Shown: positions 1-64,000 of the stretch, one piece after another
Layout of the letters: every line of letters begins with the position of its first letter
Numbering within the stretch: position 1 is the first letter of the stretch
Assembly (NCBI RefSeq): GCF_008035925.1
Contig: NZ_CP036264.1
Location: forward strand, 5,640,402-5,704,401
Direction: 5' to 3'
From: Stieleria maiorica
Lineage (GTDB): Bacteria > Planctomycetota > Planctomycetia > Pirellulales > Pirellulaceae
Length of the DNA stretch: 64,000 bases
The notes under the pieces: model-generated
Told to the model about the DNA's origin: nothing
What the model saw: only the letters and a program-made list of their open reading frames with translations
The model's database searches: none
Translations under genes and position numbers: made by a program

Positions 1-72
1 CTGGCCGCCGCCGACCATGCCGATGGTCGATCCGGGCAAGACCACCGATTGATTCGATTTCAGTGCTGACAC
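1..72 (-). CDS. purK: N5-carboxyaminoimidazole ribonucleotide synthase PurK, N-terminal fragment
   Basis: Only the first 24 codons are inside the window; the gene runs off the left edge on the minus strand. It reads from a GTG at 72 and contains LPGSTIGMVGGGQ, which matches the start of PurK (ATP-grasp enzyme converting AIR to N5-CAIR in purine synthesis), including the glycine-rich loop typical of that N-terminus. It begins 5 bp after the purE stop codon, so purE and purK form the usual two-gene unit. The fragment is too short to judge the rest of the protein; the identification rests on this motif plus the purE neighbour. Confidence 0.75.
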   Translation of the reverse strand, partial: MSALKSNQSVVLPGSTIGMVGGGQ

Positions 73-77
73 CGTGG

Positions 78-602
78 TTACTCCAACTCGGTCGCGGCAA
101 GGACTTGTTGCGTCTGGGATTCGATGAAAGACTCCAACGCCACGCGGACATCATCGTCACTGGTCGCCAGAATCCGAGCCGCCATCAAGCCGGCGTTCTT
201 TGCCCCGCTGGTGCCGATCGACATCGTGGCGACGGGAATTCCGCCCGGCATCTGAACGATCGACAACAGCGAATCGAGTCCCTGCAGCGCCCGGCTCTGC
301 ACCGGCACACCGATCACCGGCAAGGAGGTCTCCGATGCCACCATGCCCGGCAGGTGGGCCGCGCCACCCGCCCCGGCGATGATCACTTTCAATCCGCGTT
401 GCCGCGCCGATTGGGCATAGGCGAACATCCGAGCCGGCGTGCGGTGGGCGCTGACGACCGTGCGTTCGTGTGCGATGCCCAACTGTTGCAAAATCTCGCA
501 AGCCGGTCGCATCGTTTCCCAATCGTTCTTGCTGCCCATGATCACCCCGACCAGGGCGTCGGTGGCGGGGAATTGCGTGCCGTCAGTGTCAGGTGTCGTC
601 AT
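78..602 (-). CDS. purE: N5-carboxyaminoimidazole ribonucleotide mutase PurE
   Basis: 174 residues from the ATG at 602. Class I PurE moves the carboxyl group of N5-CAIR to give CAIR in de novo purine synthesis. Visible motifs are [13 protein letters not shown] near the N-terminus (substrate-binding loop), [11 protein letters not shown] with the conserved catalytic-region histidine, [13 protein letters not shown], and the C-terminal [13 protein letters not shown]. Length is typical of a stand-alone class I enzyme (about 160-175 aa). The reading frame stays open to 800, but the extra residues are unlike PurE and run through intergenic repeats, so I chose the internal ATG. purK follows 5 bp downstream, indicating cotranscription. 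Confidence 0.96.
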
Positions 603-740
603 ACTCGCTGCAGTTGAGCTGGCGGAGGGAGGTGGGGAATGCCGGTCAAACCAGAGTTTTAAAGGGAAACCGGTGGCACCGAAAGTAGCGAGAGGCAGGG
701 TGAATTCAACGTTGGACGAATAAGTCAGTGGTGAAGAGGA

Positions 741-768
741 GGGGCAAAACAATGGGGGCAAAACAATC
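741..768 (-). repeat. 14-nt tandem repeat, short cluster (family A)
   Basis: About two units reading GGGGCAAAACAAT on the plus strand, so inverted relative to the cluster at 846. Same family as 846-896, 41732-41867 and 53832-53863. Confidence 0.7.
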
Positions 769-845
769 AATGAATTGAAGGATGCCAAACAAACAATCAA
801 GGCATGAAGTTGGGCGGGCGGGCGCCGGCATCTCCGTTTTCATTA

Positions 846-896
846 TTTTGCCCCCATCGTTTTGCCCCCATCGTTTTGCCCCCATCGTTTTGCCCG
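846..896 (+). repeat. 14-nt tandem repeat cluster (family A)
   Basis: Three exact copies of TTTTGCCCCCATCG followed by a partial fourth, period 14 nt. Because the period is not a multiple of three and the array sits between genes, it is not a protein repeat. The array at 41732-41867 has a closely related unit (GCCCCCATCGTCTT). Confidence 0.85.
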
Positions 897-940
897 CACG
901 AACCTTGCCATTGCGAGCCGGCAACCGCGGGACACAGCCC

Positions 941-1615
941 CTACCCCACCAGAAACTCCATCGCGGCCTGGTCGGTCAGGTCGTTGACGATGCGGTCGGC
1001 GCCGGCGGATTCGAGTTCGTCGCGGCTGGCCGTCCCCGTACAGACCGCCAGACATTTGGCGCCGATCGACTGGGCACAGCGGACGTCGTTCGGGGTATCG
1101 CCGATGACGATCACGTTATCCCGCGCCGCCTCGCCCCTCCGCCGCGCCAGTTGATCGGCCGCTCGCCGGGCCATGTCGCAGCGCACCGCATCCAGGTCGC
1201 CGCCGACCACCCAAGGGAAATAGTCGATCAAGCGGTAGGTTTCCAACTTCATCCGCGCCGTTTCGGGGAAGTTGCCGGTCATGACGGCCAAGGAGACATG
1301 GGGCGTGACCGACAATGCGGGCAACAACTCGGTAACGCCCGGCAGCACGTTCCCCCGGACGGTCCGCAGGGCTTCGCGGAGCGTCACCGCGTAGCGCCGT
1401 CGCAGCCGCCCCTGGTTCTCCGGGGTCGGGTCGATGCCTGCAGCCACCAAAAACTCGCACACCAAGTCGCGATCGGTGCGTCCGCCGAACCGAATCCCTT
1501 CGGCGGAAGCCTCTGTCACCTCGAATTCGGTGCGCATCGCTTGCACCAGCGCACCGCTTCCGGCACTCTGAGTCACCAACAACGTCCCGTCGATATCGAA
1601 AAACAGCGTCCGCAT
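941..1615 (-). CDS. HAD-superfamily hydrolase (phosphoglycolate phosphatase-like)
   Basis: 224 residues from the ATG at 1615, chosen because the first HAD motif follows at once (MRTLFFDIDGTLL). Motif I FDIDGT supplies the nucleophilic and general-acid aspartates; motif II is around VMTGN; motif IV is VIGDTPNDV, with the Mg2+-binding aspartates. The segment between motifs I and II is a helical cap (C1 type), as in phosphoglycolate phosphatase and related small-molecule phosphatases. Substrate cannot be told from sequence. It stands alone, 338 bp from purE, with a long divergent gap to menG. Longer in-frame starts up to 1681 give an unconserved extension. Confidence 0.85.
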   Translation of the reverse strand: MRTLFFDIDGTLLVTQSAGSGALVQAMRTEFEVTEASAEGIRFGGRTDRDLVCEFLVAAGIDPTPENQGRLRRRYAVTLREALRTVRGNVLPGVTELLPALSVTPHVSLAVMTGNFPETARMKLETYRLIDYFPWVVGGDLDAVRCDMARRAADQLARRRGEAARDNVIVIGDTPNDVRCAQSIGAKCLAVCTGTASRDELESAGADRIVNDLTDQAAMEFLVG

Positions 1616-2126
1616 GTGAGGAAAGTTAACAAAAGTCGGCCGCCGCGGGCAGTCTGGCCCATCGATTCGTTTGCGCCTCATCCACGCCGTCGCCCGTCAC
1701 GCGAAGGATGGTCGACTCACAGCATCCATCGGGCGAGGAATGAGGAATAACGAGTGATATCAGCCGATTCGCGCAAGCGTTCGGGCCCCTGTGTCTACGG
1801 AGGCCCGTAGGCTGACGCCAAACGGCTAATCCCATGAGGGTTTAGCGGAATCGAAACCGCCAACATCAATACGAACGAAACCGCGAACGAATCGAAGGAG
1901 TTTACGCAGCCAGAGGCGGAGCCTCTGGAAACTTCCGTTCCCAGGCGGAGCCGGGGAACGAGGAGGGTGACTGCCCGAAACCGCACCATTTCGCCGGTCA
2001 TGCGGCAAGATTTTCCAGGAATCCGCTGTTTTTCCCCGTTCACTTTTCGCGGTTCTCTGCCCTGTCCTTCCCAAATCGGGATCCGCATGCCAGAACCTAG
2101 TGTTTCTCCCCACAACCGAAGATTCG
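1616..2126. other. Divergent intergenic region, HAD gene / menG
   Basis: About 510 bases holding the promoters of two divergent genes. I see no conserved ORF. It contains the paired hairpins at 1910-1960; promoter elements cannot be assigned with confidence. Confidence 0.5.
1910..1960. repeat. Two adjacent small hairpins sharing an AGGCGGAGCC core
   Basis: 1910-1928 is a 19-nt palindrome (CCAGAGGCGGAGCCTCTGG) and 1936-1960 is a second imperfect palindrome with the same AGGCGGAGCC centre flanked by GTTCCC/GGGAAC. They look like two variants of one dispersed palindromic repeat placed side by side. Confidence 0.7.
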
Positions 2127-2933
2127 ATGACCGCCAACGTGACCGAGCACGAACCGACGCGCAGCGCCCCGCCGCCCCAATCGTCAGCGGGGGAATTGGA
2201 CAAGAGCAACGCCCGGGTGCGCGAAATGTTTCGCCAGATCGCGCCGCGCTACGACCTGATGAACCATCTGTTGTCGTTGAACATCGACAAGTATTGGCGA
2301 ACCCAGGCGGTCAAACGATTGCGTCTTGCCCCCGGCGTGCCCGCACTGGATGTGTGCACCGGGACGGGCGACCTGGCGATCGCGATCGCCGACGCAGCCC
2401 CCGAGGACGTCGCGGTCGTGGGCAGCGACTTTTGTTACGCGATGCTGGAGATCGCACGGCGTAAACGCGTCGCGGGAACACGGTCCGAATCGATCGAATT
2501 TCTGGAAGCCGACTCTCAACAACTGCCCTTTCCCGCCGACCGATTCCAGTGCGTGACCGTCGCCTTCGGATTGCGGAACGTCGCCGACACCGACCGGGGG
2601 CTGCAAGAGATGACACGGGTGTGTCGCCCGGGCGGCCAAGTCATGGTGTTGGAGTTCTCCAAGCCGACGATGATGGGACTGCGGCAAACCTACAACTTCT
2701 ACTTCAAGCACATCTTGCCCAAAGTCGGACAGTGGTTCGCCCGGAACAACAAGTCGGCCTATTCCTACCTGCCCGATTCGGTCAGCCGGTTCCCCGACGG
2801 CCAAGCCCTGGCCGATCGCATGCTGGCGGCGGGCTTGACCGACGTTAAATTCACCCCGCTGACCTTCGGCGTGTGCACGATTTACGAAGGCACCAAACCG
2901 CTCGCCGACGAACCGAGTGGAGCGTCCCCATGA
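2127..2933 (+). CDS. menG: Demethylmenaquinone methyltransferase (UbiE/MenG)
   Basis: 268 residues, a SAM-dependent class I methyltransferase performing the final C-methylation of menaquinone. The UbiE signature is present: [16 protein letters not shown] (residues 28-43), the SAM-binding [11 protein letters not shown] (about 75-85), FGLRNVAD, and the C-terminal GVCTIYEG. The ATG at 2127 is preferred over an in-frame GTG at 2100 that adds nine unconserved residues. The stop overlaps the ubiX start by 4 nt (ATGA), implying translational coupling in menG-ubiX-ubiA. The same enzyme can serve ubiquinone synthesis elsewhere, but planctomycetes are generally menaquinone users. Confidence 0.93.
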
Positions 2934-3634
2934 GTTCGACCGTTTCATCGCACGTCACCGGGCATCCGACCGCGAGGCGGAATCCGGTCGTGGTCGGGAT
3001 CACCGGCGCCAGCGGAGCGATGTATGCCATACGGTTGCTCCAGTCGCTGGCCGCCGCCGAGATCGACGTCCACGTGACGATCAGCCCCAGTGGCGCGGCG
3101 GTGATCACCCAGGAAACGGGACTGGCGATCAACCTGCGCCAGCTGAATCTGAACCGACTGGTTTCCTACATTCCCGCCTGGTCAACCGATCGACATCGCC
3201 AACTGATTCAGGAAACCGATTGGGACAGCGCCTTGGCCGGCCGGTTTTATTATCACCAGCACGACGACTACATGACTCCGATCGCCAGCGGTTCTTTCCG
3301 CACCAGCGCGATGGTGGTTTGTCCCTGCAGCGGCAGCACGCTCAGCGGGATCGCCCGTGCGGCGGCAAGCAACCTGATTCAGCGCGCAGCAGAGGTGCAC
3401 TTGAAAGAACACCGTAAACTGGTCGTCGTCCCCCGCGAAACTCCGGTCAGTGCCTTGCAGTTGGAAAACATGCACAAGATCGCGTTAGCCGGCGGGGTGA
3501 TCTTGCCGGCGATGCCGGGTTGGTACCACGGTGTCGATTCACTCGACTCGCTCGTCGATTTTGTCGTCAGCAGGATCTTGGACCAACTGGAACTGGACAA
3601 CCGATTGATCCAGCGATGGAAGGACGGATCATGA
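2930..3634 (+). CDS. ubiX: Flavin prenyltransferase UbiX
   Basis: 234 residues starting at the ATG that overlaps the menG stop. UbiX attaches dimethylallyl to FMN, making the prenylated flavin cofactor of UbiD-type decarboxylases. Visible motifs are [15 protein letters not shown] (FMN-binding N-terminus), [13 protein letters not shown] in the middle, and [15 protein letters not shown] near the C-terminus. About 30-40 residues longer than E. coli UbiX, with the extra length in the middle around the [11 protein letters not shown] segment. Between menG and a UbiA-like gene, its likely client is a UbiD/MqnL-type decarboxylase of menaquinone synthesis encoded elsewhere. It ends with another 4-nt ATGA overlap. 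Confidence 0.93.
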
Positions 3635-4569
3635 CTTCTAATCACACGCCGACCGGCGGTGGGCGATTGGCCGACTGGCTGGGACTGATTCGATTCAGCC
3701 ACACCTTGTTCGCGCTGCCCTTTGCGGCCCTGGCGACCGTGATGGCGATCGCGACACCGCTGCCGGGCGGCCAGTCGGTCGACATCCGAATTCGAGACTT
3801 GGTCGGGATTCTGGTCTGCATGGTTGCGGCGCGGAGTGCGGCGATGGCGTTCAATCGGTTGGTCGACCACAAGATCGACGCCGAAAACCCACGCACCAAG
3901 GGACGTCACATCCCCGCCGGCATCCTGTCTCGCAAGTCCGTGTTGTGGTTCACCGTGGGCTGCAGTGTCGTGTTCGTCGCGTCGACCGCGTTGTTTTTGC
4001 CCAACTGGATCCCGCTGGCAGCATCTGTCCCGGTGTTGCTGTTCTTGTTGGGGTATTCACTGGCCAAGCGATTTACCAGCGCGGCGCATTTGTGGTTGGG
4101 CGTCGCGCTCAGTCTGTCGCCGCTGTGCGCCTGGGTTGCGATCCGTGGACCGTCGTCGCTGGATCCGATCAGCGATCTGATTGCGCCCTTGTTACTAGCG
4201 GCATCGGTCGCCGCCTGGGTGACCGGATTCGATATCATTTACGCGTGCCAAGATCAAGCGTTTGACGCCGCCGCGGGGCTGCACAGTGTTCCCAGCCGGT
4301 TCGGCGTGGCCGGTGCGTTTCGAATCGCAGCGGCATCCCATTTGGTGATGCTGATCGTCCTGGCGTTGCTGCCCGGATTGGCCCCGGATGTCGGATTCAG
4401 CTGGCTGTATTGGATCGCACTGGCGTGCATCGCGGGGTTGGTGGTGCGACAGCACACGCTGGTGCGGCCCAACGATTTAAACCGAGTCAACGAGGCGTTC
4501 TTCCATGCCAATGTGGCGATCAGCGTTTTGTTGCTGGTCGCCGGATCGATCGACTGCCTGTGGTTGTAG
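3631..4569 (+). CDS. ubiA: UbiA-family prenyltransferase of quinone biosynthesis (MqnP-like)
   Basis: 312 residues, polytopic membrane enzyme that prenylates an aromatic acid. The first aspartate-rich motif is NRLVDHKIDAENPRTKGR (N-x3-D-x3-D) and the second is YACQDQAFD; both bind the Mg2+-diphosphate of the prenyl donor. Several hydrophobic segments span the chain (for example 135-165 and 255-305). Start ATG overlaps the ubiX stop by 4 nt. With ubiX and menG alongside, the likely substrate is 1,4-dihydroxy-6-naphthoate (futalosine route) or 4-hydroxybenzoate-like; the sequence alone does not decide. The family assignment is firm; the pathway branch is inference. Confidence 0.9.
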   Translation: MTSNHTPTGGGRLADWLGLIRFSHTLFALPFAALATVMAIATPLPGGQSVDIRIRDLVGILVCMVAARSAAMAFNRLVDHKIDAENPRTKGRHIPAGILSRKSVLWFTVGCSVVFVASTALFLPNWIPLAASVPVLLFLLGYSLAKRFTSAAHLWLGVALSLSPLCAWVAIRGPSSLDPISDLIAPLLLAASVAAWVTGFDIIYACQDQAFDAAAGLHSVPSRFGVAGAFRIAAASHLVMLIVLALLPGLAPDVGFSWLYWIALACIAGLVVRQHTLVRPNDLNRVNEAFFHANVAISVLLLVAGSIDCLWL

Positions 4570-4922
4570 CGATTGGTTCTCGCGGCAGCGGAGCGGAGAG
4601 GGCCAAAAGATGGACTGGTCAAAAAATGGGGGGCCGGACGCCGGCGCGACCCCGCTGATCTCATTCGATGACCAGCCGTGTGGCGCAAGCCCAATGCCAC
4701 CAACTTTCGATCACAAACTGAGCCGTAGGCGCTACCCTCTGGCTTTACAAGAGCCGTAGGCGCTAGCCTCGGGCCTTACAAAAGCCGTAGGCGCAAGCCT
4801 CGGGTCTTACAAGTCTCGAAGGGCAATCCAAGGCCCGCGGCTAGCGCCGTCGGCTCATCGAGTCGGTGCGTTTGGCGCATGCCTGCGGGCCTCCCCCTGA
4901 CAATCGCTCGGCCCAAGGCCCC
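4570..4922. other. Convergent intergenic region with dispersed repeats
   Basis: Between the ends of ubiA (plus) and the Nudix gene (minus). No ORF of note. 4600-4632 holds a degenerate family A repeat, and 4720-4857 is an array of the GAGCCGTAGGCGCTAG repeat. Confidence 0.6.
4720..4857. repeat. GAGCCGTAGGCGCTAG repeat array, three direct copies and one inverted (family B)
   Basis: Direct copies begin at 4720, 4751 and about 4780, each about 30 nt (AGCCGTAGGCGCTAGCCTCG then a TTACAA end). An inverted copy (GGCTAGCGCCGTCGGCTC core) lies at 4831-4857, so the last direct and the inverted copy can pair. Related copies are at 12189-12234 and 58385-58482. Confidence 0.85.
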
Positions 4923-5366
4923 TCAGCCCCACTCGCAATCCAGCTCGATTTCGCCCTGTTCCCAAGCGACCAGGAAGGGCGGCAGGCTGGGCAGCACGTC
5001 GGGTGCGTTTCGCACCTCCTCGCGGCTCATCCAGAACACCTCGGCGACTTCGTCGGGGTTGGCGACCGGGTGATGGTCGTACTCCAAGTGAGCATGCCAC
5101 CAGGCCAGATTGGTGCCCCAGGCGGTCACACTGCGGTAGCATAGGGCGGCGGGAGTGACGTCGATGGCAAGCTCTTCCTGCATTTCGCGAACCAGGGCTT
5201 GCTGCTCCGTTTCTCCTTTTTCGATCGCTCCCCCCGGCAAGCAGAGCTTTCCCGGTGCGGTCACCGTCAATGAGCGACGGATGATCAGCAGTTTCGCATC
5301 GCGGAACACGACGGCGACGACGCCTCGTTTTCGGCGCGTCCTCGGCTTGATCGGGGGAGAATTCAT
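4923..5366 (-). CDS. Nudix hydrolase
   Basis: 147 residues from the ATG at 5366. The Nudix box is complete: GGAIEKGETEQQALVREMQEEL fits G-x5-E-x7-REUxEEx-G/L and binds the catalytic divalent cation for cleaving a nucleoside diphosphate linked to X. The fold begins RGVVAVVFRDAKLLII. Substrate is not predictable from the box alone; a (deoxy)nucleotide sanitiser or sugar-nucleotide hydrolase are both possible. It is divergent from the CCA/poly(A) nucleotidyltransferase with an 84-bp gap. Longer upstream frames overlap that gene and are not credible. Confidence 0.88.
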   Translation of the reverse strand: MNSPPIKPRTRRKRGVVAVVFRDAKLLIIRRSLTVTAPGKLCLPGGAIEKGETEQQALVREMQEELAIDVTPAALCYRSVTAWGTNLAWWHAHLEYDHHPVANPDEVAEVFWMSREEVRNAPDVLPSLPPFLVAWEQGEIELDCEWG

Positions 5367-5450
5367 ATCCCAGCTTGTAACCGAATGCGGGCGGATCGAC
5401 AATCGTGATCCGCCTCGGCGACGAAAACATCCTCGATCCACCGCGAAACA

Positions 5451-6764
5451 TTGACGAAAATCGGTCCCCTTTTCGATTCCGCCAGCGACCACTCGCGCGA
5501 AACACAGGCGTCGCTGGCCGAGGCGATCCGGATTTGTGCGCGCTTGCGCGAGCGGGGCCACGTCGCGTACTTCGCCGGCGGATGCGTCCGTGATGCGTTG
5601 CTCGGTCGTGAACCGAAAGATTTTGACGTGGCGACCGACGCCACCCCCGACCGGGTCCGCGAGATCTTCGGTCGGCGAAACACACTCGCCTTCGGTGCGT
5701 CGTTCGGAGTGATCGGCGTGCTGCCGGAAAAACGCCGCGACAGATCAACGGAATCCCTCGACCACGTCCACCCGACCGAGGTCGCGACCTTTCGCAGCGA
5801 CGGCGAGTACAGCGACGGCCGACGCCCGGACAAGGTCCACTACGGCGATGCCAAACACGACGCCCTGCGGCGAGATTTCACGATCAACGGATTGTTCTTC
5901 GATCCCGCTGAAGAAAAGGTGATCGATTTTGTTGGTGGCCAAGTCGATCTGGCCGCGCGACGGTTGCAAACCATCGGCGCCGCGGATCAACGTTTCGAAG
6001 AGGACAAGTTGCGGATGCTGCGGGCGGTCCGGTTCGCGACCACGCTGGGATTTGAACTCGACCCGGCCACCAAAGCGGAAATCGTCGCCCGTGCCCCCGA
6101 GATCGCCGTCGTCAGCGCCGAACGGATCGGCGCGGAGATGCGACGCATTGTGGTGTCGATGCACGCACCGCGCGGTCTGGAACTGTTGATCGAGTCGGGA
6201 CTGGACCGATTGATTTTGCCGGAAATCCACTTCGTCGACCCGGCTTGTTTGGTGAACCATCTGGGGCATCGCGATGCGTTGGCGTTCGACTCCTCGATGG
6301 CGTTGATCCTGTACCTGATCAGCGAAAACCCCGCCGCGCCGCCGCTGGAATCACTGATCGACCAGATCACCCAACGATGGCGGCTGTCGGGCGAGGAATC
6401 CCGTCGCATCACCGCGGCGACGCGGCGCTGGCCGATCATCGCCGGTGCCCACCAGCGAACGTGGTCGCAAGTCCAGCCGACGCTGGTCGATCGCGATGCC
6501 GATTGTGTGCTGCAAGTCGCCGCGGCGATTACCTGCGCCGAAGAATTACCCCAAGCCGGCGTCGATCTGGCCCGCAAAGCGCGGTCATGGCCGCGTGAAC
6601 AACTCGATCCCCAACCCCTGCTCACAGGCGATGCGCTGCGGGCGGCCGGTTATCAACCCGGCCCCCAATTTCGATCCTGGTTGCAAGCGGCGCGCGACGC
6701 CCAGCTGGACGGTCAGATCACCACGCCGGAAGAGGCGCTGGCGTTGGTGGAGCGACTGGGATAG
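5451..6764 (+). CDS. CCA tRNA nucleotidyltransferase / poly(A) polymerase family protein
   Basis: 437 residues, class II nucleotidyltransferase superfamily. Conserved pieces are YFAGGCVRDALLG (residues about 39-51, nucleotide-binding glycines), DFDVATDATP with the catalytic Asp pair, the AxFRSDGEYSDGRRP segment, DALRRDFTINGLFFD, and the RNA-binding EEDKLRMLRAVRFA. These are shared by CCA-adding enzymes and bacterial poly(A) polymerases, so 3' CCA repair versus polyadenylation is undecided. The frame has no ATG or GTG upstream of the fold; TTG at 5451 is the most plausible start, with no recognisable Shine-Dalgarno. Divergent from the Nudix gene. Confidence 0.88.
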   Translation: MTKIGPLFDSASDHSRETQASLAEAIRICARLRERGHVAYFAGGCVRDALLGREPKDFDVATDATPDRVREIFGRRNTLAFGASFGVIGVLPEKRRDRSTESLDHVHPTEVATFRSDGEYSDGRRPDKVHYGDAKHDALRRDFTINGLFFDPAEEKVIDFVGGQVDLAARRLQTIGAADQRFEEDKLRMLRAVRFATTLGFELDPATKAEIVARAPEIAVVSAERIGAEMRRIVVSMHAPRGLELLIESGLDRLILPEIHFVDPACLVNHLGHRDALAFDSSMALILYLISENPAAPPLESLIDQITQRWRLSGEESRRITAATRRWPIIAGAHQRTWSQVQPTLVDRDADCVLQVAAAITCAEELPQAGVDLARKARSWPREQLDPQPLLTGDALRAAGYQPGPQFRSWLQAARDAQLDGQITTPEEALALVERLG

Positions 6765-6793
6765 CTGGATTGCTGTGCGGGCGGTCGTGTGCG

Positions 6794-6863
6794 TGATAGG
6801 ACGAATGGGACTGATAGGACGCATAGGTCCCATAAGTCCTATTTGGTCCTATTTGGTCCTATT
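6794..6863. repeat. ATAGGAC/GGTCCTAT repeat cluster
   Basis: Alternating ATAGGACG..., ATAGGTCCCATAAG and repeated TCCTATTTGG units just after the nucleotidyltransferase stop. The same vocabulary of GGTCCCAT, GGTCCTAT and ATAGGACC recurs at 35021-35099. Confidence 0.6.
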
Positions 6864-6921
6864 GCGGAATGACTGCTCCGCGAGCGTCGCTAAATTCAGC
6901 GATAGTCGTCCCCCCACGGCC

Positions 6922-8319
6922 CTAACGCAACGCCTCGGGCGTTTTGGCCCGGATCATGCGGGCGAATTCGTCGCGGTAGGTGTGCTCGTTTTTGGGGAAC
7001 AGCCGCTCGAACGCTTTCGGGTCGGCCGCGCCGTGTTGAAAGCGTCGTTTCTTGTAGACCGGCATCTCGACTCCGGTCACCTGGCGAATGCCCGCGGCGA
7101 CGATGTCTCCTTTGAGCGCGTACAGTTTTTCGTGATCCCAATCGGTCAGCGCGACAAACGGCACCGCTTCGGCGATTTCGATCACGTCCGGCACGGCGTA
7201 GGGGCTGAAGCCCTGGAATCCGAATTCGGCCGCCGGTGCACTGGTGCGACTGTGGCCGCGACTTTGCCCGCCGCTGTAAACGAGCGAGTGTTTGACCGCG
7301 TCGACGCCCCAGCCCTCTTGATACAGCATGCGGTTGCCCAGGACGCTACGGATGGTCAGTTCCGGGTTGTCTTCGATCGGGTAATCTTTCAGGTTTTCGT
7401 CCCCGCCGTCACCGTCGATCAAGTACTTCCAATCGGGATAGCGTCGACGGATCTCGCGAAGCAGCGCGTACCCCATCGTTGCCGATTGAACATCCAGCGG
7501 TTTGTAATCTTCGATCGACGCGACGGCGTCCTGCCAACGCACGTCGGCCAGGGCCACGTCGATCGGTTCAAGCAACATCTCCAAGTTGATCGCTTTGAGA
7601 AACTGCCGCGCTTGATCGACATCTTCGCTGCGGCCTTCCAATGACAGCGCGAACGCTTTGATCCGAGACGATGAATGGCCACGTCGACGGAGCAAGTAAT
7701 CGACCAACACCAAAATCGAACCGCTGTCGATTCCTCCGCTGAACATCACGCCGATCGGCTGGTCGTCGGGAATCGTCACCAGGTACTGGTCGATCACCTC
7801 CGCCAGTCGTTCGATGTACGCCGCACCGATGGCGTCGACGTCGGCCGGCAACCGATTGCGTTCGGGGGCAAAGTACCGGGTCAGTTCGGGGTTCGGATCG
7901 GGGCAACCGACCAACTGGAGTTCCAGCAGGTAATGGGCCGGCACCATTCGGGTGTACGAGGGATGAAACTGATCGGCCAACCCTTCGATCTTCAATTGCT
8001 CGATGATCTGACTCATCCGTTCGGCGATGATCAGCGCCGGGCCTTCGGCGCGTTTGGCCAAGAAGTAACGCATCGGTCGACCGATCGACCGCGCCATGCG
8101 GATCGTCTTGCCCTGTTGTTGACAGATGGCGAACTGGCCGCGGATCCGTCGGACGGCTTCGGCGTCACCGCTGCGAACCGCCGCGCAGGCTTGCTCGTGT
8201 GTCACGTTCAACAGGACGTCACCGCCCGGGTCCATCAGGTTGACGACGCGATCGATCAGCGCCGGAGCTTGTCCATCGTAGGTGGTGGTGCGCGACGTTG
8301 GTTCGAGCGATTGAGACAT
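6922..8319 (-). CDS. Asparagine-synthase-like ATP-dependent ligase lacking the glutaminase cysteine
   Basis: 465 residues. The C-terminal half has the AANH/PP-loop of class B asparagine synthetases: VMFSGGIDSGSILVLVDY (about 197-214), which adenylates a carboxylate, followed by LIDGDGGDENLKDYP. The N-terminal half resembles a glutamine amidotransferase class II domain (RRIRGQFAICQQ, then SIGRPMRYFL), but the obligatory Cys at position 2 is absent (MSQSLEP), so it should not hydrolyse glutamine. Shorter than AsnB (about 550-600 aa). It may use free ammonia or another amine, as in beta-lactam-synthetase-like enzymes, or be a degenerate paralogue. It stands alone with no pathway partner nearby. 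Confidence 0.75.
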   Translation of the reverse strand: MSQSLEPTSRTTTYDGQAPALIDRVVNLMDPGGDVLLNVTHEQACAAVRSGDAEAVRRIRGQFAICQQQGKTIRMARSIGRPMRYFLAKRAEGPALIIAERMSQIIEQLKIEGLADQFHPSYTRMVPAHYLLELQLVGCPDPNPELTRYFAPERNRLPADVDAIGAAYIERLAEVIDQYLVTIPDDQPIGVMFSGGIDSGSILVLVDYLLRRRGHSSSRIKAFALSLEGRSEDVDQARQFLKAINLEMLLEPIDVALADVRWQDAVASIEDYKPLDVQSATMGYALLREIRRRYPDWKYLIDGDGGDENLKDYPIEDNPELTIRSVLGNRMLYQEGWGVDAVKHSLVYSGGQSRGHSRTSAPAAEFGFQGFSPYAVPDVIEIAEAVPFVALTDWDHEKLYALKGDIVAAGIRQVTGVEMPVYKKRRFQHGAADPKAFERLFPKNEHTYRDEFARMIRAKTPEALR

Positions 8320-8388
8320 CGGCGTGCAAAGCGTGAGGGAGTTGGGAGTTGGGGCAGACGCAAAGAGCGTAGTGTAACGGTATCGCCT

Positions 8389-8501
8389 GTCGCTCGCTAA
8401 CGCTTACCGCCGGCATGAGATGCCAGCACGTGGCGTAAGCCAGTGGCAGGCCGTGGTGGTGGAGTTGACCGACGGCCGCTCGCTGACGCTTCCCGCCGGC
8501 A
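8389..8501. repeat. GCTCGCTAACGCTTCCCGC repeat, two direct copies
   Basis: Copies at 8389-8415 and 8474-8501 share GCTCGCT(A/G)ACGCTT(A/C)CCGCCGGCA. An inverted third copy sits at 17505-17536. A dispersed intergenic element of unknown role. Confidence 0.7.
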
Positions 8502-8519
8502 CCTGCGGCGCGTCTCAGC

Positions 8520-9896
8520 CTACGGCAGCATCACCGGTGGGTCGGCGTAGATCACTTCGGGCAGCGTTTCAGGGCGATTCAGAATCTCTGCCTCCAGGAT
8601 TCGATCCGGCGGCAGGATCACCTCACCTTTCTTCTTTTCCTTGTGCGGATCCACCCTCCGCAGCGCTCCCAGGACGTCCAGGCCTTTGACGATGCGACCG
8701 AACACCGTCTGTTGCTCGCTAACCGATGGCAGCGGCATGAACAGGATGGCGAATTGGGTGCCGGCGGTGTTGGGGATGAAGTCCTTGTCGGGGCCAGGCA
8801 GTTTTGCCATCACCAGCGATCCGGCCAAGGGCATTCGGACGATGTCACGACCATGTTCATCGGCCAAGTATCGTTCGGGCCGTGAGCTGCCGTCGCCCAG
8901 CGGATCGCCGGTCAATGCCAACAGCCCCTCGACGACTTGGAAAAAATCCAGCCCGTCGTAAAAACCGCTTTCCACCAAGTTGATGAAGTGCGCGACCGTC
9001 GACGGCGCTTCGTGAATGTACAGGTCGGCGATGATTTCGCCACGCGAGGTTTTCAAACGCACCTGCGGAAGATCCTCGGGATCGTTTCGCAACTGTGCCT
9101 GTTCGGTTTCGAATTGTTTTTTGATGGCGTCAAATTGAATCATCATCGCCTTGTCCTGGTCCTCGATCTCGTCCTCCTGAAGATTCTGGTACAGACTTTC
9201 GGCCAGCGGGAAATCTCCGGCGCACATTCCGGCGCGGGCTGCGGCTAGGGCGACGTATCGCAGCCGGACGCCGTAATCGAGCAACTTCGCAGCACCTTCC
9301 AGCGTTTCAGCGTCGTACACATCGTGTTTGAAACGTTGCTCCAAAATCGTCACGACATACCGCATCGCCACCGGATGCGGAAAGAAGTCGATCACATCGA
9401 GCGCCTTTCGATACAACTGGTTCATCAGCTCCCGGCTTTCATTTCGCAGCACAAAGTACCGCTGGCGATCTTCGTTGTATCCGTTGACAAACAAGATGTA
9501 GTGGTGTCGCATCTGCAACACCTTGGCTTTGAATTCATCCGAGGCGGCGACGAATTTCTCTGCCGCGGCCAAGCCCTCATCGATCAACTCCGGAGGCGCT
9601 TTCTCCTTGAACTCCTTGATCATCGCCGCGGTCTCGGCGGCGGAGTCGATCGGGGCGCTCGCCGACTCGGCGGCCCCGACATCCCCCACGCCGACACCGT
9701 GATTGTGCCCTTGGTGGTCATCGGCGGCGTCCGTCAGCCCCGCAGTGGACTCTTGGCTAGCGGCATCCTGTCCCGCTGCTCCCTGGCTGATTACTCCTTT
9801 TACTCCTTGGCTGAAAACTCCCTGAGCCGGCCCCAATGACAATGCCGCGACAAGGCAGAGGAGAAAACGGGTGTTGAATGGGCTGCGGGCGATCAT
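8520..9896 (-). CDS. Secreted cyclophilin-type PPIase-like protein, probably catalytically weak
   Basis: 458 residues. Residues 1-29 form a signal peptide, followed by a low-complexity stretch rich in Gln, Ala, Gly and Ser to about residue 90. A helical region of unknown function spans 90-275. The cyclophilin fold occupies about 278-445 (RLKTSRGEIIADLY, SGFYDGLDFFQVVEG, NTAGTQFAILF, QTVFGRIVKGLDVL). The family usually has FHRV with a catalytic Arg; here it reads FFQV (318-321), so the key Arg and adjacent His are replaced. Envelope location is inferred from the signal peptide. It is separated by about 190 bp from the divergent rsmD start. Confidence 0.82.
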   Translation of the reverse strand: MIARSPFNTRFLLCLVAALSLGPAQGVFSQGVKGVISQGAAGQDAASQESTAGLTDAADDHQGHNHGVGVGDVGAAESASAPIDSAAETAAMIKEFKEKAPPELIDEGLAAAEKFVAASDEFKAKVLQMRHHYILFVNGYNEDRQRYFVLRNESRELMNQLYRKALDVIDFFPHPVAMRYVVTILEQRFKHDVYDAETLEGAAKLLDYGVRLRYVALAAARAGMCAGDFPLAESLYQNLQEDEIEDQDKAMMIQFDAIKKQFETEQAQLRNDPEDLPQVRLKTSRGEIIADLYIHEAPSTVAHFINLVESGFYDGLDFFQVVEGLLALTGDPLGDGSSRPERYLADEHGRDIVRMPLAGSLVMAKLPGPDKDFIPNTAGTQFAILFMPLPSVSEQQTVFGRIVKGLDVLGALRRVDPHKEKKKGEVILPPDRILEAEILNRPETLPEVIYADPPVMLP

Positions 9897-10086
9897 TGAG
9901 CTTGTCGGTGTCTGCGGGTGGGGGATCCGGCGGCTGGAGAGCCAAGTTCAGCAGCACTACGCATCGACCGCCGTTTCGGTTTTCGACGCAGCCTGCCGCG
10001 GGCGGGCGGCGGATGGGCCGAACCTATCGGATCGCATGGATCGAGCGGGGATCGCGAAAAACCGCTGCCCGCGTATACTTTCCGAT

Positions 10087-10785
10087 ATGAACCGCTCCCG
10101 CAAGCCGCGTCGCCCGCGATCCGGATCGATCGAATCGAACGATCCCCCCGCCGCACCCAAAAAACCGCAAAAACGCCGCCCGCAAAAACTGCGGATCATC
10201 GGCGGATCGATGCGTGGTCGGACGGTGGTTTATCACGGTGCAGAATTCACGCGGCCGATGAAGGACAGCGTCCGGGAGAGCCTGTTCAACATCATCGGGC
10301 CGCGGATCAAGGGGGCAAACGTGGTCGATTTGTTTGCCGGAACCGGCGCGGTCGCCTTTGAAGCGCTCAGCCGCGGAGCGTCGTCGGCGATCGCGATCGA
10401 AAAGAATCGCCGGGCACACGCGTTTTTGGAATCGACCGCCGAGACGCTGGGAGTGACCTCGAAAATCAAGTTGCTGTACGGTGATGCGTTCCGGCTGGGC
10501 AGCAGCTTGTTGGGGCCGGCCGCCGCGGACGCGCCGCTGGAGGACACGCCGCGAATCGTCTTCCTCTGCCCCCCCTACGCGATGTGGGACAGCGCCGCCG
10601 AACCGCTGCAGGGATTGATCCGGTCGGCGATGGACCACTCCCCGCCGGGCAGCCTGATCATCGCCGAGACGGACAAGCATTACGACGAGTCCAAGCTGCC
10701 GCCGGGCCAATGGGACCATCGACTGTACGGCGGCACGCGACTATCACTGATCGAGCCGCCGATGATCTGCGGCATGCGGATGTGA
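10087..10785 (+). CDS. rsmD: 16S rRNA (guanine(966)-N2)-methyltransferase RsmD
   Basis: 232 residues from the ATG at 10087; the frame is open further upstream but that part is not conserved. RsmD methylates G966 of 16S rRNA using SAM. Seen: a basic, proline-rich leader of about 34 residues, then LRIIGGSMRGR, RPMKDSVRESLFNII and the SAM motif DLFAGTGAVAFEALSRGA (81-98). The catalytic-site motif, normally DPPY, reads CPPY at 161-164, an unusual substitution at the first position. Divergent from the cyclophilin-like gene. Confidence 0.87.
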   Translation: MNRSRKPRRPRSGSIESNDPPAAPKKPQKRRPQKLRIIGGSMRGRTVVYHGAEFTRPMKDSVRESLFNIIGPRIKGANVVDLFAGTGAVAFEALSRGASSAIAIEKNRRAHAFLESTAETLGVTSKIKLLYGDAFRLGSSLLGPAAADAPLEDTPRIVFLCPPYAMWDSAAEPLQGLIRSAMDHSPPGSLIIAETDKHYDESKLPPGQWDHRLYGGTRLSLIEPPMICGMRM

Positions 10786-10809
10786 CGTCACTCATGCCGG
10801 GGGCATCTG

Positions 10810-10840
10810 TTTTAACAGGCGTTTACGATCCCACCCTCCC
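10810..10840. repeat. TTTAACAGGCGTTTACGA dispersed motif, copy 1
   Basis: The 18-nt core is identical to that at 42492-42520, in the same orientation, and both are followed by a C-rich run. Function unknown. Confidence 0.65.
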
Positions 10841-10891
10841 TTCCAGTGCATTGGTGTCTACACAAATCGGTCCGCAATTTAGAGCATGGCT

Positions 10892-10971
10892 CCCCGCTCC
10901 CCAAAACAGATCGCGCAAACAGAATTTGATCGCGGAAGGACGATGACCGCGATCTGTTTTGGGGAGCGGGG
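10892..10971. repeat. Perfect 24-nt inverted repeat with 32-nt loop
   Basis: Arms 10892-10915 and 10948-10971 are exact reverse complements (outer end CCCCGCTCCCC, inner end CAGATCGCG). It could fold into a very stable RNA hairpin between convergent genes or be the remnant of a palindromic mobile element. Confidence 0.85.
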
Positions 10972-11055
10972 CTGGGGGGTGAGGGGCCGTACACCCGAGC
11001 CGTCTGAGCCACCATAACAGCGACGATCATCTCGCAGCTGGCCCCCTCATCCCCG

Positions 11056-11098
11056 GCCCTTCTCCCCGGCAAAGCCGGAGGAGAAGGCAGCCATTGTA
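11056..11098. repeat. CCCCGGCAAAGCCGG hairpin repeat, copy 1
   Basis: CCTTCTCC-CCGGC-AAA-GCCGG-AGGAGAAGG forms a stem-loop followed by CAGCCATTGTA. The same arrangement (CCCCGCAAAGCCGGGGGAGA then CAGCCATCGTA) occurs at 15403-15438. Confidence 0.65.
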
Positions 11099-11315
11099 CT
11101 TTGTGTTGACATCAATGCTTCCAAAGTGGGTTCGCCTTAACTCAAAGCCGCATGACCTCGAGAGACGGCGTTTGCGCAGCAAGCAAACGCCAGAGAGGGC
11201 CCGCGTTGCAAAAGTCGTTGCGACTTCCGCGACGCTCCAATCCGTCACTTGTACAGTCGACGTTCCGTGCGTGATGTGTCGTGGCGGCTCGGACGGGGCT
11301 GCGAGCGCCGCAGCC

Positions 11316-11975
11316 CTACAGCGGTTTGACGCGTAGGTTACGGAAGTAGCACACGCTCTTGGGGTCGTGGGCTTGCAGCGCGATCGTGCCTTCGTCCAGT
11401 CGTCGTTCAAAGTTCTTGTCGAACGCGGGTTTGTTTTCCGGTTCGGTGTAGTCGACCATCGTCTTTCCGTTGACGATCAATTGAATCCGTCGACCGGTGA
11501 CGATGATCTCTTGCGTGTACCACTGGTTGTCTTTGATCCCGGCGGCCGCCAGATCGTCGGCCGAAACGTTCTCCACCGCGTACAAGCTGCTGGTCTTCTT
11601 GGGGTCGCCGTGTGACACGTTGACTTGGCATTCATAGCCAAACTTGGGCCAGCCGGTCGGTTGGTACTTGGTGTGAAAATAGATCCCGGCGTTGCTGCCC
11701 GGCGTCGTCATCACTTCGGCCTTGAAGTGGAAGTCCTTCATCGGCGCCAACGGCCCGGCGTAAAACGCATGGCAACGCTCGCCATCACAGACCAGTTTTC
11801 CGTCCTCGACATGCCAAGCGTCCGTGTTTTCCTCGGCCAGTTTCCAACCTTCCATCGTCTTGCCGTCGAAGATCTTGATGAACCCGTCTTCCGATTCGGG
11901 TGATTCGGCGGTGGCGACGTGGCAGCTGAGGATGCATCCCAGGGCAACGGCAAGTGAACAGACGAAAACGCGCAT
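11316..11975 (-). CDS. Secreted DUF1080 (3-keto-disaccharide hydrolase) family protein
   Basis: 219 residues. Signal peptide at 1-23 (cleavage after ATA). The rest is one DUF1080 domain, a concanavalin-like jelly roll: IFDGKTMEGW, WHVEDGKLVCDG, SNAGIYFHTKYQ, NQWYTQEIIVTG and a closing LQAHDPKSVCYFRNLRVKPL, all characteristic of the family. Some DUF1080 members hydrolyse 3-keto-disaccharides; for most, including this one, the substrate is unknown. Expected in the periplasm-like compartment or outside the cell. Monocistronic on the minus strand. The family is strongly expanded in planctomycetes. Confidence 0.88.
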   Translation of the reverse strand: MRVFVCSLAVALGCILSCHVATAESPESEDGFIKIFDGKTMEGWKLAEENTDAWHVEDGKLVCDGERCHAFYAGPLAPMKDFHFKAEVMTTPGSNAGIYFHTKYQPTGWPKFGYECQVNVSHGDPKKTSSLYAVENVSADDLAAAGIKDNQWYTQEIIVTGRRIQLIVNGKTMVDYTEPENKPAFDKNFERRLDEGTIALQAHDPKSVCYFRNLRVKPL

Positions 11976-12188
11976 TTTAAGAGACTCTTGTGTGGGGGGG
12001 TGAAGGCCAGGAGTGGCCGAGGGAGTTTGTTTCGCGATGCAGTGCCACTGGGACGTCGCAACGCCGGCCCGAGTATGGAACGGCTGATTAATTTAATCGA
12101 AATGAACAAGCTAACGATCAGCCGATGAGCGCTAGCCCCGGTTTTGTTGCGGCGAGAACCGTGGCTGATTAAATCAACCGCCCAGGGA

Positions 12189-12234
12189 CGAATGGCACGG
12201 GCCTAGTGAGCCGACGGCGCTAGCCGCGGGCCTT
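12189..12234 (+). repeat. Extended GAGCCGACGGCGCTAG repeat (family B)
   Basis: The segment GAATGGCACGGGC...GAGCCGACGGCGCTAGCC matches the reverse complement of 58436-58482 over about 46 nt, showing that this family B variant carries a conserved flank (ATGGCACGGGC). Confidence 0.75.
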
Positions 12235-12249
12235 GATACTTAAGCGGGC

Positions 12250-12291
12250 AAAAAAAACGCCTGCGGCACCGCAGTGCTGCAAGCGTTTGTG
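12250..12291 (-). terminator. Intrinsic terminator of the small haem-motif gene
   Basis: On the minus strand AACGCTTGCAGC pairs with GCCGCAGGCGTT (one mismatch, one G-U), followed by a run of eight T. It lies about 30 nt after the stop at 12321 and fits a rho-independent terminator. Confidence 0.8.
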
Positions 12292-12320
12292 TTTTTTCCA
12301 GCGATCGTCCGAATCGACGA

Positions 12321-12719
12321 CTACTCTTTGCCGGAGTCGGTCGCGGGGACTTCACCTGCCTTGATCTTTTCGGCGAACGTCTTGCCGTCTTTGCTCTTCT
12401 TTTCACCCGCCTTTTCAAACCCGGCGTAGATCAACTTTTCAGCTTCTTCCGGGTTCTCTTTGACCCAGTCCTTGGGGAAGTCTTCCGCCTTCAGGAACTC
12501 GTGGATCGCCTTGCCGTACTCGTTGCGAACCTTTTTCTTGTCTTCTTTGTTGACGTGGCAAATGTAGCAACCGTGCTTGCGCGCTTTCTTGACGAAGTCC
12601 GCGTCGACGTCATCGCCACTGAGGTATTTATTCTTCCATTGTTTGCTGAATTCGCTCGTCGCCAACGCCGGGCTGGCCAAAAGAGCGAGACAACCAAATA
12701 GGATCGCGAACCGTTTCAT
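12321..12719 (-). CDS. Small exported protein with one CxxCH haem motif
   Basis: 132 residues from the ATG at 12719, placed so that a signal peptide (MKRFAILFGCLALLASPALA) leads the protein. A single CYICH at about residues 50-54 is a c-type haem attachment motif. The remainder is highly charged and lysine-rich (NKEDKKKVRNEYGK, DFPKDWVKENPEEAEKLI) with no further motif. Likely a small periplasmic c-type cytochrome or a cytochrome-like sensor; the redox partner is unknown. It has its own terminator and no operon partner. Confidence 0.7.
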   Translation of the reverse strand: MKRFAILFGCLALLASPALATSEFSKQWKNKYLSGDDVDADFVKKARKHGCYICHVNKEDKKKVRNEYGKAIHEFLKAEDFPKDWVKENPEEAEKLIYAGFEKAGEKKSKDGKTFAEKIKAGEVPATDSGKE

Positions 12720-13127
12720 GCAGTGTCTCCGGGGAATAATCGATGCCTCGGCGTTGGAGGCATGCCCAAGATAGGGGGCTGAGGTGGGTGGGGCATCAGT
12801 GTTGCTCAACTGATTGCCCTAATTAACGCTCAAATCGACCGGAAAGTCAAATCGGGGAGAGCTTTTTTGGAGGGTTTTCGAGTGGAATCGCCGTTTCGGC
12901 ACACTCGGCGCATGCGAGACGACCCAGGTTTTCTGCCCCAACGCACCTGCCGTTTCCGGCAAGCACTTCGAGAAAACCCAGGTCGCTCGACTTTCTGCTG
13001 GCAGTGTTCCGACCCGGCCTGCCCCACGCACTCCGAGTCGTCTGCTGCTGCACAAACAGTCATCGGCCACCCTGCGTGTTCGAATTGATTACAGCCGGGA
13101 GAATGAGGGGGAACGGGCAGCAGGCGT
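12720..13127. other. Intergenic stretch, about 408 bp
   Basis: Between ilvE and the small haem-motif gene, both on the minus strand. Short overlapping reading frames here look random; no repeat or RNA motif was recognised. Confidence 0.45.
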
Positions 13128-13985
13128 CTATTTCCGCACCAGTTCGCGGAACGCCTTGTTCAGCTGTTGCGTGATCGGGCCGACTTTGCCGTCGCCGATT
13201 TTCCGTCCGTCCAAAGTCACTGCGGGGATGACTTCGGCAGCACTACCGGTCAGAAAGCACTCGTCGGCGACGTAGATGTCGTGCCGTGTCATCGGCAATT
13301 CGGTCGTTTCGATTCCCGCCTCTCGAGCCAATTCCAAAACGGCGTTGCGGGTGACGCCTTCCAGAATGCCCGCTTCGATCGGCGGGGTGTTCAACCGCCC
13401 ATGCTTAATCACGAACAGATTGTCGCCGGTGCATTCGGCGACTTCCCCCTTGTGATTCAACATCAACGCTTCGATGCAGCCGGCTTTCAGCCCCTCCATC
13501 TTGGCCAGAATATTGTTCAGATAGTTCAGCGACTTGATCCGCGGGCTGAGCGCCGCCGGGTGATTGCGAATGGTCGACGCGGTGACCAGATCCAGCCCGT
13601 TATCGTAGAACGATTCGGGATACAACGTGATGCTGTCGGCGATGATGATGACTTGCGGGTCGGAGCACTTGAACGGGTCCAACCCCAACGGGCCGGCGCC
13701 GCGGGTGACCAACAAGCGGATGTAGCCGTCCACGATTCCGTTGCGGGAGACGGTTTCGTTGGTGTCGGCGGCAAGTTGCTCCAGCGAGACCGGCAACTGC
13801 AGATTGATCGCCCGCGCCGATTCGTCCAACCGGTCCAGGTGCTCTTTCAAGCGAAAGACTTTTCCGCCGTAGCTGCGCATCCCTTCGAAGACGCCATCGC
13901 CGTAGAGCAGACCGTGATCATAGACGCTGATTTTGGCGTCTTCGGGGGCATGGAACTGACCGTTGATATAGATCTGTCGGGACAT
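13128..13985 (-). CDS. ilvE: Branched-chain-amino-acid aminotransferase IlvE
   Basis: 285 residues, PLP fold type IV aminotransferase that transfers the amino group of Leu, Ile or Val to 2-oxoglutarate. Seen: YINGQFHAPEDAKISVYDHGLLYGDGVFEGMR (split here as an N-terminal signature, residues 5-36), the lysine region IKSLNYLNNILAKMEG with Lys forming the Schiff base, and ECTGDNLFVI, GVTRNAVLELA and DECFLTGSAAEVIP at the phosphate/carboxylate-binding end. D-alanine aminotransferase and aminodeoxychorismate lyase are close relatives, but the motif set fits IlvE best. It lies 47 bp after fabI on the same strand and may share its transcript. Confidence 0.88.
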   Translation of the reverse strand: MSRQIYINGQFHAPEDAKISVYDHGLLYGDGVFEGMRSYGGKVFRLKEHLDRLDESARAINLQLPVSLEQLAADTNETVSRNGIVDGYIRLLVTRGAGPLGLDPFKCSDPQVIIIADSITLYPESFYDNGLDLVTASTIRNHPAALSPRIKSLNYLNNILAKMEGLKAGCIEALMLNHKGEVAECTGDNLFVIKHGRLNTPPIEAGILEGVTRNAVLELAREAGIETTELPMTRHDIYVADECFLTGSAAEVIPAVTLDGRKIGDGKVGPITQQLNKAFRELVRK

Positions 13986-14032
13986 GTCGATTGCAGGAAC
14001 GGAGTGCGTTTTTGGGGGGATTGGGAAAGGGA

Positions 14033-14872
14033 TCAGCCGAGTTGGGAATCGGTCACGGCACCGACGACGGAGGCGTCAAAATAGTTGATCGACATTCCAG
14101 CGTCGACAACCAACGATTGGGCCGTGATCCCGCTACTGCGTGGCGACAGCAGGAAGGCTGCCGTCTGGGCAACTTCTTCCGTCTTGACCGCCTCTTTGCG
14201 GGGGATGACTTGTTCGGCGTAAAGGTACGAATCCACGTAGCCGGGGATGCCTGCCGAGGCGCTCGTTTTCAGCAATCCGGCGGCCACGGCGTTGAATCGA
14301 ACGCGGCTGAATCGGCTGAATGATTTGGTCAAAAAGGCCAGCGACGATTCCAGCGCCGCCTTGATCGGGGCCATGAACCCATAGCTTTCGCTGGCCATCC
14401 GCGTGGTGCTGATGCCGATCGTGACGACCGACGCGTCGGTGACGAACCGGCCCTTGAGCGCGTTGGCCAGGTTGATCAGCGAGTAGGCGGAGATGTCCAC
14501 GGCTTGCAAAAACTGTTGACGCGTTGTTTCGTGAAACGGCCGAATGCCATCGGGGTAGTCGGCAAACGCGATCGAATGCACCATTCCCGCCAACTCGACA
14601 CCTTCCTCGGCCAGCTGGTTCGCCAAGGCGTCGATCTGGTCTTGGTGCTCGACGTCGCAAACCCGCACGTCGCGGTCTCGCAACAGTTTGGCCGTGCTTT
14701 CCCGCCGGGCCTGGCTGCGGACGGCATAAATCACCGTTCCGCCGGACTGTTCGATGATGCGGGCGATCGCATAGGCCACGCTTTTCTTGTTGGCGACGCC
14801 CAGGACCAAGTAGGTCTTGCCAGACATCTGCAAGAAATCCATCACCGCCGGCGGGGTCTCACTTCCACTCAT
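14033..14872 (-). CDS. fabI: Enoyl-[acyl-carrier-protein] reductase (NADH) FabI
   Basis: 279 residues, short-chain dehydrogenase fold. FabI reduces enoyl-ACP in the last step of each fatty-acid elongation round. Seen: [18 protein letters not shown] (NADH-binding, the FabI-style start instead of TGxxxGxG), [29 protein letters not shown] with the Y-x6-K catalytic pair, and [18 protein letters not shown]. The start ATG overlaps the stop of the upstream FabZ-like gene by 4 nt, so dehydration and reduction steps of the fatty-acid cycle are translationally coupled. A C-terminal tail after SINYFD is longer than usual. Confidence 0.93.
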
Positions 14873-15345
14873 CGTTTCTCCTCTGTGCTCCCAGCCGACT
14901 CTGTGCTCCCAGCCGACGGATCGGTTTGGGTGATGCTGACCGCGAAATCCAGCCGCATCGCGAGTTTTCCGCGGAGCATCATTTTGCCGGTCAGGTAGAA
15001 CGCATTACTGACCTGATCGTTCAGCGTGACGTGAATCTGGACGGTGTCACCCGGGCGGACCATGCGTTTAAACTTCACGCCGTCCATGCGGGTCGCCACG
15101 GGAACGCTGTCCGGCGACTGCTCCATCCGCTGATGCAGCAACACGGCGCCGGCCTGAAGACAACATTCGCACTGGATCACTCCCGGCACGATCGGCTGGT
15201 CCGGGAAGTGGCCTTGGACGAAAAATTCTTCCGGCGAAAACGTCTTTTGGCATACGATCGACGTTTCGTCCCGCTCACAGATTTCGTCAATCAACCGCAT
15301 CGGCGGGCGGTGGGGAATCGCCTGTTCTATTTCTCGGGTACTCAT
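14869..15345 (-). CDS. fabZ: 3-hydroxyacyl-ACP dehydratase, FabZ/FabA-like hotdog protein
   Basis: 158 residues from the ATG at 15345. The hotdog-fold signature is clear: [13 protein letters not shown], then [16 protein letters not shown], with the catalytic His of GHFP and the acidic residue of QCE. It should dehydrate 3-hydroxyacyl-ACP ahead of FabI, whose gene overlaps it. A C-terminal low-complexity tail ([15 protein letters not shown]) is encoded by two copies of an 18-nt direct repeat (CTCTGTGCTCCCAGCCGA on the plus strand) and is not part of the fold. Longer upstream frames lack conservation. Confidence 0.87.
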
Positions 15346-15402
15346 GGGCGTAATTGAAGTGTTGATCGCCGCAGCGCCAAGACGGCTGGTGGACAGGAGA
15401 GG

Positions 15403-15438
15403 CCCCCGCAAAGCCGGGGGAGAAAACAGCCATCGTAG
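15403..15438. repeat. CCCCGCAAAGCCGGGG hairpin repeat, copy 2
   Basis: Same element as 11056-11098: a C-rich/G-rich stem around CAAAG followed by AGAAAACAGCCATCGTA. It lies between fabZ and the divergent pgsA. Confidence 0.6.
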
Positions 15439-15486
15439 GCGATGCAAACGCCGATGCCTGTCGGGAGGCTGATTTGATGAAAACAC

Positions 15487-16350
15487 ATGCCCACATCAGA
15501 GACGGGTCTGCGAAGCATCGCCAACAGAACGGGCTCTGCATCGTCATCAGGCCCAAAACCCGCCGTGCCCCTTTCCTCCTCGGCCACAGACGATCATCAT
15601 GTCAGAGATCCCTTGTGCCGAATCCGTTGTGCTGAAGTCGCCTGTGAATCGCTCCACGGTGCGGAATCACCCGGTGCAGCTTCGACGATCCCGAAGAAAC
15701 CCCCAAAGCCAGTGCCCTTGCCGTCGACACCGCAATCCCCCGCTCCTGATTCGACTCCCGAATTGGTCCGCACCACCGGGAAACGGTCGATCTACAACGT
15801 TCCCAACGCGTTGACGAGCATTCGGTTTGCGATGGCGATCGCCGTGATGGCGCTGATTCCGTTGAACTTTTTCCTTGCCGCGACCATCGTGTTTCTCGTC
15901 GCCGCCTCGACCGATTGGATGGACGGTTACTGGGCCCGCAAATACGGTCAAGTCACCAAGTTCGGCCGGATTTTTGACCCGTTCGTGGACAAGATCATCA
16001 TCTGTGGCTCGTTCATCGCCTTGGTCGGGGTCGCCAGATCACCGATCGCTTCGTGGATGGCGACCCTGGTCGTCGGACGCGAACTGCTGGTGACCAGTTT
16101 GCGGGGAATGGTCGAGGGCAGCGGCAAAGATTTTTCGGCCAGTTGGTTGGGAAAATGGAAGATGGTCCTGCAGTGTGCCGCCGTCGTCTCCTCGCTGATT
16201 TATCTGCAATACGAAACATCGCCCGCCTGGTTGACGTTCACGACGCTGGGGCTGGTTTGGTCGTCCATTCTGTTGACCGTGTATTCAGGCTACGATTACA
16301 CCTTGGCCGCCGCCAGGCTGATGCAGGACGAACCCGACGATCCGGAATGA
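15487..16350 (+). CDS. pgsA: CDP-diacylglycerol-glycerol-3-phosphate 3-phosphatidyltransferase PgsA
   Basis: 287 residues as drawn. PgsA makes phosphatidylglycerol phosphate. The CDP-alcohol phosphatidyltransferase motif D-G-x2-A-R-x8-G-x3-D-x3-D is exact (DGYWARK...FGRIFDPFVDK), and at least four membrane segments follow IYNVPNALTSIRF. The first ~95 residues are low-complexity and Pro/Ser-rich, unlike PgsA. A GTG at 15712 would give 212 residues, closer to family size, so the true start is uncertain. The CPBP protease gene begins 7 bp after the stop. Confidence 0.88.
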   Translation: MPTSETGLRSIANRTGSASSSGPKPAVPLSSSATDDHHVRDPLCRIRCAEVACESLHGAESPGAASTIPKKPPKPVPLPSTPQSPAPDSTPELVRTTGKRSIYNVPNALTSIRFAMAIAVMALIPLNFFLAATIVFLVAASTDWMDGYWARKYGQVTKFGRIFDPFVDKIIICGSFIALVGVARSPIASWMATLVVGRELLVTSLRGMVEGSGKDFSASWLGKWKMVLQCAAVVSSLIYLQYETSPAWLTFTTLGLVWSSILLTVYSGYDYTLAAARLMQDEPDDPE

Positions 16351-16357
16351 AGGCCCG

Positions 16358-17491
16358 ATGCAGCGTGAAACCCTATTCGAAGCCGGCTTCTTCATCGTCT
16401 GGTTCATCGTGTTGGCCGTTGTCGTCGTCGGCAGCCTGCTTTGGATCGGCTGGATGTCCGGGCTGCGGAAACGGAACCTGTGCGGCGACGCGTCCGAACA
16501 TCTGATCACGCCGCTGCCCCAGCACTTTCCCCGCTGGAGCGTGTTCGATTTTGTGCTGATGTTCGGTGTGATGATCTTGACCGGGTCACTGTTGCATCAA
16601 ACGCTCGCCGCTGACCAACCGGCCGGCGACGCGGCGGTCGTCGATCAAGCGCCGGCGGATGCTGACGCACCGGCCCCCGCTGACGTACCGGCCCCCGCTG
16701 ACGTACCGGCCCCCGCTGACGTACCGGCCCCCGCTGACGTACCGGCCCCCGCTGACGTACAGGCCCCCGCTGACGTACAGGCCCCCGCTGACGTACAGGC
16801 CCCCGCTGACGTACAGGCCCCCGCTGACGTACCGGCCCCCGCTGACGCACAGGCCCCCGCTGAAAAACTGGTGACCCAGGTAAAAATCCACTTCGTCGCC
16901 AACCTGACCGCCTTGGGACTGACCTTGATCTTCCTGCGGCTGACGCAAGGTCTGACCCTTGCGGATTTGAGTTTGATCCCCAACGGGAATGACGTTCGGC
17001 GCGGGCTTTTCGCGACCGTCTGGATTCTGACACCGGTTCTGTTGATCAACTGGGTGGTCTCCCAACTGGTACGGTATGAACACACGGTGACAGATTTAAT
17101 GGCCGAACAGACGGGGCCGCAGACGTTCCTGGCGTTGCTCTTGTCCGTCGCGTTGGTGACGCCGATCGTCGAGGAGTTTCAGTTTCGCTTGCTGCTGCAA
17201 GGCGGACTGCAGCGGATCGCCGACCTGCCGGTTTCCGCGCTTTCACCGCAATCGCCTCCGCCAACGGCCTGGCACCCGACCTCGGCTTGGCCGGTCTACG
17301 CCACCAGTTTGTTGTTCGCCGCCATGCACCTGGGACAAGGCGCCGCGCCCATCCCGCTGTTTTTTCTGTCGGTCGGTCTGGGATTCTTGTACCAACGCAC
17401 CGGCCGGCTCGTCCCCGTCATCGTGGTCCACATCCTGCTCAACACGGCAACGCTGTGCATGGAATTTTGCCGCGTCAACGCGGGTTTATGA
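16358..17491 (+). CDS. CPBP-family intramembrane metalloprotease with a PAPADV repeat insert
   Basis: 377 residues, multi-pass membrane protein. The C-terminal domain has the three CPBP (Rce1/abortive-infection) motifs: EEFQFR (E-E-x3-R), FAAMH (F-x3-H) and HILLN, which bind the metal and catalyse proteolysis or, in some members, act as scaffolds. Between the second membrane segment and this domain lies a periplasmic or cytoplasmic linker built of eleven hexapeptides (PAPADV/QAPADV, residues about 105-170), encoded by 18-nt repeats at 16670-16867. The linker is probably extended and variable in length. Downstream of pgsA by 7 bp, likely cotranscribed. The substrate is unknown. Confidence 0.85.
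   Translation: MQRETLFEAGFFIVWFIVLAVVVVGSLLWIGWMSGLRKRNLCGDASEHLITPLPQHFPRWSVFDFVLMFGVMILTGSLLHQTLAADQPAGDAAVVDQAPADADAPAPADVPAPADVPAPADVPAPADVPAPADVQAPADVQAPADVQAPADVQAPADVPAPADAQAPAEKLVTQVKIHFVANLTALGLTLIFLRLTQGLTLADLSLIPNGNDVRRGLFATVWILTPVLLINWVVSQLVRYEHTVTDLMAEQTGPQTFLALLLSVALVTPIVEEFQFRLLLQGGLQRIADLPVSALSPQSPPPTAWHPTSAWPVYATSLLFAAMHLGQGAAPIPLFFLSVGLGFLYQRTGRLVPVIVVHILLNTATLCMEFCRVNAGL
16670..16867 (+). repeat. 18-nt coding tandem repeat, eleven units
   Basis: Units of CCGGCCCCCGCTGACGTA (variant CAGGCC...) encode P/Q-A-P-A-D-V in the CPBP protein. Near-identical DNA, including synonymous positions, indicates recent expansion by slippage or recombination. Confidence 0.95.
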
Positions 17492-17504
17492 TACCGGCGC
17501 ATCA

Positions 17505-17536
17505 CCATGCCAGCGGGAAGCGTTAGCGAGCGGCGC
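17505..17536. repeat. GCTCGCTAACGCTTCCCGC repeat, inverted copy
   Basis: Reverse complement of the repeat at 8389 and 8474, lying between two convergent genes. Confidence 0.65.
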
Positions 17537-17545
17537 CCGGAAACT

Positions 17546-18940
17546 TCACGAACCTCTCGCCGCGGCCAAGTTCGCCACCACCACGCTGGCGACCAGCCCC
17601 GGCAAAAAGATCGCACCGGCATCGGCGAATCGTCCCAACGGCGGGCTGGTCAAAATCACAAACCCGATGCTGAAGACCGCGTAGGTGATCGCGACGATGG
17701 CAAACGCATTCCAGCCGGCCGGTAACTCGATCGGACCGATCGCCGGTTGCCGGACGACCTTGACCAGCAGCCACAACAACCCCAGCAAAACCGTCGGCAA
17801 AAAAATCGGATGCATCGCGATGTTCGCCGCCGTCCCCCAAACGCTGCGCCGAACCGCCAGCAACAACCAACGCAGATAGCCGGTCGGCGATTGCGACAGG
17901 ATCGCACGGTTGAGCGTGCCGATTTGCCGATGCACCCGGACTTCCGGCGCGAGCGGATTCGACGCATCTTTCTTGGCATCGACTTCACGCGCCAACGGCC
18001 AAACGATGCCATAGTTGATCTGTCCCCACTGCTGTTCGATCGTCAGCGTGGGCAGCGACCCGCCGGATGGATCGGGCAATTGAAATCCTCGGCGGGTCAG
18101 TTCGTCGGCCACACGTCGCCCTAGTTCCGCGGATTCGCCAGGCAGATTTCGCAACGTCTCCGCAGGAACCGTCTGGACCAGGACGGCAGAAAGGTTTTGA
18201 TGGCCGAACGGGGCGATGGCGAAGTCGGACACCACCAACTTCCGAATGAACATCCAGCCCACGACGACGATGCCGACCGCGCACGCGATCTTCAGCCCTA
18301 ATAAACGCGACGGAGCGACCGTCGCATCCGCCCCGTCATCCGCATCGGCATCAGCCGTGACCACCGCACCGCGATCGAACAACAGCCATCCGGTCACGGC
18401 GATCCAGGGCACGAGAAACAAATAGGCCGGTCGCACGAAGATGGTGATGATCGCGACCACCGCACAGGCGATCGCGCAGGCCACTGTCTGAGTCGCGGAT
18501 CGGGTCCGACACGCGTTCATCAACAGCGACGCCGTGATCACCCCCAGCGACGCCGCCGGAGCGTCGGTGCTGATCGTGCTGATGTGGTCGGCCGCCGTGC
18601 ATCCGACCAGGATGCAACCGCCAGCGGCGCCCGCCGAACGCAGGGGCATGCCGCGGCGATGCAGGGCTTCGGTAAAGGACCATGACGCGGTGGCATGCAA
18701 CAGCACCTGTAACAGCGGAACCCACGACAGGCCGACCGTCGCGGAGACGACCGCCAAAAAGACCGGGTAGCCGGGCGTGCGAATCGAAAGCAATGCATCG
18801 GTCAGCGAACCCAGCGGATAATCCACATAGCTGGGCGTGTCGTTGACCATGTGCATGGCCAGTCGCCCCGAGATGGCGGCCACAGCGACACCGATGATGG
18901 CGAACAGCAGCCAGCGAATCGGAGCGGCGTTGAACTTCAT
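17546..18940 (-). CDS. Polytopic membrane protein, possible GT-C type glycosyltransferase
   Basis: 464 residues from the ATG at 18940. About nine to eleven hydrophobic segments. The first extramembrane loop contains NDTPSYVDYP followed by RTPGYPVFL; an acidic residue in that loop plus RxPGYP recalls GT-C fold glycosyltransferases (mannosyl/arabinosyltransferase type), which use lipid-linked sugars. A soluble insert at about 260-350 separates two membrane blocks. The GT-C idea rests on this loop only, so the family is tentative. It begins 4 bp after the der stop, suggesting cotranscription; no shared function is evident. Confidence 0.6.
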   Translation of the reverse strand: MKFNAAPIRWLLFAIIGVAVAAISGRLAMHMVNDTPSYVDYPLGSLTDALLSIRTPGYPVFLAVVSATVGLSWVPLLQVLLHATASWSFTEALHRRGMPLRSAGAAGGCILVGCTAADHISTISTDAPAASLGVITASLLMNACRTRSATQTVACAIACAVVAIITIFVRPAYLFLVPWIAVTGWLLFDRGAVVTADADADDGADATVAPSRLLGLKIACAVGIVVVGWMFIRKLVVSDFAIAPFGHQNLSAVLVQTVPAETLRNLPGESAELGRRVADELTRRGFQLPDPSGGSLPTLTIEQQWGQINYGIVWPLAREVDAKKDASNPLAPEVRVHRQIGTLNRAILSQSPTGYLRWLLLAVRRSVWGTAANIAMHPIFLPTVLLGLLWLLVKVVRQPAIGPIELPAGWNAFAIVAITYAVFSIGFVILTSPPLGRFADAGAIFLPGLVASVVVANLAAARGS

Positions 18941-18944
18941 GGAC

Positions 18945-20282
18945 TTAGCGATTGATCGCGTCTTCTTCGTCGTTGCGTGCGCGTTTCTGCAGGTACATCT
19001 TGATCGGCACTTCACCGAATTTCAGGTGATCGCGCATCACATTCATCAAATACCGTTTGTAGTCGTTCGAAAACGCCTTCGGTTCGTTGCACATCACCAC
19101 GATCGTCGGCGGTTCGGTGGCAACCTGCGTGGCATAGTAGATCTTGGGCCGACGGTTCTGATACAGCGGCGGCTGATGGGCTTCGATCGCGCTGCGCAAC
19201 AAGCGGTTGAGTTGTCCGGTCGAGACACGCTCGCGGGCTTGCTTGTAAAGCATGCTGGAGTGATTCAGTAGCGCTTTGACGTTCTTGCCGGTCTGTCCGG
19301 TGATGAACGCGATCGGCGCATAGGAAAGCGTGGGGAACTGACGACGCAGGTACCTGACCCAACGTTCGGTCGGCATCGTGTCGTGCAGCAGATCCCACTT
19401 GTTGATCACAAAGATGCACGGTTTGTAGTTGTCGATGACATAGCCGATCAGTTGTTTGTCGACCTTGCTGACCGTTTCGGCCGCGTCGAAGAACATCAGC
19501 ACGACGTCGGCGCGACGGATGCTCCGCTGGGCGCGGTGCATGCCGTAGAATTCCAAGTCCGTGCGTTGGCTCTTGCGTTTTCTCAGCCCCGGCGTATCGA
19601 TGGCGATGAAGGTCTGGCCGTCGACTTCAAAGTGGACGTCCACGCTGTCACGCGTCGTTCCGGCAACTTCGCTGACGATCATGCGATCGGTTTCCGCCAA
19701 CGTGTTGACGAACGTGCTTTTGCCGACGTTGCGGCGTCCGACGATCGTCAGTTTCATCGTCGGCACATTGATCGACTCGTCCGACGGCGGCAACCGATCG
19801 CGGATCAATTCCAGCAGCTCTTCGCGGTTGCGATTCTGCGTCGTGCTGACGGTGATCAGATGGCCGCGCCCCAAGCGATGGAATTCCTCGGCATGCACGT
19901 CGTGGTGCCGCTGGTCGGACTTGTTGGCGACCAAAATCACCGGGCGTTCCACCCCACGCAACCGCTCGACGACCAATTCGTCCAGCGGCATCAAGCCGGT
20001 CTGGACGTCGACGACCAACAAAATCACGTCGGCCGAGTTGATCGCCAATTCGATCTGACGACGCACGTCCGCCGTCAAATCGTCGGGGTCTTCGATGCCC
20101 AACCCCCCGGTGTCGGTCAGCTCAAAAAATTGCCCCTCCGACTCGATCAATGTCGTCATCCGGTCGCGTGTGACGCCTTCATAGTCGTCGACGATCGCCA
20201 ATCGGCGGCGGGCAAGCCAATTAAAGAGACTGCTTTTGCCGACATTCGGGCGGCCAACGATCGCAACTTGGGGGACGGGCAT
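18945..20282 (-). CDS. der: Ribosome biogenesis GTPase Der (EngA)
   Basis: 445 residues from the ATG at 20282. Two consecutive TrmE/Era-type GTPase domains, the hallmark of Der: first G1 GRPNVGKS (residues 8-15) with DTGG and NKSD motifs, second G1 GRRNVGKST with DTPGLRKR and NKWD, then the KH-like C-terminal domain (RLLRSAIEAHQPP..., PPTIVVMCNEP). It acts in 50S subunit assembly. The open frame extends upstream to 20819, but that part overlaps the divergent uracil-DNA glycosylase gene and is unconserved. The length is typical for Der. Confidence 0.95.
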   Translation of the reverse strand: MPVPQVAIVGRPNVGKSSLFNWLARRRLAIVDDYEGVTRDRMTTLIESEGQFFELTDTGGLGIEDPDDLTADVRRQIELAINSADVILLVVDVQTGLMPLDELVVERLRGVERPVILVANKSDQRHHDVHAEEFHRLGRGHLITVSTTQNRNREELLELIRDRLPPSDESINVPTMKLTIVGRRNVGKSTFVNTLAETDRMIVSEVAGTTRDSVDVHFEVDGQTFIAIDTPGLRKRKSQRTDLEFYGMHRAQRSIRRADVVLMFFDAAETVSKVDKQLIGYVIDNYKPCIFVINKWDLLHDTMPTERWVRYLRRQFPTLSYAPIAFITGQTGKNVKALLNHSSMLYKQARERVSTGQLNRLLRSAIEAHQPPLYQNRRPKIYYATQVATEPPTIVVMCNEPKAFSNDYKRYLMNVMRDHLKFGEVPIKMYLQKRARNDEEDAINR

Positions 20283-20387
20283 GGAACAGTCTGTCGGACA
20301 AACGTAGCGTGAACGGAAGGGGAAACCAGCGTGGTATGTTAAACGCCGTGGTGCAAAACAAGTAGGCCGTGTGTTATCTATGGTGCC

Positions 20388-21365
20388 ATGGAGCAAGAAA
20401 AACCAACGATCGATGGGCCCGACCCCGCCGCAACGCTCGCCCAAGCCGCCGGATTGGCCGAACATCTCCAGCGGATCGGCGTCCAGTGGCTGCCGACCCC
20501 CGATGCCGAATCCACACAGGCCCTGGCGACCCAATTCCGCGTTGCCGGCCAGGACACACCGCAACCACAGCCCGAAGCCGCATCCCGACCGACGTCCGCC
20601 CCGGCAACACCGGTCACAGCCCAGCCCGCCGCAGCCCAGCCCGCCGCAGCCCAGCCCGCCGCAGCCCAGCCCGCCGCAGCCCAGCCCGCCGCGCCCGCGA
20701 CAGCGCCGAGTCCGCCTGGCGGCAGCCCCGCACCCGGCTTCGCCTTGCAAAGCGATTCGGCCGCCGCGAACGAACCCTACGCCGGGCCGCCACTGGCCGC
20801 CGACGCCCGCGCCGCCCAACTGGCCGCGTTTGCCGAAACCGTCGCCGCCTGCACCCGCTGCGAAATCCTTTCCAAGTGCCGCACCAAAACGGTCTTCGGC
20901 GAAGGCAACGTCACGCCCCGGATCGTCTTCTTCGGCGAAGGCCCCGGTCGCGAGGAAGATCTGTCAGGCCGGCCCTTCGTCGGTAAAGCCGGCCAGTTGC
21001 TGACCAAGATGATCGGGGCCTGCAAGTTCGCGCGCGAAGACGTCTACATCATGAATACCGTCAAATGTCGACCACCGAACAATCGAAACCCCGAACCGAC
21101 CGAGATCGAAAACTGTCGCGAGTACTTCCAAGCCCAGTTCCAAATCTTGCGGCCCGAGTACATCGTCTGCTTAGGCCTGGTCAGCGCACAAGCACTGCTG
21201 CAAACCAAACTGTCCGTCGGACGGTTGCGAGGAAAATTCCATTCTTACTTTGATAGCAAAGTGTTGGTGACCTATCACCCGTCGTACTTGTTGCGCAATC
21301 CGGCCGCGAAAAAAGCGGCCTGGGAAGATCTGCAGTTGATGTTGCGTGATGCGGGGTTGATGTAG
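20388..21365 (+). CDS. Family 4 uracil-DNA glycosylase with long N-terminal extension
   Basis: 325 residues. Family 4 glycosylases excise uracil from DNA and carry a 4Fe-4S cluster. Cluster cysteines are visible as C155 and C158 (CTRC) and C227-x15-C243. Active-site motifs are GEGPGREEDLSGRPFVGKAG (183-202) and TYHPSYLLRN near the C-terminus. About 150 N-terminal residues are extra; residues 78-102 are five AQPAA units encoded by a 15-nt repeat (20619-20693). The extension is probably disordered. Similar N-terminal linkers occur on other bacterial family 4 enzymes. Divergent from der by about 105 bp. Confidence 0.9.
   Translation: MEQEKPTIDGPDPAATLAQAAGLAEHLQRIGVQWLPTPDAESTQALATQFRVAGQDTPQPQPEAASRPTSAPATPVTAQPAAAQPAAAQPAAAQPAAAQPAAPATAPSPPGGSPAPGFALQSDSAAANEPYAGPPLAADARAAQLAAFAETVAACTRCEILSKCRTKTVFGEGNVTPRIVFFGEGPGREEDLSGRPFVGKAGQLLTKMIGACKFAREDVYIMNTVKCRPPNNRNPEPTEIENCREYFQAQFQILRPEYIVCLGLVSAQALLQTKLSVGRLRGKFHSYFDSKVLVTYHPSYLLRNPAAKKAAWEDLQLMLRDAGLM
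20619..20693 (+). repeat. 15-nt coding tandem repeat, five units
   Basis: Five copies of GCCCAGCCCGCCGCA encode AQPAA in the glycosylase N-terminal extension. The copies are identical at the DNA level. Confidence 0.95.
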
Positions 21366-21501
21366 CGGCGTAAAAAACTCGTATTGACCGGTTTTGGAAT
21401 ACCAGAACAATCTGTGTGGATCGCGGATGTCACCGCCAAGCGAAAGGATCGCTTGAGAGTCCGCGAGAGCTGAATCCCACGATGTGCATGGAGGCCATCT
21501 G

Positions 21502-23166
21502 ATGCGTCACGCATTTGACGTTCGACAAAGCGTTTCTTTTCGCACCCTTCTCGGCGAAGATTCGGTCAACAAAGAATTGGCGTTGCTGCCGAAATTGTCA
21601 TCGACCGATGTGCCTCCGATGACCTCGGTCTCCATCGACACCTTTGCGGACGAAGTTGACCAACCGATTTCGATCTCGCTGGCCGAGTTATTCCCCGAAG
21701 CCAAGTTCTTTGGCTGCAAGGATGTTTGTCTTTCCACGCTTGCCGAAGACGTCCACGAGTGTGGCCCCGGCGACGTGGTGACCTATCGCGTCGGCGAAGG
21801 TGATCCGAACGAATTGATTTCGGACGCACTGGCACGTGGCGCCGGCGGAATCCTGACCGAACAACTGCTGCCGTGCCCGCTTCCCCAATGCATCGTCGGC
21901 AGTGTGGATCATGCGCTCGCGCGAATCACGTCGGCCAAACACCAGCATCCCGACCGCAAGCTTTTGACGGTCGGTGTTTTGGGCAACAGCGGAAAGACAT
22001 CAACCTGTTTATTGGCGGCGACGTTGACCAAGGCGTTGGGAATTCGAACCGCGTACCAGTGTGACCTCGGGGCCAGCGACGGCGTCGTCAACGAGACCCC
22101 CGCGCAAGCGGTCCCGCACGGTGCCCCGCTGATCGATTGGATCGCCGAGTCGGGCGACTGCCTGAGCCGAATCGCGATCATCGAAATCGATGAAACGGCA
22201 GCTCGCGACGGACACTACGACGCGCTGCAGTTTGACGTGTTGATGGTGACCGGCAAGCGAGAGCTGTCGGACGACTTCGGACCGTGTGGCTTGCAGTGCT
22301 TGATGGAGCGATTGACGCCGACCGGAATCGTGATTGCACCGGGGGAAGACACCAAGACGGTTCGCGTGCTGGAAGAATCGCGTTGCCAATCGATCTTTTA
22401 CGGCACGACCGCCGAGAGCGAGTTCGGCGCGATCATGATCGACCAATCCGGCGGCATGGCGACACTGATGCTGACCGCCGGCGACACCAGTGCGATGATG
22501 GAAACGCCGCTGTGCGGAAAATCGATGGCGTCCAACATCGCGGCGGCATCCGCACTGGGAGCATTGCTCGGGCATTCGCCCCACGAGATCGCCAAACACT
22601 TGTCGACGCTTCGATCGATTCCGGGGCGTGGCCAGCGACTGGTCGATTTCGGACACGCAACGGTGGTGCTGGAAACCGGCGGCACCGTTGACCGCGTGAG
22701 GGCGGCATTGCGGACGGCCAAAGCGGTCGGGGCGGGCGGGCGTGTCTGGTGCGTGTTGGCGATCGGCGAAGCAGACGACGCCGAGCTGCTGGCCAGCTAT
22801 GGACATGTTATCGAACGTTTTGCACACCATTGCGTGGTGGCCAGTCGCCCGGAGCATAGCGGAGCGTTCTTGCAGCGTTCCCACCAATTGCTCGACGGTG
22901 TGAAAAAGTGCGCCGCGATTCGCCTGGTGGTCGATCAACAAAAAGCCCTTCAGTGGGCGATCGAGTCTTCTCGGGCGCGTGACACGATTGTCGTGATCAC
23001 CAACGATCGAGCCCAACCGGCCCACCAGTCCCGAACCGAAATGGCGGCGTTGGAACAGTGGGTCGCCGCGGCGCGCACTAAGAAAGACGCCGAAGAAGAA
23101 GCCGCGGCCGAAGCCGATCCCACCGCCGACGTCGGCGCTCCGATCAAATTAAAACTGTTCCGCTAG
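21502..23166 (+). CDS. Mur-ligase-family protein, divergent MurE-like paralogue
   Basis: 554 residues. The ATG at 21502 has a good Shine-Dalgarno (GGAGG seven bases upstream) and is preferred to a GTG at 21484. The middle domain has the Mur-ligase P-loop GVLGNSGKTST (MurE usually GTNGKTT) and a C-terminal domain with SIPGRGQRLVDFG, resembling the MurE DxNPR-preceding GRxE segment. The typical N-terminal UDP-binding domain is recognisable as GPGDVVTYRVGE...ARGAGGILTEQ. The DNPR motif that binds meso-diaminopimelate is not seen. The C-terminus is Ala/Glu-rich. It could be a peptidoglycan enzyme of altered specificity or another amide ligase; the role is open. Confidence 0.72.
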   Translation: MRHAFDVRQSVSFRTLLGEDSVNKELALLPKLSSTDVPPMTSVSIDTFADEVDQPISISLAELFPEAKFFGCKDVCLSTLAEDVHECGPGDVVTYRVGEGDPNELISDALARGAGGILTEQLLPCPLPQCIVGSVDHALARITSAKHQHPDRKLLTVGVLGNSGKTSTCLLAATLTKALGIRTAYQCDLGASDGVVNETPAQAVPHGAPLIDWIAESGDCLSRIAIIEIDETAARDGHYDALQFDVLMVTGKRELSDDFGPCGLQCLMERLTPTGIVIAPGEDTKTVRVLEESRCQSIFYGTTAESEFGAIMIDQSGGMATLMLTAGDTSAMMETPLCGKSMASNIAAASALGALLGHSPHEIAKHLSTLRSIPGRGQRLVDFGHATVVLETGGTVDRVRAALRTAKAVGAGGRVWCVLAIGEADDAELLASYGHVIERFAHHCVVASRPEHSGAFLQRSHQLLDGVKKCAAIRLVVDQQKALQWAIESSRARDTIVVITNDRAQPAHQSRTEMAALEQWVAAARTKKDAEEEAAAEADPTADVGAPIKLKLFR

Positions 23167-23171
23167 CACGC

Positions 23172-23252
23172 CGACTCCCATCAACCCGTACGACGGCCCT
23201 TCCGGGCGGTCGACTCCCATCAACAAGTACGACGGCCCTTCCGGGCCGTCGC
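23172..23252. repeat. GACGGCCCTTCCGGGCCGTC repeat, two direct copies
   Basis: Two near-identical 40-nt units (GACTCCCATCAAC then GTACGACGGCCCTTCCGGG) sit between convergent genes. Each contains a GGCCCTTCCGGGCC-type palindrome that could act as a bidirectional terminator. A third copy of the palindrome is at 45050-45073. Confidence 0.75.
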
Positions 23253-23254
23253 CG

Positions 23255-25162
23255 CTAAAACTTCCAGCGGTACTCCATCCGCGTTCCGTACACGTCGTCC
23301 TCGCCCTCGCGCCAACCGTGCATGACGTCGAACCGAAGCAGCGTGGCGTTGGAGATCGGAAACTGATAGCGGGCTCCGATCGCGTACTGGTCGCCGCGGG
23401 CGAGTGCGCGATCACCGTGGGTGGTCAGGTAGGTCAATTCGAGCAACAACTGCCGGTCCAAATCGTCGCCGATCAAATCGACGCCGACCGAGCCCCCGGC
23501 GGTGTCGGCCGCGGACGTGTCCAGGGTTGCAAAACCGTTTAGCCCGTCGGTGTCGAAGTTGATCCCGGTATTGCGCAAGATCCCTCCCGAGATTCCGGCA
23601 CGGGCGACCGACTGCGGCCGGTCCCAGCCGTAGAAAAAGTTGGCGTAGGGGACGACGGTCAACGGCGCGGCCGTGATCCAACTGTTTTCGACCAACAACA
23701 ATCCGCCGTCGGCCGTCCGGTCCGCCCCGGCGCGATCCTGTCCCGCATTGACGATCACTCGCACGCTGTTGCTGATCCGATCAAGGTAGCGACGCGTAAA
23801 ACTGAACGTCGCGTTGTGGTAGCTCAATGAATCGTCGTTGCGGTGATTCAAATACGCGTATCCCGTTTCGATGTATCCGCCATAGGCTTCGATGAACCAC
23901 GCCGTCCCGAATGCCTGTGCGTCGCTGTTGTCGGCAAACGCCGGGCTGTTGAGTTGATCGAACACGGCGAAGAAGCTGACGTCAAAGTTGGCCCAATTGA
24001 GCAGTCGACTATGCTTGGCGGGAATGGCAAACGCGATCCCGCTGACGGCGTCTTCCATCCAAATGCCGTTTTGAAACAACAGCGGCATCAGCCCCGCCGA
24101 AATCGGCAACTCAAACGGCGAGGACTGGTTACCCAACGCCCCGAGCATCACGCCCAGGTCACCTTCGAAGAATGCGGTCGCCGGAGTCAGGTTCATTTCA
24201 TTGCGGTACCGCAAATCGCCGTCGACCAATTCCCAACGCGTGAACCGGTTTTGTTTGTCCAGCGGACCGACGAAGGCGTGAAACCGTTCGGTGTCGGTGA
24301 TCTGAAGATCCATGTCCAGGTTCAGCCGATTGGCCCAGTTGTCGGCCCGCCCGCCGGCGTTGCGTCCGGACTGGATACCCGAGCGAACGTCGCCGTAGAC
24401 ATAGAATTTCGGCCGGACCAGATTCATCGGCCCGAACAGGTCCCGCCCTCGCGGCGTGATTCCGTCCCCGTACCAAACGCGCCCCCATTCGACCCACGGG
24501 TGTTGCGTCGGCACGTCTTGCTTGGCGTCATAAACCCAGGCTTCGCGCCCGCCGTCGTGATAACAGGCGGCGGGATCGACCGGCATCGGCGAAAAATCCA
24601 TGCTGTGATTGTGCAGCACCATCGGCGCAGGTTCCACCTGCAGCGGCGCACTCAGCCTCTCGGCCAGCGGCGTGTGCTCGGTGTATCGCGTGTGCTCGGT
24701 GCGTGACGTGTGCTCGGCGACCGGAGCTGCCGGCACCAAGTCGTGATCGAATAACTCGAGCGGAACGTCTGGAAGGTTCGCATCCGTTGTCGGAAGGCCC
24801 GACAGAGAACGCGCCGCTTGCGGCTGGTGGTAACGCTCCAATGCGACCGTGAATTCGTCCACGCGATGCGACGTCGAGGGCCGCGATTGGCTCGGCATCG
24901 GTGACGTCGATCCGACGCTCCGTGAGACTCCTTGCGTCACCGACGGTGACGCCGGCGGATCGGCGATCGAGGCGTGTTGTAGTTGGGCAAGCGAACGCAG
25001 CAGCGCCCGATCAAAGTCCTGCGTCACCATCGCGGTGGTCTCCGTCGACGATTCAGCCCCGGTCGGTTTCTCAACCGCCGGCAATCGTCGCGGACGGTCG
25101 GCACCGAGCGTCGACAACGACAACAATACCAGTCCGATCAAATGGATTCGATTCACGATCAT
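23255..25162 (-). CDS. Predicted outer-membrane beta-barrel protein paired with a multihaem cytochrome
   Basis: 635 residues from the ATG at 25162, whose A is shared with the stop of the upstream cytochrome gene (TGATG), so translation is coupled. It starts with a hydrophobic export signal (residues 1-22), then a low-complexity Ser/Thr/Pro-rich linker to about 200. The C-terminal ~400 residues show alternating polar/hydrophobic strands with many aromatic and Asn/Asp turns and end in MEYRWKF, a terminal aromatic typical of outer-membrane barrels. No named family is recognised. The link to the cytochrome suggests an envelope electron-transfer or substrate-channel role, which is inference. Confidence 0.65.
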   Translation of the reverse strand: MIVNRIHLIGLVLLSLSTLGADRPRRLPAVEKPTGAESSTETTAMVTQDFDRALLRSLAQLQHASIADPPASPSVTQGVSRSVGSTSPMPSQSRPSTSHRVDEFTVALERYHQPQAARSLSGLPTTDANLPDVPLELFDHDLVPAAPVAEHTSRTEHTRYTEHTPLAERLSAPLQVEPAPMVLHNHSMDFSPMPVDPAACYHDGGREAWVYDAKQDVPTQHPWVEWGRVWYGDGITPRGRDLFGPMNLVRPKFYVYGDVRSGIQSGRNAGGRADNWANRLNLDMDLQITDTERFHAFVGPLDKQNRFTRWELVDGDLRYRNEMNLTPATAFFEGDLGVMLGALGNQSSPFELPISAGLMPLLFQNGIWMEDAVSGIAFAIPAKHSRLLNWANFDVSFFAVFDQLNSPAFADNSDAQAFGTAWFIEAYGGYIETGYAYLNHRNDDSLSYHNATFSFTRRYLDRISNSVRVIVNAGQDRAGADRTADGGLLLVENSWITAAPLTVVPYANFFYGWDRPQSVARAGISGGILRNTGINFDTDGLNGFATLDTSAADTAGGSVGVDLIGDDLDRQLLLELTYLTTHGDRALARGDQYAIGARYQFPISNATLLRFDVMHGWREGEDDVYGTRMEYRWKF

Positions 25163-27273
25163 CAGCGCACCCAAAACGTATGGCTGGAAGGGTGCAGATC
25201 CAACGTGTTTTCCAGCATTCGCTGAATCATGTCCGGAGTGCTGTTGATCTGGCGCATGAAATAGATCGGTTCGGTCCGGTTTCGCATCCGCACGCTCAAA
25301 CGATAAGCCCCTTTTTTGGTCATCACTCCGGCGGGGATCGAGTAGCGTGCCGTCCGCGAATCCAGTGGCGCGATCGAATGGGCTTCCATGCGGATCAGTG
25401 GCGGGTGATTGAGCACCGACACGGGAACGGCACCGGGGCGCAGGAACACGAGTTGATCGAGAGAAAAGTTCAGCGGAAGCGCCGCCTCCCTATCCGTCCC
25501 ACGTACGTTGTTGATCAAGAACTTGGTTTGCAAATTGAACAGGTCCTTGTCGCGTGGCACTCGGTGCGTCGCGACATCGACCGAGTGCATGTCGGCCAGG
25601 TCACCGTGTCGATCCAGGTAGCCGCTCTCCCACACTCGGCAACCGTCGGGATCGATCAAGGCGACGTTCAACCACAGTTGCGGTTGGGCACCCAGCGATC
25701 CGGTCGGCAGATTGTGTCCTTCGCTGACATTGCGAACCGTGTAACTGAATTTCAGCCTTCGTCCCGCGGTCGGTTCGTGATGGAAATGAGGGCCATCGAT
25801 CTTCAGCCCGCCTTCCATGGTCGCGATCGAACCGACACGCTTCTCGGCCAGCCTGGCGAGGTTTTCGTCGATGATTTTTCGGCCGTCGCGTCGGTCGTCG
25901 CTGGTGTCCCAGGGTGCGGGGAACGTCATCGCATCGGTCACGCTGTTTTCAAACACATCGGTCCCCCAGCCGGCTCGATAATCAAACGCCAGCCACTCAC
26001 GCGGCGTGTATTGTTTCGCCTTGGGGTGGTGTGGAAAGATTCCCGGATGGGCGATCGAATAACCCGGTCCCCAGAACATATGGTTGGACTGTTTGCGTTT
26101 TTCGCCGAAAGGTTCGTCGCCGATGTGCGCGACGAAATCGGTTTGGTAACCCTGTGGTTTGCCCGGCACGGCGCCCATGTGACAGTCCTGGCAAGACACG
26201 CCACGTTTGGCTGCCGGCCCACTTCGGTATTGGGCGTGAACGACTTCCAACCAAATCCCCGGATGCACGGCGACCTGGTGACAGGAGACACAGACGTCGC
26301 TGTTTGTCAGCGGTTTGAAGAATCGACCCTGCAGGTGAATCGCCTGTCCGGGACCTTGGTCGTCGGGGGACAGTTTCAATTTTAATGACTCGGCATTGGC
26401 GACCGCCTCTCGCACGCCCGCTCCGCCATGGCCGCCATAGACCGGCGCGTGAATATCGCCGGGAACGATTCGACGATCTCCGTTGCTGCGCCAGAAATGT
26501 TCGTTGATGCGGTGACACGCGATGCAGGTAACGCCTTCGCGGACCACCGGCGGTGCATCCAGCACGCTGACCGAGCGTGGGATTTTCAGTTGTGTTTGAA
26601 CCGGAGAGTGACAGCGATTGCAAAAGCTGCCCACCGTGCCTTCGGTCAATTCGGTCATCGCTTGCTCGAATCGATTGAACATCGGCGAGACGCTGGCGTA
26701 GGCATGCCCGCTGGCCCGCCACTGCTCGTATTGCGTCGGATGACAGGCACGGCAAGACTCCGCCGAGGGATAACAGTCTTCGGTCCAGAGGTCGGCGTGG
26801 GGATCACGTTGCGGCGCCGCGTCGCCGGGTCGGACCGGGCCCAGTCCGGCCAGTGGATCGTCGCTGGTCGGTTGCTGCTGAGCACCACCGAGCAGGTCCT
26901 CGCCATCAAGCAGGTCATCGCCGCCGAGCAGGTCATCGCCGCCGAGCAGGTCATCTCCGCTATCGCCGAGCGATCCGCTGGCATTGCTCGTCGCGTCGTA
27001 CAACGATTTCCGCAGCTGGGCGACCGACAGCGGGCGCGGGGCCGTTTCGTTGGGGGCCGCGTCTTTGGGGGCCGCCGCGATGCGATGCAACTGGTAGAAC
27101 GCGTCCGGATTCCAACGGTGGGCGGCAGCCTGGCCGGCGGGGTTCCCCCACGACGCCCGATCGGTCGGTTTCGACCAGTTATGCGGAGACGATTGCTGGG
27201 CGAAAGCGGAGGAGAGCGGCAGGACCAAGAGCCAGCAGAGGGCCCGCGCGTGTACGATGGATTTGGCCAGCAT
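25162..27273 (-). CDS. Exported five-haem c-type cytochrome (cytochrome c554-like)
   Basis: 703 residues from the ATG at 27273, chosen because it places a signal peptide at residues 1-26 (ending SSAFA). Five CxxCH motifs lie at 174-178 (CRACH), 218-222 (CNRCH), 250-254 (CIACH), 328-332 (CVSCH) and 361-365 (CQDCH); further histidines between them could be distal ligands. The spacing recalls the cytochrome c554/multihaem family. Residues ~105-130 are an acidic hexapeptide repeat (LLGGDD, 18-nt units at 26890-26961). The C-terminal third is a beta-rich domain without haem motifs. The downstream barrel gene overlaps by 1 nt. Electron donor and acceptor are unknown. Confidence 0.85.
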   Translation of the reverse strand: MLAKSIVHARALCWLLVLPLSSAFAQQSSPHNWSKPTDRASWGNPAGQAAAHRWNPDAFYQLHRIAAAPKDAAPNETAPRPLSVAQLRKSLYDATSNASGSLGDSGDDLLGGDDLLGGDDLLDGEDLLGGAQQQPTSDDPLAGLGPVRPGDAAPQRDPHADLWTEDCYPSAESCRACHPTQYEQWRASGHAYASVSPMFNRFEQAMTELTEGTVGSFCNRCHSPVQTQLKIPRSVSVLDAPPVVREGVTCIACHRINEHFWRSNGDRRIVPGDIHAPVYGGHGGAGVREAVANAESLKLKLSPDDQGPGQAIHLQGRFFKPLTNSDVCVSCHQVAVHPGIWLEVVHAQYRSGPAAKRGVSCQDCHMGAVPGKPQGYQTDFVAHIGDEPFGEKRKQSNHMFWGPGYSIAHPGIFPHHPKAKQYTPREWLAFDYRAGWGTDVFENSVTDAMTFPAPWDTSDDRRDGRKIIDENLARLAEKRVGSIATMEGGLKIDGPHFHHEPTAGRRLKFSYTVRNVSEGHNLPTGSLGAQPQLWLNVALIDPDGCRVWESGYLDRHGDLADMHSVDVATHRVPRDKDLFNLQTKFLINNVRGTDREAALPLNFSLDQLVFLRPGAVPVSVLNHPPLIRMEAHSIAPLDSRTARYSIPAGVMTKKGAYRLSVRMRNRTEPIYFMRQINSTPDMIQRMLENTLDLHPSSHTFWVR
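26890..26961 (-). repeat. 18-nt coding tandem repeat, four units
   Basis: Units of GAGCAGGTCATCGCCGCC (plus strand) encode the LLGGDD-type acidic repeat ahead of the haem domain of the cytochrome. Confidence 0.9.
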
Positions 27274-27572
27274 CGCCCTTCTGTCCGTGACACGAAAGAA
27301 ACCGATCGGCAACGGTCGACAGCGACCGGCCCGACCCTTCGATTCGACTCAACAGGACCGCTGCATCCCGTCGGACTGTCACAGCCGTTGAAAACCTCCT
27401 AATCGGAACAGCTTATTGAAGAAAATCCCTCGGCTGGGTCGTCCAACTTCGTCTTCGGATGGACTTTGCAAACTAGCGTTCAGTGTTCGCGCACCGAGCG
27501 CGAATGCTTATCAACCCGGGACTGGTTCTCAGTCCGACTCCGGCAGACCCTTTTAATACGGGTGTCAGAACA

Positions 27573-28109
27573 ATGTCATCGCATTCCTACCGAACCCTGC
27601 CTACCGAAGGGCAAGCGAAAACGTATCGATGCAAAGTCGTCGGCGACAGTGCCGCGAAGCTATTGGTCGGCCGCAAGTTCCAAAAGGTCTTCGTGCGTGA
27701 AACATCCGGTGGCGGTTTCACGCTGGGGCTGAGCACGAAAGTGGCCAAGAGGATCAAGTCGGGAAAAAGTTACGACCTGCGTTACGATGATCGCCGGATT
27801 CAGGTCATCGCCGAAACCTTCGTCGAAACCGTGCAAGGCGAAGCCCGCTTGCAAGTCGGCACGATCCACGAGTACGAACCCAAAGAGCGTTGGGCATTTC
27901 GGCTGCCCTTTACCAAAGGCAGCCGCATCATCGGACATGATTCCGGAATCAACAGCGGTGCGGCCTATGGCGGATTCGTCTTGGTGCTGTTCTGCGTGAT
28001 GGCCCTACCGGGGGTCGGCGACCGACTCGGCACGGCCCCCCGAATCGAATCGGCCCTGGCGATGATGAGCAAGAACATCAGCGATGTCGTGCACGCGATT
28101 CGCCACTAG
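27573..28109 (+). CDS. Hypothetical protein with one C-terminal membrane segment
   Basis: 178 residues from the ATG at 27573. Residues 1-120 form a small basic domain (YRCKVVGDSAAKLLVGRKF, VFVRETSGGGFTLGL, SYDLRYDDRRIQVIAETF) whose strand pattern vaguely recalls PilZ, though the PilZ c-di-GMP motifs are not clear. One hydrophobic segment at about 130-150 (AAYGGFVLVLFCVMALPG) likely anchors it in the membrane. No family is recognised. It is divergent from the cytochrome gene with a ~300-bp gap. Confidence 0.65.
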   Translation: MSSHSYRTLPTEGQAKTYRCKVVGDSAAKLLVGRKFQKVFVRETSGGGFTLGLSTKVAKRIKSGKSYDLRYDDRRIQVIAETFVETVQGEARLQVGTIHEYEPKERWAFRLPFTKGSRIIGHDSGINSGAAYGGFVLVLFCVMALPGVGDRLGTAPRIESALAMMSKNISDVVHAIRH

Positions 28110-28248
28110 TCGTTAAATCTTTCCTAAAGCCTCAGGTCGGCGCAACCGATACAAATGGTGTTCGCATCCGCGGACGCCGTTTTTTATGCGCCCTGCTTGT
28201 GAGGGCGGACCTCTATCCCGCTGAGAAGTGGTGAACGAGAGCAACGCG

Positions 28249-28713
28249 ATGAGAGCTGACCGCAGACGAGAGAATCGAACGAGGCGTGTTTCACGGACGC
28301 TGCTGGGCCTATCGCTGCTCTGCTGCGTCGTGACCACCAGCACCGGGTGTCGATTGTGTTGCGACCGCGAAGACCAAGCCTATTCGGCGTACGGCGGAAT
28401 CTGGGAACGGACCCAACGCAACTCCGGCCGCGTCGGCAGCCTGTTTGATCCCGGCGGCGCTCGTACCGCGGACGTCACGCCGCGCGATTCGGCCAAGGAT
28501 GACCTGGAGGCCCGCGAGCGGGTCGCGCCATTGGGCGGTGTCAAATCCCGCGGGTCCGACGGCGATCCGCTACCCGAACCTGTCCGCCCGGAACGAAAGT
28601 CGGATGAGGAAACGGAACAGGAATTCCAAGAGCGGCTTCGAAAGTTCCAAGAAGAAAAAATGTTAAACGCGGGCATCGTTCCCGGCGAACCGGCTCCGCC
28701 CGATTTCCGCTAA
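28249..28713 (+). CDS. Putative lipoprotein, function unknown
   Basis: 154 residues from the ATG at 28249; an in-frame GTG at 28228 adds seven residues. A basic start (RRRENRTRR) and a hydrophobic run lead to TSTGC, a lipobox, so the mature protein would be lipid-anchored at that Cys (about residue 34). The mature part is hydrophilic and charged, with a helical Glu/Lys/Arg-rich segment (ETEQEFQERLRKFQEEK) that may form a short coiled coil. No family is recognised. Possibly an envelope structural protein. Confidence 0.62.
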   Translation: MRADRRRENRTRRVSRTLLGLSLLCCVVTTSTGCRLCCDREDQAYSAYGGIWERTQRNSGRVGSLFDPGGARTADVTPRDSAKDDLEARERVAPLGGVKSRGSDGDPLPEPVRPERKSDEETEQEFQERLRKFQEEKMLNAGIVPGEPAPPDFR

Positions 28714-28756
28714 TCGTCTACCGGGACTCAATTTGCGTTCTTGACGACGCGTTCGC

Positions 28757-28839
28757 ACAGTCGCCGTGTTCTCCGAACTCGGCGTCCGCGAAACAGCGAC
28801 GCGTTGCCCCGCGCCGACCTCGGAGAGGACGGCGACTGT
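28757..28839. repeat. Palindromic element with ~28-nt arms, copy 1 (family D)
   Basis: Arms 28757-28784 (starting ACAGTCGCCGTG) and 28812-28839 (ending CGGCGACTGT) are inverted with only a few mismatches, separated by about 27 nt. The whole element is nearly the reverse complement of 32131-32211. MITE-like in size, but no target-site duplication is obvious. Confidence 0.85.
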
Positions 28840-28843
28840 CCAG

Positions 28844-29602
28844 CTAGGGCCTTGGCAGCGGCAGCATGCCATGCTCGGTCAGCCGATCGAGTTCGCGATA
28901 GCGGACGCGGACCAGATCGGTGGTGTCGTCGAGTGCCTGCTTCATCCCGGCTTCGATCAACGCTTGGACCTTTGCGTTTTCGACTCGCCCGCCCGCGCCC
29001 GCGCCGGCGACCGACGATAGCGGCACGCGCATCTGTTCCATTTCCTTTGCCGCGTCGAGGAAGTGTTTTTCGATTCGCGGATCGGAAGAGATCCGCACGT
29101 GATCGAATTCGTGACGCACCACGCGGTTGTCCCAAAATTGATCCGATGGTGGCGGGTCACGAATCCAGACTTCGTGTGTCGTGATCAGTTGAAGAGAGCG
29201 AAAGCGGACACGAACGAGCACCATCGCTTGACCGAGTGCGGCGCCTGACAAGCGAGTTTCGACCTGCCACCGCGCGCGGCTGTCGTATCGGTAACGAAAC
29301 GTGAATCTTGTTTCGCCAGCCAACCGTCGACCGGCCGGCAACGAATCCGGATCGCTGGTCGGCTGCCCGCCGGTGATCAACCGGACCGCCCCACTGTGAA
29401 TCAACTTGGCGAACTCTGTCGGCGGCTTGGGCAATTCATCGAGACGGATTTCGATGCTTTCGTCTTGACCCTGACCCTTTGATTCGCGACCGACCGTCTG
29501 CCCCGTCACCGGTGTGATCAGTAGAAGGGAAGCAATGATGGAAACGCCGCATAACGCCAACCGATGATTCAGTGGTAAGCGTTCATGCGGTGGCTGGGAC
29601 AT
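28844..29602 (-). CDS. Secreted or membrane-anchored protein with an HEFDH (HExxH) motif
   Basis: 252 residues from the ATG at 29602. Residues ~15-38 are hydrophobic (LCGVSIIASLLLITPVTG), a signal peptide or anchor. The central region has VVRHEFDHVRI (about residue 160), a zinc-metalloprotease-type HExxH, followed by acidic residues (DPRIEKHF) that could give a third ligand. The layout is reminiscent of DUF922-type putative proteases, but I cannot confirm the family. C-terminal residues form helices. Divergent from the lipoprotein region, convergent with family D repeat copy 1. Confidence 0.6.
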   Translation of the reverse strand: MSQPPHERLPLNHRLALCGVSIIASLLLITPVTGQTVGRESKGQGQDESIEIRLDELPKPPTEFAKLIHSGAVRLITGGQPTSDPDSLPAGRRLAGETRFTFRYRYDSRARWQVETRLSGAALGQAMVLVRVRFRSLQLITTHEVWIRDPPPSDQFWDNRVVRHEFDHVRISSDPRIEKHFLDAAKEMEQMRVPLSSVAGAGAGGRVENAKVQALIEAGMKQALDDTTDLVRVRYRELDRLTEHGMLPLPRP

Positions 29603-29820
29603 CGAACGTCCAGGTGAAAAGTTGCGTCGATTGGTTTTACGGTAGGGCACACCACTCGCTCGCGTGTCACACTTACCCGAAGTGCGAGCGGCCTGCTGGT
29701 TTAATCAGCCGTATGGCGCGAACCTACGGGCCCCGGTGCAATCTTTTGCTGTTTCAATGCCCGTACGCTCGCGCGAAACGGCTGACCCCAGGTAGGTTCG
29801 GACGAAATCAACACGCCGGT

Positions 29821-30399
29821 TCACCACCGTAAGAACCGAGTCAACATTTCGATGCCCGGTTGGGTGAGGAAACTTTCGGGGTGAAACTGCCAGCCTTCCA
29901 GTTGAAACGCTTTGTGTCGCACGCCCATGATTTGCCGTTGGCCTCCGGTGTCGGTCCACGCGGCGACTTCTAAACAGTCGGGCATGGTTTCCGGATCGAT
30001 CACCAAACTATGGTAGCGGGTCGCGACGAACGGATTGGCCAGCCCCTGGAACAGCCCTCTGCCGTCGTGAAAAATTTCGTCCGTCTTGCCGTGCATCAAC
30101 TGTGGGGCGCGAATGATCGATGCTCCGAAGGCCTGACCGATCGACTGATGCCCCAGACAGACGCCCAGCATGGGGACTTTGCCGGCGAAATGTTGAATGC
30201 ACTGGACACTGACCCCGGCTTCGTTGGGAGTGCAGGGGCCGGGCGAAACCAAGATGCGGTCCGGAGAGAGCGATTCCATTTCGTCGATCGAAATCTCATC
30301 ATTTCGAAACACACGCAGCTGGGTCGTCTGGTCGATCTCACCGAGCCGCTGCACGAGGTTGTAGGTGAATGAATCGTAGTTATCGATGACGATGACCAT
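29821..30399 (-). CDS. pabA: Anthranilate / aminodeoxychorismate synthase glutamine amidotransferase subunit
   Basis: 192 residues from the ATG at 30399. Class I glutamine amidotransferase: [16 protein letters not shown] at the N-terminus, the nucleophile loop [14 protein letters not shown] (catalytic Cys) and WQFHPES (catalytic His-Glu). It releases ammonia from glutamine for the TrpE or PabB partner, which is not in the window, so PabA versus TrpG is undecided; many bacteria use one protein for both. Its neighbours, a DUF2617 protein and a HisA-like protein on the other strand, make a folate/pterin link conceivable. Confidence 0.9.
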
Positions 30400-30738
30400 G
30401 AAAAAGCCAGGTAACAACGGAGCGATCTGTCAATGGGAATCTGAACGCGATCGGACAAAATCCAAATCTTTCATTTTGGGCGATAAACGCTCTTCTGTCT
30501 CGTTCACGCGAGCATCTATAATGACGTGCATCAGGCGATTTGCCGAGAGCCTGACGCGTCACTTCGAATCGGAAAAGAGACGAAACGCTCGGCGGTTTGC
30601 GACCCCCGGTCGCGCGTTATCGTAATCTGTTGTCCATTGCCGTTCGAATCGAGCGCTCGCCAAAATTCGGATCCCGATCCCCTTTTTTGTGCAGCCGATT
30701 CGGGCACCTTATCATTCGTCGATCCCGGAATTCCGCCA

Positions 30739-31290
30739 GTGCTCTCGGTTCGCCCCAAAGTCGCCGAACTTGCTTTTCATGTTTTCAGCCGGTCGCTCCA
30801 CCCCGAGCTGTATCGGGTCCATCGCACACGTCGTATCGAGCGAAGTGCCTATCACGCTCAGGTCAACATCACCAATTGCGGGCATGTGATCACCTGGAAC
30901 ACGACCGGAAAAACGCCGGTCACGGTGTGCGAAGTCGCGACCAGTGCCCACCAGCCGCTGCCGTCCAAACGCTGTTTGATCAGCCAGTCGCTCAAGGGCA
31001 GTCGGACCGAAAAGGCTGATTTTCACCTTGGCGTGGCCTACCGGACGCATTTCCAACTCGAACCCGTTGCACCGGACATGTTTTTCATGGTCCAGCAACA
31101 ACTCTCCAAACAGCCCACCGAGGGTTTGTTGCACAACTTTGACGCCAGCGGACGGATGTCACTGGGCGCCCTCAGCTACGTCAACATCGAAACCCGCCAG
31201 CGATCCATGCTGGTCCAGGCCATTCACACCTTTCCCGACGATTACGCGATCGTGAAAGTCGAATCGCTGTTCTCCCTGCCCGACGCGTGA
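30739..31290 (+). CDS. DUF2617 family protein
   Basis: 183 residues from a GTG at 30739; the frame is open to 30526 but the earlier residues look random. The sequence (VLSVRPKVAELAFHVFSRSLHPELY, then YHAQVNITNCGHVITW, SYVNIETRQRSMLVQAIHTFPDD) resembles DUF2617, a small soluble family common in planctomycetes and actinobacteria without known function. No signal peptide or membrane segment. Followed after ~10 bp by a strong hairpin (31301-31354) that may terminate it. Family recognition is from memory of its conserved pattern, so moderately sure. Confidence 0.65.
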   Translation: MLSVRPKVAELAFHVFSRSLHPELYRVHRTRRIERSAYHAQVNITNCGHVITWNTTGKTPVTVCEVATSAHQPLPSKRCLISQSLKGSRTEKADFHLGVAYRTHFQLEPVAPDMFFMVQQQLSKQPTEGLLHNFDASGRMSLGALSYVNIETRQRSMLVQAIHTFPDDYAIVKVESLFSLPDA

Positions 31291-31300
31291 TGCCTCCCCG

Positions 31301-31354
31301 TGGGATAGGCTTCCAGCCTGTCGACGCGAAATGACAGGCTGCAAGCCTATCCCA
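31301..31354 (+). repeat. Hairpin with 22-nt arms containing the proposed start of the HisA-like gene
   Basis: Arms 31301-31322 (TGGGATAGGCTTCCAGCCTG...) and 31333-31354 are reverse complements with one mismatch and a 10-nt loop. The ATG at 31331 falls at the edge of the loop. It may terminate DUF2617 transcription or be a dispersed palindrome. Confidence 0.8.
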
Positions 31355-32098
31355 CCCGACGCCTTCACGTCACGGTTCATCGGTGTGATCGATCTACAAG
31401 ACGGGCTCGCCGTCCACGGTGTCGGCGGCGACCGTGACCACTACCTTCCCGTGGGGACATTCAACGCACCCGGACGCGCGGCTCACCGCATCGACGGACA
31501 CGTGCAACGTCTGATCGACGGCTACCACAGCGTCGGCATCGACTCGCTTTACGTAGCGGATCTCAATGGCATCCGATTTGGCGATTGGCAACGGCAACAA
31601 ATCCGTTCGATCGTCGAGCGTTGCTCCGACCGCGGAACACTCTTTCTCGATTTAGGTTTCCGTACCACCATGCCACCGCAACGTTGGTCGTGGATCGAGT
31701 CACTCGTAAACGATCACGCCAACGTCGTCGTCATTTTAGCGACCGAGTGCGCAACCGACGTGTCGCTGTTGAGCGATCTGCTGACCCACCTGCCTTGTGA
31801 TCAAATCGCAGTCAGCCTGGATTACAAAGACGGGCGTTGGGTTTCCGAGGAAACAACGGACGACGATTGGTTTGACGCCTGTCGCAATTCAGGCATCTCC
31901 ACCGTCATCGGGCTGGATTTGGCCAGCGTCGGCAGCACGTCGATCCAGCGCACGCTCGAATTGTGCAAGCGGGTCCGACTCCAATTACCGCACACTCGCT
32001 ACATCACCGGCGGAGGGGTTCGCGGTGCCGCCGACGCCCGACGTCTGTTCGACGCCGGCGCTGATCAATTGCTCGTCGCCAGCCTGTATGCCCGGTGA
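31331..32098 (+). CDS. HisA/HisF-family TIM-barrel protein
   Basis: 255 residues. The pattern fits a HisA-like (beta/alpha)8 barrel: FIGVIDLQDGLAVHGVGGD at the first strand (cf. PAIDLxxGxxV), SLYVADLNGI, GLDLASVGS and the phosphate-binding ITGGGVRGAADARRL...GADQLLVASLYAR at the C-terminal end. It is too divergent for the histidine pathway enzyme, and no his genes are nearby. A HisA-like protein of this sort accompanies tetrahydromethanopterin C1 genes in methylotrophs and planctomycetes, a possible but unproven role. The start is uncertain: the ATG at 31331 lies in a hairpin; GTG at 31385 is an alternative. Confidence 0.7.
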   Translation: MTGCKPIPPDAFTSRFIGVIDLQDGLAVHGVGGDRDHYLPVGTFNAPGRAAHRIDGHVQRLIDGYHSVGIDSLYVADLNGIRFGDWQRQQIRSIVERCSDRGTLFLDLGFRTTMPPQRWSWIESLVNDHANVVVILATECATDVSLLSDLLTHLPCDQIAVSLDYKDGRWVSEETTDDDWFDACRNSGISTVIGLDLASVGSTSIQRTLELCKRVRLQLPHTRYITGGGVRGAADARRLFDAGADQLLVASLYAR

Positions 32099-32130
32099 GC
32101 GCACGCAGCTCTGTTTTCGATTGTTCTGAA

Positions 32131-32211
32131 CAGTCGCCGTCCTCTCCGAGGTCGGCGCGGGGCAAAGCTTTGCTTATTCGCGCACGCCGAGTTCGGAGAA
32201 CACGGCGACAC
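32131..32211. repeat. Palindromic element, copy 2 (family D, opposite orientation)
   Basis: Arms 32131-32158 and 32187-32211. The element aligns over its full length with the reverse complement of 28757-28839, differing mainly in the loop (AAGCTTTGCTTATTCGCG region). Confidence 0.85.
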
Positions 32212-32251
32212 TCGGAAAGCATTGTCAGAATCGCAAACTGAGTTGGGAAAA

Positions 32252-32320
32252 GCCGAAATTCTTGGCGAATTCCGCTACCACGTTCGACCCTTTCCGGGTT
32301 CTGGGACAAAGACTAGCGGC
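32252..32320 (+). repeat. GCCGAAATTCTTGGCGAATTCC element overlapping the helicase stop codon
   Basis: About 69 nt, matching the reverse complement of 45107-45175 with scattered differences. Its end, GGGACAAAGACTAGCGG, contains the complement of the TAG stop codon of the minus-strand helicase (32313-32315). Confidence 0.8.
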
Positions 32321-33566
32321 GTCGTTTGACTTTTCGGTGCATCGGGTTGAGCCGCTTTCGCATCGGGTCGGCCTCCTTCTTTTCAGGTTCGGCCGGCTTC
32401 TCGGGGGCTTCGAACCCGGGGATCGAATCACGAATCAACAGCTTGTTGATCCGCTGTTCGATGCTGGTCAAAAAATCGCCTTGGCCGGGAACGATGAACG
32501 TGAATGCCACGCCGTCGCGGCCCATTCGTCCGGTACGGCCGACACGGTGCACGTAATCGTCGCTGTCTTCGGGGACATCGTAATTGATGATGTGCGAGAT
32601 CGTGCTGATGTCGATGCCGCGTCCGACGACATCGGTGGCGACCAGAATCTCCAAGTTCCGATCGCGCAGTCGTTGCAGCACTCGGTCGCGTTCCCGTTGC
32701 TGCATGTCGCCGTGCATCGCTGCACAGGAAGGGTGGTCTTTGCTGAGCGCCCGATAAAGTCGATCGGTGCCGCGTTTGGTACGGCAAAAGATGATCGCCT
32801 GCTCCGGCTTCTCACGCTCCAACAGCGCCACCAACAACTCCTGTTTGCGATCTTGCGGGATCGTGAAATAGTGCTGCTCGATCGTTTCGACCGACATCTC
32901 GTTCTTGCAGCAGTCGATCACGACCGGGTCCTGCATGTAGGACTCCGCCAACCGCTGAACCGTCGGGGGCAAGGTCGCCGAAAGCAGCAGCGTTTGGCGG
33001 TCGCGCGGACACTTGCGCAAAATCCGTTCGATCTGCGGACGGAAACCGATGTCCAACATCCGGTCGGCTTCGTCCAAGACGACACACCAGACGTCCTTGG
33101 TCCGCAACGACCGTCGTTGTAAGTGGTCGTGCAGCCGGCCCGGGGTTCCGACCACGATCTGGGCGCCGTTTTCCAGTTGTCGCAACTGTGTTCGGATATT
33201 CTTTCCGCCGGCCAGCACCGCGATCTCGGTGTGGACGCCGGCGGCCAAACGCTGGGCCTCGCGTCCGACCTGGTCGGCCAGCTCGCGCGTCGGCACGACC
33301 ACAATCGCTTGCGGGTCGCGACAATCCTCCAGCGAATCGAGCTGTTCAAGAATCGGGATCGAAAACGCGGCCGTTTTCCCGGTCCCGGTGCGGGCCTGAC
33401 CGATCACGTCCAGCCCCTGCAGGGCGAGCGGGATCAATTCTGCTTGAATCGGTGAAGGTTTTTCAAATCCGGCTTTGGCGAGCGCTCGTCGCATCACCGG
33501 AGACAAGTCCAAGTCGTCGAAACTGGCTTTCGCAGGATCGAGGGTTTCCATTTGTTGTGCATTCAT
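32313..33566 (-). CDS. DEAD-box ATP-dependent RNA helicase
   Basis: 417 residues from the ATG at 33566 (a second in-frame ATG is at 33551). All core motifs are present: Q-motif region FEKPSPIQAELIP, motif I ARTGTGKT, Ia VPTRELADQ, II DEAD (VVLDEADRML), III SATLP, IV IIFCRTKRGTDRL, V ATDVVGRGIDI and VI HRVGRTGRMGR. The basic C-terminal tail (KRLNPMHRKVKRRR) may bind RNA. It resembles the RhlE subgroup of cold-shock, ribosome and mRNA helicases. Monocistronic; the stop codon lies inside a dispersed repeat. Confidence 0.93.
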   Translation of the reverse strand: MNAQQMETLDPAKASFDDLDLSPVMRRALAKAGFEKPSPIQAELIPLALQGLDVIGQARTGTGKTAAFSIPILEQLDSLEDCRDPQAIVVVPTRELADQVGREAQRLAAGVHTEIAVLAGGKNIRTQLRQLENGAQIVVGTPGRLHDHLQRRSLRTKDVWCVVLDEADRMLDIGFRPQIERILRKCPRDRQTLLLSATLPPTVQRLAESYMQDPVVIDCCKNEMSVETIEQHYFTIPQDRKQELLVALLEREKPEQAIIFCRTKRGTDRLYRALSKDHPSCAAMHGDMQQRERDRVLQRLRDRNLEILVATDVVGRGIDISTISHIINYDVPEDSDDYVHRVGRTGRMGRDGVAFTFIVPGQGDFLTSIEQRINKLLIRDSIPGFEAPEKPAEPEKKEADPMRKRLNPMHRKVKRRR

Positions 33567-33611
33567 CCCGCTAGCATAGCGGCATCGCGCGTTTTCCACT
33601 ACGACAGCTGC

Positions 33612-34907
33612 TCAACCTCGTGGCAACCAATTCGCAGACGCGACCGATTGTTCCAGCCGCACGCGTCCCTGGCAGCGCATTTCTTCCTCCGCAGCCGCCA
33701 TACGGACATGGACCATCACGTCGTGACCGTCGGGAATCCGGTCCTGCCACTCGATTGGTACGTGAATCCCGTCAATCGGGGTGCGCCGGACCATGTCGCG
33801 AACTTGGTCCGGGTCAAACTCCCAGCGCCCGAGCGAAGCGTCTTCCGAATCATCCTCGGGGTCCAACACCACCACCGTCAACTCTGCGTCGACGTCAAAG
33901 TTCTCCAGCGACAGCGCCCGGCCATCTTGGTCCACGACCGTCACAATCAGCAACAGTCCGTCGATTTCGGCGTCTTTGTCAAATTGGTGGCCACCGGATA
34001 GCCCGTCGTGCAGCTCCAAACGATCCGGGATCGCCAACGGCGCCGCCTCCGGGGGCTCGAACCCCATCTTTTTCGCATCGCTCGGCGGCGTCACCTTCCC
34101 CGGCGGCGACTCGGGATCTTCATCCGGAGGCAACGGCGGTCCGGGAATGATTTGATCGTCCATCAATTCGCCCTCGCCAGGCGGAATCAACTCCGTAGGC
34201 GGCGGCAGCTCGGAAAACGGCCCTTCGGATTCCGCCGGCGCCGGCGTCTCAATCGCTTCTCGCGGCATCCCCAGGCCCTCGGTGGGTGGATCAACCAACG
34301 GCTGCGGCGATTGGGGTGTTGCCGGATCAGGGGTCGGTTCGGGTTCCGGCGCGGGGTCGGCCGGTTGGTCGTCGCTGGCAGGCGGCAGCGGCAACCCCAT
34401 ACCGGGCTCGTCCGCCGGAGTGGGTATCACTGCAGGCGTCGGTGACTTCGGGGCCGGTCGATCCGCCGCAGCGGGCGGATCCAGTTCCAGAATTTCGTAG
34501 TCGTCGGGCTCGACAGGGGTGGGTGGACCGTGTGCGGGGCGGCGTTGGTTCTGTCGCTGTGGCGGATCGTTCGGATCGTCGGCCGCGTCTCGCAGCCGCG
34601 ATCGTTCTAATTCGTCGCGGAGCACCCGATTCTGGTAATCGGCGTCATACAGCTGGTCCTCCAGAACTCGAATCTCATTGGCCATCTTGGCCCGATACAG
34701 ATCTTCGTGCGCGCGTCCCCGACAGCCCTGTGACAGCGACAGCAAACAACACACGGCCAGCCAACACGCCCAGGCGCGCGCAGCCCGATTGCTAGCATAC
34801 CAGGCAGGTTTTGTTTGCCTGGAGCGTGGCGAGTCAGGAACGGAGTCGACCGATCGGGCTGTCACAAGGATCTTTGAAAATCTCTGGCGATTGGGTGAAG
34901 AATCCAC
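33612..34907 (-). CDS. Proline-rich putative lipoprotein with coiled-coil segment
   Basis: 431 residues as drawn from a GTG at 34907; another GTG at 34865 would shorten it by 14. A hydrophobic segment ending in LSLSQGC is a lipobox (about residue 62 in this numbering). After it comes a charged helical stretch (KMANEIRVLEDQLYDADYQNRVLRDELE, about 74-102), probably a short coiled coil. Residues ~110-280 are extremely rich in Pro, Asp and Glu and likely disordered. The last ~150 residues fold as a beta-rich domain (ELHDGLSGGHQFDKDAEIDGLLLIVTVVDQ onward) of unknown family. Envelope-anchored; role unknown. The start is uncertain. Confidence 0.65.
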   Translation of the reverse strand: MDSSPNRQRFSKILVTARSVDSVPDSPRSRQTKPAWYASNRAARAWACWLAVCCLLSLSQGCRGRAHEDLYRAKMANEIRVLEDQLYDADYQNRVLRDELERSRLRDAADDPNDPPQRQNQRRPAHGPPTPVEPDDYEILELDPPAAADRPAPKSPTPAVIPTPADEPGMGLPLPPASDDQPADPAPEPEPTPDPATPQSPQPLVDPPTEGLGMPREAIETPAPAESEGPFSELPPPTELIPPGEGELMDDQIIPGPPLPPDEDPESPPGKVTPPSDAKKMGFEPPEAAPLAIPDRLELHDGLSGGHQFDKDAEIDGLLLIVTVVDQDGRALSLENFDVDAELTVVVLDPEDDSEDASLGRWEFDPDQVRDMVRRTPIDGIHVPIEWQDRIPDGHDVMVHVRMAAAEEEMRCQGRVRLEQSVASANWLPRG

Positions 34908-35377
34908 GTCGAACGGCCGGTGCGCCGGTTCGCAGTCTGTCGAGTACCAATCTGACCGCGTTCAGGTCAAGGGTTCCTGGGGTGGGGCTGGGTTTCAGGT
35001 TTCAGGTTCAATCGGTCACAGAGGTCCCATTCGTCCCGTAGGTCCTATTTCCCCACAGCGCCCAGCAACCAATAGGACCAAACCGACTCATGGGACCAAT
35101 TCGATTCAGACGAATGCGCCCAACACGACCAACCACCGCCGATGTCAATCTGTAACGGTTGCGCCAACTTTGATGATTTTTCCGATTTTTCCGGTTTTGC
35201 CTTCAGGTTCGTTTGAGGCGTCGTCGATACCGCATCTGACGAGTCGTGCCCGCAGCGTCAAACGCGGCGGCACTCCGAAAACCATGGCTACGACTGGCCT
35301 CCCATTGCCAACACGGCAGTCCTCCGCGAGCGTCGCGGAGTATGCCGTAGCCGGGTTTTACCCCCCCAGAGTCTCAA
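34908..35377. other. Divergent intergenic region, about 470 bp
   Basis: Between the Pro-rich lipoprotein and the BBP7 gene. It includes the ATAGGACC repeats at 35021-35099 and a T-rich CCGATTTTTCCGG tract near 35175-35200. No gene recognised. Confidence 0.5.
35021..35099. repeat. GGTCCCAT/ATAGGACC repeat cluster
   Basis: Contains GGTCCCATTCGTCCCGTAGG, GGTCCTATT and ATAGGACC, with a distant inverted CATGGGACCAAT. Same vocabulary as 6794-6863. Confidence 0.6.
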
Positions 35378-37045
35378 GTGGTGACGACCGTGCCAAACTT
35401 TCAAATTCCCCGTCCGCTCACCGCCGTTTTGCTGACGGCGCTTACGCTCAGCCCGCTCGGCGCACAGACAGCATCCAGCCAACGTGGCGACGAAGCGGAT
35501 CAACGCGAGCACGTCCAGGCGGCTCGAGCCGGTTGGACGCCGACTCGGACCCCAGGCGCAGCGACGCACGCTGCCCAGCGATCTTCGCGGACCGCGGCGG
35601 TCCAACCCAAGAACAGCCGTCACGCCCAAGCGGTTCGGCCCAGCCAACGATCCACGCGCGGCTCGGACGCCGCCGCGAAACAGCCGACCGAAGTGCGCCA
35701 GGCGGGACACTACATCCCGACCCCGCCGCCGATGGACGGTGAAATCATTTACGAAACAGCGATCGTCGACGGCTCCTGCGACGCGATGGGACCGGCATGC
35801 GGCTGTGACGGGATCGGTTGCGATTCCATGGGGGCTTGCCAGCCGGGTTGCGGGTGCAGCCTGTGCGGCGAACTCCCCAGCGGACGCGCTTGGCGACCGG
35901 CGCTCACCTTGAGTCTTCCCCAGGACGGTTGGGTGTCGTTCGAAGGGCTGGGAATGTGGTCCGACGGCATGGAACTGCCGGCCCTGGTGACCCAATCCCC
36001 CTCGGGAACGGATCAAGCCGATGCCGGAGTTCTGAACCGCAGCAACACCACGACACTCTTTGGCGGCCCCGGACGAGCCCTGTTTGACGATTCACGCACC
36101 GGTTGGAGACTTCGATTCGGATTCTGGCTCGATCGCTGCCACACCTGGGGTGTCGGTGCGGACTACCTGGAATTGGACCGCGAAAGCGAGAGCTTCTCGG
36201 CCACCAGCACCGGAGATCCGATCTTGGCACGGCCGTTCTTCAACACCCTGACCGGCCGCGAAGACGCCGAGTTGGTGGCATTGAACAACGGTGCCGACAT
36301 CCAATTGACCGGAACCGTCGCCGTGAGCGCCTACAGCGAACTGACCGGCGGCAGCGTGTACCTGCGTCGCATGACCTGTTGCGACGAAGGCTGCCGTCAG
36401 TGGCTGTTTTGCGGATGTGCCGGCCACTACTGCACGCGGTCGGAATTCCGTGTCGGGTACCGGTTCATGCAACTCGATGAAGGCGTCGGCATCAGCGAAG
36501 ACTTGAGCAACAACGGCACGTTCAACATCGGCGACTTCGACATCATGGATCAATTCGATACCGAGAACCAATTCAACGGCATCGACTTGGCCTGGAACCA
36601 CCGCATCACACGCGGCTATTGGACCTGCGAAAGTCTTGTCCGTCTGGCCATCGGCAACACCCGTCAAACCGTTCGCATTGCGGGCCAGACGGTGATCGTC
36701 GATCGAAACGATCCGAACAACCAAACCACCGAAACCTACGACGCGGGTCTGTTGGCGCTGGCGTCCAACAGTGGAACACACCAGCAAGACGAGTTCTCGG
36801 TCTTGCCCGAAGTGAATCTGACACTGGGTTACCAGCTGACCGACCATCTGAAAGCGACTTTCGGCTACACCGGAATCTACTGGTCCAACGTGGTCCGTCC
36901 CGGAGAGCACATTCCGACCATGATCGACACCAACCAGCTGCCGCCGGCGATCACGGGCAACAGCGACCCGCGCCCCCAGTTCGCCTTTGACACGACCGAC
37001 TACTGGGCTCACGGCTTGACCTATGGCTTGGAATACAGGTGGTAG
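35378..37045 (+). CDS. BBP7-family outer-membrane beta-barrel protein
   Basis: 555 residues from one of three close GTG codons (35378, 35381, 35390). A signal peptide ends near LGAQT (residue ~30), followed by an Ala/Arg/Gln-rich linker to 110. Residues ~130-170 hold a cysteine-rich cluster (CDAMGPACGCDGIGCDSMGACQPGCGCSLC), characteristic of planctomycete BBP7 proteins. The rest is an alternating-strand barrel with WRLRFGFWLDR, SEFRVGYRFMQLDEG and a final GLTYGLEYRW ending in an aromatic residue. It is expected in the outer membrane; the function is unknown. The large surface protein gene follows 187 bp downstream. Confidence 0.82.
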   Translation: MVTTVPNFQIPRPLTAVLLTALTLSPLGAQTASSQRGDEADQREHVQAARAGWTPTRTPGAATHAAQRSSRTAAVQPKNSRHAQAVRPSQRSTRGSDAAAKQPTEVRQAGHYIPTPPPMDGEIIYETAIVDGSCDAMGPACGCDGIGCDSMGACQPGCGCSLCGELPSGRAWRPALTLSLPQDGWVSFEGLGMWSDGMELPALVTQSPSGTDQADAGVLNRSNTTTLFGGPGRALFDDSRTGWRLRFGFWLDRCHTWGVGADYLELDRESESFSATSTGDPILARPFFNTLTGREDAELVALNNGADIQLTGTVAVSAYSELTGGSVYLRRMTCCDEGCRQWLFCGCAGHYCTRSEFRVGYRFMQLDEGVGISEDLSNNGTFNIGDFDIMDQFDTENQFNGIDLAWNHRITRGYWTCESLVRLAIGNTRQTVRIAGQTVIVDRNDPNNQTTETYDAGLLALASNSGTHQQDEFSVLPEVNLTLGYQLTDHLKATFGYTGIYWSNVVRPGEHIPTMIDTNQLPPAITGNSDPRPQFAFDTTDYWAHGLTYGLEYRW

Positions 37046-37232
37046 GAGCACCGGTGGTAATCGTTACAACCCGCAGACCGGTGAATTCTTTTCCGCATCG
37101 GGTCGATAGCAGCGATTGAGACTGACTCCCCCCGAACAATTGAACGCCGTTGGCTTTACAGGCGGTGCATTGCTCACGATCGCGACATCGTGACGATCGG
37201 CGTTCGGATCACCCGATAATAGGAAGGTTCCC

Positions 37233-40200
37233 ATGGTCTGGCAGCGAATGATTCAGCGACTGGTTGGTCGCAAGCGTCGTTCAAATACCGAAGCGAAGAA
37301 CAAGAATCGTCGTCGCGTGTTGCGTCACGAGTCATTGGTCAAACGCCAATTGCTGGCCGCCGATATCGGTGCAATCTCTGGCGTCGCTTTCACGGACCTG
37401 ACCGGCGACGGTCTGACCGGCGATGATCCACGTTTGGAAGGCGTGACGGTTGAACTCTATCGCGACACCAACGCGAACAACACGTACGATGCCGGAACCG
37501 ACGTGTTGGTCGACAGCGTCACGACCGACACGAATGCGGACCCTGTGCCGGGACAGTATCGCTTCGACGACCTCTCGGTGGACACCTACTTCGTGGTTCA
37601 GGGCGCCGCCCCCGGTGACGTCGACGAGCCGTCGGCTCAACTGGTCCAGATCACCGCCGATGACGCCGATGGCGCAACCATCGTGACGATCGATGATTTC
37701 ACCAGCGGTGCGCAAATCGCGACAGCGGTTGCCGCACAGACGGTCGATCAGTCGGTCTCTGCGGGGAATGCCTTGGGGCAATTTCGAGACGCCCGGCTGA
37801 CTCACACCGGTGCTGCAGGCAACACGACGTTCCAAGTCGATACCGCCAACCAGCTGATGAGTCTGAGCACCGGTGGCGGAGCGACGAGCGAAGTCACGGT
37901 CGAATACGACGGAAACGATGGAGCATTCGGATTGACCGTGCCCCCCGGATTCTCGCCGACCTCTTCTTTGGCAGGCGGAACCGCCGGCGGGGCTGTGCCG
38001 ACCAACACCGGGATCGAACTCGTCGGTCGTGGGGCCAACCAAGCAGAATCGATGATCGTGACCGTCATCACCTCGGCAACCGAAGCGTCGGAGATCACGG
38101 TTCCGGTACAGCAGAACGCGACGCTGCAATCCATCTTTGTCGAATTCACCGATGCCGGATGGGGAACATCCACCCTACCAGGAATCAGCGCGCCGGCCGA
38201 CTTTAATAGCGTGATCGCGATTCGCGCTCAAGCCGTCATCACCAACGCCGACAACGACATCTTCTTTTCGGTGGTCGAATCGCGAGGCCCCGCCCCGGTC
38301 ACGACCAATTTGCAGAACACGCAGTTGTTGACATTGGGCGGCAACGTCTTCTCCGATTTCGGCGGTGGGGCGGACACAAACAACGGTCAACTTGACGGTG
38401 GCGAAACGGGAGTCTCCGGAGTCACCGTCGAACTGTACGCCGAACCCGGCGGCGGTGGCGCAATCGATCCGAGCACGCAAACCGCGGTTGCAACCACGAC
38501 GACGGACGGCAACGGTGACTACTCCTTTGCCCAGCTCTCCGCGGGTAACTACTTGGTGGTGATCCCCGAGTCCGAATTGGGAGCCGGCCAATCCTTGTTC
38601 GGCCACGTCTCCAGTACCGGAAACGACCCCGCAGCGGATCCGGATGATGACGTCAGTGACGACGACAACGGAACCCTCGTCGCGGGCGTCGGAATCGTCA
38701 CCGGTGAAATCACCTTGGTCGCCGGCGCCGAACCCACCGACGACGGTGATACCGATTCCAGCACCAATCTGTCCCTGGACATTGGTGTCGTTCCGACCTT
38801 CGATCTGGCGATCACCAAGACGCTCGATTCGGCCGCGTCGACATTGCAAAGCGGCGGCGAAGCGTTCTTTGACATCGCGTTCCAAAACAATGGCCCGCTC
38901 GATGCGACGAACGTTGTGATCGCCGACGTGATCCCCGCCGGGATGACGATCAACCAGGGCAATTCCAACTTCGGAACGTACACGCCGACGATCAACGGCC
39001 AGAACCTCAGTGTCGCGATCGGCGCGCTCGCCGCCGGTGCCAGCGACACGATCCGGATCGCCGTGGACATCGACAACGGCCAGACCGCGGATTTGACCAA
39101 CACCGCAACGATCTCTGGTGACCAGGTCGAAACCGACGACACGAACAACTCCGATGATGCCTCCGTGCCGATCGAGAGCACCGACTTGGCGATCACCAAA
39201 TCCGACAACACGACCGGTTCGGTCGTCGCCGGGGAACAATTCACATACACGATCACGGTGACCAACAACGGGCCGGACACCGCGACCGGAATCGTTGCGA
39301 CCGACAGCCTGCCGAGCGACCTGTCGTTCGTCAGCGCGTCGTTCACCACCGGCAGCGGCACAGTAACGGAAAACCCGGCCGGCAGCGGCGACCTGTCGAT
39401 CAGTATCGATGACCTGGCCGCATCCGCATCGGCCGTCATCGACGTCGTGGTGATGGTCGCCGCCGACGCCGGCAACTCGCTCAGCAATACCGCCACCGTG
39501 ACCGGGACGCCCGACACCGATTCGGACACCAGCAACAACAGCGCGACCGAGACGACCCCCGTGGTTCGCAACGTCGATGTCGCCGTCACCAAGACGACCA
39601 CCGACACCGCCGTTGCCGGTGGGCAATTGACCTACACCGTCGAAGTGACCAACAACGGCCCCGGGGACGCCCGCGGCGTGGAAGTCACCGACACGCTGGA
39701 TTCACGCCTGACCTTTGACAGTTTCGATGCCGGAACCTCCGGCGTGACCATCGCCCAGAACGGCCAAGACCTGACCTTCACCGTCGGCACGCTGACCAGC
39801 GGGCAGACCGAAACGTTCACCTTCGTCGTCGACATCGCCAGCTCCGCCACCGGGACGCTGAACAATCAAGCCGACATCACCACAACCGATGTTGACACCG
39901 ATGCGACCAACGACAGCGATGACGTGGACGTCGCGATCACCGTGGACACCGACTTGGTGATCAGCAAAAGTGTCGATTTGGCAACGGCGGTCCCCGGCCA
40001 AGACACGCTGACCTACACCTTCACAATCTCCCACGATACCGACAGCGTCAGCGATTCCGGTGAAGTCACCTTCACCGACACGCTGCCGGCCGGACTGACC
40101 GGGTTGACGATCGACGCGCCCGATGCCACCTCGTCCGGATTCGACACCGCACAACAGACCATCACGGTCGTGCACGATCCGATTCCCGTCGGCCAGACGC

Positions 40201-41468
40201 GAACGTTCACCGTCACCGCCTCGGTCAACGAAGACGCCTCGGGATCGATCGTCAACACCGGCAGCATCAGCGTCGCGGGAGGCGAGTCCGACACGACCAA
40301 CAACAGCGACACCGCCACGACGGCGATGACACCGCAATTCGATGTGACGCTGACCAAGACCGCCGGGGACACGACGCCGGATCCAGGCGATAACGTCACC
40401 TACACGATCGAACTGACCAATTCCGGCCCCAGCACGGCCACCAACGTCGTCCTGACCGATGACGTCCCGACCGGGCTGACGTTCGTCAGCGGAAGCTTGG
40501 ACGGACAATCGGCGACCGTCTCGGGTAGCACCGTGACGTTCCCGGGGGTCTCACTGGACGAAAACGAAACGCTGACGGCCACGTTGGTCTTTACCGTCGG
40601 CGTCGACACCAGCGGCACGGTGACCAACACGGCCAGTGTCACGGCCGATAGCGGCGAAACCGACACGACCAACAACACGGCGACCGCCGCCATCACCGCC
40701 ACGCCGCAAGCCGATCTGACGGTCGAAAAAACGGTCGATGATGACATCGCACAAACCGGCGAAACACTCGTCTACACCGTCACCGTCACCAACGACGGCG
40801 TCTCCACCGCGTTCGATTCGGTCGCCACGGACACACTTCCCTCCGGAGTCACCTTCGTCAGCGGAACCGATCAAAACAACAACGCTCTGTCGGCCACGGG
40901 CGGCGTCGTCACCGTCGACGCCGGCGACTTGGCCCCGGGCGCGTCCTTCAGCTTTACCATCAACGTCACGATCGACGCCGACGCGAGTGGAAACCTGCAA
41001 AACGTCGTGGTTGTATCAACAACCACCGATGAATCGGACGATACCAATAACAGTGATCAGGCGACCACGGCCGTCGACCCGATGATTCGCTCGATCAGCG
41101 GTTCGGTCTACTTCGATCGCGACAATGATGGCGTTCGTGACGCCGACGAAGTCGGGATCCAAGGCGTGACGATCCGGCTGACCGGCACCGAGGCCTCCGG
41201 TAACGCGATCCAAGAACGCACCGTCGTGACCGATGCCAACGGAGATTACGAATTCACCCAACTGGGAGCGGGAACCTACCGAGTCGAAGAGGTTCAGCCG
41301 GAGGATTTCGTGAGTGGCCAGAACACCGTCGGCAATGGAGCGACCGCAACCGTCGTCGATGACGTCTTCACCGATCTCGCACTCGGGATCGATGACAACG
41401 CGACCGACTTTAACTTTGGAGAACGAGCACAGGTGCTCTCAAAACGACGCTTCCTCGCATCATCGTGA
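37233..41468 (+). CDS. Large surface protein with LEPR-XLL-like start, six DUF11 repeats and SdrD-B-like domains
   Basis: 1,411 residues; the ATG at 37233 has a Shine-Dalgarno AGGAAGG five bases upstream. The N-terminus is very basic, then RHESLVKRQLLAAD (31-44) recalls the planctomycete LEPR-XLL export/anchoring motif. SdrD-B-like prealbumin modules lie at about 46-125, 365-450 and 1287-1400 (e.g. GSVYFDRDNDGVRDADE). Six DUF11 repeats of ~125 residues start at about 523, 650, 781, 906, 1036 and 1160, each opening with a [DV]xxITK-type strand and containing NNGP and NTA motifs. Very low Lys/Cys, high Thr/Asp. Likely an extracellular adhesion or wall-like protein. It ends at a terminator. Confidence 0.85.
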   Translation: MVWQRMIQRLVGRKRRSNTEAKNKNRRRVLRHESLVKRQLLAADIGAISGVAFTDLTGDGLTGDDPRLEGVTVELYRDTNANNTYDAGTDVLVDSVTTDTNADPVPGQYRFDDLSVDTYFVVQGAAPGDVDEPSAQLVQITADDADGATIVTIDDFTSGAQIATAVAAQTVDQSVSAGNALGQFRDARLTHTGAAGNTTFQVDTANQLMSLSTGGGATSEVTVEYDGNDGAFGLTVPPGFSPTSSLAGGTAGGAVPTNTGIELVGRGANQAESMIVTVITSATEASEITVPVQQNATLQSIFVEFTDAGWGTSTLPGISAPADFNSVIAIRAQAVITNADNDIFFSVVESRGPAPVTTNLQNTQLLTLGGNVFSDFGGGADTNNGQLDGGETGVSGVTVELYAEPGGGGAIDPSTQTAVATTTTDGNGDYSFAQLSAGNYLVVIPESELGAGQSLFGHVSSTGNDPAADPDDDVSDDDNGTLVAGVGIVTGEITLVAGAEPTDDGDTDSSTNLSLDIGVVPTFDLAITKTLDSAASTLQSGGEAFFDIAFQNNGPLDATNVVIADVIPAGMTINQGNSNFGTYTPTINGQNLSVAIGALAAGASDTIRIAVDIDNGQTADLTNTATISGDQVETDDTNNSDDASVPIESTDLAITKSDNTTGSVVAGEQFTYTITVTNNGPDTATGIVATDSLPSDLSFVSASFTTGSGTVTENPAGSGDLSISIDDLAASASAVIDVVVMVAADAGNSLSNTATVTGTPDTDSDTSNNSATETTPVVRNVDVAVTKTTTDTAVAGGQLTYTVEVTNNGPGDARGVEVTDTLDSRLTFDSFDAGTSGVTIAQNGQDLTFTVGTLTSGQTETFTFVVDIASSATGTLNNQADITTTDVDTDATNDSDDVDVAITVDTDLVISKSVDLATAVPGQDTLTYTFTISHDTDSVSDSGEVTFTDTLPAGLTGLTIDAPDATSSGFDTAQQTITVVHDPIPVGQTRTFTVTASVNEDASGSIVNTGSISVAGGESDTTNNSDTATTAMTPQFDVTLTKTAGDTTPDPGDNVTYTIELTNSGPSTATNVVLTDDVPTGLTFVSGSLDGQSATVSGSTVTFPGVSLDENETLTATLVFTVGVDTSGTVTNTASVTADSGETDTTNNTATAAITATPQADLTVEKTVDDDIAQTGETLVYTVTVTNDGVSTAFDSVATDTLPSGVTFVSGTDQNNNALSATGGVVTVDAGDLAPGASFSFTINVTIDADASGNLQNVVVVSTTTDESDDTNNSDQATTAVDPMIRSISGSVYFDRDNDGVRDADEVGIQGVTIRLTGTEASGNAIQERTVVTDANGDYEFTQLGAGTYRVEEVQPEDFVSGQNTVGNGATATVVDDVFTDLALGIDDNATDFNFGERAQVLSKRRFLASS

Positions 41469-41595
41469 TGACTGTCCCTCGTGGAACGACCGTTCGTCTC
41501 GCACTTCGCCGGAGCCGGTGATGTAGCGAAATGCAGAAGGACGAACGACGTCGCCGCGACCGCGAGACGTCTCACGCATCGGTGAGGAAGCCGCC

Positions 41596-41633
41596 AACGC
41601 ACGGCCTTTCGGGGGGAAGGCCGTGCGTTTTTT
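41596..41633 (+). terminator. Intrinsic terminator after the large surface protein
   Basis: AACGCACGGCCTTTC pairs with GAAGGCCGTGCGTT around a G-rich loop, followed by TTTTTT. It lies about 130 nt past the surface-protein stop. Confidence 0.9.
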
Positions 41634-41731
41634 ATGCGCATTGAACCACGGCCGGATTGGCGCCGGTGCGTCCGGGATGGAAGTCAATCAGACGCGGCCT
41701 CGCAGGTTGAAGCCTTCCCTCACCACCAGCC

Positions 41732-41867
41732 CCCCATCCTCCCGCCCATCATTCTGCCCGCCCATCATTCTGCCCCCCATCATTCTGCCCCGCATCGTCT
41801 TGCCCCCATCGTCTTGCCCCCATCGTCTTGCCCCCATCGTCTTGCCCCCATCGTCTTGCCCCCATCC
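41732..41867 (+). repeat. 14-16-nt tandem repeat array, about eight units (family A)
   Basis: Units grade from GCCCATCATTCT-type at the left to five exact GCCCCCATCGTCTT units at the right, period 14 there. The gradient suggests growth by unequal copying from one end. Confidence 0.9.
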
Positions 41868-41914
41868 AAGCTGCGCACGCCGGATCGTCCTCCACTCGCA
41901 CCACCATACCGACC

Positions 41915-42322
41915 TCACAGACCGTTGTCCCCCGGCGTCGCACAACGCTTCCCCGAACACATCGGGAAGACCGGCAGCAGATCCCCGATCTCCAAGACCT
42001 TTCCCGTCTGATCCTTGACACGAAAGTTCGTCTCTCCCTCGCCCAGCCGATCGAGTAAATCCTGCCTGCCGTCCGCCACCGTGACATCCAGAACGTCCCC
42101 AGTTTTCAACTGAATCGCACGCGTCCCTGCCGGTAACACGCCCCCGTAGTCCTGTTGATAACTCTGCTTCAAATGGACTCGGTACAGTTCAATCGCGAAG
42201 CGGGCCGCTTCGGAGTTGGCTCGCTTGGCATCGTCTTGCAGCCGACGGTGATCCACCCACCAGCCACACATCGCAGCAGTGGAAAGAACGACCAACAGAA
42301 TCGTCGAAAGGCGAAACTTCAT
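41915..42322 (-). CDS. Small membrane-anchored hypothetical protein
   Basis: 135 residues from the ATG at 42322. MKFRLSTILLVVLSTAAMCGWW forms an N-terminal signal-anchor, a type very common in planctomycete short proteins. The soluble remainder contains a helical part (DDAKRANSEAARFAIELYRVHLK) and a beta-like part (IQLKTGDVLDVTVADGRQDLL, NFRVKDQTGKVLEIGDLLP). No family recognised. The frame is open further upstream to 42478 without support. Confidence 0.62.
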   Translation of the reverse strand: MKFRLSTILLVVLSTAAMCGWWVDHRRLQDDAKRANSEAARFAIELYRVHLKQSYQQDYGGVLPAGTRAIQLKTGDVLDVTVADGRQDLLDRLGEGETNFRVKDQTGKVLEIGDLLPVFPMCSGKRCATPGDNGL

Positions 42323-42491
42323 GAGGTGACTCTCCGCGGGGATTGTCAGAGGCGCGCGTGGGCCCGTCGCGCAGCGGTGGGTGATGAGATCAGCGGAGTA
42401 GTATATCCGAACGCCAATCCCACGATGTTCACAGAACCTGCCGTGTGGACGTCGCTTTCCTCGGCAGAGGACGCGCAATGTTAAAACTCTG

Positions 42492-42520
42492 ATTTAACAG
42501 GCGTTTACGACTTCACTCTC
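42492..42520. repeat. TTTAACAGGCGTTTACGA dispersed motif, copy 2
   Basis: The 18-nt core is identical to 10810-10840. Confidence 0.65.
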
Positions 42521-42610
42521 CGTGGCAGGGAGCGTGCGGATTCTAAGTCGTTGATTCTAAAGGGTTTTCGCGAATTACTCTGGCGGCCCTGTACCACGAA
42601 GGAAGTGATT

Positions 42611-42685
42611 GCCCACGGATGGCAGCGCGAACCCACGGATGTTGTGCGGTCGGGGATCCGTGGGTTCGCGCTGCCATCCGTGGGC
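42611..42685. repeat. Perfect 30-nt palindromic stem with 15-nt loop, copy 1 (family C)
   Basis: Arms 42611-42640 and 42656-42685 are exact reverse complements, each bounded by CCACGGAT at both ends with GGCAGCGCGAA in the middle. On the plus strand it is followed by TTTTTCG, so it could also terminate transcription. Compare 53903-53975. Confidence 0.93.
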
Positions 42686-42818
42686 TTTTTCGATTTCCCG
42701 AGACCTTGCCTCCGAACGCACCGCCAAAAAGAAAAACCGTCCTGCAAGCGAGTGAAGAACGTAAGAGCCTGCTATCTGAGCGGTTAAGAACCGCACGACC
42801 TCGGAAGCGAGGACCGGT

Positions 42819-43757
42819 CTACGCACCCCCTGTCCGACGCACCGCTTCCATGAACACCAACATCTGGTACAGCATCTGAACCTTTGGCATCGCGACTCCG
42901 GCCGCGCTTGCCGTATCGATCGGAGTTTTCAAAATCCGCTGCAATTCCATCGGCCGCCCGGCCAGGTAGTCCAGACGCATGCTGCTATCATAGGGCTTCA
43001 TCGTCCGCGTGTGGTCGATCGTCTTTTCGATCCACGTCGAATCGATCGATGCACCGCAGGCGCCGGCGGCGCGATGGACCTCGGTGATGATGTCCCGGAT
43101 CAGGTCGACCGATGATTCGTTGCCGATCAATTTGTCGGTCGATGCATCCAGTGCGACCGAGAGTCCGTTGAAGGGGATGTTCCACATCAATTTCCGCCAA
43201 CGCACCATGTTCAAATCGTCCGAGGTTTGGACCTCGATCCCCGCCGCCGTCATCTCGGCACAGATCTGTTCCGCTTTGGCCAATGTCGCGGGGCTGTTCT
43301 GGTAGGGGCCAAAAACGATCCGCCCGTAATCGATGTGGCGGATGTGCCCGGGGCCGACCTTGTTGCTGCACAAGAAACAGCATCCGCCAAAGACACGCTC
43401 CGGGCCGATCATCTGGGCGACATCCTTTTCCACGCCCAGTCCGTTTTGCAACACCAATGCCACGCCGCCGGCGCCGGTCGGCTTGGACAGCAGTGACGGC
43501 AAGGAATCGTTGTTGACGGTTTTCAGCCCCACCAGCGTGACGTCACAGGCGGGCATCGTGTCAACCGACCCATGGGCGTTGACCTGCGCCAAATCGAAAT
43601 CCCCCCAGTGACTTTCGATTCTCCAGCCATGATCGCGAACATGTTCGTAATCCGAACGCAACAAGAAATGAACGTCGTGTCCGGCCCGGGCGAGCATCGC
43701 GCCGTACAGGCCACCGACGGCCCCGGATCCGAGAATCGCATAGCTTTGCTGGGTCAT
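42819..43757 (-). CDS. panE: 2-dehydropantoate 2-reductase (ketopantoate reductase)
   Basis: 312 residues. PanE reduces 2-dehydropantoate to pantoate with NADPH in pantothenate/CoA synthesis. N-terminal Rossmann motif YAILGSGAVGGLYGAML (residues ~6-22), the middle segment LVLQNGLGVE, and the catalytic region VRWRKLMWNIPFNGLSVAL with the conserved Lys; the C-terminal domain has SSMRLDYLAGRPMEL. The length is typical. Paralogous 2-oxoacid reductases share these motifs, so exact substrate is probable rather than certain. Divergent from the nucleoside hydrolase gene, monocistronic. Confidence 0.86.
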   Translation of the reverse strand: MTQQSYAILGSGAVGGLYGAMLARAGHDVHFLLRSDYEHVRDHGWRIESHWGDFDLAQVNAHGSVDTMPACDVTLVGLKTVNNDSLPSLLSKPTGAGGVALVLQNGLGVEKDVAQMIGPERVFGGCCFLCSNKVGPGHIRHIDYGRIVFGPYQNSPATLAKAEQICAEMTAAGIEVQTSDDLNMVRWRKLMWNIPFNGLSVALDASTDKLIGNESSVDLIRDIITEVHRAAGACGASIDSTWIEKTIDHTRTMKPYDSSMRLDYLAGRPMELQRILKTPIDTASAAGVAMPKVQMLYQMLVFMEAVRRTGGA

Positions 43758-43936
43758 ATCGTTTGCTGTTTGGGAAAGTCAAAAGAACGGTTCGAGAGAC
43801 ACGATCGCCTTCAACTTACGAAACTCCGGGCCAGTTCCGCTACCAAGCCCTGGCGAAACCGCGTCGGCCCCGACTACAATTTGGCACAATCGTTTGTGCA
43901 GCTGTGTTTTTAGCAGCTGTGTTTCACCCCCGCCAA

Positions 43937-45016
43937 ATGATGCCACCGATGCGATCCGTACCTATCACCTTCCCCCGACTCTGTCTCGCCGTCTCCCTCA
44001 CCTCCGCGTTATTCGTGCTCTCGCACGTCGCGGCCGCTGATCCCGCCGCGCCCGAGCGGCCCGTCCAACTGATCCTTGACACCGATATCGGCAATGATTG
44101 TGACGACGTGATGGCGATGGGCGTGATCCATTCGCTGCAATCCCGCGGCGAGTGCGAATTGCTGGCCGTGACGATCACCAAAGACAACCCGCTGGCGGCC
44201 GCCTTCACCGACGCGCTCAATACGTTTTACGGGCGTGGCGAAATCCCGATCGGGGTATGCGACAGCGGCGTGACACCCGAAAAAGGTCGGTTCAATGTGT
44301 TGGCCGAACAACACGATGACGGACGACTGCGTTACCCACACGACCTCCGCTCGGACACCGAGGCACCGTCGGCGGTGGACGTCTTGCGCCAAACCCTCGC
44401 TGCGGCCGAGGACCACAGTGTCGTGATCGCGCAAGTCGGGTTTTCGACCAATCTGGCCAACCTGTTGCGTAGCGGACCGGACAAACACAGCAAGTTGTCG
44501 GGCGTGGATTTGGTCAAGCAAAAGGTGCGTCTGCTCTCGGCCATGGCCGGCGCCTTCACCAAAATCCCCAACAACAAGGGCGAGTTGTACGATCACCGCG
44601 AATACAACGTGGTCAAGGATTTGGAGAGCGCGCGTTACCTGGCCGAGCATTGGCCGGCCCCGATCGTCTGGAGCGGATTTGAGATCGGTCTGAACCTTCG
44701 CTATCCGCACGAGAGTATTGAAAAGGACTTTGACTACGTCGACCACCATCCGATCGCCGAGGCCTATGTGCTGTACAACCCGCCGCCGCACGATCGTCCG
44801 ACCTGGGACTTAACCTCGGTGTTGCACGCCGTCCGTCCGGACCGAACCTACTTTGATGTCTCGCCACCCGGACGCGTGACCGTCGACAAGGATGGATTGA
44901 CGACCTTCGAGCCCGTCGAAGGCGGCCGAGATCAGTACTTGATTTTGCGTGACGATCAAAAAGGCCGCGCGACCGAGGCGTTGGTCGCCCTGACCAGCCA
45001 GCCGCCTTCAAAATAG
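43937..45016 (+). CDS. Exported nucleoside hydrolase family protein
   Basis: 359 residues from the ATG at 43937. Residues ~1-34 make a signal peptide (LCLAVSLTSALFVLSHVAAA). The mature protein opens with LILDTDIGNDCDDVMAMG, the calcium-binding Asp cluster (DTDxxxDxDD) of inosine-uridine-preferring nucleoside hydrolases, and continues with the family's alpha/beta fold (AQVGFSTNLANLL, WSGFEIGLNL, DYVDHHPIAEAYVLYN). It would cleave the N-glycosidic bond of nucleosides outside the cytoplasm; planctomycete members may act on other glycosides. Monocistronic. Confidence 0.85.
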   Translation: MMPPMRSVPITFPRLCLAVSLTSALFVLSHVAAADPAAPERPVQLILDTDIGNDCDDVMAMGVIHSLQSRGECELLAVTITKDNPLAAAFTDALNTFYGRGEIPIGVCDSGVTPEKGRFNVLAEQHDDGRLRYPHDLRSDTEAPSAVDVLRQTLAAAEDHSVVIAQVGFSTNLANLLRSGPDKHSKLSGVDLVKQKVRLLSAMAGAFTKIPNNKGELYDHREYNVVKDLESARYLAEHWPAPIVWSGFEIGLNLRYPHESIEKDFDYVDHHPIAEAYVLYNPPPHDRPTWDLTSVLHAVRPDRTYFDVSPPGRVTVDKDGLTTFEPVEGGRDQYLILRDDQKGRATEALVALTSQPPSK

Positions 45017-45049
45017 ATCGACAAAGCGGGCAGGCAGTTGGTCATAAAA

Positions 45050-45073
45050 ACGACGGCCCGGAAGGGCCATCGT
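45050..45073. repeat. ACGACGGCCCGGAAGGGCC palindrome
   Basis: Same palindrome as in 23172-23252, positioned 34 nt after the nucleoside hydrolase stop; a candidate terminator. Confidence 0.6.
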
Positions 45074-45106
45074 CCATGCGAGCGTGGTCGTGCTTGGCAG
45101 AACGGT

Positions 45107-45245
45107 CCGCTAGGTTTTGTTCCTCAACCCGGCAAGGGTCGTATGTGGTAGCGGAATTCGCCAAGAATTTCGGCGTTTCCCGTGTGGACTGCTGCGAGTC
45201 GAAAGCCTTCGCGGCTTCCGCTACGGGATGAGGGACAAAGCCTAG
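45107..45245. repeat. Imperfect inverted element flanking the nasT-like stop codon
   Basis: 45107-45175 is the reverse complement of the element at 32252-32320. A partial opposite-strand copy (TTCCGCTACGGGATGAGGGA then CAAAGCCTAG) lies at about 45216-45245, so the two halves form a large imperfect stem. The CTAG at the right end includes the complement of the TAG stop of the ANTAR gene (45242-45244). Confidence 0.75.
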
Positions 45246-45835
45246 ACCTTGTAGCTGGAAATGACCTCCAGGGCCACGTGATGAAGTTTGCGATTGCTGT
45301 CCATCGCCATCTTTCGAAGCATGCGGTGCGCTTCGCCTTCGCCGAGACGTTGGTGCCGCATCAACAGGGCTTTGGCGAGGTCGATGTCTTTGCGTGAATC
45401 CAGTTGCGTACGATACTTGTCGGCTTCTTTGCGAAGCCGGCGATAGGCCGCGAAGGTCGCCATCGCCAGATCGATCGCCGGTTTGACTTTGACGCGATCG
45501 ACGCTGTCGACCATGTAGGCGCAAACGCCCGAGTCGACAGCGGCGTGGACCGTTTGCGCGTCTTGGTCTTGCGCGAACATGACGACCGGAGTGGGTTGGC
45601 GCTGCCGTATCTCCCGCAACTGCTCCAACGTATCGCGCCGGGGGCTGTCCAACTCGATCAGGACGACGTCGGGTTTGACGGTCGCCACCAGATCGAACAA
45701 ATCATCCAGCCCCGACGTCGAAAAGACGTTGGTGTACCCGTTGTCCCGAAGGATCTTTTCCAGGATCGCGCGACGCTGGCTGGACTGGTCAACCAGCATC
45801 AACTTCAACGTCGGCGGCGGAAGCGGTATCGCCAT
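45242..45835 (-). CDS. nasT: ANTAR-domain response regulator, NasT-like
   Basis: 197 residues from the ATG at 45835 (a GTG just upstream is in frame). An N-terminal receiver-like domain (LKLMLVDQSSQRRAILEKIL, VVLIELDSP, PVVMFAQD) is followed by a C-terminal ANTAR domain (residues ~150-190, KDIDLAKALLMRHQRLGEGE and MLRKMAMDSNRKL), the RNA-binding antiterminator module. NasT homologues bind a leader RNA and relieve termination in nitrate/nitrite operons. The usual phospho-acceptor Asp is not clearly placed, suggesting control by a partner rather than a kinase. It is the last gene of the cluster, 3 bp after cynS. Confidence 0.86.
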   Translation of the reverse strand: MAIPLPPPTLKLMLVDQSSQRRAILEKILRDNGYTNVFSTSGLDDLFDLVATVKPDVVLIELDSPRRDTLEQLREIRQRQPTPVVMFAQDQDAQTVHAAVDSGVCAYMVDSVDRVKVKPAIDLAMATFAAYRRLRKEADKYRTQLDSRKDIDLAKALLMRHQRLGEGEAHRMLRKMAMDSNRKLHHVALEVISSYKV

Positions 45836-45838
45836 CAC

Positions 45839-46306
45839 TTAGAACTTTTTGTAGGGCAGGAACTTTCCGCTGAAGGTGATTTTTACTCGGTCGCCCTTGG
45901 GATCCGGTTCACGATCGACGTCGATCGAAAAATCAATGGCGCTCATGATCCCGTCACCGAACTCTTCTTGCGCCACTTCTTTCATCGCCATCCCATAGAC
46001 CTGCATGATCTCGTAAAAGCGATACACGAACGGATCGCTGGGGACCGTTTGTGTCAGCGATCCGCGGTAGGGGTAACCTTGCAAGACCTTGCATTCGGCA
46101 TCGGACAGTTCCAACACCTCCTTGACCGACGCACAATCGTCGGCGGACATGGAGCACTGTCCCGAAAGTGCGGCGGCGACCCAAACGGGACTTTGCCCCA
46201 TTTTTTCGGCCAGCTCGGCCCAGGTCAGACCTTTGGAAACCTTGACCGATTCGATCTTGGTCACAACTTGTTCGAGTGTCGGCATGGGTTCTGTCATCGT
46301 GGTCAT
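45839..46306 (-). CDS. cynS: Cyanate hydratase (cyanase)
   Basis: 155 residues. Cyanase converts cyanate and bicarbonate to ammonia and CO2. The N-terminal helix-turn-helix-like domain is KGLTWAELAEKMGQSPVWVAAAL; the catalytic C-terminal domain has VYRFYEIMQVYG (active-site Arg and Glu) and GIMSAIDFSID (active-site Ser). The length equals that of E. coli CynS. It lies between the transporter ATPase gene and the ANTAR regulator, so the transporter probably supplies cyanate and the product ammonia feeds nitrogen metabolism. Confidence 0.94.
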   Translation of the reverse strand: MTTMTEPMPTLEQVVTKIESVKVSKGLTWAELAEKMGQSPVWVAAALSGQCSMSADDCASVKEVLELSDAECKVLQGYPYRGSLTQTVPSDPFVYRFYEIMQVYGMAMKEVAQEEFGDGIMSAIDFSIDVDREPDPKGDRVKITFSGKFLPYKKF

Positions 46307-46375
46307 AAAGAGATCTCCGAGAGAAAACGAGGGGGGGATAACTAAAACACTGCTTGGCGATCAACTGGGTGGCGA

Positions 46376-47293
46376 TCAATCGTGCGATGTCTCGTCGCGA
46401 TGGGGATAGGCGTCCATCGCGTGCGCCGTGTCGTCCATGGCCGTGGGGCGACGGTTGTGATCGATCAAGAAACGCAGGATGCGAGTTCGCAACCGCATGT
46501 ATTCCTCCGATTCGATCAACTGTTCGCGGGTCCGCGGTCGTGGGATGTTGATTTCGACGATCTCGGCGACGCGGGCTTCGGGGCCGTTGGTCATCAACGC
46601 GATGCGGTCGCTCAACAGAATCGCCTCGTCCACGTCGTGAGTGACCATGCAGACGGTCGCCCCGGCCTTGTCCCACATGCGAATCAGTTCGTCCTGAATG
46701 GAGCCGCGTGTCAGGGCATCGATCTGAGCGAACGGCTCGTCCAACAACAATGCCTTGGGTTGCACGGCAAACGCTCGGGCCAGCCCGACGCGCTGTCGCA
46801 TTCCGCCGGACAGGTGCGCGGGCATCTTTTTTCCGATATCACTCAATCCCATCAGGTGCAAATAGCGAGTCGTGTGCTGTGCGATTTGCTTGGCGTCCCA
46901 AGACGGAAACGCCGACCGCACGGCGACACGCACGTTGTCAAAGGCGGACATCCAAGGCATCAGCGCGAATGATTGGAAAACCACCATTCGGTCCAACCCC
47001 GGCCCCTGGACCTGTTTGCCGTCGACCAGGATGTCACCGGAGGTCGGTTCATCGAACCCGGCGATGATGTTCAGCAAGGTGCTCTTGCCACATCCGCTAT
47101 GACCGATGATCGAAACGAATTCACCGTTGGCGATATCCAGCGAGACATCTCGAAAGACGCAGATCTCGCCGCCGCCGGTCAGGGACGGAAAGAACTTTGA
47201 TGCGTTGCGGACCGAAAGTTGACCGTCGCTGGACTGGTCGCTCTGGGTATCGGAAGCCGCTTCGGGTTCTGCTGTCGGCATTTCAAGTTGCAT
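46376..47293 (-). CDS. Nitrate/cyanate-type ABC transporter ATP-binding protein
   Basis: 305 residues from the ATG at 47293. All ATPase motifs are present: Walker A GHSGCGKSTL, Q-loop FQSFALMPW, signature LSGGMRQRVGLARA, Walker B LLLDEPF and H-loop VTHDVDEA. The N-terminal ~45 residues and the C-terminal tail (DDTAHAMDAYPHRDETSHD) are extra. It resembles NrtD/SsuB/TauB ATPases; the flanking genes favour cyanate or nitrate. It overlaps the permease gene by 11 nt. Confidence 0.88.
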   Translation of the reverse strand: MQLEMPTAEPEAASDTQSDQSSDGQLSVRNASKFFPSLTGGGEICVFRDVSLDIANGEFVSIIGHSGCGKSTLLNIIAGFDEPTSGDILVDGKQVQGPGLDRMVVFQSFALMPWMSAFDNVRVAVRSAFPSWDAKQIAQHTTRYLHLMGLSDIGKKMPAHLSGGMRQRVGLARAFAVQPKALLLDEPFAQIDALTRGSIQDELIRMWDKAGATVCMVTHDVDEAILLSDRIALMTNGPEARVAEIVEINIPRPRTREQLIESEEYMRLRTRILRFLIDHNRRPTAMDDTAHAMDAYPHRDETSHD

Positions 47294-48188
47294 AGCTGGC
47301 CGCCTTGGATAGTTTGGAGAACAGGGCATCCATCAAGAAACCGACAAAGCCCACGACAAGAATCGCAAACAACACACCTGCGATGTCCAAGTTGTTCCAC
47401 TCGATCCACGTCAGGTACCCCACGCCGAGTTCGCCGAGCAACATTTCGGCCGGCACCACGGCCACCAGGGCGGACCCGAAACTGATCCGCAGTCCCGCGA
47501 CGATCGCCGGAGCCGCGGCCGGCAAGATCACCGTGAACAGCCGTCGAAACCATCCGAATTCCAGCATCCGCGACACCCGCAGGTAATCCTTGTCGATCGA
47601 TGCCAATCCGAATGCAGTATTGGCGATCGTCGGCCAAAGCGATGCCATGAACACCACCAAAATCGCGGTCAACGTCGGCTTTTGCACCGTGTACAACAGC
47701 AACGGCATCCACGCCAACGGCGAGATCGGTTTGAGCACCTGAAGGAACGGATTGACGGCGTTGAAAATGACCGGGTTGAGCCCCACGACCACGCCGACCA
47801 AGATCGCAACGATGCTGGCCAACACAAACCCGATGCTGAATCGAGTCACCGTGTAAAAGATCAAATGTGCGATGCCGTGGTCGTTGGTTCCGTTCTTGTG
47901 AAACGGATTGGAGAGTTCCTCGACGATCTTTTTGCCGACCAACAGCGGGCCCGGGACTCCGCTCGTCTTCTCCTCGTTGTACACGTACTCGCCGGCATCA
48001 TTCAGCACGATGTCACCGTTGAATTCGAGCAACATCAATTCTTCTTCGTTCATTCCCGTGGGATCGAACGCCGCTCGGCTGGTTGCGTACTGCCAACCGC
48101 CCAGCAAGGCGACCAGGATGGCCACGCTTAAGATTTTGGCTTGCCACCACTTGGGATCACTCGGCAAGCGCCAGGTTTTAGGATTCAT
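47283..48188 (-). CDS. Nitrate/cyanate-type ABC transporter permease
   Basis: 301 residues with about six membrane segments. The BPD_transp_1 coupling motif region is RMLEFGWFRRLFTVILPAAAPAIVAGLRISFGSA (EAA loop, about residues 200-240). An uncommon acidic insert of ~60 residues after the first membrane segment (NEEELMLLEFNGDIVLNDAG) lies outside the membrane and has no counterpart in E. coli-type permeases as far as I can tell. Homology to NrtB/CynB-type permeases is clear. It overlaps the ATPase gene and follows nrtA-like by 20 bp. Confidence 0.86.
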   Translation of the reverse strand: MNPKTWRLPSDPKWWQAKILSVAILVALLGGWQYATSRAAFDPTGMNEEELMLLEFNGDIVLNDAGEYVYNEEKTSGVPGPLLVGKKIVEELSNPFHKNGTNDHGIAHLIFYTVTRFSIGFVLASIVAILVGVVVGLNPVIFNAVNPFLQVLKPISPLAWMPLLLYTVQKPTLTAILVVFMASLWPTIANTAFGLASIDKDYLRVSRMLEFGWFRRLFTVILPAAAPAIVAGLRISFGSALVAVVPAEMLLGELGVGYLTWIEWNNLDIAGVLFAILVVGFVGFLMDALFSKLSKAASYAT

Positions 48189-48208
48189 CTCTGTTTCGCT
48201 TGTCGGGA

Positions 48209-49633
48209 TTAAAGGTTGTTGATCGGGAAGCTGGCCAAGTACTCGTCGGGTTTGGCCGGGTCAAACTCTTTCCCCATGATCACGTGTTTGGCGTACGTTT
48301 CGGTCCGATCCTCGTAGCCCATCTCCGATGCCAACGTGTTGCACTTGGTCGCCAGATAGACCTCTTCGGCAACCGTCTTGTAGTCAAAGTCGGTATCGAC
48401 GTGTTTCCAGCGTTTCATCTGGGTCAGAATCCAGATGGCCATCGAATGCCAAGGCATCGGGTCGAAGTCGATTCGATCGGGCACGTTGCCGATGCCTCCC
48501 ATTCCCGTTGCGTAACGTCCCGTGAGCACTTGTTCGAGCACGGTCACCGGCTGGTTCAAATAGTTTCGCGGTGCGATCGCTTTGGCGATTTCTTTGCGAT
48601 TAGATTTATCGGAGGCATAGGCTGTTGCATCGACGATCGAACGGAACAGGGCCAAGAAGGTGTTGGGGTAGGTCTTGGCGAATTCCTGCGAGATCGCGAA
48701 GGCACAACAGGGGTGCCCTTCCCAAATCTCTTTGGAAAGTTTGAAAATGAAGCCGGCGTTTTCGTAAACCGCACGTTGATTGAATGGATCAGGCGCAAGA
48801 TAGCCGTCGACGTTGCCGGCTTTCAGATTGGCGACCATCTCCGGCGGCGGCACCACGCGGATTTGAACGTCCTTGTCGGGATGCAGGCCGCCTTCGGCCA
48901 GGTAGTATCGCAACAGGTAGTTGTGCATCGAGTATTCGAAGGGAACACAAAACCGGAATCCCTTCATGTCCTTGGCGGTCTTCACCCCTTTGTGTTTGTT
49001 GGCCAGCGTGATCGCTTGGCCGTTGATGTTTTCCACCGCCGGCATGTAGAACGGCACCTTGGGTGATCCCGCTCCCAGCGTGATCGACAGCGGCATCGGG
49101 GACAGCATATGCGCCGCGTCGACTTCTTTGGTGATCGCCCAATCGCGGACCATCGCCCAACCGCTGGCCCGTCGCACTTTGGCGTTCAGCCCGTGTTTTT
49201 CGTAGAATCCCATCGGCTCGGCCATGATGATGGGCGTCGCACAAGTGATCGGAATAAACCCGATCGATAGATCCGGCTTTTCGATTTTGCCGACCTCCAT
49301 CGCCATCGCCTTGGCCGTGTCCAACGGAAACATGCCGCGAACAATCTCCGCCACCACGCCTGCTCCTGCGGCGGCGAGCACCTTGCGTCGCGAAAGATCG
49401 CTTTGGCCAAAGATCGCCTTGACGACGGCGGTTTCGACGGCATGGCTGATCGCATCTTCGGTTGAAATCGCTTTTTCATGCTCGCCGTGGCAGCTGGTCG
49501 ACGAGCATTGCGGCGTCTCACCTTGCGATCCATCCGCACCGTCGACCGGCGATGCCCCATGCATGCACCCGGCATGATGTTGATGTTCAAGCGACTGATC
49601 AGGGTCAAATGGATCACGACGAAAGACGCTCAT
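48209..49633 (-). CDS. NrtA/CmpA-type substrate-binding protein with Tat-like leader
   Basis: 474 residues from the ATG at 49633, which has AAGGA eight bases upstream. The mature part matches the nitrate/bicarbonate/cyanate-binding family (IGFIPITCATPIIMAEPMGF, DGYLAPDPFNQRAVYENAGF, WHSMAIWILTQMKRW). SRRKVLAAAGAGVVAEIV at ~80-97 looks like a twin-arginine signal, although it lies unusually deep. The first ~80 residues are rich in Cys and His (HQHHAGCMHG, CSSTSCHGEHEK), an unusual feature that might bind metal. First gene of the presumed nrtA-nrtB-nrtD-cynS-nasT operon; a sigma-54-like promoter lies upstream. Confidence 0.86.
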   Translation of the reverse strand: MSVFRRDPFDPDQSLEHQHHAGCMHGASPVDGADGSQGETPQCSSTSCHGEHEKAISTEDAISHAVETAVVKAIFGQSDLSRRKVLAAAGAGVVAEIVRGMFPLDTAKAMAMEVGKIEKPDLSIGFIPITCATPIIMAEPMGFYEKHGLNAKVRRASGWAMVRDWAITKEVDAAHMLSPMPLSITLGAGSPKVPFYMPAVENINGQAITLANKHKGVKTAKDMKGFRFCVPFEYSMHNYLLRYYLAEGGLHPDKDVQIRVVPPPEMVANLKAGNVDGYLAPDPFNQRAVYENAGFIFKLSKEIWEGHPCCAFAISQEFAKTYPNTFLALFRSIVDATAYASDKSNRKEIAKAIAPRNYLNQPVTVLEQVLTGRYATGMGGIGNVPDRIDFDPMPWHSMAIWILTQMKRWKHVDTDFDYKTVAEEVYLATKCNTLASEMGYEDRTETYAKHVIMGKEFDPAKPDEYLASFPINNL

Positions 49634-50098
49634 CTTTGTAGTCCTTGCAAGGTGTGATTCGAGCCGCGAATAAAAGGCTCGCGTTGCGGAAGAGTCCGCG
49701 GGGAAAGAAAGTCGGAACGCCGGCATGCGCATCCGCTTGTTGTCTGATCGCTCAAAACACCAGCTGACTTCGGTGCTTCGCTGGTCGGGACTTCCGCAAT
49801 CGCCGTACCAAACCAAGACAATCCCGGCGTCGTTTTTTGCCTGCCGCGGAAAACACCATGATTTGCAGATCCGATTGCCGCAAAAAAGGTCTCATGCGGT
49901 GACCGATGCAATGCGAAGATGTGAAAGGATTGCTAAACGTTGCAGCAACCATGCTTGTAATTCGTGCATTTCGATCGCCACAGCAAGCGTTGTCCGGTAT
50001 GCGATGGATTGGGTCGGACAGCGGCACACCAGCAACAACCGTGACTGGGGAATTCGTTAGAATTGTCCCTGCCCCATTCCCCACGCTCGGAGACCACC
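49634..50098. other. Divergent control region of the cyanate/nitrate operon
   Basis: About 465 bases between nrtA-like (minus) and a DUF1559 gene (plus). It contains the sigma-54-like site at 49796-49810. Downstream of it, on the minus strand, ACCAGC/GCTGGT arms (about 49763-49790) followed by TTTT could form a small hairpin in the leader; a NasT-type two-hairpin leader could not be confirmed. Confidence 0.5.
49796..49810 (-). promoter_or_regulatory. Putative sigma-54 (-24/-12) promoter of the nrt-cyn-nasT operon
   Basis: Minus-strand sequence TGGTACGGCGATTGC matches the consensus TGGCACRNNNNTTGC at all defined positions except one (T for C), with the obligatory 10 bases between GG and GC. 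It is 163 bp upstream of the first gene, on its strand, and the genes it would drive are nitrogen-assimilation genes, the classic targets of RpoN with NtrC. Confidence 0.6.
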
Positions 50099-51718
50099 AT
50101 GATTTCCCGCAAGACCCTGTGTTCCATCACGGCCACTTGGCTGTGTGGAGTTGTGTTGCTCGCACCGCAATCAACGCGGGCACAAACCGCCGAGAAACTT
50201 TCCACCAAGTATGTCCCCGACGATGCCGTCGCCGCAGCCTACCTTTCGCCGCGACAAATCCTCACCTCACCCGAGTGGGAACTGGCGCCCATCGAAGTCG
50301 CCCAAGCCGCGGGATTGCAATACGTCGGTGTCGACCCGCTAAACATCGACGACATCAAAGTCGTGGTCGGGATGCCAGGCCCGATGGGCCCCCAGGCGGG
50401 CGCGGCAATCGAATTGAACACCGACTTCACGATCGATCAACTCAACCCGATGATCTTGAATGAGTTCGACGCCAAGGAAGTCGACGGGCTGGAGGTCTAT
50501 GAGAGTCGCCGACCGCCGATCGTGCGTCTGCATCAAGCCGGACCACGCACCATTCTGGTCGGCTCTGGCGGATATCTGACAAAGATGTTGGCTGCCGGCG
50601 AAGACGGCACGGGTCAAGTCCCCAGTTTGGCGTCGCGGATCACGCGGCGAGACGGTGTGACCTTGCTGGCCGGCATGCAACAAATCCGCCCGTTGGTGAC
50701 GGGGCTGCTGCGACAGAATGCCGGTCAACTTCCTCCGCCACTTCGCGACTTGACGGAATTCGCCGAGTACGCCGATGCACTGTACATCAACATCGACTAC
50801 GCCCCGATGTCCGGCTCGCTAATGATTTCGGCGGTCGGTCGCGATGAAGACTCCGCTGCCAAACTGGAAAACGTCTTGAACCAGGCGATCGATTTCGGCC
50901 GCATGATGGCGACCAGCGAAATGATGAAGAACATCCAAGGCCAAGATCCGGTCAACCAGGCGATGGCGAAATACATCGAACGCCTGGGCACGCAGGTCGC
51001 TGCCATGGTGCGGCCCGAGCGAAGCGGAAAGATCGTGACCGTCAGACTCTCGGGCAACGTCGGCACCACCGGCGTCCTGGTCGGATTGCTGTTGCCAGCC
51101 GTCCAAGCCTCCCGCGAAGCGGCCCGACGCATGCAAGCCAGCAATGAACTCAAACAAATCGGACTGGCAATGCACAATTACCACGCGACCTACAACACGT
51201 TTCCCGATCGCGCGATCCGTGACGACAACGGTAATCCTCTGCTCAGTTGGCGCGTCGCAATCCTGCCCTACATCGAACAACAGCAACTCTATGAACAGTT
51301 CCATCTGGATGAACCCTGGGACAGCCCCCACAACCGCCAACTGATCGAGCAAATGCCTCGAACCTATGGCGACCCCAGTGCGATCGTGCCTCCCGGACAC
51401 ACCGTGTTCCAGGTACCTCAAGGAGAAGGCATGATGTTCGAAGATTCCGGGCAGATCAGGATGCGTGACATCACCGACGGCACGTCCAACACCATCATGG
51501 CGATCGAAAGCAGTGCCCAAGCGGCGGTGCCGTGGACAAAACCTGCGGATCTGCAGATCGATCCATCCGATCCGCTCGCGAAAATGGGCGACAACCGCCC
51601 CGGTGGTTTTCACGTGCTGATGGGTGACGGAGCCGTCCGATTCATCGCCAATTCCATCGATCCCGAAGTCTTCAAGAAACTGCTGACGCGGGCCGGCAGC
51701 GAACCGGTTAATTTTTAA
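50099..51718 (+). CDS. Exported DUF1559 domain protein
   Basis: 539 residues from the ATG at 50099, with GGAG seven bases upstream. Signal peptide to about residue 29 (STRAQ). The N-terminal ~320 residues are a beta/alpha region of unknown family ([35 protein letters not shown]). The C-terminal third has the planctomycete-specific DUF1559 signature: [33 protein letters not shown] followed by [18 protein letters not shown] and MGDGAVRFI at the end. DUF1559 proteins resemble pseudopilins, but here the domain lacks the N-terminal pilin methylation signal. Role unknown; divergent from the nrtA-like gene. Confidence 0.82.
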
Positions 51719-51926
51719 TTACTCGTCTTTTTGGCGGATCGCAACAGCCAGCGTCTCACCCGAGCACGGACGCTCGGCCGGCCCGACGTAGCTACCTTCG
51801 CCAGAAGGTGGATACCCGTGTTTTCCACGCTCTGGCGAGCGTAGCTACGTTGTAACGCGCCCGGTTGATACGCCGGACGCCCGTGCGAACCCTCTCATTG
51901 ATTCCTCCCCGACAAAACGTTTTCAA

Positions 51927-53816
51927 ATGACTCGCCCCCTCGCCGTTTGCTTCTCCCTCCTTTGCCTTTCAACCCTGGCGTCCGCCGCGCCGCCCCGACC
52001 GAACATCCTTTGGCTGTCGTGTGAAGACATCAGCCCGCACCTCGGGTGCTATGGGGACGAGCATGCGATCACGCCTAACCTGGACCAACTCGCCGACGAA
52101 GGTGTCCGCTACAGCCATGCGTTCACAACCGCCGGAGTTTGTGCGCCGTGCCGCAGCGGGATCATCACAGGGATGTACCAGACGACACTCGGGACGCACC
52201 ACATGCGTTGCACGGCCACGCTGCCCGATGGGATCCATCCGTTCCCAAAATTCCTGCGCGACGCCGGGTACTTCTGCACCAACAATTCCAAGCAGGACTA
52301 CCAATTCAAAACGCCCGCCGACACATGGGATGTTTCATCCGGCAAGGCCCATTGGCGTGACCGCGGCGATGATGACACGCCCTTCTTCGCCGTGTTCAAC
52401 TTCACCGGCTGCCATGAATCGGGCATCGCACGAAAAAGCAAGTATCTGGATGTGACCGAGGTGTTGACCGACGACCAACGTCAAGATCCCGCGAAATTGC
52501 AACTGCCGCCCTACTACTGCGACACAACGATCACGCGCGAGGATTGGAAACGCAACTACGAATTGATCACGGCCATGGACCATTGGGCCGGCGGGTTGAT
52601 TCAGCAGCTCAAGGACGACGGCCTGTACGAAAACACGATCATCATGTTCTGGTCCGATCACGGCGTCGGATTACCACGAGCTAAACGCTGGCTGTACGAA
52701 TCAGGCACACACATCCCGCTGATCGTTCGCATTCCAGCGGCGTATCGTGTCGACGACCAGGGAACTCCGGGGACCGTTTGCGACGACCTGGTCAGCTCGA
52801 TCGATTTCGGACCAACCGTCTTGAATCTCGCCGGTCTCGACCTGCCCTCGTACGTTCAAGGACAATCGTTTCTGGGAAGCGATCTGCCGGCGCCCAGGCA
52901 ATATGTGTTCGGCGCACGCGACCGCATGGACGAACGCTACGACATCATTCGAATGGTTCGCGACAAACGTTTCCGTTATCTCCGCAACTTTGAACCGCTG
53001 AAAAGCTATTACCAATACATCAACACCTGCGAAAAAGGCGCCACGATGCGCGAGCTGAGACGGTTACATGACGCGGGTCAATTGCCGCCGGCGGCCGAAT
53101 ACTATTTCTCGCCCACCAAACCGGTCGAAGAGCTCTACGATTGCGAAGCCGATCCGCACGAAATCCACAACTTGGCCGACGACGATGCCTACGCGGATGT
53201 GTTGAAACGGATGCGTGATGCACAAACCCGGTGGATCGCCGACACGGGGGACCTGGGATTGATCCCCGAAGCGATCCTTGCCGAGCGAGCCGAATCGTTG
53301 GGAAGCGAATACGCAGTCCTGCGACAGGTCGATGCGGATCGATACAACAAACGGCTTGGTGAGATCGCGGTCGCCGCTTCAAGCGGTCCGTCGGCCTTGA
53401 AAACGCTGGTCGATGCCGCCGAAGACGGCGACAGCGCCATCCGATATTGGGCGGCGACGGGGATCGGCAACCTGGGCACGGTCGCAAAACAAGCCGCCTT
53501 CGAATCGATGACGCAGTTGCTGGCCGATGATTCGTCGGCCGTCCGCACCGCGGCGGCCCGGGCGTTGTGCCGAATGGAATTGCCCGAGGCAGCGCTGCCG
53601 GTCTTGATCCACGAGATGACCACCGGTGCCCAGTGGGAACGGTTGCAGGCGGCCATCGTGCTCGATGAAATCGATGAACAGGCGCTGCCGGTGATCGACC
53701 AGATGCGGCAGGGATTGCAGTACCAAAAAGGCTTCAATTCCGACGGCAAGTACCGCGTCCGCGTGACCAACCGCGCCCTCAACGAACTTGAGGGAACGAA
53801 TAACGTCGTGGATTGA
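51927..53816 (+). CDS. Exported sulfatase with C-terminal HEAT-like repeats
   Basis: 629 residues. Signal peptide at 1-21. Sulfatase domain (23-~450) starts RPNILWLSCEDISPH, has the formylglycine site CAPCRSGIITG (C-x-P-x-R, residues 71-81, so the Cys can be converted) and the metal-site FWSDHGVGLPRAKRWLYESG. The C-terminal ~180 residues are alanine-rich helical repeats (ALKTLVDAAEDGDSAIRYWA, AAFESMTQLLADDSSAVRTA) resembling HEAT/PBS repeats, an add-on seen in planctomycete sulfatases. It likely desulfates marine polysaccharides; the substrate cannot be read from sequence. An anaerobic or aerobic maturase is needed and is not in the window. Confidence 0.91.
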   Translation: MTRPLAVCFSLLCLSTLASAAPPRPNILWLSCEDISPHLGCYGDEHAITPNLDQLADEGVRYSHAFTTAGVCAPCRSGIITGMYQTTLGTHHMRCTATLPDGIHPFPKFLRDAGYFCTNNSKQDYQFKTPADTWDVSSGKAHWRDRGDDDTPFFAVFNFTGCHESGIARKSKYLDVTEVLTDDQRQDPAKLQLPPYYCDTTITREDWKRNYELITAMDHWAGGLIQQLKDDGLYENTIIMFWSDHGVGLPRAKRWLYESGTHIPLIVRIPAAYRVDDQGTPGTVCDDLVSSIDFGPTVLNLAGLDLPSYVQGQSFLGSDLPAPRQYVFGARDRMDERYDIIRMVRDKRFRYLRNFEPLKSYYQYINTCEKGATMRELRRLHDAGQLPPAAEYYFSPTKPVEELYDCEADPHEIHNLADDDAYADVLKRMRDAQTRWIADTGDLGLIPEAILAERAESLGSEYAVLRQVDADRYNKRLGEIAVAASSGPSALKTLVDAAEDGDSAIRYWAATGIGNLGTVAKQAAFESMTQLLADDSSAVRTAAARALCRMELPEAALPVLIHEMTTGAQWERLQAAIVLDEIDEQALPVIDQMRQGLQYQKGFNSDGKYRVRVTNRALNELEGTNNVVD

Positions 53817-53831
53817 TGCGGGGAGCGAATT

Positions 53832-53863
53832 GGCAGAATGATTCGGGGCAGAATGATGGGCAG
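53832..53863 (-). repeat. 14-nt repeat family A, short inverted cluster
   Basis: Two units of GGCAGAATGAT on the plus strand, the reverse complement of the ATCATTCTGCCC units at 41740-41790. It directly precedes the palindrome at 53903. Confidence 0.65.
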
Positions 53864-53902
53864 CCTCGGTGAGAAACGCTGAGTGACATCGCAAAAAAGA
53901 AA

Positions 53903-53975
53903 CCCACGGATGGCAAAGCGTACCCACGGATGTCATTCAGCCGGGAATCCGTGGGTACGCTTTGCCATCCGTGGG
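53903..53975. repeat. Perfect 29-nt palindromic stem with 15-nt loop, copy 2 (family C)
   Basis: Arms 53903-53931 and 53947-53975 are exact reverse complements. The outer and inner CCACGGAT blocks are shared with 42611-42685, but the middle reads GGCAAAGCGTA rather than GGCAGCGCGAA, changed identically in both arms. Confidence 0.93.
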
Positions 53976-54034
53976 CCAATTCAGCCTGATCTCCGAAGCC
54001 GGTCCTCTCGCGGAATCCCGATTCCCCTCCGTTG

Positions 54035-56062
54035 CTACTTCGATCCAGCAAACGCGTCCAATTCACTCAGCTTCAAACGCACGCTCAAGATGTAGGGCTG
54101 TTCGCCCTTGGTCCAATGACCGTAGGTGGTTGTGACGATCGTGTCGTCCGGCAACACTTCGACGCCGGGATACGCCGTGTCGGCGCCTTTCGTGTTGTCG
54201 CCCAACCGCACGAAGTACTGGCCGTCACGCCCGCCCACCAAATCGTCCCAGCTGCCGACCCAACCGACCCAATCGCCTTCGAACGGGCGATGCTTTCGGT
54301 CTTGCATGGGTGACTGGCAACGATAGCTGATGAACAATCGACCGTCCGCGGTGTACTTTCCGGTGTGGCGATCGCCGGTCAACGCGAGTGGCAATTCCTG
54401 CGGCGCCGACCACGATTTTCCTTCGTCATCGGAAAAGATGATGTGGGAATTCTTGCGCCGCGCGTTTTCTCGCAGCAGCACGGCCAGCCGTTTCCCATCG
54501 GGCGACCGGATGCAACCGGGTTCGCACAGATGAACGTCGCTCGACTGATACACCGATTCCGGGGTGGACCAAGTCAAACCGCCATCGGTCGAGCGCGTTT
54601 GATACAGCGTGAAAACACCGGTTCGTTTTCCATTCTCCGTGAAGAACCGCCCGTCGTCGTGGAACATCGCCAGGTAGTGCCCCTTTCCCGTCCGCAACGC
54701 TTCGACGAAGCCCATCACGACAATCCCGCCCCAGTCGCCGACGGGCTTCAGCGGGCTCCAATCCAAACCGTCGTTTTCCGAAACCGCCAGGCGAGCCGGA
54801 TAGAGCCCCGACCACATGATGATGCGTTTGGTGCCGTCGGGACCGATCACGCGGTGAAGTGTGGGCACTTCCCTGGACGTCGACCAATTGTCGGGCGTGG
54901 GCAAACGATCGCTCCATGTCCGTCCGCCGTCGTCGCTGCGTCTGTAAACGATGCCGCCGCGGCCATGCCCTTTCGGATACACGCACAACATCGTCTTGCC
55001 GTCTTCCAACAAACACGTCGTCGGATGGCCGAGGTATTGTCCGGCTTCGCGATCAACGATCACTTGGCGGCCGGTATCATCACTCAAATCGATCGTCGAA
55101 AGGGATGTTGCGTCGTCGGATGAGGCGGGCTGCAAGAACCCATGTGACACGAGGAACCGATCCAAGTGGCGGATCGTTGATTCGTAGCTTGAATTATCAC
55201 CGCGACCATAGTTAAAAAAACCGTGTCCTTGGCCATCGAATCCGACCAGTTCGCAATCACCGCCGGCCTTTTCGATCGCCTGACAGAACGCTTCGACCGT
55301 CCAATAGGGGACCGTGGAGTCGGCTTTGCCATGGAAGATGATCGCCGGCGGCGTTTCCGAGCCGACGTGATGGATCGGCGAGAGAGCTTTGGGGTCGGTG
55401 CCCATCCGTTCGGGAAGGCCGGCAACTTTTTCCGGATCCAGCGGCGGCCGATCGTCGATCCCGGCCAACACGACGGCCGGATTGAACAGCGCCAACGCGG
55501 CGGGCCGACTGCTGACCGAGCTATTTTCGCCGGATTCATCAAGCCCCTCGATCACGCCGGTGCATGCCGCCACGTGGCCTCCCGCCGAGCCTCCGCCGGC
55601 GACGACCCGATTCGGGTCGATGCCCAATCGATCCGCCTGCTCGCGGATCCAGCGGACCGCCGATTTTCCGTCGGCGACACACTGGACCGCCTTGGTCCCT
55701 TGGCGTTCCAACACGCGGTAGTCTGCCGTCATCGCGACCATGCCGCGCGACGCCAGGTACTTGCAGTGCTCAGTGAACTGGTTCGGCGTTCCGCTCTTCC
55801 AGCCGCCGCCGAAGAAAAACACGATGGCCGAACGCCGATCGCTCGGCTTGTGGTCGTGTGGCCGGAACACGTACAGATTCAATGAAACCGCTTGCCCCTC
55901 GGCATCCTCCGTGGTTTTGTAGACTTCGACGGAAGCACCGGCGCGGCGCATCTTGGATTCGGTGTCTTGATCCTGGGCCCAAAGGCGGGGGACAGGAATT
56001 AGTGCAAGTGTGATCAGTGCTAGTGTGATCGGGGCGAATCGAACACGCGATTGGTGGGACAT
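54035..56062 (-). CDS. Exported alpha/beta-hydrolase esterase fused to a sialidase-like BNR domain
   Basis: 675 residues from the ATG at 56062. A signal peptide ends near RLWAQ (~30). Residues ~50-320 are an HSL-type esterase: FFFGGGWKSG (oxyanion HGGG-like), nucleophile elbow AGGGSAGGH, then FHGKADSTVP (acid) and GQGHGF (His). Residues ~335-675 form a beta-propeller with Asp-boxes (S-x-D-x-G-x-T-W: SDDGGRTWSD, STDGGLTWST, SDDEGKSWSA), as in exo-sialidases. The catalytic Arg triad of sialidases was not verified. The fusion suggests removal of ester groups and cleavage of a glycan by one secreted protein. Separate genes fused by frameshift is unlikely since the frame is continuous. Confidence 0.83.
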   Translation of the reverse strand: MSHQSRVRFAPITLALITLALIPVPRLWAQDQDTESKMRRAGASVEVYKTTEDAEGQAVSLNLYVFRPHDHKPSDRRSAIVFFFGGGWKSGTPNQFTEHCKYLASRGMVAMTADYRVLERQGTKAVQCVADGKSAVRWIREQADRLGIDPNRVVAGGGSAGGHVAACTGVIEGLDESGENSSVSSRPAALALFNPAVVLAGIDDRPPLDPEKVAGLPERMGTDPKALSPIHHVGSETPPAIIFHGKADSTVPYWTVEAFCQAIEKAGGDCELVGFDGQGHGFFNYGRGDNSSYESTIRHLDRFLVSHGFLQPASSDDATSLSTIDLSDDTGRQVIVDREAGQYLGHPTTCLLEDGKTMLCVYPKGHGRGGIVYRRSDDGGRTWSDRLPTPDNWSTSREVPTLHRVIGPDGTKRIIMWSGLYPARLAVSENDGLDWSPLKPVGDWGGIVVMGFVEALRTGKGHYLAMFHDDGRFFTENGKRTGVFTLYQTRSTDGGLTWSTPESVYQSSDVHLCEPGCIRSPDGKRLAVLLRENARRKNSHIIFSDDEGKSWSAPQELPLALTGDRHTGKYTADGRLFISYRCQSPMQDRKHRPFEGDWVGWVGSWDDLVGGRDGQYFVRLGDNTKGADTAYPGVEVLPDDTIVTTTYGHWTKGEQPYILSVRLKLSELDAFAGSK

Positions 56063-56193
56063 GTGGGCTGCCAAAGGGAAGAAAAACGGGGAAGGTGCGT
56101 TGAACACGCGTGGGGTGGGAATGGTTTAAAGTATAGCCCCGCCTGCTGTCCCGTGTTCCCACGCACTCCCCACACCCACCCACGCAACCCTCC

Positions 56194-58386
56194 ATGATTC
56201 GATTGACTCGATGCTACTTCTCGGCGTTGTTGCTCTCACCGCTTCTTGCATTGCTGACCAGTTCCGTCGCCCTCGCGGAAAACGACAACCCGGTTGGCGA
56301 TGCGGTTGCCGGCGACGGCATTGATTTTTCCAGTGCCGATTTCTGGGAGACGATCGACGGAAAACCGGTCGGCGAAAGTTGGGAGTTTTCCGACGGAGAG
56401 GTCCGACTGGTCAACCCACGGGGCGGCAATGGCAGTCTGATCAGCCGGCCGCTTCCGCCAAACTTTGAACTGTCATGGGAATGGAATATTCAAGAGAAAA
56501 CGAACACGGGATTGAAGTACCGCGTTCGCAAGTTCGGAAAAGCGTTGTTCAGCAACAGCTTCTTGGGAATCGAGTACCAGATCATCGACGACGCTCCGAC
56601 CAAGCTGGACAAAGGCAGCACGGCGTCGATCTATGATTTGGTCGCACCAGCGGGTGAAAAAACGCTGCATCCGATCGGCCAGTGGAATCAGGCGCGCGTG
56701 GTCGCCAGGGGGAACCGATTGGAGCATTACCTGAACGGCCACCTGGTTGCCTCGGCCACGACGACCGGCCCCAGCTGGGACAAGACGATCGCGCTGAGCA
56801 AATTCTATGGTGCGAAGGACTTCGGCAGCCCCAAGGCCGGTGACCGCATCATGCTGACCGATCACGGCGGCAAAGCGTCGTACCGCAAGTTTCAGTTTGC
56901 CGCCCTGGAGGTCGATGCGGCTGACATCGAACCGCCGGCCGCATCGGGCCCGTTCCTCGGCAACGCGATGCGGAACAGTTGGGCGGACCAGGATTCCATC
57001 GTGATCTGGACCCGCACGACCGCGCGCCCCGATTTCGTCGCCGATGGCTTGGAGTTCGTTTCGATTTCGACCAAAGCGGCGTCCAAACTGTCCAAAGAAA
57101 CCGATCCCGAAAAGCTGCTCGGTGCACAACTTCCCGAAGACGTAACGTTGTCGCAAATGTTGGGAGCGTGTCCCGGAGCGCCAGGTCGCGTTCGGCTGAT
57201 GTACTTTCCCGGCAAACAACGCTATGCCACCAAGACCACCGATTGGATCACGACGGGACCGGACAGTGATTTCACGGCCCAGTGGAAACTCGAGGAACTA
57301 AAACCGGACACCCAATACGCCGCCATCATCGAAGCCCAATCACTCGACCGCGACGAAACCACAGCGGTCGTCCGCGGTGCGTTTCGCACTGCACCCAAGG
57401 TCAATGCGAAAAAGGACGTCAAGTTTTGCATCACGACCTGCCATGACTTCATCCGCCGCGACGACGGCATGAAGGGGCACAAGATCTATCCGGTGATGAC
57501 CGAGATGCAGCCGGATTTCATCGTCCACGCCGGCGACATCGAGTACTACGACAAACCCGACCCCTGGGCAATGACGATTGAATTGATGCGTTTCAAATGG
57601 GGCCGGATCTTTGCCCTGCCCAGCAATCGTGACTTTTACAGCCGGACCACCAGCTACTTTTTAAAGGACGACCACGACACGTTGAAGAATGACTGCTGGG
57701 CGGGCCAAAGCTACGGCTCGGTCAGTTTCGAACAGGGCGTCCGGCTGTTCAACGAGGAACAATTCCCGTCGCTGAAGCCACGTTACACCAACGTCCGCTG
57801 GGGCCGCGATCTGGAGGTCTGGTTCCTGGAGGGACGTGACTACCGCAGCCCCAATTCGATGCCCGATGGACCGGAGAAAACAATCTTGGGGGAAGAGCAG
57901 AAAGCCTGGTTGTTCAAGACCCTGGAGGAATCGACGGCGAAATTCAAAGTGATCTGCAGCCCGACGCCGGTCGTCGGCCCCGACCGCGCGAACAAGAAAG
58001 ACAATCACGCCAACGAGATTTTTGCGCACGAAGGCGACCAGATCCGGGCCAAGCTGGCGACGATCGACAACGTGATCGTGTTGTGCGGCGACCGTCATTG
58101 GCAATACGCGTCCTTTGATTCCGACGCCGATCTCTGGGAGTTCGGCTGTGGCCCGGGAAGCGAGAAACATCAATTGGGCTGGAAACCGGGCGACGAGCGT
58201 CCACAGCACCGATTCCTACGCGTCGCCGGCGGATTCCTGTCCGGCGAATTGAACTACACCGGCGAGGAAAAACAACCGCGATTGACCCTCCGCCACCACA
58301 AGGTCGACGGAGAAACCGTCAGCGAGTTCCACTTCCCGATCGAAGGGGACGGGGGTGAATGGCACGGGGATAAGCCGATACGCTGA
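56194..58386 (+). CDS. Exported DUF1080-PhoD-like phosphatase fusion
   Basis: 730 residues. Signal peptide to ~28. Residues ~40-240 match a DUF1080 jelly roll (FELSWEWNIQEKTNTGLKYRV, GQWNQARVVARGNRLEHYLNG). Residues ~255-700 are a PhoD-like alkaline phosphatase/phosphodiesterase: an Ig-like lead-in (DSIVIWTRTTARPDF), then KFCITTCHDF, HAGDIEYYDKPD, LKDDHDTLKNDCW and VVLCGDRHWQYASF, all carrying candidate metal ligands. A protein joining a sugar-binding or sugar-cleaving jelly roll to a PhoD phosphatase is uncommon. It may release phosphate from phosphorylated glycans. Frame continuous across both domains. Confidence 0.84.
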   Translation: MIRLTRCYFSALLLSPLLALLTSSVALAENDNPVGDAVAGDGIDFSSADFWETIDGKPVGESWEFSDGEVRLVNPRGGNGSLISRPLPPNFELSWEWNIQEKTNTGLKYRVRKFGKALFSNSFLGIEYQIIDDAPTKLDKGSTASIYDLVAPAGEKTLHPIGQWNQARVVARGNRLEHYLNGHLVASATTTGPSWDKTIALSKFYGAKDFGSPKAGDRIMLTDHGGKASYRKFQFAALEVDAADIEPPAASGPFLGNAMRNSWADQDSIVIWTRTTARPDFVADGLEFVSISTKAASKLSKETDPEKLLGAQLPEDVTLSQMLGACPGAPGRVRLMYFPGKQRYATKTTDWITTGPDSDFTAQWKLEELKPDTQYAAIIEAQSLDRDETTAVVRGAFRTAPKVNAKKDVKFCITTCHDFIRRDDGMKGHKIYPVMTEMQPDFIVHAGDIEYYDKPDPWAMTIELMRFKWGRIFALPSNRDFYSRTTSYFLKDDHDTLKNDCWAGQSYGSVSFEQGVRLFNEEQFPSLKPRYTNVRWGRDLEVWFLEGRDYRSPNSMPDGPEKTILGEEQKAWLFKTLEESTAKFKVICSPTPVVGPDRANKKDNHANEIFAHEGDQIRAKLATIDNVIVLCGDRHWQYASFDSDADLWEFGCGPGSEKHQLGWKPGDERPQHRFLRVAGGFLSGELNYTGEEKQPRLTLRHHKVDGETVSEFHFPIEGDGGEWHGDKPIR

Positions 58387-58482
58387 GCCGTAGGCGCTAG
58401 CCTCGGGCCCTACCGCCGTGTTATAGGCGCATCAACGCCCGCGGCTAGCGCCGTCGGCTCACTAAGCCCGTGCCATTTGGGA
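58385..58482. repeat. Family B inverted pair with extended flank
   Basis: A direct copy at 58385-58412 faces an inverted copy at 58436-58462 (GGCTAGCGCCGTCGGCTC). The right flank (AAGCCCGTGCCATTTGG) matches the reverse complement of 12184-12207. It lies directly behind the PhoD fusion stop and overlaps its last bases. Confidence 0.8.
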
Positions 58483-58523
58483 CGGGGGTTCATTCGTGTT
58501 TTCAACCTCCGTCCCCTTTTTCG

Positions 58524-59501
58524 TCAGGCGTCCAGGCGTTCGCGGATGAAGGTCGGGTTGGGGGTACCGCTGCCTTTGCGATCACAGCGAAAGAACTCCG
58601 AGACGTAACGAACCGGTGTCTTCTTCTCCGGGACCTTGAAGCGGTCGCCTTTTTGCAACACGGGGCGTGTTTCGTCCATGCGTCCGAACTGGCGGGTTCC
58701 GGCGGCCTGACAGGGATACCAGTGCCCGTTGCCGTCGGCGTCCTCCAGATAGAACTCGGGGTAGCAGTGATCGGGGATCCAGACGACCCGCGCGGGAATT
58801 TTTAGGTTGCGACAGATCGCCACGAACAAACTGGTCATTTCCTCGCAGTCGCCCTTGCCCTCTTTCAAGGCGACCGAGGCGTTTTTCAAGTCGCCTTCGA
58901 CATACTGCACTTTGTCGCGGACGTAGTCATAGGCGAGTTCGACACGGTGCCAATCGCTGTCGGCATCCATCTGCTCGACTTCTTGGGCGGCTTCGCGGAT
59001 GGATCGGTGCGAAGCGTCGATGAAGGGACTGTTTCCGGCGTAGAGCCTCAGGTCCCGCGACAGTCGTTTGGGGATCACCAGGGTCGAGGTATCGTCCGGG
59101 GGCAGAATCCGCGACCGCTGGATATCGACTTCGATCGTGAACTCGGCCGTCGATCCGGCGGTGACCCGGGGCATCTGCAGGACCACTTGTTTGGTCCCAC
59201 CGCCGAGCTCACGGATCTCCCAACGCGAAACATGGGGAGTGATGTTCTGTTTTCGCACCGTGACGGTCTGTTCGGGCCAATCGGTGGGGATCGGAAACGT
59301 CGCCAACACGTTCGTGCAGGTCACCGGTGTGGTCAGCACCAGTCCGATCCGCCAGTGCGTGATCGGCTGGTCTTCGTAGACGAGTGATTGAGCGTTCGCC
59401 CGCGGCATTGCGGCAAGCTCGACCGAGCCGATCGCGGCGGCGCTCAAGACCAACGACTTCTTCATCCATTGTCGTCGCAGAATCGATTCGTCAGTTCGCA
59501 T
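58524..59501 (-). CDS. Exported transglutaminase-like protein
   Basis: 325 residues from the ATG at 59501, kept because it includes RRQWMKKSLVLSAAAIG, a Tat-like signal (a later ATG at 59465 would remove the arginines). Residues ~40-160 form a beta domain. The transglutaminase-like core at ~170-290 has GKGDCEEMTSLFVAI (catalytic Cys), IPDHCYPEFYLED (catalytic His) and a following Asp. Members act as proteases, amidases or cross-linkers; activity here is unknown. Monocistronic. Confidence 0.82.
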   Translation of the reverse strand: MRTDESILRRQWMKKSLVLSAAAIGSVELAAMPRANAQSLVYEDQPITHWRIGLVLTTPVTCTNVLATFPIPTDWPEQTVTVRKQNITPHVSRWEIRELGGGTKQVVLQMPRVTAGSTAEFTIEVDIQRSRILPPDDTSTLVIPKRLSRDLRLYAGNSPFIDASHRSIREAAQEVEQMDADSDWHRVELAYDYVRDKVQYVEGDLKNASVALKEGKGDCEEMTSLFVAICRNLKIPARVVWIPDHCYPEFYLEDADGNGHWYPCQAAGTRQFGRMDETRPVLQKGDRFKVPEKKTPVRYVSEFFRCDRKGSGTPNPTFIRERLDA

Positions 59502-59790
59502 TTTAATGCCGGCAAGAAGGTACGATGAGGTGGAATCGGTTTCGGTGATCGGCTTATGCCAGCCCGAATCGTGAACGAGGAGTCATGCATCGCCCCTCGC
59601 TCACGCGTCGCGTCTGGCACGAGCGCGTTGTCATGCCGATCGTCCCGGTGACATCCGCTACCACGCTACTGAATCATATGACTGATATAGCGTACACGGA
59701 ACTCTGAGCCATAAAATGCACGAAACGCAAACGTGTGAGCATCCCCGTGCCCGTCTCACCCGCTTGCGTTTCGTGCGATTGTCGCTGGTG

Positions 59791-60306
59791 TCAGTTGACC
59801 GCTCGGGCACCGGGCGGAAGCGGATCTTCGTAAACGATCCGATTGCCGTCTTCGTCCACACGGTATCCGAGATCGGGATAGCCCATGTAGTTCGTCCGAT
59901 AGCCTTGGGCGTCGGTGGGGGCGGGTTGCCAAACGCCGCTGTAGGGTTGAACGTAGCCTTGCCCGTCGACGATTCCGCCGGCGGCGTATCCGGATCCACA
60001 GCAGTAGGGATCGGCCGGATAGGCCCTCATCGTCTGCCCCGCCGGGGCATAACCGGTGGCACAGGGATTCGGGTTACAGCCGTAGACGCTCGCCTGAGGC
60101 GCATAGCGAGGCTGTGCGGGCAGCGGTTGGTTGCACGTCGGCTGAGCCGCCTGCGGAGCGGCTTGTCGACGAAACGGCGTGGGCAATCGTGTGCACGTCC
60201 CGCACTGTGCTCCGCGACCGAAAAAGAAGTTTCGGAACGGAGTGCAGCCGGAAGTCGTCGTTACGACAACGGCGGTCATTACGACTAGAATAAAACGATT
60301 GTTCAT
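59791..60306 (-). CDS. Putative lipoprotein, Pro/Gln/Tyr/Cys-rich
   Basis: 171 residues from the ATG at 60306. A signal sequence ending VVTTTSGC gives a lipobox Cys at about residue 21. The mature part is rich in Cys, Pro, Gln, Tyr and Gly (GRGAQCGTCTRLPTP, YGCNPNPCATGYAPAG, DPYCCGSGYAAGG), suggesting a disulfide-stabilised or low-complexity envelope protein. The C-terminus is acidic (GYRVDEDGNRIVYEDPL). No named family recognised. Confidence 0.65.
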   Translation of the reverse strand: MNNRFILVVMTAVVVTTTSGCTPFRNFFFGRGAQCGTCTRLPTPFRRQAAPQAAQPTCNQPLPAQPRYAPQASVYGCNPNPCATGYAPAGQTMRAYPADPYCCGSGYAAGGIVDGQGYVQPYSGVWQPAPTDAQGYRTNYMGYPDLGYRVDEDGNRIVYEDPLPPGARAVN

Positions 60307-60484
60307 TGGAGTTTCCGCGATTGGCACAGGGAGCGTATTCGTTGGCCTCGAATCGAGAACCACACAAAACTAGGACGCTGTGAATGATGTGCAAACGCAA
60401 CATCGTTTTTTTTCTGCAACAATTTGTTGCGTCTGATCAGACGCTCGGTCTCACCCACCCGCCTTTGATCCCACCTCAAGCCAG

Positions 60485-61636
60485 ATGATGCGGATGTTCC
60501 CGTCAATCCGAATGTTCGTGTTGCTCGTGTGTCTTGCCTCGACCGCACTGTGCGTCGATGCGTTTGTCGTCCGAGCCGACGTCCCCACCCATGGCGCTGT
60601 GGCAGCGGTTGAGACCCTGTCCACGGATTCTGATGCCCCGTCCACGGATGACGGGGCGACACCGGATCAACCCGCCGCGATACCCACGTTGACGTCAACG
60701 TGCGATCACGACTGCTCCGCTGCGGCCGATTTCATCGCCGACGACAACGTGTGCGTTTGCGAATCCGACCGTGTGTTTCTCGTCTCGACACGTCACCTGA
60801 CCGCCAACGCATGCTGCGCCCCGTTGGTCGACATTCCGTTTCGAATCTGGCGAATCGATTCGGGTTCCCCCTGCGAGATCCAGCACGGTGATTATTTGGC
60901 GTCTCTCTCGCCGGATCGCCCCGTCGTGTTTTATATCCATGGCAATCGAATGCCTGCCACCGACGTCGTCTCACGATCGACAATGATCCGCAACCGGATC
61001 CGAATGCGAGGCGGCCGCGGCGGGATCGACTGGATGATCTACAGTTGGCCCAGCGAGAAAGAGACGATCGGCGTCAAGGATTTTCGGCTCAAGGCCGACC
61101 GCTGTGACGCGCAAGGGTTGTACTTGGCTTCGTTCTTGCGTCAGCACGCCCAGGCCTCGATTCCGATGGCGATGATCGGGTACAGCTTTGGGGCGCGGGT
61201 CGCCACCGGAGCACTTCATGCAATGGCCGGAGGAAAACTTTCCGGGCGAGCCTTGCCCGACCCACCGTTGGTCGGTGCGAACGTGCGCGTCGGTTTGGTC
61301 GCCCCCGCAATCGAATCGAAATGGCTGGGCGGCAACGGGTACCACCGGTGTGCGACCAAGAACATGGACGAGCTGGTGCTGCTGTACAACCGTCGCGATG
61401 TGGTGCTGAAACGCTATTGGTTGCTCGAAAAGATCCGTCGCGACACCGCGTTGGGTTACAGCGGGCCGACGACCTTTGCGTCGCGTGTCGATGGAACGCG
61501 GTTACCGGTTCGATCACGCGACTGTGCCTCAATCGTCAAGCTGCGACACTCGGAGATCGACTACTACCAGGGCGGATGCAATGCCGGAATCGATATGGCG
61601 AGACTGATCAATGGAATCCGATCCATCAGCTTCTGA
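60485..61636 (+). CDS. Exported alpha/beta-hydrolase-like protein
   Basis: 383 residues. Signal peptide to about residue 31 (VLLVCLASTALCVDAF...). A Cys-containing segment (CDHDCSAAADF, VCVCESD) precedes the hydrolase. RPVVFYIHGNRM (~145-156) and the nucleophile elbow GYSFGARVATG (~226-236) indicate an alpha/beta hydrolase. The catalytic Asp and His are not certain (candidates in LLYNRRDVVL and RHSEIDYY). The last 26 nt overlap the next gene in another frame, so expression may be coupled. The function is unknown. Confidence 0.72.
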   Translation: MMRMFPSIRMFVLLVCLASTALCVDAFVVRADVPTHGAVAAVETLSTDSDAPSTDDGATPDQPAAIPTLTSTCDHDCSAAADFIADDNVCVCESDRVFLVSTRHLTANACCAPLVDIPFRIWRIDSGSPCEIQHGDYLASLSPDRPVVFYIHGNRMPATDVVSRSTMIRNRIRMRGGRGGIDWMIYSWPSEKETIGVKDFRLKADRCDAQGLYLASFLRQHAQASIPMAMIGYSFGARVATGALHAMAGGKLSGRALPDPPLVGANVRVGLVAPAIESKWLGGNGYHRCATKNMDELVLLYNRRDVVLKRYWLLEKIRRDTALGYSGPTTFASRVDGTRLPVRSRDCASIVKLRHSEIDYYQGGCNAGIDMARLINGIRSISF

Positions 61637-62507
61637 TTCCGATCGCCCCCAGGTGCCCCGTGCCGTGCGTCTGGCCTATCACAACGGCCAATGGATTCCC
61701 GGCGACAAGCTCTGTATCCCGATGCGGGATCCGGCGGTGACCCAGGCGGTGACGGCCGTCGAACGCGTCCGCGTCTACAACGGTCGGCTGTTCCAGATCG
61801 ACCGACACCTCGACCGCTGGCAACACACCACCGACGCCCTGGCGATCACGGGGCTGCCGTCCCGCCAGGAACTTGCGGAGCAGATCGACGAAGTGATTCG
61901 GCGGAACGACGCTTGGCTGCAGACTCAAAACGAGTTCGGCGTCCTCTGGTTCGCGTCCCCCGGCATCGCCGGATCACCGACCCTGGTGATCGATCTGTAC
62001 CCGATCGATTCGGCCTTGATGCAGCGGCGGATCAATTCCGGCAGCCCGCTGATCGTCACGTCGGTCCGGCAGCCTTCCGCCGAGTGCTGGCCACGAAACA
62101 TCAAGGTCCGCTGTCGGTTGCACTACTACTTGGCCGATCGAGAGGCCACGCGACAGAACCCCGGGTCGCTCGGTATCCTCCTGGATAGCGACGGTTCGAT
62201 CACCGAAACCAGCATCGCCAATGTGCTGATCGTCCATGCCGGCGAGGTGGTTTCGCCTCCCGACGATCAAGTCTTGCAGGGCGTCTCGCGGGATGTCGTG
62301 CGTGAATTGTGCGATGCGTTGGACATTCCGTGGCGAGAGCGGCGGATTTATCCCGACGAGTTGCGTGCCGCGGACGAAGTGCTGTTGACCGGCACCAGTT
62401 GCGGACTCTGGTTCGCCAACTCGATCGACGGATCCCCGCTGCGATCCGCCGGCCCGGTCTATCAACGGCTCCGAGCGGGCTTTGACGCTTTGGTGGCCGA
62501 TCACTGA
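61611..62507 (+). CDS. Class IV aminotransferase-like PLP enzyme
   Basis: 298 residues, start ATG at 61611 inside the preceding gene (26-nt overlap). Fold type IV PLP enzyme related to IlvE, D-amino-acid aminotransferase and aminodeoxychorismate lyase: ERVRVYNGRLFQIDRHLDRW, the PLP-lysine segment RNIKVRCRLHYYLAD, DSDGSITETSIANVLIV and LRAADEVLLTGTSCGLW. It is divergent from the IlvE in this window, so probably another substrate; aminodeoxychorismate lyase (PabC) is one candidate. No pathway genes adjoin it. Confidence 0.8.
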   Translation: MESDPSASDSDRPQVPRAVRLAYHNGQWIPGDKLCIPMRDPAVTQAVTAVERVRVYNGRLFQIDRHLDRWQHTTDALAITGLPSRQELAEQIDEVIRRNDAWLQTQNEFGVLWFASPGIAGSPTLVIDLYPIDSALMQRRINSGSPLIVTSVRQPSAECWPRNIKVRCRLHYYLADREATRQNPGSLGILLDSDGSITETSIANVLIVHAGEVVSPPDDQVLQGVSRDVVRELCDALDIPWRERRIYPDELRAADEVLLTGTSCGLWFANSIDGSPLRSAGPVYQRLRAGFDALVADH

Positions 62508-62703
62508 CCCTGGCTGGATGATCGCGTCGAAGCCGTCAGTGGTGAAAAGCCTGCGTTCAGAGTCGCGAAAAAGATCTTTTTCTTGGGCGATCTCGCGCAG
62601 GAACCCCAGCCGAGCCGGTTAGTCATTGCTGAACGCGTCCGCCATCGTGTCGGACGCCAACCGTCTCAGCCAGTCCGCTGGCCAGCCAATCGGAGAGCAA
62701 TTC

Positions 62704-63015
62704 ATGTCCATCAAGCGAAATCGGATTTCCAAGGGAATCTTGGGGCTGATCATCACCGTCGGAATCGTCGTCGGGTCGGCATCCAACGTGTCCGCCCAAA
62801 CTTTTTTCGACCTTGATCAGGAATTGGATGTTACAAACGACGGCATCGCGTCGCTGGACTACCTGCGGTACGACGGTCGTGGCCGCGAAACGTACCTTCG
62901 ATCGCTTGAAACTCCGTTGAATTCGATCCGTCCGGGGATGGGGACCCTGCTGTGGATGGCAGCAGAGATTGATTGGACGGCAGATTTCTTCGTACTTGAT
63001 CAGGGGCCAAATTAG
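62704..63015 (+). CDS. Small exported hypothetical protein
   Basis: 103 residues from the ATG at 62704, with GGAGAG upstream. Residues 1-33 form a signal peptide (basic start, LGLIITVGIVVGSASNVSAQ). The mature ~70 residues (TFFDLDQELDVTNDGIASLDYL, GMGTLLWMAAEIDW) show no recognised motif. Located 113 bp upstream of the cytochrome/WD40 gene. Confidence 0.55.
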   Translation: MSIKRNRISKGILGLIITVGIVVGSASNVSAQTFFDLDQELDVTNDGIASLDYLRYDGRGRETYLRSLETPLNSIRPGMGTLLWMAAEIDWTADFFVLDQGPN

Positions 63016-63128
63016 TCCCTTCCGCCGAAATCATTCAAACGAAATCCAGGGGCGAGAAGGCCCGGCACGTCCTTGATGGTTACAATGGCCGCTTGGGTTC
63101 CACACACCTCCATTGGCCAGAAAATCAA

Positions 63129-64000
63129 ATGGGTTTGCGACTGTTTTCCATCGGGCTGATCGTCTGGATCGTCTCCTGCCATACCGCGGGGATCGCCGCC
63201 GAACGCGCTGAGACTGGACGCATTGATTTTGCGCGAGACGTTTATCCGATCTTGGAAACGTACTGCGTCGGATGCCACAGCGCCGATGATCCCCAAGGCG
63301 GTTTGGTGATGGATTCCTACACCGGACTGGCCAAGGGTGGCGATTCCGGATTGGCCGTCACGCCGGGCGTTCCTGCCAGCAGCCGGTTGTTGTTGATGAT
63401 CACCGGCAAACTGGAACCGGTGATGCCGCCCGACGACGCCGAGGGGCCCGACGAAGACGAACTGGACGTGCTGTCGCGTTGGATCGAACAGGGCGCGGCC
63501 GGCCCCGAAGGCGACCTGCCGATCCGGCGCACGCTTCGCACCCCGTCGATCGAACCTTCCCCCTCAGTCGCCGCCCCGGTCACTGCGATCGCCGTTTCGA
63601 ACGACGGCCGATCATCCGCGCGTGCGATGTTTGGTCGCATTGAAGTGTTGAAGGATGAAAACGTCACAGCGGAGATCCGCGACCAACAGCTGGGCAAAAT
63701 CAACTCACTCGCCTTCTCTTCGGACGCCCAACGACTGTTGGTCGCGTCGGGGCTGACCGGAGCCTACGGCCGGGCGGCGATCTATGACACAGGATCAGGT
63801 GATCTGATTCGGGAATTTGTCGGACACAAAGACACGCTCTACGCGGCGGCCTTTTCGCCGGATGAATCGCACTTGGCCACCGCCGGCTACGACCGCACCA
63901 TCGTGCTGTGGGATGTGGCGACCGGCGAGGTGGTCCGCGAATTGACCGGCCACAACGGCGCGATTTTCGACCTGGCGTTTTCCCCCGACGGCAGCGTGCT
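63129..64000 (+). CDS. Planctomycete-type cytochrome c with WD40 repeats, truncated by the window
   Basis: The first 290 codons are visible; the gene continues past the right edge. A signal peptide (MGLRLFSIGLIVWIVSC...) precedes a planctomycete-type cytochrome domain (DFARDVYPILETYCVGCHS, with CVGCH at residues ~49-53 and a late VMPPDDAEG Met). From ~150 onward the sequence shows WD40 blades (GHKDTLYAAAFSPDESHLAT, YDRTIVLWDVATGEV, GHNGAIFDLAFSPDG). In this group such proteins usually accompany other cytochrome/DUF1549 genes. The role is unproven. Confidence 0.83.
   Translation, partial: MGLRLFSIGLIVWIVSCHTAGIAAERAETGRIDFARDVYPILETYCVGCHSADDPQGGLVMDSYTGLAKGGDSGLAVTPGVPASSRLLLMITGKLEPVMPPDDAEGPDEDELDVLSRWIEQGAAGPEGDLPIRRTLRTPSIEPSPSVAAPVTAIAVSNDGRSSARAMFGRIEVLKDENVTAEIRDQQLGKINSLAFSSDAQRLLVASGLTGAYGRAAIYDTGSGDLIREFVGHKDTLYAAAFSPDESHLATAGYDRTIVLWDVATGEVVRELTGHNGAIFDLAFSPDGSV

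Follow-up and report, generated by a model that had tools for sequence, protein, structure and literature searches.

Two perfect hairpins of Stieleria maiorica are probably copies of a palindromic core at the centre of MITE-type elements

The 64,000-nt stretch of the Stieleria maiorica genome analysed here, called the window (positions 5640402–5704401 of a single contig of 9,894,293 bp), holds two intergenic hairpins about 11 kb apart whose arms carry matched changes, which raises the question whether such changes reflect selection on the structure, one arm serving as template for its partner, or common ancestry. The original prediction of two perfect stems with 15-nt loops at 42611 and 53903 was confirmed. 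The first hairpin has 30-bp arms at 42611–42640 and 42656–42685 around the loop 42641–42655, the second 29-bp arms at 53903–53931 and 53947–53975 around the loop 53932–53946, and the arms are 100% complementary in both. Also correct is the claim that in each copy both arms carry the same middle change, which is seen at positions 14, 15 and 19 of 29: the arm difference is GGCAGCGCGAA versus GGCAAAGCGTA, mirrored in both arms. The blocks common to both copies are the 9-mer CCCACGGAT, two per arm. Its 8 occurrences in the window (both strands) are all inside the two hairpins, compared with a mean of 0.99 after shuffling. In the palindromic core at 42611–42685 (unstranded; 73 bp plus one additional G-C pair, GCGCGAA subfamily) these outer and inner half-sites are at 42612–42620 and 42632–42640 on the plus strand and at 42656–42664 (inner) and 42676–42684 (outer) on the minus strand. 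In the 73-bp core at 53903–53975 (likewise unstranded, GCGTA subfamily), which lies between two ORFs that converge on it, with ends at 53816 (+) and 54035 (−), they are at 53903–53911 and 53923–53931 (plus), and at 53947–53955 (inner) and 53967–53975 (outer) on the minus strand. A search of the window against Rfam at gathering scores gave 0 matches.

The core has the layout 9-11-9-15-9-11-9 (73 bp) and is built on CCCACGGAT. When up to three mismatches were allowed, 75 places in the genome of S. maiorica fit this architecture, and 0 fit the reversed control pattern. A strict search, based on three of the four 9-mers and permitting loops of 5–30 nt and middles of 6–16 nt, returned only middles of 11 and loops of 15, save one copy with a loop of 14. 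Stieleria belongs to the family Pirellulaceae (NCBI). In the Stieleria/Rhodopirellula group, 6 of 14 genus genomes possess the family, with 283 places altogether: besides the own genome these are G001 (36), Stieleria sedimenti (G002, 35), Rhodopirellula sp. SM50 (G005, 61), strain TBK1r (G012, CP036432.1, 41) and Rhodopirellula sp. JC639 (G013, 35). In a set of 60 genomes, 59 of them relatives, it is absent from the eight other congeners and from 46 genomes of other genera. There was no match beyond the own genome among 392 genomes sampled evenly over the phylum, none to the 42611 core in plasmid or phage collections and no exact match to the pattern in viral contigs. Copies from five genomes were read individually, 191 in total (G000 65, G005 41, G001 36, G002 28, G012 21; the pattern total in these genomes is 248), the 35 places of Rhodopirellula sp. 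JC639 standing outside this sample. Arm counts use 190 copies, one with unalignable arms from a tandem array being excluded. In this array, at 9809685–9810493 of the own genome (L089), the core is repeated every 232–252 bp or so, with three full copies and a partial fourth. A stretch of 1.68 Mb outside the window (3433177–5109313) is free of cores among the copies listed.

When the flanks are aligned, the core turns out to be the middle part of larger repeats, which form three families, here called O, R and PQ. Bacterial MITEs are miniature inverted-repeat transposable elements, and the repeats found here resemble them in being short, dispersed, mostly located between ORFs and bounded by terminal inverted repeats, and in that family R shows target duplications of 4 bp; they differ in that a long, near-perfect central palindrome is their best conserved part and is common to several families with different flanks. 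Family labels were assigned by a near-flank score with a limit of 50, and some copies labelled R on this basis lack R ends. Among the 190 copies, 32 belong to O (own genome only), 44 to R, 48 to PQ and 66 to no recognised family.

Family O measures about 275 bp, has imperfect inverted ends and a consensus that folds end to end. The 42611 core is held by a MITE-like element of this family on the plus strand, 42528–42802 (limits approximate, set by eye), whose ends GGGAGCGTGCGGATTCTAAG (left) and GGTTAAGAACCGCACGACCTC (right) are imperfect terminal inverted repeats. Terminal inverted repeats similar to GAGGTCGTGCGGTTTWTAA are present in the family as a whole, and in 12 of its 32 copies both could be anchored; by eye, one of these 12 gave a candidate target duplication, and no duplication was consistent among them. 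Searching with the O flanks by sequence alone also revealed elements with the core deleted or truncated, one with the core deleted being located at 4857619, inside the 1.68-Mb stretch mentioned above. At two loci of the own genome (L046 and L073) there is a separate palindrome, CCCTCCCTGGAAGGGAGGG, half of which abuts many family O ends; family O may have inserted into this palindrome. Family R is clearly a MITE. It is 312–318 bp long where both of its 28-bp terminal inverted repeats are found, which is the case in 15 distinct copies (up to 6 mismatches tolerated), and the 4-bp flanks, of the form NTAN, are identical in 8 of the 15, match at 3 of 4 bases in 3 and are mismatched in 4. The ends of family PQ, about 200 bp long, were judged by eye alone. 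Since the ends of R and PQ resemble TGnnnCGTC (by eye), the families may be diverged relatives. With a flank score of 36, below the limit of 50, the 53903 copy could be assigned to none of the known host elements; by eye its flanks look like decayed R flanks. Neither a flank search in the own genome nor a search for R ends in 423 loci revealed a transposase or an autonomous partner. Gene context was evaluated in three genomes by crude calling of ORFs of at least 180 aa, a copy up to 300 nt past an ORF start being counted as upstream; an initial count was dropped as short ORFs covered 25 copies. From 124 copies, 109 are located between ORFs, as is usual for MITEs, 7 are within an ORF and 8 lie too near the end of a locus.

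The sites of the two window copies are occupied differently among relatives. At the 42611 site the neighbouring gene was present in 12 other genus genomes, with no recognisable core within 1500 bp downstream; in the sister Rhodopirellula sp. JC639 the O flanks are retained there and the core is gone. The 53903 site was read in those eight relatives in which the neighbouring gene is matched over nearly its full length, four with partial matches being left out. Here Rhodopirellula sp. JC639 has the same loop, has one arm shortened by 20 bp in a way that suggests deletion between two direct copies of CCCACGGAT, and differs at two positions of the remaining middle. Rhodopirellula sp. SM50 carries a different and more decayed core, probably a separate insertion, and the other six of the eight have no core at this site. 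Judged by these differences, core copies appear, vanish and decay.

According to the original prediction the matched changes indicate that pairing is maintained, either by selection on a hairpin or by copying one arm from the other, a view to which mostly mismatched arms in the other copies were thought to be fatal. Exactly this was found in the sample: of the 190 copies compared, 155 have at least one mismatch and only 35 have perfect arms, the mean being 1.88 mismatches per 29. The compensatory reading is weak. Arm copying stays plausible in view of the better than shuffled matching in families O and R, the surplus of perfect arms in both and the inverted loops described below, the flipping of a loop being the other outcome of template switching. 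Shuffling right arms among all copies gave a mean of 2.45 mismatches. The overall matching of arms is therefore real, but subfamily structure accounts for much of it. Within family O the values are 1.38 observed versus 1.63 shuffled and within R 1.91 versus 2.14 (13 of 2000 shuffles reached the observed value in either case), for copies outside the three families 2.41 versus 3.02, and in PQ there is no gain (1.46 versus 1.44). The fraction of perfect arms shows the same, with 0.31 versus 0.18 in O, 0.16 versus 0.04 in R and no excess in PQ. Arm matching showed no gain within G002 or within G012 either. With a gain that is small in O and R and nil in PQ, G002 and G012, recent arm copying case by case is unsupported.

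A genome-wide alignment of arms and a test for covariation had been proposed as a check. There is indeed an excess of two-sided changes, but most of it comes from a single position. Over all copies, 6 of the 29 positions show matching changes on both sides: at position 19, which is the marker of one subfamily, 50 were seen versus 17.8 expected under independence, and lesser excesses exist at positions 10 (15 versus 8.7), 14 (7 versus 3.0) and 15 (13 versus 8.8). The excess across many stem positions which would be typical for a structured RNA was not seen. Since it is mostly due to the position 19 marker, subfamily ancestry is the main reason why the two hairpins of the window differ in a paired manner. 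Mismatches, too, are inherited in this way: subfamilies with a shared arm mismatch have become dispersed, for instance with GGCAGAGCGTA opposite GGCAAGGCGTA in 8 of the 41 copies read in Rhodopirellula sp. SM50.

More direct information comes from orthologous copies. From 29 candidate pairs, 14 with an alignable near flank were kept, several of them supported by one flank only, and 15 with poor near flanks were left out; L083/L228 and L074/L245 share outer flanks, yet were excluded as separate insertions, their near flanks being unalignable. In these 14 pairs 26 arm changes are one-sided and 3 two-sided, the latter sitting in three separate, more diverged pairs. Differences affect 3 of 252 positions in the inner 9-mers, 9 of 252 in the outer ones, 20 of 308 (6.5%) in the middles, 32 of 812 in whole arms, 32 of 210 in loops taken in their best orientation and 171 of 2011 (8.5%) in the flanks. 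The divergence of the middle, which was not selected for in the search, is thus little below that of the flanks. The 9-mers look more conserved than they are, as copies were gathered under a mismatch limit on these very elements; the inner 9-mers vary less than the outer ones despite the equal limit. Identity in gapped alignments, as a measure of flanks versus arms, was discarded, since random 50-mers reach 0.70.

The orientation of the loop also varies. Relative to the host flanks, 11 of 31 copies of O, 10 of 48 of PQ and 3 of 44 of R have the loop in the less common orientation, and it is inverted in 2 of the 14 strict ortholog pairs as well as in L145/L163 and L151/L173, whose near flanks are weaker. 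The clearest case is L182 of strain TBK1r versus L249 of S. sedimenti (a draft assembly), in which the arms are identical, the flanks are 85–93% alike within 120 nt, and the loops have 1 mismatch when one is inverted as compared with 11 in direct comparison. A shared asymmetric outer mismatch stays on the same side, hence only the inside has turned. The inversion is less clear in L143/L175, with 6 mismatches inverted versus 12 direct. In-place inversion of the spacer with the arms kept, as would be expected from template switching, is thus clearest in L182/L249, provided that the draft assembly is correct there. In plastid hairpins, too, small inversions flip the loop between related genomes and leave the stem unchanged; those are organelle loci, whereas here a dispersed bacterial repeat family is concerned.

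Taking these data together, the hairpins are probably copies of a 73-bp palindromic core central to non-autonomous MITE-type elements which have spread within the genus. This is suggested by the dispersed copies, the fixed architecture, the three host families and the ends and duplications of family R, and furthermore by the variable presence at orthologous sites and the inverted loops. The evolution of the core looks more like the outcome of quirks of DNA copying and founder effects than of selection for an RNA structure. In such a scenario, the difference between the window copies would go back to the founders of two subfamilies, in which it became fixed in either arm before the subfamilies were dispersed, and template switching during replication at the palindrome would occasionally have matched arms and inverted loops. 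As far as excerpts of two reports go, template switching has been described in yeast coding DNA, rRNA and microRNA genes (PMC8604942, PMC8794818), where it yields arm matching and spacer inversion (PMC8604942) and loop inversions, bacterial rRNA included (PMC8794818). The homogenisation of arms and the inversion of spacers or loops are the common features, the difference being that dispersed copies of one bacterial palindrome are involved here. Finally, the conserved 9-mers and the conserved 11- and 15-nt spacings suggest that the core could be read as a sequence, most likely as an array of four inverted half-sites, with starts 20, 24 and 20 bp apart, for a putative DNA-binding protein that would serve the element. 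We regard this as the least certain step and put it forward tentatively, as a possibility with somewhat more against it than for it.

A hairpin selected at the RNA level, which at the 3' ends of transcripts would act in termination, in stabilisation or as a target of RNase III and be kept by compensatory mutation, would explain the very stable folds (for the window hairpins, four single-strand folds gave energies 10.8 to 13.2 s.d. under the dinucleotide-shuffle mean) and perhaps also the gene context. Of the 109 placed copies, 52 lie in tandem gaps, 41 in convergent and 16 in divergent ones. For comparison, ten samples of 20 kb from the own genome contain 26249 bp of intergenic sequence, 4485 bp of it in convergent gaps, and 16 of their 61 gaps that reach 100 bp are convergent. 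The preference for convergent gaps is thus evident from their length and weaker when gaps are counted, as would fit a terminator or plain avoidance of promoters. Such selection appears improbable, considering the mismatched arms of most copies, the preponderance of one-sided changes between orthologs and the inverted loops; moreover, G-U mismatches do not consistently outnumber A-C mismatches when the strand is oriented by the flanks (O 15:8, R 13:20, PQ 28:21), and in family O a T-run past the hairpin is, by eye, confined to one side. Another class of dispersed extragenic palindromes with subfamilies are the REP/BIME and GTAG/CGTC repeats, which according to an excerpt of PMC3733652 are 20–40 bp long, with stems of 6–13 bp (GTAG) or 8–9 bp (CGTC) and a GTAG or CGTC end, some having been reported from Planctomycetes. 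The family described here differs from them, as far as that excerpt characterises them, by its 29-bp stems, its fixed 15-nt loop and the lack of a detectable RAYT link. Mobilisation of REP-like palindromes by a RAYT (Y1 transposase) would be compatible with their dispersal, mostly between ORFs, and with the presence of Y1_Tnp genes in 14 of 14 genus genomes. It is very improbable nevertheless: the 8 family-free genus genomes carry Y1_Tnp as well, the core with its 73 bp is not of REP size and its arms begin with CCCACGGAT, and family R has inverted ends and target duplications. We searched 32 of 91 Y1_Tnp loci, including the 4 of the own genome, for a RAYT next to its cognate palindrome; only 2 hold one exact 9-mer each, hence no core with intact 9-mers is located at these 32.

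Alternatively, the 73-bp core itself could be mobile or exchangeable and enter different MITEs, its loop being inverted by a putative dedicated enzyme. The identical core with a homologous-looking loop in three otherwise unlike flank families argues for this, as do the 66 copies outside the recognised families and two distant metagenome-assembled genomes (MAGs) with one copy each among the matches listed. Against it, no clean 73-bp insertion versus an empty site was seen among the copies, the core-less O copies resemble deletions rather than empty sites, and the similar look of the R and PQ ends may mean that the families are diverged relatives; an independently mobile core is therefore unlikely. 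The two distant copies come from a scan of named genomes, which returned at least 120 stretches, 118 of those listed being from four named congeners; outside the genus, one core each was found, among the matches listed, in a PVC-group MAG (L348) and in a Verrucomicrobiales MAG (L350). In the middle, L348 retains pairing at 10 of 11 positions and L350 at 8 of 11; compared with the Stieleria consensus, six positions in the former and two in the latter are altered alike on both arms. With random bases, 10 of 11 pairs would arise with a probability of about 8e-6. Pairing that is kept despite an altered sequence is the best evidence for selection on the hairpin at long range, although arm copying would predict the same pattern, and binning error or transfer may have brought these copies into the MAGs. 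Palindromy may thus have persisted over deep time. One could go further and regard the four-half-site core with its fixed spacing as an old cis-acting module of the PVC group, taken up by several unrelated MITE carriers, with its palindromy kept across phyla and its middle rewritten, and served by a putative dedicated protein, which perhaps inverts or swaps the core. We consider this rather unlikely. If the MAG copies reflect descent, the geometry of a palindromic module has been kept across phyla.

For the MITE-type core that we favour, no description was found in the literature, judged by titles and the beginnings of abstracts in a limited collection, and in one Stieleria genome paper (PMC11588811) the terms 'palindrom', 'hairpin' and 'inverted repeat' are all absent. 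Matched changes in two hairpins alone do not prove a functional RNA. With its 283 places, orthologous pairs and built-in markers of orientation, the family constitutes a natural test bed for the rates of arm copying and loop flipping in bacteria. The window contains further palindromic repeats, at 4751–4856 and 58384–58461, 10892–10971, 23191–23251 and 51786–51850, and parts of these can be recognised by eye next to cores at other places of the genome. At 741–895 several overlapping inverted repeats are made of GGGGCAAAACAAT units. In four relatives, the orthologues of window positions 54035–56107 (L265–L268) show one TAG within the matched reading frame.
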